Origin: Zetaproteobacteria bacterium CG_4_9_14_3_um_filter_54_145
GTDB taxonomy: Bacteria; Pseudomonadota; Zetaproteobacteria; Mariprofundales; Mariprofundaceae
Direction of reading: 5' to 3'
DNA: 34,182 bases
Assembly: GCA_002791575.1 (NCBI GenBank)
Contig: PFXI01000052.1
Location: 1-34,182 of the forward strand
Shown piece after piece: positions 1 through 34,182 of the stretch. Position 1 is the first letter of the stretch. Each line of letters starts with the position of its first letter. Under the pieces are notes generated by a model. It was not told where the DNA came from, did not search any database, and was given only the letters and a program-made list of their open reading frames with translations. The translations under genes were made by a program, and so were the position numbers.

Positions 1-74
1 TCGGCATTAAGAATCGAAGACTTAAAGCTGGATGGGATAATGATTATTTGGAAAAACTGCTAATGGGAAAGTAA
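1..74 (+). CDS. 3' end of an unidentified gene (partial)
   Basis: An open frame enters from the left edge and ends at a TAA at 72-74. The visible tail is about 23 residues, basic, and ends in EKLLMGK. It lies 38 bases upstream of hsdR on the same strand. In type I restriction loci this position is often held by hsdS or an accessory gene, but the tail is too short for me to recognise a family. Confidence 0.5.
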   Translation, partial: GIKNRRLKAGWDNDYLEKLLMGK

Positions 75-112
75 CAGTTTTAATGCGATTGCCCTGGGAG
101 GAGGTGTAAACC

Positions 113-3100
113 ATGGGCAGGCTGTCAGAACTCAAAGGGGTTGAAAAACCGGTCACGGAATGGCTCAGCAAAATGGGCTGGTCTTTCCAGAGCAATGAGG
201 ACCTGAAGGTTTACAACCGTCCTTTTTCCAACCCGGTCATTACGCAGATTTTGGTTGAAAAGGTTGCTGCGATTAATGGCGTCTCTACGGATGTGGCGGA
301 AATCGCCGTAGATCAATTGTTGCAGCACCTGAATAATCCCAGCCCGATTATCGGTAACGAAAACTTTCTCGAAAAGCTGGTGAAAGGAATCACGCTGTCG
401 GTGGAAGGTGAAGACAGGGATTTTCATTTTATCGACTTTGAGGACATCTGGCAGAACAGTTTGATTGTTACCAATCAGTATTGGGTACAGGGCTTCAAGA
501 TGGTGAAGACGGATATTGTTCTCTTGGTGAACGGTATTCCACTGGTGCCTATTGAGGCCAAGCAGCGGGCACGCAAGGGAACAAACTGGCTGGAGGGAGT
601 AAAGCAGTTTTCCACGTATGATCAACGGGCGGACAAGCTGTTTATGTGTCATGGATTTGGGGTAGCCTGCAATGGGCGTATCACCAAATACGGCATTCCC
701 GGCGCATCCTCGTCCTATTTTAATGAGTGGAAAAATACGGTGTTGGAAACGGGTCAAGCCAATCCGATTTTAGATCAGGATAATGACCTCTGCCGAACTT
801 ATCTGAATAATGAAGATGGGTTTCAACATTTTGATGTGGAACGATTGCCCAACGGGGACGTGCTGGAGCGCATGAAGCTGGGGATTGTCGGTCTGCTGCA
901 ACCGGCCCGTGTGTTGGACATCGTGAAGAACTTTCTGGTCTTTGAGCGAACGGACGGCAAAATCATCAAGAAGGTGGCTCGGTATCAGCAGCTTCGTGCT
1001 GCCAACAAGATTGTTCACCGGGTTGCCGAGTCCGATTTGAAGCAGGGGGTTATCTGGCACACCCAAGGATCAGGTAAAAGCCTGACCATGCTTTATACCG
1101 CCTATAAACTCCGCAACACGCCGGGGCTTAATGATCCGACGGTCTATATTGTGGTTGACCGCAAGGATCTTCGGGAACAGATCGGCGGCACCTTTGATGA
1201 CTGTGATTTCCCCAATGCCCGACCGGTATATAACATTGGTGACTTGAAATATATCATTGATAAAGCTCCTGCGGGTGTGTTTATCACCACGGTGCAGAAG
1301 TTTCGTGAATTGGGAACCCGTCAGGACACTCGGGACAATATCATTATTCTGATTGATGAAGCCCATCGAACCCAGTACGGCGATTTTCAGATTGAGCTGC
1401 AGAATGTGCTTCCCAATGCCCGGCGTTTTGCTTTTACCGGTACGCCGATTCCCAAGACCCATCAGGAGTTCGGGATTAAGACCGATCAAGGCACTCATGA
1501 ACACTATCTGGACAAGTACGGTATTCTGGATGCGATTGAAGATGGTACAACGGTTCCGATTCGCTACACCTTTGGCCCGCAGGAGTGGTTCCTTGATAAG
1601 GATAAGCTTAAGGCTGGTTATGACGAAATAACCGCAGATTTGACGGAGGATGAAAAAAGACTGGTAGAAAGACGGGTTCAGGCGTGGAAGGTCTTTTTGA
1701 AGCATAAAGACCGGATTGGAGTTCTGGCCAAAGATATTGCGGAGGATTTTAAGAGTGTGGTTGAGCCCCAGGGGTACAAAGCACAGGTTGTTGCCTGTGA
1801 TAAAGAGGCCTGCGTTCTCTACTACAATGAGCTGTTGAAATATTTCGATCGTTCCGAGCTGACGATTATTTTCTCGACCGGCAACTATGATGAAGGTGAA
1901 AGGTACGAACTCTTCAAAGATCACTACAAAGAGGATAAAGAACGCCGTCAATTGATCGCCAACTTTAAAAAACGCATTACCCCCGATGAACAACGAGAAG
2001 GCAATAATCTTAAGGTCATTATCGTTTGCAACATGCTTTTAACCGGTTTTGATGCGCCGATTGAACAAACCATGTATCTGGACAGCCCGATCAGGGATCA
2101 TAACCTGTTGCAGGCCGTCGCCCGAACGAACCGACCCTATGATGATAAGATCTCCAAGCTCTCCAAGGAATTTGGAAGGATCGTCGACTATGTGGGTGTC
2201 TTCGAAAACTACAAAGAAGCGCTGAATTATGATCCCGAGGATATTGGAGAATTTGAGGATGTTGAAAGCCTTGTCGATCAGTTTCCAAATGTGCTGGAAG
2301 CCGCCTTTGAGCCATTTAAAGATATCAAGCTTGAAGACACCTATGAATGCTCAATGGAGATTGTCCGAAAGCTCACAGAGTTGGATCAGGGCAAGTTTGA
2401 GCAGGACTACCGAGAAGTGCTCCAGTTGTGGGAGGCTATTTCCCCACATCCTAAACTTCGGGATCGTCGAGAAAAGTATCTGTGGCTCAACGAGATTTAT
2501 GAGATTTACCTTGAAGAGTTCAAACGCCTTGACTTTGACTCTGAGATCTATGCGGCAAAAACCAGAAAATTGATTCAGGAAAGTGCCAGATTGATCGATT
2601 TTAAAGGTCACCTGCCTGAGGTAAAAATTGATTCAAATTATCTGAATGAACTTAAAGAGACGAAGCTCTCTCCATCTGATAAAGCAGAAAAGATTATTCG
2701 TGATATTGAAACCGTCATTCGAAGAAATGAGGCGAACAGTGCCGCCTATGTTGAGTTTCAGAACCGCCTGGATGAGCTCATTAAAAAGAAACAGGAAGAG
2801 AGTGAAGCGATTGAACAGCTTATTCTTGAGTTGGGTGAGCTTTACAGCGAGCTGGATGACATTGCAACGCTGCCGCAGAGAATGGGGTTTGAAGATAAGG
2901 GGACGTTTGAAATCTACACCTTTATTAAAAATGCTCGAACCAATGACTTTCATGAAGAACTAACCAGAGCGTTCGCGAAAGATGTTGTCGATTCGGTTAT
3001 TCGCAAGAAGGTTTATATCGGCTGGCAGGATGTGGCGAAAGAAATTAATCGACTGCGCGTAAACATTGAAATCTTTGCCGCTGCTGACAACTACCAACAG

Positions 3101-3175
3101 CTGGCGATTGATGACGATGCCCAGCTTATGGATGCCATTATGCTGGGTGTTGTGAAAAACTTCGGGTTGAAATGA
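113..3175 (+). CDS. hsdR: Type I restriction enzyme R subunit (HsdR)
   Basis: This is the motor and nuclease subunit of a type I restriction-modification complex. It cleaves unmethylated DNA after ATP-driven translocation, together with HsdM and HsdS, which must lie outside this window. The N-terminal nuclease domain shows D134 and the E-x-K triad in IEAK (residues 147-150). A Walker A motif (QGSGKS, about residue 318), a DEAH box (about 413) and FTGTP mark the superfamily 2 helicase core. The motif LLTGFDAP and the arginine-rich QAVARTNR mark the second RecA lobe, followed by a charged helical C-terminus. The 1020-residue length is normal for HsdR. The ATG is preceded by a strong GGAGGAGG. 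The stop overlaps the next gene. Codons look more AT-rich than in the core genes further right, as expected for a transferred defence locus. Confidence 0.95.
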   Translation: MGRLSELKGVEKPVTEWLSKMGWSFQSNEDLKVYNRPFSNPVITQILVEKVAAINGVSTDVAEIAVDQLLQHLNNPSPIIGNENFLEKLVKGITLSVEGEDRDFHFIDFEDIWQNSLIVTNQYWVQGFKMVKTDIVLLVNGIPLVPIEAKQRARKGTNWLEGVKQFSTYDQRADKLFMCHGFGVACNGRITKYGIPGASSSYFNEWKNTVLETGQANPILDQDNDLCRTYLNNEDGFQHFDVERLPNGDVLERMKLGIVGLLQPARVLDIVKNFLVFERTDGKIIKKVARYQQLRAANKIVHRVAESDLKQGVIWHTQGSGKSLTMLYTAYKLRNTPGLNDPTVYIVVDRKDLREQIGGTFDDCDFPNARPVYNIGDLKYIIDKAPAGVFITTVQKFRELGTRQDTRDNIIILIDEAHRTQYGDFQIELQNVLPNARRFAFTGTPIPKTHQEFGIKTDQGTHEHYLDKYGILDAIEDGTTVPIRYTFGPQEWFLDKDKLKAGYDEITADLTEDEKRLVERRVQAWKVFLKHKDRIGVLAKDIAEDFKSVVEPQGYKAQVVACDKEACVLYYNELLKYFDRSELTIIFSTGNYDEGERYELFKDHYKEDKERRQLIANFKKRITPDEQREGNNLKVIIVCNMLLTGFDAPIEQTMYLDSPIRDHNLLQAVARTNRPYDDKISKLSKEFGRIVDYVGVFENYKEALNYDPEDIGEFEDVESLVDQFPNVLEAAFEPFKDIKLEDTYECSMEIVRKLTELDQGKFEQDYREVLQLWEAISPHPKLRDRREKYLWLNEIYEIYLEEFKRLDFDSEIYAAKTRKLIQESARLIDFKGHLPEVKIDSNYLNELKETKLSPSDKAEKIIRDIETVIRRNEANSAAYVEFQNRLDELIKKKQEESEAIEQLILELGELYSELDDIATLPQRMGFEDKGTFEIYTFIKNARTNDFHEELTRAFAKDVVDSVIRKKVYIGWQDVAKEINRLRVNIEIFAAADNYQQLAIDDDAQLMDAIMLGVVKNFGLK

Positions 3176-3831
3176 TGATGATGCCGGAAAATCATACATT
3201 GCAAAAAAAGGATATAAAGCATGCCCGGATAAAGGTCTCTGAAGACGGGCATGTAAGGGTGCTGGTTCCCCATTCCTTTACGGATGATGATATTTCGGCG
3301 CTTCTGACTAAAAAATCCAAATGGATTGCCAAGCAACGATCCTTTTTTAACAAGAAGTCTCGTATTGAGTTGGCCCGGAACCAGTTGTTACTGTTCGGCA
3401 ACCGGTATTCATATTTTTACGATGAAACGTATAGCCGCAAAATTGTGGTGGATCACAGCTTTAAGACCATCCGGGCCAAAAAGGATCTACTTGATCCTGC
3501 AGTTCAAAAGAAGTGGTACAAACACGAAGCCAGGAAGTACTTAGTTGCCAGAACTGAGGAATTAGCAGAAAGGCTGCACTTCAAGTACAAGGCCATTTAT
3601 ATAAGGGATCAAAGAACCAAACTGGGTAATTGTTCTGATGATCGGAATATTTCTTTAAACTGGAGGTTGGTTAAAGCACCCACATTGGTTTCTGACTACA
3701 TCATAATCCATGAGCTTGTTCACACCAAGATAATGAACCATTCTGGAAAATTCTGGATGCTACTGAAGTCTTTATATCCAGATTACAAGGATGCCATGAA
3801 TTGGCTTGATAAATATGGGAACAGCTTATGA
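3172..3831 (+). CDS. YgjP-like (M48/DUF45) zinc metallopeptidase
   Basis: This 219-residue protein has the zinc protease signature HELVH at residues 180-184, followed by a conserved NHSGKFW stretch and a downstream acidic region, the pattern of the YgjP/DUF45 family. The family is predicted to be a soluble metallopeptidase, and such genes often sit beside type I restriction genes. The start lies in a run of four ATG triplets overlapping the hsdR stop codon, so translation is probably coupled to hsdR and any of the first four Met codons could be used. Its role in restriction is not established; processing or turnover of the R subunit is a guess. Confidence 0.85.
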   Translation: MMMMPENHTLQKKDIKHARIKVSEDGHVRVLVPHSFTDDDISALLTKKSKWIAKQRSFFNKKSRIELARNQLLLFGNRYSYFYDETYSRKIVVDHSFKTIRAKKDLLDPAVQKKWYKHEARKYLVARTEELAERLHFKYKAIYIRDQRTKLGNCSDDRNISLNWRLVKAPTLVSDYIIIHELVHTKIMNHSGKFWMLLKSLYPDYKDAMNWLDKYGNSL

Positions 3832-3879
3832 AAAGAGGGTCTGGGCTCTTTTATGGAACTGGTGTGCATATAAAAAATC

Positions 3880-3950
3880 GGCTAACAAGGCGCTGCACTG
3901 GATGGAAATTCCGCTGCGCTCCATTCCCACCAGTGAGCTTGTCGTTAGGC
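3880..3950 (+). repeat. Integron attC-like recombination site
   Basis: The site begins with GGCTAAC (one mismatch to the inverse core GCCTAAC) and ends with the core GTTAGGC. The intervening halves are imperfectly complementary: CACTGG near 3895-3900 pairs with CCAGTG near 3930-3935, with further pairing towards the centre. The length (71 bases) and the core orientation fit a cassette attC site whose gene would be upstream. No integrase gene is visible in this window. A small ORF runs through the site but looks incidental. Confidence 0.72.
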
Positions 3951-3984
3951 TTCAAGAACGCAGAATTTTAATAAGGAATGAAGT

Positions 3985-4332
3985 TTGAGTATTGAATTCT
4001 TAGAGAATGATTTTGACAAGGTCAGCTATCTGGTCAATCTGTTGACTTCGAGGGCAACAGGTTTGGCGGCTGATACTCGGGAGTTTGAAACCTTACGTCA
4101 TGAGCTATTAAGTAATTCTAGGATTTCACCTTTGATGCCTCAGTGGCTAAAGCAGCATCGGAATCTCGACACGTTTTGGGGATTTATAAAGCCTAAGTTC
4201 GGGACATACGCTGAGCGGAGAGCATATATATCAGAAGTCGACAAAATCGGCAGGAGAGCCGATTCGAACGCCGCTTTGCGGCGGCCCGCAGGATGGAGGG
4301 CAGGAGCCCGACGTCATCCCGCATTTGAATAA
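3985..4332 (+). pseudogene. Truncated abortive-infection (Abi-C type) gene fragment
   Basis: The first roughly 85 codons resemble the N-terminus of a family I know as abortive infection C-terminus domain proteins, with a tryptophan-rich block (MPQWLKQHRN, then FWGFIKPKFGTYAERR). These are usually much longer and occur in cassette arrays and defence islands. The start is probably TTG at 3985 with AAGGA seven bases upstream. After YISEV (about position 4239) the frame runs into a palindromic repeat. The remaining codons translate to an arginine- and alanine-rich tail unlike a protein domain, ending at 4332. I read this as a 3' deletion at a junction, so the product is probably non-functional. 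The family assignment is from memory of the motif, not from a search. Confidence 0.6.
4245..4325. repeat. Structured palindromic repeat at island junction
   Basis: Three stem-loops follow one another. AATCGGC pairs with GCCGATT at 4245-4264, GCCGC pairs with GCGGC at 4270-4282, and a larger stem has GCAGGATG facing CATCCCGC with an inner GGGC/GCCC hairpin. The block begins where the Abi-like reading is lost, so it probably marks the recombination or deletion point between island and core genome. It may be a dispersed REP-like element; no second copy is seen here. Confidence 0.5.
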
Positions 4333-4447
4333 CCAATCGCTGTCCATACACACCACTCGCTAAGCAAGAAGATCCGACAATGCCCCTCTCCAGCCCGCTT
4401 TCTATAAACAGTCTTTCTTTTCACTTCCGCCCGGCTAGCTTGTCGGC

Positions 4448-4954
4448 ATGAAGCGAGCCTCCAAACTCAGTTATATTGTTCTGCTTATATCCGCCGTGCT
4501 GATGAGTGCCGGTTGTGAACAGCAGAAGCCGGAAAAAATTCAGTGGCAGTTGCCGCTGGAAGCACCGGCTGACCCGCATGCCGTGCAGTCGCATGTTACC
4601 GTGCCCGACTGGGCAACAGCGCGGCAGGGGGATGCGGATTTTGTCTGGTTGCAGAAATCCACTACGCATCTCGTGCACTCAAAACTGGCTTTGGGCGGCG
4701 CTATGGATGTGGAAAACTGGCATATTACCTTGCTGGGATTGGCATCCGGGTTACGGATCAAAAATAGTGCTTTTATTGACGATGAAAATATGCATAATCC
4801 CGCCGCGCTCGTTGAGATAAGCCGCAGCGGCAACGTGATTTACCGCGGTTGGTTGTATCAGGAGTTTCCGGAATTATTTGGTTTGGACGATCCGGAGTGG
4901 AAAGTATGGCTGAAAGGTATTACCCTTCGCGCCGCAGTCAAAACCGACGGTTAA
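4448..4954 (+). CDS. Predicted lipoprotein, DUF2155-like
   Basis: The 168-residue product starts with a basic signal sequence and a hydrophobic stretch ending in LMSAGC, a plausible though not perfect lipobox with Cys23 as the modified residue. The C-terminal half contains the block VIYRGWLYQEFPELFGLDD followed by VWLKGI, which resembles the DUF2155 family of envelope proteins. The family has no assigned biochemical role. It is the first core-type gene right of the defence island and stops six bases before tRNA-Arg. No clear ribosome binding site precedes the ATG. Family assignment is moderate. Confidence 0.65.
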   Translation: MKRASKLSYIVLLISAVLMSAGCEQQKPEKIQWQLPLEAPADPHAVQSHVTVPDWATARQGDADFVWLQKSTTHLVHSKLALGGAMDVENWHITLLGLASGLRIKNSAFIDDENMHNPAALVEISRSGNVIYRGWLYQEFPELFGLDDPEWKVWLKGITLRAAVKTDG

Positions 4955-4960
4955 CAACAG

Positions 4961-5037
4961 GCTCCCTTAGCTCAGCTGGATAGAGCATCTGACTACGAAT
5001 CAGAAGGCCGGGCGTTCGAATCGCTCAGGGAGCACCA
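4961..5037 (+). tRNA. tRNA-Arg (anticodon ACG)
   Basis: A 77-base cloverleaf with acceptor stem GCTCCCT/AGGGAGC, anticodon stem CTGA/TCAG around ACG, a GTTCGAAT T-loop and an encoded CCA. The A34 of ACG is normally edited to inosine. It is a possible integration site next to the defence island, but no duplicated 3' end was found. Confidence 0.95.
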
Positions 5038-5045
5038 TATAAAAC

Positions 5046-5080
5046 AAGGACTTAGCAGAAATGCTAGGTCCTTTTGTATT
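5046..5080 (+). terminator. Rho-independent terminator after tRNA-Arg
   Basis: AAGGACTTAGCA and TGCTAGGTCCTT form a 12-base stem (one wobble pair) with a GAAA-type loop, followed by a short T-rich tail. It lies nine bases after the tRNA CCA. Confidence 0.8.
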
Positions 5081-5232
5081 TTCGGCTGCGTTTACTTTTT
5101 AGTTTGGTGTACGAAGGAAAATGGTCGTACCCTTCATACGTGCAAGTTTCTTTAACCCGTAGTTGATCACAGACAGATAGCACCGACCCCGGGTTGCCGT
5201 GACCCGAATGGCTGGCAAAGAGAGATAGCCGG

Positions 5233-6141
5233 TCAGGGGCTTTTATTCAGACTGCCAGAGGGGAAATAATGTCTGCCGATAACAACCAGAAGAACACCGC
5301 CAAGAATCATCGAACCGGATAGTGTCAGGCGGTAGGTGAGTGGCTCAGATACAAAAATGACGCCACCAAGCGCTGCAATCACCGGAACCAGCAGTTGAAC
5401 CACTGCAGCCTGGGTGGCAGAAAGCCCGGCAAGTGCGACATACCATATCGCGTAACCGATACCCGATGCGATGCCACCGGATAACAGGGCCAGTATGACG
5501 CCTTGAATGGAGAGGTGCATATGCTGAATGGTAAAGAGAGTCAGCATAACAACAAACGGGATCGTGCGTGAGAAATTATAGGTGGTATCCGCGAGCGGGT
5601 TGAGCGAATTTCGGCCTTTAAGCGTATAAATGCCCCAGGCAATGCCGGATAGAGCCATAAGCAGAAAGCCCGTGTGACTGAAGGTGTGGGTTGACCCGGG
5701 CAAGATCAGGAACAAAAAGCCGGCAAAGGCAAGTGACAGACCTGCCCATTCTGTTGCGTGCATTCGATTCCCCGATATCAGGGAGAGCAAAATCATGGTT
5801 AGCTGGACAGAGCCAAACAAAACGAGTGCGCCGGTTGCTGTATCCAGTGAAATATAGGCAAAAGAAAATGCCGCGGCATAGATAAACAGCAGAAAAGCTG
5901 CCATCCAGCTGCCGTTGCATGGTGCACTGTTTGTATTGCTGCGCAGTTTCAACATGAGCAGTAGAACGATGCTGCCGGATAGCAGGCGTATAACAGTGAA
6001 TCCAGCGGCATCAATCAACTCCCCGTCCAGTGCTAAACGGCACAAGATGGAGTTTGCAGCGAAGGCAATCAAAGATATCCCGGTAAACAGGAATGTTTTT
6101 GCTGCCAATCGACGTGAACAGGTCATCTTTTTAAATCTCAT
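5233..6141 (-). CDS. EamA/DMT-family transporter
   Basis: This is an inner-membrane protein of about 300 residues with roughly ten hydrophobic segments arranged as two EamA repeats, as in drug/metabolite exporters of the RhaT/YdcZ type. The second half contains the typical GxxSGGIASGIGYAIWYVAL region and a terminal LxxPVIAALGGVIFVSEPLT block. The substrate cannot be told from sequence. The frame is open to a GTG at 6162. I prefer ATG at 6141, about 15 bases after GGAG, but ATG at 6126 is also possible. It is transcribed away from galU and shares the 280-base divergent intergenic region with it. Confidence 0.85.
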   Translation of the reverse strand: MRFKKMTCSRRLAAKTFLFTGISLIAFAANSILCRLALDGELIDAAGFTVIRLLSGSIVLLLMLKLRSNTNSAPCNGSWMAAFLLFIYAAAFSFAYISLDTATGALVLFGSVQLTMILLSLISGNRMHATEWAGLSLAFAGFLFLILPGSTHTFSHTGFLLMALSGIAWGIYTLKGRNSLNPLADTTYNFSRTIPFVVMLTLFTIQHMHLSIQGVILALLSGGIASGIGYAIWYVALAGLSATQAAVVQLLVPVIAALGGVIFVSEPLTYRLTLSGSMILGGVLLVVIGRHYFPSGSLNKSP

Positions 6142-6423
6142 GCGCACGCATATATTCTCCACTGCCCGCTTGGTCCGGAGCTGTTGCTAAATCTTACATG
6201 GCATGCGTTTTTATCGCGAAAGATATGGGCATGCATGCCTTAAGTTTAGGCAATGTATCCGTAGCCAATCGCCGGATCGGCTGTTAAAGTCTGGTAGTAA
6301 AGGGTTTCCATGATTTGTGCAGCTGGCATGCATACTGCTTGTATACAGGAATTGGCAGAGAGTGGATGATGTTAACACTGCCGCATTAATTTCTTCATTC
6401 ACCAGGAAACCAGGGAGTCTAAC

Positions 6424-7257
6424 ATGATAGTCAAATGCCTTTTTCCCGTTGCCGGGTACGGAACACGTTTTTTACCTGCAACCAAGGCGCAACCGAAAGA
6501 GATGTTACCGATATTGACCAAGCCGTTGATTCAATATGGCGTTGAAGAGGCGGCCGAGGCCGGGCTGACACAGGCGTGTTTTGTCACCGGCCGCAACAAG
6601 CGGGCGATCGCCGATCACTTTGATGTCGTCTATGAGTTGGAAGATCAGATCAAGGGTACCAGTCGCGAGGATCGGCTGGCCTGTATTCGCGGGTTGATCG
6701 ACGAGTGCAGTTACTCCTATACGCGCCAGACCCAGATGCGTGGTCTGGGTGATGCAATACTTACCGGTAAAATACTGATTGGTGATGAACCGTTTGGTGT
6801 GATTCTGGCCGATGATCTCTGTGTGGGCGATGAAGGCATCATGTCGCAGATGCTGAAGGTGTATGAAAAGTACAAATGTTGTGTGGTAGCCGTTGAGGAA
6901 GTGCCCATCGAAGAGGTGAGTAAATACGGTGTAATCAGCGGTAAACAGCTGGATGAGCGGCATACTATTGTCGAGACGATGGTTGAGAAGCCGACACCCG
7001 ATGAGGCGCCCTCAAATCTGGCCATTATCGGCCGTTATATCCTGACGCCGGCGATCTTCGATACGATAGCCCGTACGCCTCCCGGGGTGAATGGCGAGGT
7101 ACAGATTACCGATGCGCTGCAGATTCTGGCAAAAGAGCAGATGGTGATGGCTTACCGCTTCAAGGGGAAACGTTTTGACTGCGGCAGTATCGATGGTTTT
7201 GTTGAGGCTACCAATTATTTTTACACCCAGATGAAGCAGGCGGAAGAGGGGGCGTGA
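6424..7257 (+). CDS. galU: UTP-glucose-1-phosphate uridylyltransferase GalU
   Basis: It makes UDP-glucose from UTP and glucose-1-phosphate. The nucleotide-binding signature is intact at the N-terminus (PVAGYGTRFLPATKAQPKEM), and the later ILADDLCVG and VEKPTPDEAPSNLA blocks are typical. The 277-residue length is slightly short of the usual 290-300. A GGGAG precedes the ATG by six bases. It opens a same-strand run of five genes that end at 12029. UDP-glucose is the donor for the glucosyl-phosphoglycerate synthase three genes downstream, and glucose-1-phosphate is a product of the last gene, so here it probably serves glucosylglycerate metabolism in addition to, or instead of, envelope sugar synthesis. 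Confidence 0.95.
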   Translation: MIVKCLFPVAGYGTRFLPATKAQPKEMLPILTKPLIQYGVEEAAEAGLTQACFVTGRNKRAIADHFDVVYELEDQIKGTSREDRLACIRGLIDECSYSYTRQTQMRGLGDAILTGKILIGDEPFGVILADDLCVGDEGIMSQMLKVYEKYKCCVVAVEEVPIEEVSKYGVISGKQLDERHTIVETMVEKPTPDEAPSNLAIIGRYILTPAIFDTIARTPPGVNGEVQITDALQILAKEQMVMAYRFKGKRFDCGSIDGFVEATNYFYTQMKQAEEGA

Positions 7258-7287
7258 TGATGCCCAGGGCCGAGTATTGAGCGCGGG

Positions 7288-8202
7288 ATGAGCAGCCTTG
7301 CTAACCCTGGGGCGGTGAATGATCTGCTGATGCATTTTTTGCGCGAGCACCATTTGCCGGATGAGTACCGGCAGCTTGCTGCTGCATACTGGCTGCCGTT
7401 GTCGAACAGGCTGGCAGCCAAATTTGACGACCATACTCTGGTCGTTGGCATTAACGGGGCACAGGGCAGTGGCAAATCGACCATGGCAGCGGCGCTTTCG
7501 ATGTTGCTGGGCGAGCTGCACGGACTGAAAACAGTTGTGCTTTCCATTGATGATCTCTACCTGACGCGGGCTGAGCGGAGTGAGGTGGCGCATGCGCTGC
7601 ATCCGATGTTTCAGACACGCGGCGTACCCGGTACCCATGATGTGCGCCTGGGTATGGCGTTGATCAGTGCTCTGAAAGCCGCGGGCGGGCAGAGTGATAT
7701 TGCCATTCCGCGCTTTGATAAGGCGGCGGATGACCGAATGCCTGAAGCTGGGTGGCCCCATCATCTGGGAGCGGTAGACATCATCCTGTTTGAAGGGTGG
7801 TGCGTCGGAACAACTGCCGAACCTGCGGCGCAGCTGGAGCAGCCGGTCAATGCGCTGGAGGCCGGTGAGGATGATCTGGGGATCTGGCGACGCCATGTGA
7901 ATGCGTGCCTTGGCGGTGGTTACCAGGAGCTCAATGCCATGATTGATCTGCTACTGCTGCTGCGGGCACCGGATTTTGCAACAGTTTATGCATGGCGGGG
8001 CCTGCAGGAGGATAAGTTGCGCGCGGCCATGCCTGCGGGCACGCAGCTGATGGATGAGCGCGCACTCTCGCGCTTTATCCAGCATTATGAGCGGCTGACG
8101 CGCCATAATCTGGCCACGTTGCCTGAGCTGGCTGATGTGGTGTTTAATCTGGATGAGCGGCATTGCATCAACGGCGTCACATATCGTCAGGGGGCATTAT
8201 GA
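7288..8202 (+). CDS. GLYK-type D-glycerate 3-kinase
   Basis: A P-loop kinase of 304 residues with Walker A GAQGSGKST at 57-65, SIDDLYLT near 87-94, RGVPGTHD near 113 and FEGWCVG near 168. These blocks match the plant and cyanobacterial D-glycerate 3-kinase family and its E. coli homologue YggC. The expected reaction is ATP-dependent phosphorylation of D-glycerate to 3-phosphoglycerate. That product is the acceptor for the synthase encoded two genes downstream, and D-glycerate is a product of the phosphorylase at the operon end, so the gene closes the cycle. It begins 30 bases after galU, and its stop overlaps the next start by four bases (ATGA). The family is confident; the substrate is inferred from family and context. 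Confidence 0.85.
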   Translation: MSSLANPGAVNDLLMHFLREHHLPDEYRQLAAAYWLPLSNRLAAKFDDHTLVVGINGAQGSGKSTMAAALSMLLGELHGLKTVVLSIDDLYLTRAERSEVAHALHPMFQTRGVPGTHDVRLGMALISALKAAGGQSDIAIPRFDKAADDRMPEAGWPHHLGAVDIILFEGWCVGTTAEPAAQLEQPVNALEAGEDDLGIWRRHVNACLGGGYQELNAMIDLLLLLRAPDFATVYAWRGLQEDKLRAAMPAGTQLMDERALSRFIQHYERLTRHNLATLPELADVVFNLDERHCINGVTYRQGAL

Positions 8203-9071
8203 GCCGGGAGATGCTCCTGTTTACCGATATGGATGGCACCTTGCTGGATCACCACAGCTACAGCTTTGCACCTGCCAAAGAGGCTATTGCAGCACTGATA
8301 CTGATGGATATTCCCTGGATTCTGAACTCCAGCAAAACACTGGCCGAGCTCAGCGAGCTGCGTGCTCAGCTGGGGCAGGCTCACCCGGTCATCGTGGAAA
8401 ATGGTGCCGGTATTGCCATTCCCTGCGGATACAAGCACAGCTGCTGGCGCATGCCCGATGATGGCCTGCATGAACAGGATGGCTTCCTGTTGAAAAAGAC
8501 CGGCCGCTCCCGGGATGATATTCTGCATCTGCTGCAACCGCTTAAGGCGCAGTACCGCTATACGGGTTTTGCCGATATGTCGCAGGCAAAGCTCAGTGAG
8601 CTGACGGGGCTGCCCGCAGCTGGTGTTGCGAAAGCCATGCAGCGTTATTTTTCCGAACCGATACTCTGGCAGGATAGCCAGCAGGCTTATGATGCGTTTG
8701 TGTGCCAGGTTGAGGCTTGCGGGCTGAGCCTGCTGCGCGGCGGCCGCTTTATCCATATTATGGGTGGTGCCGACAAGGGCAGGGCCATGCAGTGGTTGCT
8801 GGCAGGTTATCGTCATGCCGGAGCAGTGCCGGTTACGGTGGCCCTCGGCGACAGTCACAATGATCTGGCCATGTTGAAGCTGGCCGATATAGCCGTTGTT
8901 GTGCGCTCACCCGTGCATGCACCGCCGCAGCTGCCGGATCATCCGCACCTGATAGTGACCGAAGAGACGGGACCGGCAGGCTGGAACAGGGTGGTTCTGC
9001 AGATTATTCACGACACCCGATCGGGAAGCAGTCCGGTTGAGGGAAGCAGCAGAGGAGAGAGTAATGAGTGA
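8199..9071 (+). CDS. Mannosyl/glucosyl-3-phosphoglycerate phosphatase (HAD-IIB)
   Basis: A 290-residue HAD phosphatase. The catalytic motif DMDGTLL (nucleophile D10, acid/base D12) is followed by LNSSKT (motif II). The block GGADKGRAMQWLL and then LGDSHNDLAML (motif IV) fit the mannosyl-3-phosphoglycerate phosphatase family (YedP/MPGP), and ENGAGI is also typical. In this operon its likely substrate is glucosyl-3-phosphoglycerate, giving glucosylglycerate; enzymes of this family are known to accept both sugars. The frame is open upstream to 8163, but ATG at 8199 overlaps the kinase stop in an ATGA and starts at the conserved N-terminus. The C-terminus overlaps the synthase start by eight bases. 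Confidence 0.88.
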   Translation: MSREMLLFTDMDGTLLDHHSYSFAPAKEAIAALILMDIPWILNSSKTLAELSELRAQLGQAHPVIVENGAGIAIPCGYKHSCWRMPDDGLHEQDGFLLKKTGRSRDDILHLLQPLKAQYRYTGFADMSQAKLSELTGLPAAGVAKAMQRYFSEPILWQDSQQAYDAFVCQVEACGLSLLRGGRFIHIMGGADKGRAMQWLLAGYRHAGAVPVTVALGDSHNDLAMLKLADIAVVVRSPVHAPPQLPDHPHLIVTEETGPAGWNRVVLQIIHDTRSGSSPVEGSSRGESNE

Positions 9072-10287
9072 TTTTTATCAGAACGGTATCGTGACAACGT
9101 TGCATAATTTAACCAACAGAACGGTGGATGATCTGGAAGCCGAGCTATTGCGTCATGCCAAGGTCAGACCGATGTCGCTGGTATTGCCGTCGCTCTATTC
9201 CGAGCTGGAGGGGCCTGCGCTCTCCTCCATTGTCGATCACCTTGCCAGGGTTCCCTATCTGAACGAAATTGTCATCGGTCTGGATCGGGCCAGTGAGGAG
9301 GAGTACCGCCATGCGCTGGCATTCTTTTCGCGTCTGCCGCAGCACCATCGCATCCTGTGGAATGACGGGCCGCGGTTGATGGCACTGCACCGGGAAATTG
9401 CGGCCCGCGGGCTGGCACCGGTCGAGTTGGGCAAGGGGCGCAATGTCTGGTACTGCCTGGGTTATGTGCTCGCTTCCGGGCGCTCTTCATCGGTAGCGCT
9501 GCATGATTGCGATATCATCACCTACGATAGGGAGCTGCTTGCCCGTCTGATCTATCCGGTCGCCAATCCGAACTTCAGTTACGAGTTCTGCAAGGGCTAT
9601 TATGCCCGTTTTGCCGGCGGCCGCCTCAATGGCAGGGTGACCCGCCTGCTGGTGACGCCACTGATCAGGGCATTGAAGAAGGTGGTTGGCACCAATGACT
9701 ATCTCGATTTTATGGACAGTTTCCGCTATCCGTTGTCGGGAGAGTTTTCCATGCGTGTTGATGTAATCAGTGATATCCGTATTCCCAGTGACTGGGGGCT
9801 GGAGATCGGCTCGCTCTCGGAGATGCACCGGAACTATGCCACCAACCACCTCTGTCAGGTCGATATTGCCGACAGCTATGATCATAAACATCAGGATGTC
9901 TCGTTCGACAACGTCGACGGCGGCCTCTCCAAGATGTCGATCGATATTGCCAAGGCGCTGTTCCGCAAGCTGGCCACGCATGGCGTGGTGTTTAATCAGG
10001 AGACCTTCCGCACGATCAAGGCGGCCTATTTCCGTATTGCGCTGGATCTGGTCGAGACCTATCGCAATGACGCGATCATCAACGGGCTGATACTGGATGT
10101 GCATGAGGAGGAGGAGCAGGTGGAGCTGTTTGCCCGCAACATTATCAGTGCCGGCGCCCATTTCCTCGAATATCCGATGGAGGCGCCGTTTATCCCCAAC
10201 TGGAACAGGGTGGTCAGTGCCATGCCGGATGTGCTTGAACGTTTTGAAGCGGCTGTAGAGGCTGATTATCAGGAGTTTGGTCAGTGA
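9064..10287 (+). CDS. gpgS: Glucosyl-3-phosphoglycerate synthase (GT81)
   Basis: A 407-residue GT-A fold glycosyltransferase predicted to transfer glucose from UDP- or GDP-glucose to 3-phosphoglycerate. The metal-binding D-x-D is D148-C-D150 in LHDCDIITYDRELL. Conserved blocks SLVLPSLYSELEGPAL, LGKGRNVWYCLGYV, YPLSGEFSMR and WGLEIGSLSEM match GpgS enzymes of the long form found in Persephonella and methanogens rather than the short mycobacterial form. ATG at 9064 follows GGAGAG and overlaps the phosphatase stop. A GTGA overlap leads into the phosphorylase. Mannosyl-phosphoglycerate synthase (GT55) was considered, but the sequence blocks and the GalU neighbour favour glucose. Confidence 0.85.
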   Translation: MSDFYQNGIVTTLHNLTNRTVDDLEAELLRHAKVRPMSLVLPSLYSELEGPALSSIVDHLARVPYLNEIVIGLDRASEEEYRHALAFFSRLPQHHRILWNDGPRLMALHREIAARGLAPVELGKGRNVWYCLGYVLASGRSSSVALHDCDIITYDRELLARLIYPVANPNFSYEFCKGYYARFAGGRLNGRVTRLLVTPLIRALKKVVGTNDYLDFMDSFRYPLSGEFSMRVDVISDIRIPSDWGLEIGSLSEMHRNYATNHLCQVDIADSYDHKHQDVSFDNVDGGLSKMSIDIAKALFRKLATHGVVFNQETFRTIKAAYFRIALDLVETYRNDAIINGLILDVHEEEEQVELFARNIISAGAHFLEYPMEAPFIPNWNRVVSAMPDVLERFEAAVEADYQEFGQ

Positions 10288-12029
10288 CGCCGCTGGCAGG
10301 TTTGCATCTGCGCCTGCAGGAGCAGCTAAGCCTGCTCTATGGCGAGGAGCATGCAGCAGGGCTGGCCGACCGGCTGATTGCGGAGATGGATTTCGGCCCG
10401 GATCCGGTTGAGCCACTGCAGCGCAGGAACAAGTGGGATCAGGGCGATGTGATGATGATTACCTATGCCGACAGCATCCGCCGCCGGGGTGAGAAGCCGC
10501 TGCATACACTAAAGCAGTTTGGTCACGAGCAGCTGAGCGACTGTATCAGCTGGCTGCATATCCTGCCGTTTTACCCCTATACATCGGATGATGGTTTTGC
10601 TGTCAGTGATTATGATGCGGTTAATCCCGAGCACGGTGACTGGAATGATGTTGCGGCCATTGCCGACGATTTCCGCTTGATGGTCGATATGGTGATCAAT
10701 CACTGTTCGGCCTCGCATCGCTGGTTTGAGTCATTCAAGCGTAACGAGGCGCCATTCGACAGCTATTTTGTTCAGGCTTCTCCCTATGAGGATCTGAGTC
10801 AGGTGGTCAGGCCGCGTACCAGCCCGCTGCTGCAGGCGGTGAATACGCCGGAAGGGCTGAAGCATGTCTGGTGCACATTCAGTCATGACCAGATCGACCT
10901 GAATTTTGCCAATCCGGAGGTGCTGGTCGAGGTGGCACGCATGCTGAAGCTCTATATGCAGCACGGTGCAACGATCTTCCGTCTGGATGCGGTTGCGTTT
11001 TTATGGAAAGAGGCCGGTAGCAGCTGTATCAACCTGCCGCAGACACATGCAATCATACGTCTGCTCAGATTGCTCGCCGAGTATCGCCATGCCGATGCGG
11101 TGATCATTACCGAGACGAATATCCCCAACCGTGAGAATCTCAGTTATTTCGGTAATGCCAATGAGGCGCACCTGATCTATAACTTCTCTTTTCCGCCGCT
11201 GCTGCTGCATGCCATGCTCACCGGTAACTGCCGCTATCTGCAGCACTGGATGATGAGTATGCCGCCGGCGCGTAATGGCACGACCTACCTGAACTTTATC
11301 GCCTCCCACGATGGTATCGGACTGCGTCCGGCCGAAGGACTGCTCAGTGATGAGGAGATCGATCAGGTGGCTGATGCCATGCGCCGCTTCGGCGGCCTGA
11401 TTTCATCTCGCACGGTGAATCAGCAGCAGAGCCGCCCCTACGAGATCAATATTGCACTCTTTGATGCGATGAAAGGGACACTGAATGGTGAAGACGGCTA
11501 CCAGTTCGAGCGCTTTATCTGTGCGCATGCAATCATGCTGGCGCTTGAGGGTGTGCCGGCATTCTACCTGCACAGTCTGTTTGCCACCTGTAATGATACC
11601 GCGCGTGTAGAGGCGAGTGGCAGCAATCGCGCGATTAACCGGCACAGCTGGGATTTCGATACGCTGGATGCCCATCTGCAGGACCCGGAATCGCATCACT
11701 CACGCGTATTTCTTGCGCTCAAACAGCTGATTGCGCTGCGTGCGGAGCAACCGGCCTTCCACCCCAATGCCACCCAGTTCACGATGCATCTGGGGCAGGA
11801 GCTGTTTGCCTTCTGGCGTCAGAGCATGGATCGGGAGCAGAGTATTTTTTCAGTCAATAATATCACCGACCGCGAACAGGTGATTCCGCTCTCGGCGCTG
11901 AATCTGATCGTTACCGACGAGTGGCGCGATCTGATCAGTGGCCGGCGCTACGATGAGCACTACGGTGAGTTGGTGCTGACACCGTACCAGACGGTCTGGA
12001 TTGCCAACGGTGCAGGTGATGCTGTTTAG
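10284..12029 (+). CDS. GH13_18 glucosylglycerate phosphorylase (sucrose phosphorylase family)
   Basis: This 581-residue enzyme belongs to the sucrose phosphorylase branch of GH13. The nucleophile is D235 in FRLDAVAFLWK, the acid/base is E277 in IITETNIP, and the transition-state stabiliser is D343 in ASHDGIG. HILPFYPYTSDDGFAV is a subfamily hallmark. E. coli YcjM of this branch is a glucosylglycerate phosphorylase, releasing glucose-1-phosphate and D-glycerate from glucosylglycerate and phosphate. Because the three upstream genes make glucosylglycerate and the kinase gene consumes glycerate, that activity is the best assignment here. The start is GTG at 10284 with AGGAG eight bases upstream, overlapping the gpgS stop by four bases. 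Sucrose phosphorylase activity cannot be excluded from sequence alone. Confidence 0.85.
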   Translation: MTPLAGLHLRLQEQLSLLYGEEHAAGLADRLIAEMDFGPDPVEPLQRRNKWDQGDVMMITYADSIRRRGEKPLHTLKQFGHEQLSDCISWLHILPFYPYTSDDGFAVSDYDAVNPEHGDWNDVAAIADDFRLMVDMVINHCSASHRWFESFKRNEAPFDSYFVQASPYEDLSQVVRPRTSPLLQAVNTPEGLKHVWCTFSHDQIDLNFANPEVLVEVARMLKLYMQHGATIFRLDAVAFLWKEAGSSCINLPQTHAIIRLLRLLAEYRHADAVIITETNIPNRENLSYFGNANEAHLIYNFSFPPLLLHAMLTGNCRYLQHWMMSMPPARNGTTYLNFIASHDGIGLRPAEGLLSDEEIDQVADAMRRFGGLISSRTVNQQQSRPYEINIALFDAMKGTLNGEDGYQFERFICAHAIMLALEGVPAFYLHSLFATCNDTARVEASGSNRAINRHSWDFDTLDAHLQDPESHHSRVFLALKQLIALRAEQPAFHPNATQFTMHLGQELFAFWRQSMDREQSIFSVNNITDREQVIPLSALNLIVTDEWRDLISGRRYDEHYGELVLTPYQTVWIANGAGDAV

Positions 12030-12034
12030 TGGAC

Positions 12035-12065
12035 AAAAAAAGGCCTGCAATCGCTTGCAGGCCTT
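12035..12065 (-). terminator. Terminator of the tRNA-fMet cluster
   Basis: An 11-base perfect stem (AAGGCCTGCAA/TTGCAGGCCTT) with a four-base loop is followed on the minus strand by a run of T. It also lies just after the phosphorylase stop on the plus strand, where the tail is not T-rich, so it mainly serves the minus strand. Confidence 0.85.
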
Positions 12066-12071
12066 GATGTT

Positions 12072-12213
12072 TGGTTGCGGGGGCCGGATTTGGCAAGCTT
12101 CAGCTTGAACGTGCTTGCGATAGCAAGACGGCCCGAAGGGCGAGCAGCTTGCTGCGAATAGCCAACGATCTTCGGGTTATGAGCCCGACGAGCTACCACT
12201 GCTCCAGCCCGCG
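12072..12213 (-). pseudogene. Broken third copy of tRNA-fMet
   Basis: Both halves of the initiator tRNA are present and almost identical to the intact copies, but ten bases of the T-arm and variable region are replaced by a 77-base palindromic sequence (12093-12169). One further change (G to C on the tRNA strand) mars the acceptor stem. The folded T-arm cannot form, so the copy should be non-functional. It is the promoter-distal member of the cluster. Confidence 0.85.
12093..12169. repeat. 77-base palindromic insert in tRNA-fMet
   Basis: The insert is made of consecutive short hairpins: AAGCT/AGCTT, TTGC/GCAA, GCCC/GGGC and GCAGC/GCTGC. Its ends form TTGGC (12090-12094) and GCCAA (12161-12165), giving an outer inverted repeat. 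It encodes no protein and resembles a small non-autonomous palindromic element. It replaced ten tRNA bases rather than duplicating a target, so the event was not a simple transposition. Confidence 0.6.
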
Positions 12214-12229
12214 TCAGGGTGTAAATAAA

Positions 12230-12269
12230 AAGCCCGTAAGTGATCAAGAGGATCGAACTTACAGGCCTT
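12230..12269 (-). terminator. Terminator/spacer hairpin between tRNA-fMet copies
   Basis: AAGCCCGTAAGTGATC faces GATCGAACTTACAGGCCTT, giving a long, slightly imperfect stem followed on the minus strand by TTTTTATTT. It is a near-copy of the hairpin at 12366-12405 and belongs to the duplicated 136-base unit. Confidence 0.75.
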
Positions 12270-12274
12270 ATGTT

Positions 12275-12349
<75 letters not shown>

Positions 12350-12365
12350 TCAGGGTGTAAATAAA

Positions 12366-12405
12366 AAGCCCGTAAGTGATCATGATGATCGAACTTACGG
12401 GCCTT
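12366..12405 (-). terminator. Terminator/spacer hairpin after tRNA-fMet copy 3
   Basis: AAGCCCGTAAGTGATC pairs with GATCGAACTTACGGGCCTT, followed on the minus strand by TTTTTATTT. If transcription continues to copies 2 and 1, it must act partially or serve as a processing site. Confidence 0.75.
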
Positions 12406-12410
12406 ATGTT

Positions 12411-12485
<75 letters not shown>

Positions 12486-12498
12486 TTAAGGAGGCCGA

Positions 12499-12526
12499 AC
12501 TATAGGGAGGGCTTCCTGCATGTCAA
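12499..12526 (-). promoter_or_regulatory. Sigma70-type promoter for the tRNA-fMet cluster
   Basis: Read on the minus strand, TTGACA is followed after 16 bases by TATAGT, 13 bases before the first tRNA base. A GC-rich stretch with CC follows the -10, reminiscent of stringent discriminators. Confidence 0.85.
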
Positions 12527-12726
12527 CAGCTATTCGCCCGCTGTTTTTTTTTGGCACTGTGTATAGCTGTTCGGCATTGCTCATGGTTATTGGCAGGCCA
12601 CCATTTCCGGGTCGCGGCCAGTGATTGCCGGCTCTCTGTGTGGTGGGACCACAACAGGGGCTTGTAAGCGGGCCGGATAATCGGGAGGCTAAGCATCCAT
12701 AGATAACAAGAGGTGTGTATCAGGCC

Positions 12727-15700
12727 ATGAGTGAGCGAATTCCATTGAACAAGGGTTTACTGGACGGAGTATTGATCCGTCATGGCATGCGCTGGAAATT
12801 GATGGCGGCCATGGGGTTGATGATTGTGCTGCTGGTGACGCTGCTGACCATCCTGCAGGTCTCCCGGTTCAAGGCGAGTATGGAAAATACGCTTGCCACG
12901 CATATCGATTTTCTCAAAAGTGAAATGTCCAGAAAGGCGGACAAATCGGCGGGGAATCTGGCCGGCCACGTGCATAACCTGATCGCCACCAATCGCCTGA
13001 GCCTGGCAAGAGATTTTATTCAGGATGCGGTGAAGGATATCGATGACCTGAAATATGTCGTGGTCATGAAGGGCGATCAGCCCCGCATCGCCGTCGGTGG
13101 CAACCTCAGTAGAGAGATGCGGGAGTCTATTTCCGCCGGTGATATTGCGTCGTTCGCCGCCAGCCAGCGATCCAGAGTTACCCGCGAATACAGTTTTTCC
13201 GGCCATCAGTTGATGGAAACCATTGTGCCTATCGATATTCGCGATCAGCACTGGGGCGCGCTGCGGCTGGGATTCTCGCTTGATGAGATGAACAGTCGCA
13301 TGCTGGCATCGCGCAAATATATCGATTCGGAAACAGACAATGTGGTGATGCAGGCGACGTTCACGGCCCTGTTTTTTCTATTGCTCGGCGGCGTGGCGGT
13401 TTTTCTGCTGGTGCGCAGGTGGACCGATCCCATTCGCAAGCTGGTGCATTTCTCGCATGAGCTGGCTGGCGGCAATTTCGATGCCGAGCCGCATATCAGC
13501 ACACGCAGTGATGATGAGATCGGCATGCTGGTGATCTCTATCAAGGAGATGGCGGCCAGCCTGCGTCAATCCTATTCCCAGCTGGAAGAGCACGGCCATG
13601 AGCTGGAGCATGAGGTGGAAAGGCGTACGAGCCAGCTGGCTGAAGCCCGCGATCGGGCCCTGGCGGCGGCACAGGTGAAAAGTGATTTTCTGGCTAATAT
13701 GAGCCATGAGATACGCACGCCGATGAATGCGGTGATCGGTCTTTCTCACCTTGCCCGGGAGCAGGCGGAGAACCATCAGCAGCAGGATTATCTGAACAAG
13801 ATTCTGGCGGCATCCAAATCGTTACTGATTATCATCAATGATATCCTCGATTTTTCCAAGATTGAGGCCGGAAAGATGCATATGGAGACGGTTGATTTCG
13901 ATCTCGATGATACGCTGAGAAATATCGCCGGCGTGGCCGGGCTGGAAGCGGGCAGAAAGGGGCTGGATTTCCTGTTTGATGTGCCTCCGCAACTGCCGAA
14001 ATTGCGCGGTGACCCCGTGCGACTGGGGCAGGTGCTGCTCAATCTGGTCAATAATGCCATCAAGTTCACCACTCAGGGTGAAGTGGTCGTGACAATCAGG
14101 ATACTGGAGACCGATGCGGATGAAATAGCACTCAGTTTCAGGGTCAGCGATACCGGTATCGGTATGACGGATGCGCAACTGGTCAGTATTTTCGATGCCT
14201 TCAGTCAGGCGGATACATCCACAACGCGCAAGTTCGGCGGTACCGGCCTGGGACTTGCGATCTGCAAGCAGCTGGTGACCATGATGCAGGGTGAAATCGG
14301 GGTTGAAAGTGCCCAGGGCGAAGGCAGCAGTTTCAGCTTTACCGCCCGCTTCGGCGTGGCCGAGCCGATAACAAAGCCGGTCATCAGGGCGGACTCCTGG
14401 CAGGGGATGAAGCTCTCCATTATTGATGGCGGCAAGCAGTCGGGCGGGATTTTGTCGCGCATGGCCGAATCGTTCGGATTAAGCCCGCGCCTGTTTGTGA
14501 CGGCAACCGATGCGCTGGCATCGCTGCAGCAGACGAGTGAGCAGCCGGATCTGTTTCTGGTAGACTGGAAATTGCCGGATATGAATAGTGAAACAGCCAT
14601 CCGCAGGCTGCAGCAGTTTGTCTCCGAGCAGCCTGTCTCCGAGCATCCTGTTTCCAAACAGCAGGCCGGCATACCGGTGATTCTGATGCAGCCCATCGGC
14701 CGGGATGCTGAGGTGCAGTATGCGGGAATAGATGTGCGCCTGTTCAAGCCGGTAACGGGCTCTGATCTCTACGAGGCGATCAAACAGGCGCTGGATCCCG
14801 ACGCAGGTCGGGCAGGTGTCGCGCAATCGATATCGCCTTCCAGCATGTCCGGTCTCTACGGGGTGCGTCTGCTTCTGGCCGAGGATAACGAGATCAACAG
14901 GGAAGTGGCTGAGGGGCTGCTGACGCGCGCCGGTATCAGCTTGCAAATCGTGCATAACGGGCAGGAAGCTATTGATGCGTTGGCGCATGATGATTTCGAC
15001 GGCGTATTGATGGATCTGCAGATGCCGGTCATGGGTGGCCTTGAGGCCACGCGTATACTGCGGAAAAATCCCCGTTTCAGGGAGCTGCCGATTATTGCCA
15101 TGACGGCCAATGCCATGGCCGGTGACCGCGAAGAGTGCCTGCGTGCCGGCATGAATGATCATATTGCCAAGCCGATTAATCCGGTGGCGTTGTATGATAC
15201 ACTGGCCCGCTGGATTGATATTGCGCGGCTGGATGCTGCGACCATGCTGACACCATCCGGCGGTGAGCTGCCGGCAGATCTCTCTGCTATCGACGGTCTT
15301 GACGGTGCTGACGGGCTGATGCGCGTTGGCGGTGATCTGTCGCTCTATGCCGGCATTCTGGAAAAATTTTATCATACACAGGCCGGTGCGCTAAAGGCGC
15401 TGGAGCAGAAGCTGGAAGAAGCCGATATCACCGGCCTTGGCGCTCAGCTGCACACGCTCAGGGGCGTGTGCGGCAATATCGGTGCAACACTTCTGCATGA
15501 TGAGCTGGAGCGGCTGGAGCAGCGTGTGACGGCAGAGGGGGGGGGGGAGCCTGCTGCGATTGAGCGCTTACGCGCCCCGTTTGAAGCTGTGATGAGTGGT
15601 ATCGGCCTGTGGCTGTCGCAGCGGAAGTCGTCGGCTCCATCTGCAGCTGCCGGTGGTGATGCACTGCCTCTGATTGGCCGTATGCGTGATCTGTTGCGCG

Positions 15701-15867
15701 AATATAATGGTGATGCGGTCGACCTGCTGGATGAGTTGACTGCGGCCTTGTCCGGTTGTGATGCTTCCGCTCTGGTGGCGTCATTGCGCCAGAGCCTGTC
15801 GGCTTATGATTTTGATGCGGCGCTGGCGACGCTTGATGAGATAGAAGCGTGTTGCGGAAGAGGGTGA
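12727..15867 (+). CDS. BarA-like tripartite hybrid sensor histidine kinase
   Basis: A membrane-bound sensor kinase of about 1046 residues. Order: short N-terminus, TM1 (about 25-45), periplasmic sensor region to about 200, TM2 (about 205-230), HAMP, coiled coil, HisKA with H327 in [10 protein letters not shown], HATPase with DTGIGM and GGTGLGLAI, a first receiver with D613 in LVDWKLPD, a second receiver with D763 in [11 protein letters not shown], and an Hpt domain with H909 in LHTLRG. A His-Asp-His relay to a separate response regulator is expected; no DNA-binding partner is encoded nearby. A GTG at 12715 is in frame, but AAGAGG lies 13 bases before ATG 12727, so the start is uncertain. A 15-base repeat (about 14618-14665, [10 protein letters not shown]) lies in the first receiver, and an 11-G tract lies after the Hpt histidine. 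Confidence 0.9.
15537..15547 (+). repeat. Eleven-G homopolymer inside hybrid kinase gene
   Basis: Eleven consecutive G bases encode the EGGGE stretch about 28 residues after the Hpt phospho-histidine. A one-base slip would replace the last hundred or so residues. The frame is open at this length. Confidence 0.9.
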
Positions 15868-15898
15868 ACGCAGGCTGACACCTGGCGCCTCACCCTCT
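15859..15898. terminator. Hairpin between convergent kinase and SDR genes
   Basis: AGAGGGTGA and TCACCCTCT form a 9-base stem, with CAGG/CCTG inside the loop. It overlaps the kinase stop codon, and a T-rich stretch (CTCTTTTTAG) follows shortly. It probably acts as a terminator for convergent transcripts. Confidence 0.5.
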
Positions 15899-15912
15899 CA
15901 TGCTTACTCTTT

Positions 15913-16632
15913 TTAGAGTATATCTCTTGCATGCACCGATTGACCGCGCAGCGCTATAGATTTGTCCGATAACAGATACAGATAGGCAGGAACCACGCTG
16001 CTGACTGCCGGCACCTCTTTCGGATGCGTGCCGCCAAAAGCCCGCTTGAACAGCTCGGTGCGCACGCGCCCCGGATTCAGCGTGTTGAAGCGGAACGGCG
16101 CAGTCGGTTGCTCCATCTGCCACATGGCGGCGGCATATCCGAGTGCCCGCTTGGCCAGACCATAAGCATGCCAGTTGGTCTGATCCTGATCGAGCATATC
16201 ACAGCTGGTAAAGATGATGGAGGCTGCCGGCGCGCGCTTGAGCAGTGGCAGCATGATCTGGGTCAGCATGTTCGGTGCAGTCAGGTGGATGTCGAGCATT
16301 TTGCGGAAGGTCTCTGCCTTGACATATTGCAGCGGCGTACAGCGATCAATACTGCCGGCACAGTGAACCAGTCCGTCAAGATGCGGCACATGATCCTTGA
16401 GTGCCAGAAACAATTTGCCGTATTGATCAAACTTCATCAGGTCAAACGGGATACAGAGGCAGCGGCCACCGAGCTCTTCGATACGCTCCTGGGTCTGTTG
16501 CAGACGCTCCTCATCGCGACCGAGTGCAATGACATGTGCACCGGCTTCAGCCAGTGCCACGGCTACACGCTGACCGATACCGTCCGATGCGCCGGTGATG
16601 AGATAGATGCGATCCTTGAACTCTGCTGTCAT
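15913..16632 (-). CDS. Short-chain dehydrogenase/reductase (YciK-like)
   Basis: A 239-residue classical SDR with the cofactor motif TGASDGIG (13-20), HCAGS in place of NNAG (90-94), and the catalytic S143, Y157 and K161 (Y-x-x-x-K). Sequence and length resemble E. coli YciK. The substrate is not known for this branch; NADP(H) use is likely but not proven. It is the only gene on its strand here, between two convergent or divergent sensor kinase genes, and shares a 118-base divergent region with the second kinase. Confidence 0.88.
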   Translation of the reverse strand: MTAEFKDRIYLITGASDGIGQRVAVALAEAGAHVIALGRDEERLQQTQERIEELGGRCLCIPFDLMKFDQYGKLFLALKDHVPHLDGLVHCAGSIDRCTPLQYVKAETFRKMLDIHLTAPNMLTQIMLPLLKRAPAASIIFTSCDMLDQDQTNWHAYGLAKRALGYAAAMWQMEQPTAPFRFNTLNPGRVRTELFKRAFGGTHPKEVPAVSSVVPAYLYLLSDKSIALRGQSVHARDIL

Positions 16633-16750
16633 GTGAATCCCCCCCTAAAGCGCAGCATGTTAAGCATGCGATGAAAAAATGCATCCATTGCTGTAACGGG
16701 CTTCTCGTGTGAGCGAAAGTGAAAAGAATAGGAATTTCCCTATATAGGTT

Positions 16751-18880
16751 ATGTATGGAATAACCGATAGTTGTCACATGATTCTGTCATCCCTCAAAAA
16801 TCGAACGGCGGCAGCGACGATTGGAGCGCGGGTGCTTACGGTGATTGTGTTCACCGAGGCGAGTATTATGGCCGCGTTTTACCTGCTGGGTGCGGACTCA
16901 TCCAGCATAGGCGCAGGTGTTGTCGATACCCTGATGCTGGCGATTATTTCCACGCTGGTGATCTATCTGTGGGTGATCAGGCCGCTCAAGTACGCCAAAC
17001 AGCAGAATGAGTTATTCAATACACTGGTGAACAATATCGATGTCGGCATGGTTGTCACCGATCCGCGTGCGCATGGCGTCATTACCTATGTCAATCCGGC
17101 CTTCACCCGTATTACCGGCTATGCCTTTGATGAGGTGATCGGGCGCAATCCGCGGCTGTTACACGGGGATGACACGATCGAATCCGCGCGCCAGCAGACG
17201 CGCGCGGCGATCCGTGAGGGGAGGGCTGTGCGCGTGCTGCAGCGCAACTGTCGCAAGGATGGGACACCGTTCTGGAATGACCTGCATCTGAATCCGGTGA
17301 CCGGGGCGGATGGTGCCATTTACCAGTGGGTGGGGTTGATCAATGATGTTACTGCACAGCGTGAAATGGAGCAGCAGAATGAACGCTGGGCCAGTGCCAT
17401 GCAGCAGTCGGCTGAAGCGGTCTGCGTATTCAATGATCAAGGCGTGATCGAGTTTGCCAATGAGTCTTTCTGCGACAATGTCGGCCTGTCGCTGGCGCTG
17501 GTGGTAGGCATTGATGTGCGGCGCTTTTGCAGTGAGGATGACCACGCAGAGGACAGTGCCGGTGAAAGCATGTCCGAGAGTATGGCCCTCAAGCAGCCAT
17601 GGAGCGCCCGTCACCGCTGCGTGCGGGCTGACGGCAGCTGTTATGAGGCATTAAGCAGCATGACACCAATTGCACAACAGGACGGTAGCCTCGCCTTTGT
17701 TGCGGTACATCGTGATATCACGGACATGGCCGCTGTTGAGGCTCAACTCAGGCAGTCGCAGAAGATGGAGGCCGTCGGCTTGCTGGTGGGCGGTATCGCT
17801 CATGATTTCAACAATGTACTGGCCGGTATCCTGGGTAACCTCTATCTGCTGCGCAGGCATATCCAGGATGATCCGCAGATGCAGAAGCGTCTGGAGGGGG
17901 TGGAGAAACAGGGCTATGCGGCTGCCGGTATGCTGCGGCAGTTGTTGAGCTTTTCGCGCAAGGGGGAGCCCGAGGTCAAGGTGATGGATCTGGCCCCGTT
18001 CAGCAAGGAGCTGGTCAAGTTTGCCCGCGTATCGGTACCCGAAAGCATTACGCTGACCTGCAGGCTGGAGGTCAGGCATCTGATACTGCGCTGTGATCCG
18101 GTGCAGTTGCAACAATCGTTGCTGAACCTGATCGTCAATGCCATGCATGCCGTGCAGAAGAGGGGGAACAGGAACGGCTACATCGAGTTGACGATTGATG
18201 ATGTTGCGCCGCCGGCAGAGCTGTATGCGCTCAAAACGTGTGATACATGGGCGAGAATCTGCGTACGTGACAATGGTATCGGTATGGATGCGGCAACACG
18301 CGAAAAAATATTTGAACCGTTTTTCACCACCAAGGTGAGTGGCATCGGCACAGGTCTGGGGTTGGCCATGGTGCAGGGTTATCTGGAATCACTGCACGGC
18401 TTGATCAATGTGGAAAGCCAGCCGGGTGTCGGTACATCTGTCAGTATCTGGTTGCCTGCTTCACCGGCAGAACAGCCAGCCATCAACGAGCAGGATGTCA
18501 GCGTGCGTCAGGGCGGTGGTGAGTTGCTACTGTTGGCCGATGATGATGAGCTGGTGCTGCTGGCACTGACTGAAATCCTGGAATCGGCCAATTACCGTGT
18601 GCTCAGGGCCTCTTCCGGTGCAGGTGCATTGCGCCTGTTTGAGGAGCATGGAGCGCGGCTGCATATGGCAATTCTTGATGTCGTGATGCCAGACGGAACC
18701 GGAATTGAAGTCGCCCGGCAGATGCAGCAAAGCAGGCATGACCTGCCGATTGTGTTTATGACCGGTTATGATCGCCAGAGTACGCTCCTCTCCAGCGAGC
18801 ACGCTTCTCACCTGATGTTGCGCAAGCCATGGGATATTGCCCAGCTTAATCGTGTGCTGGAACGCTCACTGGTTCTGTAG
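16751..18880 (+). CDS. Membrane PAS-domain hybrid histidine kinase with receiver
   Basis: A 709-residue sensor kinase with two N-terminal membrane segments (about 22-75) and almost no periplasmic loop. A PAS domain follows ([10 protein letters not shown], later [19 protein letters not shown]-type signature) with a PAC block ending in [10 protein letters not shown], then a second PAS. The kinase core has H351 in [12 protein letters not shown], the H-box of the NtrB-like group, then DNGIGM and GTGLGLAMV in the ATPase domain, and a C-terminal receiver with D643 in [13 protein letters not shown] at 16778 is an alternative start; neither has a good ribosome binding site. No partner regulator is adjacent. 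The last 35 bases overlap the end of the gene on the other strand. Confidence 0.9.
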
Positions 18881-19541
18881 TCGGCAACAGGGTGAAATCA
18901 GCGGTGTTCTCCGGCACATCCTGAAGCAGAATGGTGAACGGGTGGCTGCTGCGGGATAACACCGGAGACAGGTCCCGCGCTGGGTTAAGAAAGGTGGCGG
19001 TGCGCAGATCATCTTCATGCGGCATAAGGATGGCCCGGGTGATGGTCGAGTCCAGCGGTTGATCGGGCTGTTGCGCGGAAAAAAATCTCACCAGCAGTTG
19101 TGGCACGGGCATATCGCTAGCCAGCAGGTTCCGGATAGTGCCGCGCACAAGCAGAATCCTGCGGCCGTCATCGCGGGTGATCCAGCGTGGGTGGATGCTT
19201 TCCGGCTCAATCTGCCAGTCTTTTGCCCGTACGGGCAGATCAAAACCGACCTGCATCAGGCTGCTGCGAAACCAGCGATTATCCAGCCAGGCGTCCTTTT
19301 GCAGTAAAAAGCCACCACCGGCGAGCAGTAGCAGGATCACTATAAACCAGCGCCCGAGGTGAGCATCACGGCGTTGCGGCGCCAGCGCTGCAACGAGTTG
19401 ATTGGGTACAAATGGTTCATCCTGCGCCTTGGCATGCGCAATACGTAGCGGTTGCTGACAGCGGCAGCAGGCGAATTCCGCCTCAGCACAATCCTCCGCG
19501 AAGCTGTAACAGGCCTGACAATGTGAGCAAACAACAAGCAT
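18846..19541 (-). CDS. Zinc-ribbon, single-TM DUF3426-like protein
   Basis: The product has about 231 residues. The N-terminus carries a CSHC...CCRC zinc ribbon of the MJ0042 type, followed by a linker and one membrane segment (WFIVILLLLAGGGFLL). The outer C-terminal domain fits the DUF3426 family (LLVRGTIRNLL, then PVPQLLVRFF). The role is not known. The frame is open to 19652, but ATG at 19541 places the zinc ribbon at residues 5-30 as usual. It diverges from ftsE, with starts 75 bases apart, and its 3' end overlaps the kinase gene by 35 bases. Confidence 0.75.
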   Translation of the reverse strand: MLVVCSHCQACYSFAEDCAEAEFACCRCQQPLRIAHAKAQDEPFVPNQLVAALAPQRRDAHLGRWFIVILLLLAGGGFLLQKDAWLDNRWFRSSLMQVGFDLPVRAKDWQIEPESIHPRWITRDDGRRILLVRGTIRNLLASDMPVPQLLVRFFSAQQPDQPLDSTITRAILMPHEDDLRTATFLNPARDLSPVLSRSSHPFTILLQDVPENTADFTLLPTTEPVSVPAHD

Positions 19542-19616
19542 CGCTGCATGCTGAAGCCTTGCCTGTGTGTTGCAAGCATGGTGACACGCGGCGGTGTCAT
19601 GGCTACGGTTTGGGCT

Positions 19617-20297
19617 ATGTCGGACGAGAAACCCCTGATCCATATGCAACAACTGATGCTCCGTTACCCTACCGGGAAAACGGCGCTCTCCGGTATTACG
19701 CTGGAGATTCCACAGGGTCAGTTTGTTTACATGATCGGTGAGAGCGGGGCGGGCAAATCATCACTGTTGCGCATGTTCTATGGCGGCGTGCGGCCAAGCT
19801 CCGGATCGCTGGTCGTGCAGGGGCTGGATATGCGTCAGGCCAATGATGCAAAGATCCGCGAGATCAGGCAGCGCACCGGTATCATCTTTCAGGATCACCG
19901 GCTGCTTTTTTCGCGAACCGTATTTGAAAATGTGGCCTTGCCATTGCGGGTGCAGGGGTGGCAGACCGAACGGCTGATTCCGCGCGTACGCAAGGTGCTG
20001 GCCTATGTGGGGCTGGCCGATCGCTTGTGGTCCTATCCTGAAGCACTCTCCGGCGGCGAGCAGCAGCGGGTAGCCATTGCCCGTGCCATGACAGCCAATC
20101 CGCCGCTGATTCTGGCCGATGAGCCGACTGGCAATCTGGATGTGGATACCGCCAGACGTGTACTGGATTACCTGATGGATCTGAATCGCAACGGTGCCAC
20201 AGTGATTATGGCCACGCATGACCTGCACCTGCTGGAATCGCATCCCGGGCGTGTCGTGCAGCTACATGGCGGCACGCTGGCAGGAGATAGCTGGTGA
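19617..20297 (+). CDS. ftsE: Cell division ATP-binding protein FtsE
   Basis: The ABC ATPase of the FtsEX complex, which links the divisome to activation of peptidoglycan hydrolases. Walker A is GESGAGKSS, the signature is LSGGEQQR and Walker B is LILADEP. The protein has about 226 residues from ATG 19617 ([10 protein letters not shown]), close to the normal 222; the frame is open upstream to 19548, but that would add a non-conserved tail. The stop overlaps the ftsX GTG by four bases. The common upstream partner ftsY is not in this window. Confidence 0.93.
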
Positions 20298-21268
20298 TCA
20301 GGATTCCGGGTTTAAAAAAACAGCCGAGCAAAAATATGGCCAGACGACGCGTCGAGCCGAATGTGGTCAATGAGGGCCAGAGCAGTCTGCCTGACCGGGA
20401 ACACCCGCGGCTGCCGGGCGGATTTAACCTGCCTCCGTTTGGTGTGCATCAGGTACTGGCTGTAGTGATTGTCTGTATCGCACTGTGGGCGGTCGGCGTG
20501 ATCTGGCTGGGTATGCAGGCAGCCAGCCAGTGGGTGGGCAGCTGGCAGCAGGATATCCATATCCATGTCTATCTGGACGCGGACAAGGGCAAGGCCGACA
20601 ACGGCAAGGGTGCCAATAAGCTGCAGCAGAGACTGGAGAATATCCCGCAAATTGCTTCTGTCCGGCGTATCCCTGCAGCAGAAGCTGCCACCTGGATGCA
20701 GAGCTGGTTGCATGATGCCGCCCTCAATGAGCAGGACTTGGTCAACAGGTTGCCGTTAACGTTCGAGCTCTCGCTCACCGATGAGCAGAGCCAGTTTCTT
20801 TTCGATGATATCCGGGACGCTGCCAGCCGCTTTGGCGGCCGCGTGAATGAGGATGAAGTCAATCTTGCCCGCGCCCATTACTGGTTATCGCAGGCCTCGT
20901 GGCTGGCCGGGTTTGCCTCCATTGTACTGGCGCTGGCCATGGCGCTGATTATCTCCAATACCCTGCGTATGACGCTGCTGGCTCGCGCTGATGAGATTCA
21001 CCTGATGCGATTGCTCGGTGCCAAAGAGTGGTTTGTGCGCATGCCGTTTATTCTCGAGGGGATGGTGCTTGGTGCTGCTGCAGGTGTCGCCGCATGGCTG
21101 CTACTCTGGCCGATTATCTGGGGCAGTTCAGCGTGGCTATTGACCATGCAGGTGGATCTGAATCTGTGGATACTGCTACCGGCGCTGCTGCTGGGCGGCG
21201 GTCTGGTCGGTACACTTGGTGCCGTGATTGCCACGGCGCGTGTCGTCTCGGCTGAAACGGGCGTATAA
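20294..21268 (+). CDS. ftsX: Cell division protein FtsX
   Basis: A 324-residue membrane partner of FtsE. A basic cytoplasmic N-terminus of about 50 residues is followed by TM1 (VLAVVIVCIALWAVGVIWLG), an outer domain with YLDAD and SVRRIPAAEA, and three C-terminal segments. The block IISNTLRMTLLARADEIHLM with RLLGAKEWFVRMPFILEG is typical of FtsX. The start is GTG in a GTGA overlap with ftsE. A promoter for tRNA-Pro follows its stop. Confidence 0.92.
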   Translation: MIRIPGLKKQPSKNMARRRVEPNVVNEGQSSLPDREHPRLPGGFNLPPFGVHQVLAVVIVCIALWAVGVIWLGMQAASQWVGSWQQDIHIHVYLDADKGKADNGKGANKLQQRLENIPQIASVRRIPAAEAATWMQSWLHDAALNEQDLVNRLPLTFELSLTDEQSQFLFDDIRDAASRFGGRVNEDEVNLARAHYWLSQASWLAGFASIVLALAMALIISNTLRMTLLARADEIHLMRLLGAKEWFVRMPFILEGMVLGAAAGVAAWLLLWPIIWGSSAWLLTMQVDLNLWILLPALLLGGGLVGTLGAVIATARVVSAETGV

Positions 21269-21293
21269 CCACCCGCTCTGCTTATCATCACAC

Positions 21294-21322
21294 TTGCCGG
21301 CTATGTAACTACATCTTAATAT
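21294..21322 (+). promoter_or_regulatory. Predicted promoter for tRNA-Pro
   Basis: TTGCCG and TATA-like TAATAT are separated by 17 bases, and the -10 lies 21 bases before the tRNA. Both hexamers agree with the sigma70 consensus in four or more positions. Confidence 0.6.
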
Positions 21323-21343
21323 GCCGGCCGCTGTTCAGATCAT

Positions 21344-21420
21344 CGGGATGTGGCGCAGCCTGGTAGCGCGTACCGTTCGGGACGGTAAGGCCGGAGGTTC
21401 GAATCCTCTCATCCCGACCA
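21344..21420 (+). tRNA. tRNA-Pro (anticodon CGG)
   Basis: A 77-base cloverleaf with acceptor CGGGATG/CATCCCG, anticodon stem TACCG/CGGTA around CGG, TTCGAAT T-loop and an encoded CCA. The D-arm (GCGCAGCCTGGTAGCGC) is normal. Confidence 0.96.
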
Positions 21421-21597
21421 CTCTTGAGTTACAGTAAGGCCTGTTAACAACAGTCGGAAAATACCTCTCACACCACATTGCGATTCAGATCACAGATTCC
21501 ATCTGCTTATCCGTCAGCCTTGGCCACCGGAGAGGAGCGGTGCAAGCACTGCTTCCATACGCCCACTTGTGGCGCTATTGACAACATGGAGGCTTAT

Positions 21598-22434
21598 ATG
21601 GGTGCTGCACGCAAACAGGATGATATGAATGACGAGGTGCGGGTTGTATCGATTCGCAGACCCGTGCCTGCAGATAGCGAAAAACCGGAGCCCCGCAGGA
21701 TCAGAAAAAAACCGGCTGCGGATGTGATTGATGATGCCACGGTGTTGCCGCAACTGGCCGCAGGCAGTCCCGCCAGCCGCGTAGAAACGAATCTGGTAGA
21801 TCTGGAGAGGATTATCGGTGAAGTGTCGCACGTGATTGCCACCACAAAAGATCACTATAAATGTATTATGTTTACCGATCTGGAAAGCTCTACTGAATAC
21901 AAACGCTCGATGGGTCATACCAAGGGTTATATGCGCAACCGTCTGTTCTGCGATCTGTGTGAAGATGCTGTGCGTCAGCATAACGGCCAGGTGGTTAAGC
22001 GCCTGGGTGACGGCGTCATGGTGGTGTTTGAGCATGCCATTGATGCGGTGATGGCCTCGATGCTGATCAAGCGCAGTATCGCCGGACACAAAAAACGGCT
22101 GAAAAAGGTGGTGGGCTCGATGCATTACCGGATCGGTATCACCTGCGGTTATGTGAAGGAGATTCCGGGTAAGCCGAAAGACTATATCGGTCATGCCATG
22201 GACAAGGGAGCTCGCATTCAGACCCATGCGCGGCGCAATCAGATCCTGATTGATGAAATCATGTACGGTCTGATTCATACCAAGATTCGCGACTATTCGG
22301 CCGATATCCTGATCGGCGCACCGAAAAACAAGACCCTGAAAGGCGTGGGTGTCAGTACACTGTATGAGGTCTCACCCAAGCAGATGGGGCTGGAATCTGG
22401 CATGGTGGCACGGGTACGCAATATGTTCCGTTAA
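21598..22434 (+). CDS. Class III adenylate/guanylate cyclase catalytic domain protein
   Basis: A 278-residue protein with a charged, probably disordered N-terminus of about 70 residues and then a class III nucleotidyl cyclase domain. The metal-binding aspartates are D94 in FTDLESS and D138 in RLGDGVMVVF. Later blocks YRIGITCGYV and IGHAMDKGARIQ match the family. There is no membrane segment and no recognised sensor domain, so the input is unknown. ATG 21598 has GGAGG five bases upstream; the frame extends to 21478 without support. Whether the product is cAMP or cGMP cannot be decided. It precedes the HPP-CBS gene by 94 bases on the same strand. Confidence 0.85.
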   Translation: MGAARKQDDMNDEVRVVSIRRPVPADSEKPEPRRIRKKPAADVIDDATVLPQLAAGSPASRVETNLVDLERIIGEVSHVIATTKDHYKCIMFTDLESSTEYKRSMGHTKGYMRNRLFCDLCEDAVRQHNGQVVKRLGDGVMVVFEHAIDAVMASMLIKRSIAGHKKRLKKVVGSMHYRIGITCGYVKEIPGKPKDYIGHAMDKGARIQTHARRNQILIDEIMYGLIHTKIRDYSADILIGAPKNKTLKGVGVSTLYEVSPKQMGLESGMVARVRNMFR

Positions 22435-22528
22435 ATCCTTATTGCCGGCAGCCTATGCTGTTGCGCGTTTATGCCCGCACTCTGCATGCGCTTTACTCTG
22501 CAACACGCATGATGAAGGGTTACATCGT

Positions 22529-23671
22529 ATGCAAAACCTGAAGCGATACTTTACTGACAACCCCTCGCGCCAGTCGCAGGGCGAAATGGCTCTCTCTTCA
22601 CTGGGTGCCATCATCGGTATTGGACTGGTCGCATGGGTCAGCCATCACCTTGTCGGCGCTGCGGCCTTTCCCTACATCGTTGCCTCGATGGGTGCGGCAG
22701 CCGTGCTGCTCTATGCCGCACCGCACAGCCCGCTAACCAGCCCGTGGGCATTTGTCGGTGGTCATCTGATCTCCGCGATTATCGGGGTTAGCTGCGCGCA
22801 GTGGATACCCGATCTCTATCTGGCCAGCGGTCTGGCTGTAGGCCTGGCTATTTTTGCCATGCATCAGCTCAACTGCCTGCATCCACCGGGAGGCGCTGCG
22901 GCACTGGTGGCGGTGATCGGCGGCGAGCAGATTCACGCGCTCGGGTACCTGTATGTCGTGGTACCTGTAGGGTTGAATGTACTGATTCTGGGCCTTGTCG
23001 TCTGGTTGACGCGCGCACTGCTTGCGCACAGGCGCAAAGCACGCACTTTTGTCATCGATCACGATGTCAGTGAGCCGTGGGCAGCGCTGCATGCATCCGC
23101 CTTCTCACATGCTGACCTGAAACAGGCCGTGCAGCAGATCGATAGCTATATTGATGTCTCCATCGATGACCTGCATGATATTTACAGGCGGGCCACTGCT
23201 ATTGCGCACAAGCGTACGCTGGGCGATCTGCTCTGCCGCGATCTGATGATGCAGCCGGTGGTTGCGGTTGAGTTCGGCGACAGCCTGATCGACGCCTGGT
23301 CGCTGATGCAGCAACACCGGATAAAAAGCCTGCCGGTGATCAATCGGGCGCGGCGTGTGTCGGGTATCCTGACGCTCAGCGATTTGCAAATGGAAGCCGC
23401 AAAATATGCAGGGGCAACGCTGGCAGAGCGCTTGAAACTGCTGCTGACGCCTGCAGCAGGTTTGAGTTCGGATAAACCGGAAGTGGCCGGCCAGTTGATG
23501 CGAGCGGCGGTGATCTGCCTGCCGGAAGAGGCGCCGGCAAGTCAGGCGGTGAGTATTCTTTCAGAGCAGGGCATCAGCCATCTGCCCATTGTGGATGATG
23601 AACAACGAATCAGCGGCATGCTTTCGCGCAGCGATCTGGCTCGCCTGCTCACGCAGGCATCGCCTGAGTGA
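22529..23671 (+). CDS. HPP-family membrane protein with two CBS domains
   Basis: A 380-residue inner-membrane protein. The first 170 residues form the HPP domain with several hydrophobic segments and the signature CLHPPGGAAAL. The C-terminal half holds a CBS pair (LMMQPVVAVE...GILTLSDL and AVICLPEEAP...GMLSRSDLARLL), which usually binds adenine nucleotides. HPP proteins have been linked to nitrite transport in plastids and cyanobacteria; the bacterial HPP-CBS fusion has no settled function. ATG 22529 follows AAGGG and begins the conserved part, though the frame is open to 22349. It ends 79 bases before proS. Confidence 0.85.
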   Translation: MQNLKRYFTDNPSRQSQGEMALSSLGAIIGIGLVAWVSHHLVGAAAFPYIVASMGAAAVLLYAAPHSPLTSPWAFVGGHLISAIIGVSCAQWIPDLYLASGLAVGLAIFAMHQLNCLHPPGGAAALVAVIGGEQIHALGYLYVVVPVGLNVLILGLVVWLTRALLAHRRKARTFVIDHDVSEPWAALHASAFSHADLKQAVQQIDSYIDVSIDDLHDIYRRATAIAHKRTLGDLLCRDLMMQPVVAVEFGDSLIDAWSLMQQHRIKSLPVINRARRVSGILTLSDLQMEAAKYAGATLAERLKLLLTPAAGLSSDKPEVAGQLMRAAVICLPEEAPASQAVSILSEQGISHLPIVDDEQRISGMLSRSDLARLLTQASPE

Positions 23672-23738
23672 GCTGCCTGGGCAGCCTTCATCCTTATGCC
23701 ATACCGGCTTGGGGCTATCTGAATGTCATGGCTGTCGC

Positions 23739-23744
23739 TATGAT
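23739..23744 (+). promoter_or_regulatory. Possible -10 element immediately before proS
   Basis: TATGAT lies six bases before the proS ATG, and no ribosome binding site is seen. A -35 at normal distance is weak. If used, the transcript would start at or next to the A of the ATG (leaderless). Confidence 0.35.
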
Positions 23745-23750
23745 TCGGCC

Positions 23751-25469
23751 ATGAAATATTCGAACTGTTTTGTACCTACCCTGCGCGATGTACCGGCCGA
23801 TGCCGAAGTGATTTCGCATCAGCTATTGCTGCGCGCCGGCTATATCCGCCGCGTCACTTCCGGTGTCTATGATTATCTGCCGCTGGCGCTGCGTGTGTTG
23901 CGCCGCATAGAGGCCATTATCCGTGAAGAGATGGAACGCGCCGGTGCCCAGGAGCTGTTGATGCCGATGGTGCAACCCACCGAGCTGTGGGAGAAGTCGG
24001 GGCGCCTGTCCAAATATGGACCGGAGCTGCTCCGCTTTGAGGATCGGCATGGCCATCAATCCTGCCTGGGTCCAACCCATGAGGAGGTGATCTGCGACCT
24101 GATGAGTCGTGAGTTGCGCTCCTACAAGCAGCTGCCGATCAATCTCTACCAGATTCAGAACAAGTTCCGCGATGAGATCCGTCCCCGTTTCGGGCTGATG
24201 CGCGGGCGCGAATTTGTTATGAAAGACGCCTACTCCTTCCATGCCGATGACGAAAGCCTGATGGCGGAATATCGCAATATGTTTGATACCTATACGCGCA
24301 TCTTTGAGCGGTTGGGGCTGAGATTCCGCCCGGTTGAGGCGGATACCGGTTCGATCGGCGGTAGTGATTCACATGAGTTCCATGTGCTGGCCGATTCCGG
24401 TGAGGATCTGATTGCCCATTGCGAAGGCTGCGATTATGCCGCCAATGTCGAAAAGGCTGTATCCGGTCGTGATGCGCCTGCCGGCGACGCTGCCCCACTG
24501 ACCGCGCTGGCTACGCCTGCGGTGACAACGGCCGAGGATGTGGCTGCTTTTGCCGGCGTGGATGCAGCCCTGGTGATCAAGACGCTGGTCTTTTGCGTTA
24601 GCGGCGGCGATGCAGACGGCGCCATTGTTGCAGCCTGCGTGCGCGGTGATGACCAGTTGCAGGCGGTGAAGCTGATTCACGCGCTCGGCGCGGACGCTCT
24701 GGAGATGGCCAGCGATGCGCAGATAGAGGAGATCGGCGGCGTCACCGGTTTTGTCGGGCCGCTTGGCCTGGATGCACCTGTCTATATGGATGCCGGGTTG
24801 GAGGCGGCTGTCGGCATGCTGGCCGGCGCCAACAAACGCGATCTGCATCTTACCGGTGTCGATGTCGCACGCGATCTCTCCCGCGCCCAGTTTGTTGACC
24901 TGCGTGAAACCCGGGCAGGCGACTGTTGCAGCCGTTGCGGCGGGCAGATCGCCCTCTCCCGCGGTATCGAGGTCGGCCAGGTATTTGCGCTGGGACGTCG
25001 CTATACCGAGCCGATGGAGGTTCAGTTCCAGAATCAGCAGGGCAAACGCGAGGTAGCCACGATGGGCTGTTATGGCATCGGCGTATCACGACTGATGGCC
25101 GCGGTGGTGGAGCAGTGCCACGATGATGGCGGTATTGCCTGGCCTGATATTCTGGCTCCGTTCAGTGTCATACTGGTCTCCATGGGCAAGTCCGATGAAG
25201 TACTGGAAGCCAGTGAGGATATCTATCGTCAGTTGCAGGCAGCGGGTGTGAGCGTGCTCTGGGATGAGCGTAATGAGCGGCCGGGCGTGAAATTCAAGGA
25301 TGCGGAGCTGATCGGTATCCCGCTGCAGGTTGTGATCGGTGATCGCGGCCTGAAGCAGGGGGTCGCCGAATTCGGTCGGCGCGGCAGTGAGCGGCAGGAA
25401 ATAGCGCTCTCGGCTGTGGTTGCAGCCTCGATGGCGGCACTCTCAGCCGGATCGGGAGCCGCTCTCTGA
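23751..25469 (+). CDS. proS: Prolyl-tRNA synthetase
   Basis: It charges tRNA-Pro. The 572-residue bacterial form has motif 1 around the conserved RAGYIRRVTSGVYDYLPLA, motif 2 in FRDEIRPRFGLMRGREFVMKD, an INS editing-type insertion (about 225-400) and motif 3 in GCYGIGVSRLMAA. The anticodon-binding domain ends the protein. ATG 23751 starts the conserved MKYSNCFVPTLRD; the frame extends 54 codons upstream into the preceding gene, which is not credible. tRNA-Pro(CGG) lies 2.3 kb upstream. A transglycosylase gene follows within 20 bases. Confidence 0.96.
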   Translation: MKYSNCFVPTLRDVPADAEVISHQLLLRAGYIRRVTSGVYDYLPLALRVLRRIEAIIREEMERAGAQELLMPMVQPTELWEKSGRLSKYGPELLRFEDRHGHQSCLGPTHEEVICDLMSRELRSYKQLPINLYQIQNKFRDEIRPRFGLMRGREFVMKDAYSFHADDESLMAEYRNMFDTYTRIFERLGLRFRPVEADTGSIGGSDSHEFHVLADSGEDLIAHCEGCDYAANVEKAVSGRDAPAGDAAPLTALATPAVTTAEDVAAFAGVDAALVIKTLVFCVSGGDADGAIVAACVRGDDQLQAVKLIHALGADALEMASDAQIEEIGGVTGFVGPLGLDAPVYMDAGLEAAVGMLAGANKRDLHLTGVDVARDLSRAQFVDLRETRAGDCCSRCGGQIALSRGIEVGQVFALGRRYTEPMEVQFQNQQGKREVATMGCYGIGVSRLMAAVVEQCHDDGGIAWPDILAPFSVILVSMGKSDEVLEASEDIYRQLQAAGVSVLWDERNERPGVKFKDAELIGIPLQVVIGDRGLKQGVAEFGRRGSERQEIALSAVVAASMAALSAGSGAAL

Positions 25470-25486
25470 ATTCGCATGAGCTCAGA

Positions 25487-26155
25487 TTGCGACTTGGTGG
25501 TATCTCGCCCAAGTCGCTGCTGACGGCGGTACTGGTTGTCGGTTTTCTCGCATCCATTCCGTTCTGGTTAAGCAGCAATAGCGAGGATCAGCAGCATCTG
25601 GCACAAACTGCCGTCAGGCAGATGGTGGAGAAGAATGTCGGCCTGCTGGATATTCAGCCGAAAGAGGTAGAGGAGCTGCGGCAGATGCTTGAGCCGGTTG
25701 CTGAGCCGACACAGGTTGATTTTGAACAAACAGTCTGGATGAAGGATATTGTTGGCACCATCAGCCCGTGGGTAGGTGATGAGCAGGAGGCCGAAACCAT
25801 TGCACGCTGGGTATATGTCTATTCGAAAAAATCCCGTCTGTCACCCGAACTGATTCTGGGCATCATTGCTGTGGAGTCACAGTTCGATCACTTCGCGGTC
25901 AGTAATGTCGGGGCGGTGGGTTTGATGCAGGTGATGCCATTCTGGAAAAAAGAGCTGGGCAAGCCGGATGACAACCTGCTCAAGATAGAAACCAATGTCC
26001 GCTACGGTTGCGCCATTATCCGCCACTATGTCGACCGTTACAAAACACTGGACCGGGCACTTGGCGCCTATAATGGCTCGCTCGGCAGGATGAAATACCC
26101 CAACAAGGTGTTTGCCAAAATGAAGCAGTTCAAGGCAACCGCCAGCGGTATCTGA
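25487..26155 (+). CDS. Membrane-anchored lytic transglycosylase (SLT domain)
   Basis: A 222-residue protein with an N-terminal membrane anchor (SLLTAVLVVGFLASIPFWL), a linker, and an SLT lysozyme-like domain. The catalytic glutamate is E130 in IIAVESQF. The blocks GAVGLMQVMPFW and ALGAYNGS are standard. It should cleave peptidoglycan to anhydro-muropeptides in the periplasm. The start is uncertain: TTG 25487 is the only start codon close to the anchor in this frame, with no strong ribosome binding site. The gene may be translated by coupling with proS. Confidence 0.85.
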   Translation: MRLGGISPKSLLTAVLVVGFLASIPFWLSSNSEDQQHLAQTAVRQMVEKNVGLLDIQPKEVEELRQMLEPVAEPTQVDFEQTVWMKDIVGTISPWVGDEQEAETIARWVYVYSKKSRLSPELILGIIAVESQFDHFAVSNVGAVGLMQVMPFWKKELGKPDDNLLKIETNVRYGCAIIRHYVDRYKTLDRALGAYNGSLGRMKYPNKVFAKMKQFKATASGI

Positions 26156-26161
26156 TCTGCG

Positions 26162-26323
26162 CTAGTTGACCGGTGGCCTGCCCGGAGCGGGCTGGGAATC
26201 GCGCTGACAGCGGGAGCAATATTTTGAATACCACGGCTCCTGCAATATCCGTGTCCGGCAGCCTGTGCATATGGCGCAGGTTGCGGATCTGTTATATTTG
26301 GCCACATAGTCATCTGATTTCAT
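26162..26323 (-). CDS. Small zinc-ribbon-like protein (53 aa, hypothetical)
   Basis: A 53-residue ORF starting MKSDDYVAKY, with cysteines at 16, 19, 22, 36 and 39 (C-x2-C-x2-C ... C-x2-C), basic residues around the second pair, and a proline-rich tail. The CxxC pairs 13 to 17 residues apart fit a treble-clef or zinc-ribbon fold; I know no family for it. It starts 65 bases after the hslR stop on the same strand and could share its transcript. The stop lies seven bases beyond the end of the transglycosylase gene, so it fills the gap between convergent genes. The ribosome binding site is poor, so expression is unproven. Confidence 0.55.
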   Translation of the reverse strand: MKSDDYVAKYNRSATCAICTGCRTRILQEPWYSKYCSRCQRDSQPAPGRPPVN

Positions 26324-26387
26324 GCATCCATGCTAGGCCTGTTTGTGACATCCCTGTGGCCTGCCGGTGACACAGGCAAGGCAGCAG

Positions 26388-26777
26388 TTAATCCTTACTT
26401 CTGATAAAGCGGATGATCTGGCGGCGCGCTTTTTTGTCCGGCCGTTTCTCCGGAGCAGGCGCGCTGGCGGCATGCAGCTTGCGCAACTGAGCCTGTTTGC
26501 TGCGCTCGGCAAGGCTCTGTTCCGTCTCCTGATAGAGCGATTGTGCAATGGTTGCTGAGCCGCGCTTTTCCGCCAGCCCTGTCACAGTGACGATAAAAAG
26601 CTCCTGATCGCGCTGGATCGATACCGTATCGCCGGTTTTTACACTTCTGGATGCCTTGGCGCGATCACCGTTGATCAGTATGTGACCGCCACCGGCCATC
26701 TCGCTAGCCAGACCGCGTGTTTTGAAAAAACGTGCCGCCCATAACCACTTATCAATACGTACAGCCTGATCACTCAT
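26388..26777 (-). CDS. hslR: S4-domain RNA-binding heat shock protein 15 (HslR)
   Basis: A 129-residue S4-domain protein. The S4 motif is at the N-terminus (RIDKWLWAARFFKTRGLA and GHILINGDRAKAS), followed by a basic tail (KRPDKKARRQIIRFIR). HslR binds stalled 50S subunits carrying nascent chains and helps recycle them. Length matches the E. coli protein (133). A TAGATT lies six bases before the start codon and there is no clear ribosome binding site. Confidence 0.93.
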   Translation of the reverse strand: MSDQAVRIDKWLWAARFFKTRGLASEMAGGGHILINGDRAKASRSVKTGDTVSIQRDQELFIVTVTGLAEKRGSATIAQSLYQETEQSLAERSKQAQLRKLHAASAPAPEKRPDKKARRQIIRFIRSKD

Positions 26778-26816
26778 GCGCTGAATCTATCCGGCTGCAT
26801 GCAATAGGGAATCCCT

Positions 26817-26835
26817 GATTGCGCGGCTATTCCAC
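26817..26835. repeat. 19-base direct repeat, left copy
   Basis: GATTGCGCGGCTATTCCAC matches the right copy at 27761-27779 in 18 of 19 bases. The two copies bracket the bacterioferritin-like gene in a 944-base repeat-to-repeat unit. Flanking bases do not match. Confidence 0.75.
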
Positions 26836-26965
26836 CTGTCGGCTGCAAATCAGATCGGCACGGGTGAAGATACGGTCAGTTTTCCAGCGTCATGGGCATA
26901 TGGCCAGACGCTGATCGATATATCGGTGAACGCGCACTCTGCTTTCTGACGTGGAAAAGACTCAC

Positions 26966-26995
26966 TTGGCCCGGGCATATGCAAGCGGCTATAAT
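26966..26995 (+). promoter_or_regulatory. Predicted sigma70 promoter of the ferritin-like gene
   Basis: TTGGCC and a perfect TATAAT are 18 bases apart, 58 bases before the start codon of the ferritin-like gene. Confidence 0.75.
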
Positions 26996-27053
26996 GGGTG
27001 AGCAGCGGAGCAACAACGAAGCCGCGTCCGCTGTCTGAAAAAAGGAGGCCGCC

Positions 27054-27494
27054 ATGGAATCTGAAGTGAAAGCAAGAATCATCGATACCCTCAACCGCAT
27101 TCTGGAGCTTGAGCTGGCCGGGGTGGTTCGCTACACCCACTACGCGTTGATGGTGTTCGGTTACAGCCGCATCCCGATCGTCTCGTGGCTGAAGGAGAAT
27201 GCCGCCGAGAGTCTCGATCACGCTCACCGGGCAGGCGAGATAGTCACCATGCTCGGCGGCCATCCGTCGCTCGGCATCGGACCGCTACTGGAGTCGGAGA
27301 AGCACGATATCGGCGATATCCTGCGCGAGAGTCTGGAACACGAGCAGTTGGCGGTAGCGTGCTACCACGAATTGCTTAGGGCCGCCGAAGGCAGCTCGGT
27401 CGTGATCGAGGAGTATGCGCGTGAGATGATCGCAGCCGAGGAGATGCACTGCGACGCGGTCAACAAGATGTTGCGCAAGCCGGGAGAAATTTAG
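27054..27494 (+). CDS. Bacterioferritin-like ferritin-family protein
   Basis: A 146-residue four-helix ferritin-like protein, shorter than typical bacterioferritin (about 158). The conserved acidic and histidine ligands are visible: E20 region in helix A, E52 in AESLDHAH, E95 in ESLEHEQ, and E129-x-x-H132 in AAEEMHCD. The second site normally reads E-x-x-H; here it reads E52-S-L-D55-H56, so metal ligation may differ. It has a strong AAAGGAGG site seven bases before ATG and its own promoter. It should bind or oxidise iron in the cytoplasm; it may instead be a bacterioferritin-domain protein without a cage. It is flanked by the direct repeats and seems more GC-rich than neighbouring sequence, consistent with acquisition. 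Confidence 0.8.
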   Translation: MESEVKARIIDTLNRILELELAGVVRYTHYALMVFGYSRIPIVSWLKENAAESLDHAHRAGEIVTMLGGHPSLGIGPLLESEKHDIGDILRESLEHEQLAVACYHELLRAAEGSSVVIEEYAREMIAAEEMHCDAVNKMLRKPGEI

Positions 27495-27760
27495 CGTGGA
27501 ATTCAGCCACTGATGGGGTTTTGACTTGATACGGGCTGGAAAGTGCAGGTCTAGGTGTCTCAGTCCGGGGTAGTCGGGTTAGCTGAATCTGCTCGGCCAA
27601 TCTGCTGACGAGTATCAGCTTGTGGCTGCTCGCTAGCGACAAACTAGTAAATCATTTATACCTACCCCTTTTCTCAGGGTTAAAGCCTGCCGAGGATCAG
27701 GGCCATGCGCCGACAAGGCCGCCATGCTGAGAATCTGTCCTGCTGCGGGCACGGGCATTA
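27495..27760. other. Non-coding stretch after the ferritin-like gene
   Basis: Together with the promoter region this leaves about 320 bases between the ferritin-like gene and pqiA. I see no convincing gene or terminator. A short minus-strand ORF (27460-27642) looks incidental. It is the right half of the repeat-bounded segment. Confidence 0.5.
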
Positions 27761-27779
27761 GATTGAGCGGCTATTCCAC
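27761..27779. repeat. 19-base direct repeat, right copy
   Basis: GATTGAGCGGCTATTCCAC differs from the left copy (26817-26835) at one base. It abuts the -35 of the pqiA promoter, so excision of one repeat unit would leave this promoter intact. Confidence 0.75.
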
Positions 27780-27780
27780 A

Positions 27781-27808
27781 TTGCACAAGCTTAAGCGTTG
27801 GCTATTAT
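27781..27808 (+). promoter_or_regulatory. Predicted promoter of the pqiABC-type operon
   Basis: TTGCAC and TATTAT are 16 bases apart. The -10 ends nine bases before ATG 27818, so transcription would start within a few bases of the start codon, with no room for a ribosome binding site. Confidence 0.6.
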
Positions 27809-27817
27809 CGATAGTTG

Positions 27818-29083
27818 ATGAACAACCATATGCCACCTACAGACGTCGCTCCGGGAGTTCTTGCCTGCCACGGATGCGATCTGGTCTATCAACTCGAGGA
27901 TCTGCCGGTTGGCAGCAAGGCACTGTGCAACCGCTGCGGTGCCCTGTTGCGACGCCATGTTGCCAATAGTGTGGAGCGCTCGCTGGCATTGAATATCGCA
28001 GCACTCTTCAGCTTTGTCATCGCCAATGCGTTCCCTTTCCTGTCGCTGGAGGTGATGGGGCGCATTGAGGAGACCCGGCTGATTACCGCCGCTGTGGCGC
28101 TCTACAAAGCAGGGATGTGGGAGTTGGGCCTGCTGGTCTTTCTGACCAGTGTGCTGTTTCCGCTGATGACACTGCTCGGTATGCTCTATGTGCTGTTGCC
28201 CGCCCGTTTCGCCATCCGCCTGCCGGGGGTGGCGCTGGTCTTCCGCATTGTTTGCAACGTGAACCCATGGAGCATGCTGCAGGTGTTGATGCTCGGCGTA
28301 CTGATTGCCATTGTTAAACTGCTGGATCTGGCTGATATTATTCCCGGCATCGGTTTTTTTGCCTTTATTGCCCTGCTTGCCCTGACCACTGCCGCATATG
28401 CCAACTTCGATGCGGCGGCGCTGTGGCCCTTTTCCCGACCGGTTGCGGAGCATCAGCAGGCGGGTGTAACGGCTGCGCAGAAGAACCTGATCCACTGCCA
28501 TACCTGTGCCCTGCTGGTTTCCGCCAACGTCGCGCATGAGAGCCAGGCCTGCTGTCCGCGCTGCCGTACACCTCTGCACCGGCGCAAGGTAAATAGCATC
28601 AACAGAACATGGGCGTGGGTGATATCGGCTTGTTTGCTGCTGATTCCTGCCAACCTCTACCCGGTGATGACGGTTATTCATTTCGGCCAGGGCGAACCGA
28701 GCACGATTCTCAGCGGTGTGATTCAGCTGATTGATAGCGGCATGTGGCCGCTGGGCATGATTGTGTTGATCGCCAGTATCCTGATCCCGGTCATGAAGCT
28801 GGTTGTCCTTGTCTTTCTGTTGATCACGGTCAGGCTGAAATCACGCTGGCGATTGCGTGATCGCTCGGTGCTCTATCGCATCACCGAACTGGTCGGCGCC
28901 TGGTCAATGGTGGATATTTTCCTGATTGCCCTGCTCACCGGGCTTGTTAATATGGGTACGCTGGCTTCGGTCAGGCCGGAGGTCGGCGCAATATTCTTCG
29001 CGGCTGTTGTGGTCACTACTATTTTTGCCGCCAGCAGTTTTGACCCGCGCCTGATCTGGGATCACGAGGAAGAGAGGCAATGA
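27818..29083 (+). CDS. pqiA: Paraquat-inducible protein A (PqiA/LetA family)
   Basis: A 421-residue inner-membrane protein with two similar halves. Each half begins with a zinc ribbon (CHGCDLVYQL...CNRCGALL and CHTCALLV...CPRCRTPL) and continues with about four membrane segments, including the repeated SVLFPLMTLLG and ASILIPVMKLVVL blocks. It is the membrane partner of the MCE tunnel protein encoded next and probably moves lipids between inner and outer membranes. ATG 27830 is an alternative start. The ATGA overlap with pqiB shows co-translation. Confidence 0.92.
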   Translation: MNNHMPPTDVAPGVLACHGCDLVYQLEDLPVGSKALCNRCGALLRRHVANSVERSLALNIAALFSFVIANAFPFLSLEVMGRIEETRLITAAVALYKAGMWELGLLVFLTSVLFPLMTLLGMLYVLLPARFAIRLPGVALVFRIVCNVNPWSMLQVLMLGVLIAIVKLLDLADIIPGIGFFAFIALLALTTAAYANFDAAALWPFSRPVAEHQQAGVTAAQKNLIHCHTCALLVSANVAHESQACCPRCRTPLHRRKVNSINRTWAWVISACLLLIPANLYPVMTVIHFGQGEPSTILSGVIQLIDSGMWPLGMIVLIASILIPVMKLVVLVFLLITVRLKSRWRLRDRSVLYRITELVGAWSMVDIFLIALLTGLVNMGTLASVRPEVGAIFFAAVVVTTIFAASSFDPRLIWDHEEERQ

Positions 29084-30675
29084 CTGAACAACAAACTGAT
29101 GCCGGCAAAGGCAGTCTTGCCAGCCCGGAGATTAAGAGATCGCCGCGGATTTCACTGGTATGGCTGATTCCTATCCTCACCGCTGTGATCGGCGGCTGGC
29201 TTATCGTCAAGACAATTGCCGAGCAGGAGCCGGAAATTTCCATTACCTTCAAATCGGCAGAGGGGATTGAGGCCGGCAAAACCCGGGTTAAATACAGGGA
29301 TCTGGATGTGGGCGTAGTTGAATCAGTGCGGCTGAGCGATGACTTCTCCCAGGTGGAGTTGCGAGCGAAAATATCCAGAGGTGCCGAAACCCTGCTGCAT
29401 AAGCGCACCCGCTTCTGGGTCGTCAAACCCCGTCTCGGGATGAGCGGCATATCCGGGCTGAGTACACTGGTCTCCGGTGTGTATGTGGCGCTGGAGCCCG
29501 GTGATGGCCCTGTTGCCAGTGTCTTTACCGGTCTGGATCAGCCGCCGCGCATCATGCCGGGCGAGAGGGGCACGGAGATCACGCTGGTCGCCGACCGACT
29601 CGGTTCTCTGGATATCGGCTCCCCTGTCTACTACCAGGGCCTGCAGGCAGGTGAGGTGCTGGGCTATGAGCTGACAGAGGAGAAGAAAAACGTTCTTGTC
29701 TATCTGTTTATCAAGGCGCCGTTCGATGCGCTGGTACACAGCAATTCACACTTCTGGAATGTTGGCGGACTGGATGTGTCGCTTGGCGTTAATGGTGTCG
29801 ATGTCCATGTCGAGTCGATGAAAAGCCTGTTGCTGGGCGGTGTTGCCTTTGAAACGAGCGACTCACTGGCACACAGCGGCCAGGTGGAAAAAGGGCAACA
29901 CTTCACACTGTTCAATAATCACACCGACATTGCCTCGAATGCCGACACCAGGGGCGAAACATTCATCGCCTATTTCGATAACTCGGTGCGCGGACTGGTG
30001 GTCGGCGCACCGGTGGAGTTCAAGGGGATTACCATCGGTTCGGTTGCCGAACTGCGACTGGAGTTCAACCAGCAGGATACCAGTTTCCGTATCCCGGTGC
30101 TGCTTGAGATCTCCTTTCAGCGACTGGCTGAAAGCGGGGTGAGTGCGGATGTCGATACCAAGAAGCTGCTGGATCAGTTGATTGCCAAGGGGCTCAGGGC
30201 GCAACTGCGCACCGGTAACCTGCTGACCGGCAAGCTATTTGTGGAGTTGGATATGCATCCGGATACGGCCGTACAATTGCGCGCGGACAACAGCATCACC
30301 TTCCTTGAACTGCCTACCATTCCGGGTAATTTTGACCGCATGGCGACATCGGTACAAAACACACTGGCCAAACTGGAACGGGTCGATATTGAGGCGATTG
30401 CGGGTGAGCTGCAGCAATCCCTGCGCGCGCTACATCATCTGCTCGCCACCATGGATCAGCATGCCGGACCGGTTGTGGTAAATATGGATCAGACACTGCT
30501 CAAAGCCAGAACCACGCTGGAGTTGTTGAACAGGCAGCTGAAAGCCGGCTCGCCTGCTATCCGCATGACTGAAGAGTTGAGTGAGACTGCCCGCTCCATT
30601 CGTGAGCTGGTTGATATGCTGGAACGCAATCCCGAGTCTGTCATTATCGGCAAGCCGAAAGCGGGAGGGAAATGA
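29080..30675 (+). CDS. pqiB: MCE/MlaD-domain protein PqiB
   Basis: A 531-residue protein (E. coli PqiB has 546) with a short cytoplasmic tail, one membrane segment (LVWLIPILTAVIGGWLIV, about 26-44) and three MCE domains (about 49-140, 160-255 and 288-395). Each MCE starts with a V-x-Y/F-x-G/D-x-x-V/I-G type strand (KYRDLDVGVV, YYQGLQAGEV, EFKGITIGSV). A long C-terminal coiled helix would form the periplasmic needle. It works with PqiA and the lipoprotein PqiC in lipid transport. Both ends overlap neighbours by four bases. Confidence 0.94.
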   Translation: MTEQQTDAGKGSLASPEIKRSPRISLVWLIPILTAVIGGWLIVKTIAEQEPEISITFKSAEGIEAGKTRVKYRDLDVGVVESVRLSDDFSQVELRAKISRGAETLLHKRTRFWVVKPRLGMSGISGLSTLVSGVYVALEPGDGPVASVFTGLDQPPRIMPGERGTEITLVADRLGSLDIGSPVYYQGLQAGEVLGYELTEEKKNVLVYLFIKAPFDALVHSNSHFWNVGGLDVSLGVNGVDVHVESMKSLLLGGVAFETSDSLAHSGQVEKGQHFTLFNNHTDIASNADTRGETFIAYFDNSVRGLVVGAPVEFKGITIGSVAELRLEFNQQDTSFRIPVLLEISFQRLAESGVSADVDTKKLLDQLIAKGLRAQLRTGNLLTGKLFVELDMHPDTAVQLRADNSITFLELPTIPGNFDRMATSVQNTLAKLERVDIEAIAGELQQSLRALHHLLATMDQHAGPVVVNMDQTLLKARTTLELLNRQLKAGSPAIRMTEELSETARSIRELVDMLERNPESVIIGKPKAGGK

Positions 30676-31289
30676 TGGGGGCGAGACCTGTTCTGAAAAC
30701 CCTGGCGCTGGGAGTGACAGCACTGTTGTGCGTGGCATGCAGCAGTGTGTCACCGGCAACCCGCTATTATCTGCTCAATCCGGTTATAGAGGCACAAGCC
30801 CCTGCGCCTGCCGCCCATACACCCGGCAAGCGCATAGGTATTTCGCTGCTGCGACTGCCGCAGTATCTGGACAGGGCCAGCATAGTTACCCGCAGCAGCA
30901 ACAATGAGCTGAAGCTGGCAGCGTATGACAGGTGGGGTGGTAATCCGGAAAAGAATATCCGGCAGGTCATGAAGACAAACCTGGCGCAGTTACTGGCATC
31001 CGCAGGCTTCTCCATGATCGCTGCAGGTTCAGAGCTGTCGCCGGAGCTGGATGTTGAAATTGAGCTTAGCCGCTTTGAACGCTTTCCGGATGGTGTGGTT
31101 CGGCTGTCGGCCGTATGGAGTGTTCTGGATCATTCGGGAACGCTGCTGACCGGGCGCAGCTCGGATTTGAGCAGCCCGGCCATTGCCGGTGCTGAAGATT
31201 ATGATGCCATCGTTGCTGCCATGAGCGATCTGCTGGGCCAATTGAGTCGTGATATTGCCCGTGCCATCCTGCATCCGGATGCAGCCTGA
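30672..31289 (+). CDS. pqiC: Outer-membrane lipoprotein PqiC (ABC-type auxiliary family)
   Basis: A 205-residue lipoprotein with a signal peptide ending LLCVAC and Cys24 as the modified residue, followed by SVSPATRYYLLNP, a typical start of the mature PqiC/YmbA fold. The later LDRASIVTR and LSRFERFPDG blocks fit the family. It anchors the PqiB needle at the outer membrane. ATG 30672 overlaps the pqiB stop, and ATG 30675 is an equal choice. Confidence 0.92.
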   Translation: MMGARPVLKTLALGVTALLCVACSSVSPATRYYLLNPVIEAQAPAPAAHTPGKRIGISLLRLPQYLDRASIVTRSSNNELKLAAYDRWGGNPEKNIRQVMKTNLAQLLASAGFSMIAAGSELSPELDVEIELSRFERFPDGVVRLSAVWSVLDHSGTLLTGRSSDLSSPAIAGAEDYDAIVAAMSDLLGQLSRDIARAILHPDAA

Positions 31290-31403
31290 CATACTGCGCA
31301 TATCAAGCTTACCCGCAGTGATCAACCGGTTGGGCGGATTGGTTAGCGGATGCAGCATTTTATATTGTGCTGCTGAGTAGCGGGTAAAAGCTGCAGCTTA
31401 TGC

Positions 31404-31432
31404 TTGCCGGATCTGCTGATCTGTCATATAAG
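31404..31432 (+). promoter_or_regulatory. Predicted promoter of yaeQ, leaderless geometry
   Basis: TTGCCG and TATAAG are 17 bases apart. The -10 ends seven bases before the yaeQ ATG, which places the expected transcription start at position -1 or +1 of the coding region. Confidence 0.6.
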
Positions 31433-31439
31433 CTCTTTC

Positions 31440-31997
31440 ATGGCCATCAAATCAACTATTTTCAAAGCAGAACTAGAGATTACCGATATGGATCGGAACT
31501 ACTATCAGGATCATAATCTTACCATTGCGCGCCACCCGTCAGAGAATGATGAGCGCATGATGGTGCGCCTGCTGGCATTTGCTCTTAATGCCAGCGAAGC
31601 GCTGCAGTTCACCCGCGGCTTGAGCTCGGAAGATGAACCTGAGATATGGCAGAAGAGCCTGAGTGACGAGATCGAGCTGTGGATTGATCTGGGGCAGCCG
31701 GATGAAAAACGCATACGCAAGGCCTGTGGCCGCTCCCGGCAGGTACTGATTTATACCTACCAGCAGCGCAGCAGCCTGGCATGGTGGGAGCAGCAGCGTA
31801 ACAAGCTGGAGCGCTTTGATAACCTTGGTATCGTCAACCTGCCGGAGGATACCGTCACCCAGATGGGGTTGATGGCGAAACGGGCAATGCGATTACAGTG
31901 CACCATTCAGGACGGTCAGCTATGGTTCAGCAATGGCGAGCAGGCCATTGAGATCATGCCGGAAATCTGGAAGAGCGCGACAAGAGTGAAACTATGA
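31440..31997 (+). CDS. yaeQ: YaeQ family protein
   Basis: A 185-residue cytoplasmic protein that begins MAIKSTIFKAELEITDMDR and contains ARHPSENDERMMVRLLAFAL and WIDLGQPDEKRIRKAC, the characteristic YaeQ blocks. The fold resembles PD-(D/E)XK nucleases, with E, D and K in the expected region (ELWIDLGQPDEKRIRK), but activity has not been assigned. E. coli YaeQ can compensate for loss of RfaH. The frame is open to 31404. ATG 31440 matches the family. An ATGA overlap joins it to the helicase gene. Confidence 0.9.
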   Translation: MAIKSTIFKAELEITDMDRNYYQDHNLTIARHPSENDERMMVRLLAFALNASEALQFTRGLSSEDEPEIWQKSLSDEIELWIDLGQPDEKRIRKACGRSRQVLIYTYQQRSSLAWWEQQRNKLERFDNLGIVNLPEDTVTQMGLMAKRAMRLQCTIQDGQLWFSNGEQAIEIMPEIWKSATRVKL

Positions 31998-33241
31998 AAT
32001 TTGACCGATACTATATTTGTGCAGATTTGAAAAAGAATCTGCGTGCGTTGGGCTTCAAGCGCACGACCGATATTCAGTTCAAGGCGATCCCGTCGATTAT
32101 GGATGGCGAGGATGTGCTGGCGATTGCCCAGACAGGTACCGGTAAAACTGCCGCCTTTGCCATCCCGGTGATTGATAAAATTCACCGTTTCAAAACCAAC
32201 AGCCAGTCCTATGGTATCAAATGTATTGTCATGGTGCCGACGCGTGAGCTGGCGCTGCAGATCGGCAAGGTATTTGAAAGCCTGGCCAATCATACGCGCG
32301 TGAAGGTGTTCACGCTGCACGGCGGGGTGGAGCAGGATCGGCAGATTGCCAAATTGCAGGACGGCATCGATGTACTGATTGCCACGCCCGGTCGCATGTT
32401 CGATCTGATCAACCAGCAGGCCATCAAGCTCGAAGGTGTCTCCACGCTGGTGCTGGATGAGGCCGATCACATGCTGGATCTCGGCTTTATCGAGGATATC
32501 CGCTATATCAAGAAGATGCTGAAGAAAAAGCATCAGACGCTGTTCTTTTCCGCCACCATCAATGATGAGATCAAGAAGCTGGCCTATTCGCAGGTCAAGA
32601 GCGAGGCGATCCGTATTCAGGTGTCGCCCGAAGATCGCATTGCCAAAAATGTCAGCCATTTTGTCATGTTCGTCGAGATGGATGACAAACGCTTTTTCCT
32701 GGATCGCTTTCTGCAGGATCACCCGGAAGCCAAGGTGATTGTCTTTGTGCGCACCCGCGTGCGCGCCGAGCGCGTAGTCAAGGCGATGGCGCGTGCGGGC
32801 TTTGATACGCTCAGCATTCATGGCGACAAAGATCAGGATGAGCGGGCGGTTGCCATGCAGGCGTTCAGAAACGGCGATTGCCGTGTACTGATTGCCACCG
32901 ATGTCAGCGCACGCGGTATTGATGTGCCCGATGTCGATTTTGTTATCAATTATGATCTGCCGGAGAAGGCCGAGAACTATGTGCACCGTGTGGGACGTAC
33001 CGGGCGCGGCATGAAGCTTGGCGATGCGATCTCATTCTGCAGCAGCGAGGAGAAGCCGTTGCTGGCCGAGATTGAAGCGTTCATCGAAAAGCCGATCGAG
33101 GTGATGGATGTCAGCAAGGAAGGCTATGCCGACGTGATCAGGACACCCGATCGGGCGGCAAAAGAGCTGCGGGATCTGGTGGCCGAGCAGGAAGCATGGC
33201 TCAGTGGTGTAGGCAAAAAGAAAAAGAAACGCAAAAAGTAG
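31994..33241 (+). CDS. DEAD-box ATP-dependent RNA helicase
   Basis: A 415-residue helicase with Q-motif region, motif I AQTGTGKT (45-52), PTRELA (82-87), TPGR (131-134), DEAD (155-158), SAT (186-188), and the second lobe with ARGIDVPDVD and HRVGRTGR. The C-terminus is a short lysine/arginine tail (GKKKKKRKK), which may bind RNA non-specifically. It unwinds RNA duplexes in ribosome assembly or mRNA decay; it is close to RhlB/RhlE, but the short tail prevents a firm choice. It is co-translated with yaeQ, and yceH follows nine bases after its stop codon. Confidence 0.94.
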   Translation: MKFDRYYICADLKKNLRALGFKRTTDIQFKAIPSIMDGEDVLAIAQTGTGKTAAFAIPVIDKIHRFKTNSQSYGIKCIVMVPTRELALQIGKVFESLANHTRVKVFTLHGGVEQDRQIAKLQDGIDVLIATPGRMFDLINQQAIKLEGVSTLVLDEADHMLDLGFIEDIRYIKKMLKKKHQTLFFSATINDEIKKLAYSQVKSEAIRIQVSPEDRIAKNVSHFVMFVEMDDKRFFLDRFLQDHPEAKVIVFVRTRVRAERVVKAMARAGFDTLSIHGDKDQDERAVAMQAFRNGDCRVLIATDVSARGIDVPDVDFVINYDLPEKAENYVHRVGRTGRGMKLGDAISFCSSEEKPLLAEIEAFIEKPIEVMDVSKEGYADVIRTPDRAAKELRDLVAEQEAWLSGVGKKKKKRKK

Positions 33242-33250
33242 GAGTCAGTG

Positions 33251-33892
33251 ATGGATGAACCGATTACAGGGATGTTATCGGCGCATGAGGCGCGTGTGCT
33301 CGGTTGTTTGATGGAAAAACAGATGACGACACCGGATTACTATCCGCTGACGCTCAAGGCTTTGACGGCTGCCTGTAACCAGAAGAGCAGCCGGATGCCG
33401 GTGATGAACCTAAGCGAGGGCGAAACAGGCGGCGTGGTTAGTGGCTTGCGCTCTCAGGGGCTGGTTACCGCGCGCATGGACGGAAGGGCGGATCGCTTCG
33501 AGCATCATCTCTCGCGCAAGCTGGGCCTCTCCACCAAAGAGCGGGCTGTGCTCTGCGTGCTGATGTTGCGCGCAGCACTCACCGTCAACGAGATTCGCAT
33601 CAATACCGGACGCATGGTCACCTTCGACAGCAGTGATGAGCTGCAAGCCATGCTGGATAACCTGACGGGGCGGGATGAGCCGCTGCTGGTGCGTATCCCG
33701 CGCGCAGCCGGTCAGCGTGAAGATCGTTATGCCCATCTGCTCTGCGGTGTACCTGAATTTGATGCTGCGGCACCCGCTTCCGCGGGAGCTAGTAAAGCAT
33801 CTGATCGCATTGAGGCACTGGAGCAGGAGGTTGCTGATTTGAAGGCCGACCTTCAGCGCCTGTGGCAACTGACGGGGCTACCCAAAGAGTAA
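33251..33892 (+). CDS. yceH: YceH family protein (DUF480)
   Basis: A 213-residue protein with tandem winged-helix folds. Blocks LSAHEARVLGCLMEKQMTTPDYYPL, LTAACNQKSSR and RMDGRADRFEHHL are the YceH hallmarks. A C-terminal coiled helix (IEALEQEVADLKADLQRLW) follows. Function is unknown; a nucleic-acid-binding role is inferred from the fold. ATG 33251 has GGAG six bases upstream; a GTG one codon earlier is also in frame. It probably ends the yaeQ-helicase-yceH operon. Confidence 0.93.
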   Translation: MDEPITGMLSAHEARVLGCLMEKQMTTPDYYPLTLKALTAACNQKSSRMPVMNLSEGETGGVVSGLRSQGLVTARMDGRADRFEHHLSRKLGLSTKERAVLCVLMLRAALTVNEIRINTGRMVTFDSSDELQAMLDNLTGRDEPLLVRIPRAAGQREDRYAHLLCGVPEFDAAAPASAGASKASDRIEALEQEVADLKADLQRLWQLTGLPKE

Positions 33893-33976
33893 CTGAATTT
33901 TGTTCTGTACGACTAATACAGATTGCTGTTTTCCAGTGGGTATCTTTTGATATTATTTGAACAGGGCCTGTCTTGG

Positions 33977-34016
33977 CAGTAACACTGGGAGCTACAAAAA
34001 TCCCAGTGTGTTACTG
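33977..34016. repeat. Long hairpin in the terminal non-coding stretch
   Basis: CAGTAACACTGGGA faces TCCCAGTGTGTTACTG with one two-base bulge and a ten-base A-rich loop. It is not followed by a T-run, so it is not a standard terminator. The rest of 33893-34182 is AT-richer than the genes to its left and shows no gene that I can support. Confidence 0.65.
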
Positions 34017-34182
34017 TAGCCGGCCACTTTTAGGCATTCGACTATTCATAACAATTCAATATTGTGTCCCACGGAATTTCATTAGTACACTGCTGTCCGG
34101 TTAAAGATTTCGCAGTAATAAAGTAGGCCTGAATTCCCAACGTTTATGGTATATTTGTAGTTATCTAGACAGCAAATTTACC

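Follow-up and report, generated by a model that had tools for sequence, protein, structure and literature searches.

A small zinc-finger-like protein gene, very probably genuine and with predicted metal binding, between hslR and a transglycosylase gene in Mariprofundus

The convergent hslR and SLT transglycosylase-like genes of a Mariprofundus genome are separated by a gap of 232 nt, which raises the question of whether the gap holds a further gene and, if so, what kind of protein it might encode. The window, by which we mean the whole stretch of DNA analysed (34,182 nt), does contain an ORF there. The initial annotation had claimed a 53-residue multi-cysteine protein at positions 26162-26323, giving no strand; the ORF is present exactly there, on the minus strand, with 53 codons and the product MKSDDYVAKYNRSATCAICTGCRTRILQEPWYSKYCSRCQRDSQPAPGRPPVN, and the plus frame starting at 26162 has two stops. 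It fills the gap as described, with 6 nt separating it from the SLT gene and 64 nt from hslR, and both neighbours carry the Pfam domains that agree with the names given to them (Table 1). Our comparison of this ORF with its relatives indicates that it is very probably a real gene for a small zinc-finger-like protein, for which metal binding is predicted from the sequence.

Table 1. Positions, strands and supporting observations for the small ORF, its predicted functional residues and its two neighbours in the window.
Feature	Position	Strand	Observation
53-aa C4 zinc-finger-like microprotein gene, putative (P0001)	26162..26323	-	ORF, homologues, excess synonymous change
First predicted metal-binding pair, C19-x2-C22	26258..26269	-	Invariant, 6/6 copies
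Second predicted metal-binding pair, C36-x2-C39	26207..26218	-	Invariant, 6/6 copies
PWYS motif (P30-S33), flanked by the two cysteine pairs; invariant P, W and S	26225..26236	-	6/6 copies
C16, fifth cysteine, window copy only	26276..26278	-	Other five copies: F, F, R, F, I
hslR (S4 domain, Hsp15-like), upstream neighbour, same strand as the ORF	26388..26777	-	Pfam S4, E=5.3e-11
SLT transglycosylase-like gene, convergent neighbour of the ORF	25487..26155	+	Pfam SLT, E=1.6e-20

The ORF is preceded by a weak ribosome-binding site (GGA, 3 nt before the ATG). Because the stretch that separates it from hslR has no terminator-like site on the minus strand, and no promoter-like site was found in 26050-26900, its expression would probably rely on read-through of transcription from hslR, which lies 64 nt upstream. 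A terminator-like site does lie just past the end of the ORF (26143-26124), and such sites are no more frequent than chance expects. Elsewhere in the window, a 146-aa ORF on the plus strand (27054-27494), presumably encoding a ferritin-type protein, is located between hslR and a gene that we take to be PqiA-like (27815-29083, plus strand), which has C-x2-C pairs of its own and is followed by a presumably MCE-like gene (29080-30675); the 146-aa ORF is absent in M. ferrooxydans PV-1 (locus L032).

Relatives of the small protein were sought with the single window sequence in 61 related genomes. Mariprofundus ferrooxydans PV-1 (G003, NZ_DS022294.1) has, at 215007-215174, a full-length syntenic ORF that is 54% identical (E 1.6e-14), and four non-syntenic copies were found in three genomes: one in G009 (E 3.7e-7), one in G019 (E 3.2e-6) and two in G016, on contigs C45 (E 2.7e-6) and C97 (E 1.9e-5; the alignment crosses that copy's own stop, the cysteine core being stop-free). 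Including the window, the family thus has six copies. Up to E 1, matches were listed in 47 of the 61 genomes; those other than the copies have E-values of about 0.01 or above and were treated as noise. A profile built from five of the copies gives E about 1e-26 for those same five; the G016:C97 value (E 1.6e-11) is therefore the only independent one. Applied to the 23 genomes of the genus, this profile finds matches in five at E<=0.01, three of them among the 16 genomes of good quality.

Wider searches added no further member. Eight of 78 genomes of the class match at E<=0.01, namely the five already known and three with weak matches, which we reject: the G093 match (E 0.0045) is a chance four-cysteine pattern within a 515-aa ORF that is read in another frame and that we take to be asparagine-synthase-like; that of G036, with one cysteine pair only, and that of G034, which has just the first pair and runs into the end of a long ORF in the opposite direction, presumably dUTPase-like, were also judged to be due to chance. 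We found no convincing copy in the 55 class genomes outside the genus. In a phylum sample that includes the genus members, at least 6 of 398 genomes match at E<=0.001 when the best candidates, at most 17 per listed genome, are scored; these are the five known genomes and G172, whose match (E 0.001) holds a stop. A search of genome contigs for close relatives gave 225 pattern matches with the single sequence, none of them confirmed, and 20 with the five-row alignment, of which four were confirmed, all in Mariprofundus/Zetaproteobacteria already among our genomes; the five-row pattern is a narrow one that misses the sixth copy. Two scans of viral contigs with that pattern yielded ten matches and no confirmation, and neither plasmids, with the window protein as query, nor phages, with the G009 member, gave any match. 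Among the genomes searched, the family is restricted to Mariprofundus and is patchy there, which suggests gain and loss within the genus. Our literature search retrieved no paper joining Mariprofundus, small protein and zinc.

The alignment of the six copies defines what the family keeps. C19, C22, C36 and C39, together with P30, W31 and S33, are present in all of them, giving the pattern C-x2-C-x13-C-x2-C with PW-x-S in between; the segment between the pairs reads PW[YH]S, and the N-terminal portion, like the polar tail at the C-terminus, is variable. The initial annotation had read a C-x2-C-x2-C cluster followed by C-x2-C. All five cysteines exist in the window protein (C16-x2-C19-x2-C22 and C36-x2-C39), but the triple cluster is not conserved, C16 being peculiar to this copy. 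By contrast, the conserved cysteines that the same annotation proposed to look for in relatives were found, both C-x2-C pairs lying in open frames in every copy. All proteins are shorter than 70 residues, 53 aa in the window and 39-55 aa in the relatives, the value of 39 reflecting an internal ATG that we chose for G016:C97 within a 52-aa frame beginning with TTG; likewise, the start methionine is common to the six copies, but the starts were chosen by us.

Gene neighbourhood offers two competing explanations of function. The first holds that the ancestral gene followed one coding for an EAL-CBS-GGDEF protein, and that the small protein would tune that or another such enzyme of c-di-GMP metabolism. 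Two of the six copies (G019:C10 and G016:C97) do follow such a gene directly and on the same strand (L065:4298-6377 and L063:2950-5208, respectively), the domains having been assigned by Pfam on the G019 gene, to which the G016 gene is 66% identical. In addition, several zinc-finger microproteins of Haloferax affect biofilm formation versus swarming, in archaea, which the study notes do not use c-di-GMP (PMC6562870). Nevertheless, we consider this explanation unlikely: at E<=1e-100 the EAL-CBS-GGDEF gene occurs in only 4 of the 23 genomes of the genus, two of which (G010 and G017) carry it without the small ORF, it is without a match in the window genome at the same threshold, and neither of the window neighbours is a c-di-GMP gene. 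The two remaining non-syntenic copies have other surroundings, 318 nt after a BON-domain gene in G009 and facing a cNMP-binding-domain gene in G016:C45. The latter is a 5.6-kb contig with near-identical inverted ends beside the small ORF (L064, 1-230 and 5313-5555), perhaps a repeat or an assembly artefact.

The second explanation develops the link to RNA or the ribosome that the initial annotation had drawn from the position after hslR: the protein would be a ribosome-rescue partner, encoded in an operon with hslR and binding through its finger to rRNA or the 50S subunit alongside Hsp15. The common strand, the short distance and the lack of a terminator-like site in between speak for it, the gene order is kept in PV-1, and many small zinc fingers are ribosomal. 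This arrangement is, however, the exception. An hslR match exists in 20 of the 23 genus genomes and an SLT match in 22, yet the ORF adjoins either gene only in the window and PV-1 (2/20 and 2/22; some of these loci are cut by contig ends), and a scan of the collected loci for the cysteine motif retrieved, among those linked to hslR or SLT, these two alone. Even in PV-1 the gap to hslR measures 160 nt instead of 64 nt, and the other four copies are located elsewhere. In G017 (L093, G017:C56) hslR is followed on the same strand by a homologue of the EAL-CBS-GGDEF gene (43% identical) without the small ORF. A family that is patchy and not tied to one neighbour argues against a ribosome-rescue link, which we regard as decidedly improbable; a neighbour such as hslR can mislead on function.

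A more basic doubt is whether the ORF codes for anything. It could be a chance ORF without function, its similarity to PV-1 being the residual identity of close relatives. Its length is indeed unremarkable, given that 22.7% of 5000 base-shuffled gaps hold an ORF of at least 53 aa on either strand (P 0.23), and its raw codon score (-0.18 per codon) resembles that of spurious ORFs, 31% of 88 such ORFs scoring as high and none of 157 slices of real genes as low. This raw score seems largely due to amino-acid make-up, because codon choice for the given amino acids tends towards the usage of the window's genes (0.045 against a random mean of -0.165, P 0.019; 13.9% of 137 real-gene slices are as low). 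What speaks against chance is that the four cysteines and PW-x-S recur in four non-syntenic copies and that synonymous change is in excess between the window and PV-1. The latter test, proposed with the initial annotation and positive here, relies on a single pair of 50 codons, in which pS is 0.57 and pN 0.29 (0.80 and 0.20 in codons 17-40). Of the other five frames, four have pS < pN; the exception, the anti 1 frame (pS 0.47, pN 0.30), has stops in both sequences. When the same number of changes was introduced at random (20,000 stop-free outcomes), the observed pS-pN was reached in 0.9% of cases (P 0.009), the amino-acid identity in 0.3% (P 0.003) and the retention of the four cysteines in 1.2% (P 0.012). 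It is therefore conservation, not length, that marks this ORF as a putative gene, and the chance explanation appears very improbable.

The DNA common to the non-syntenic copies centres on the coding core (about 20-50 nt), a short conserved stretch that might instead be an RNA or DNA element in which the ORF is incidental, but this is the least credible alternative, almost to be dismissed, as no Rfam match up to E 1 was found in 25900-26900, third codon positions vary most (14, 15 and 24 differences between window and PV-1 at the first, second and third positions of the 50 codons) and the protein is better conserved than under random substitution at equal DNA divergence. We also rejected a mobile cassette: once the flanks that the window shares with PV-1 by synteny, and the EAL gene common to G019 and G016:C97, are set aside, the copies have only the coding core and a few scattered matches of 14-35 nt in common. 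We hold with high confidence that the ORF is coding, and the small multi-cysteine protein gene of the initial annotation is very probably genuine, with C-x2-C pairs in open frames and a synonymous bias.

Predicted structures are of low confidence. The AlphaFold model of the window protein (pLDDT 63.8, pTM 0.39) contains a helix at residues 4-12, strands at 15-18 and 25-28 and a helix at 37-43, with the second cysteine pair at the start of this last helix. In treble clefs, the first cysteine pair is located in a beta hairpin and the second at the start of a helix. The window model would show this order of elements, at a pLDDT of 64, and the model of another member (pLDDT 66.7) lacks the hairpin, with no strand of at least three residues. 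With the window model as query, Foldseek returned nine matches at E<=10, of which none reached E<=0.001, and VIA-align no chain out of 13 at Z>=2. At the sequence level, the window protein has one unrelated Pfam match (E 0.12; 12.3 bits for a cut-off of 27) and no zinc-ribbon family up to E 10, no NCBIfam match up to E 10, and none in PHROGs and PADLOC at the limits used. Other members have weak matches, largely to zinc-ribbon-type models, with best E-values of 0.0037 in Pfam, 0.0033 in NCBIfam, 0.0028 in PHROGs and 0.0065 in PADLOC; no library match identifies the PW-x-S motif.

Our preferred reading is that the ORF is translated into a one-domain C4 microprotein that binds a metal, most likely zinc, and acts as a regulator or adaptor, which we judge likely as a whole. 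Taking the ORF as coding, we have considerable confidence in the putative metal site and far less in any one specific function, and the assignment to C4 zinc-finger-like microproteins is well supported by the cysteine pattern. The two C-x2-C pairs, 13 residues apart, would hold one metal ion with the PW[YH]S segment between them, and the protein might then bind a partner protein or nucleic acid as a small regulator or adaptor, partner binding being a guess. It is most likely not an enzyme, because so little protein surrounds the metal site. A more specific proposal, in which this genus-restricted family with its shifting neighbourhoods provides a metal- or redox-responsive adaptor, some copies of which serve a c-di-GMP enzyme and link metal state to the decision between stalk or biofilm and motile life, seems to us quite unlikely. 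If confirmed, the microprotein would represent a new small-protein family in little-studied iron oxidisers, as well as a candidate metal-linked regulator in the iron-oxidising Mariprofundus. It also illustrates a small-protein gene that could be recovered by comparison only: length and raw codon score are noise-like, and six copies keep the putative metal site.

Several known families share elements of this architecture. Pairs of C-x2-C are typical of the zinc-ribbon-type Pfam families DZR, Auto_anti-p27, DNA_ligase_ZBD, YacG and YnfU. Among five members, one or two match these families weakly (best E-values from 0.0037 to 0.47), but the window protein gives no match to any of them at E-values up to 10. 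The archaeal RNA polymerase subunit Rpo12/P, a tiny zinc protein, was the best match in a PDB sequence search; it differs in that the best stretch aligns over 15 residues only (E 0.12, not significant). The closest likeness is to the one-domain C(P)XCG microproteins of Haloferax volcanii, which, as the window protein, have fewer than 70 aa and two C-x2-C pairs. They are, however, archaeal and without convincing sequence relation to the window family: the NCBIfam models HVO_2142 and HVO_2523 match other members at best E-values of 0.06 and 0.18 and the window protein not at all, and the glycine after the second cysteine of C(P)XCG is absent in the window protein, which reads CTGCR and CSRCQ. 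HVO_0758 (56 aa) consists of an N-terminal helix and one zinc-finger core (PMC10716476), deletion of Haloferax zinc-finger microproteins made a difference under one or more of four conditions in 12 of 16 mutants (PMC6562870), and zinc binding was seen in only 9 of 14 such proteins, binders and non-binders being indistinguishable by AlphaFold2 (PMC11241148). Our find is best read as a small, lineage-restricted adaptor or regulator of the C4 zinc-finger microprotein kind already known.
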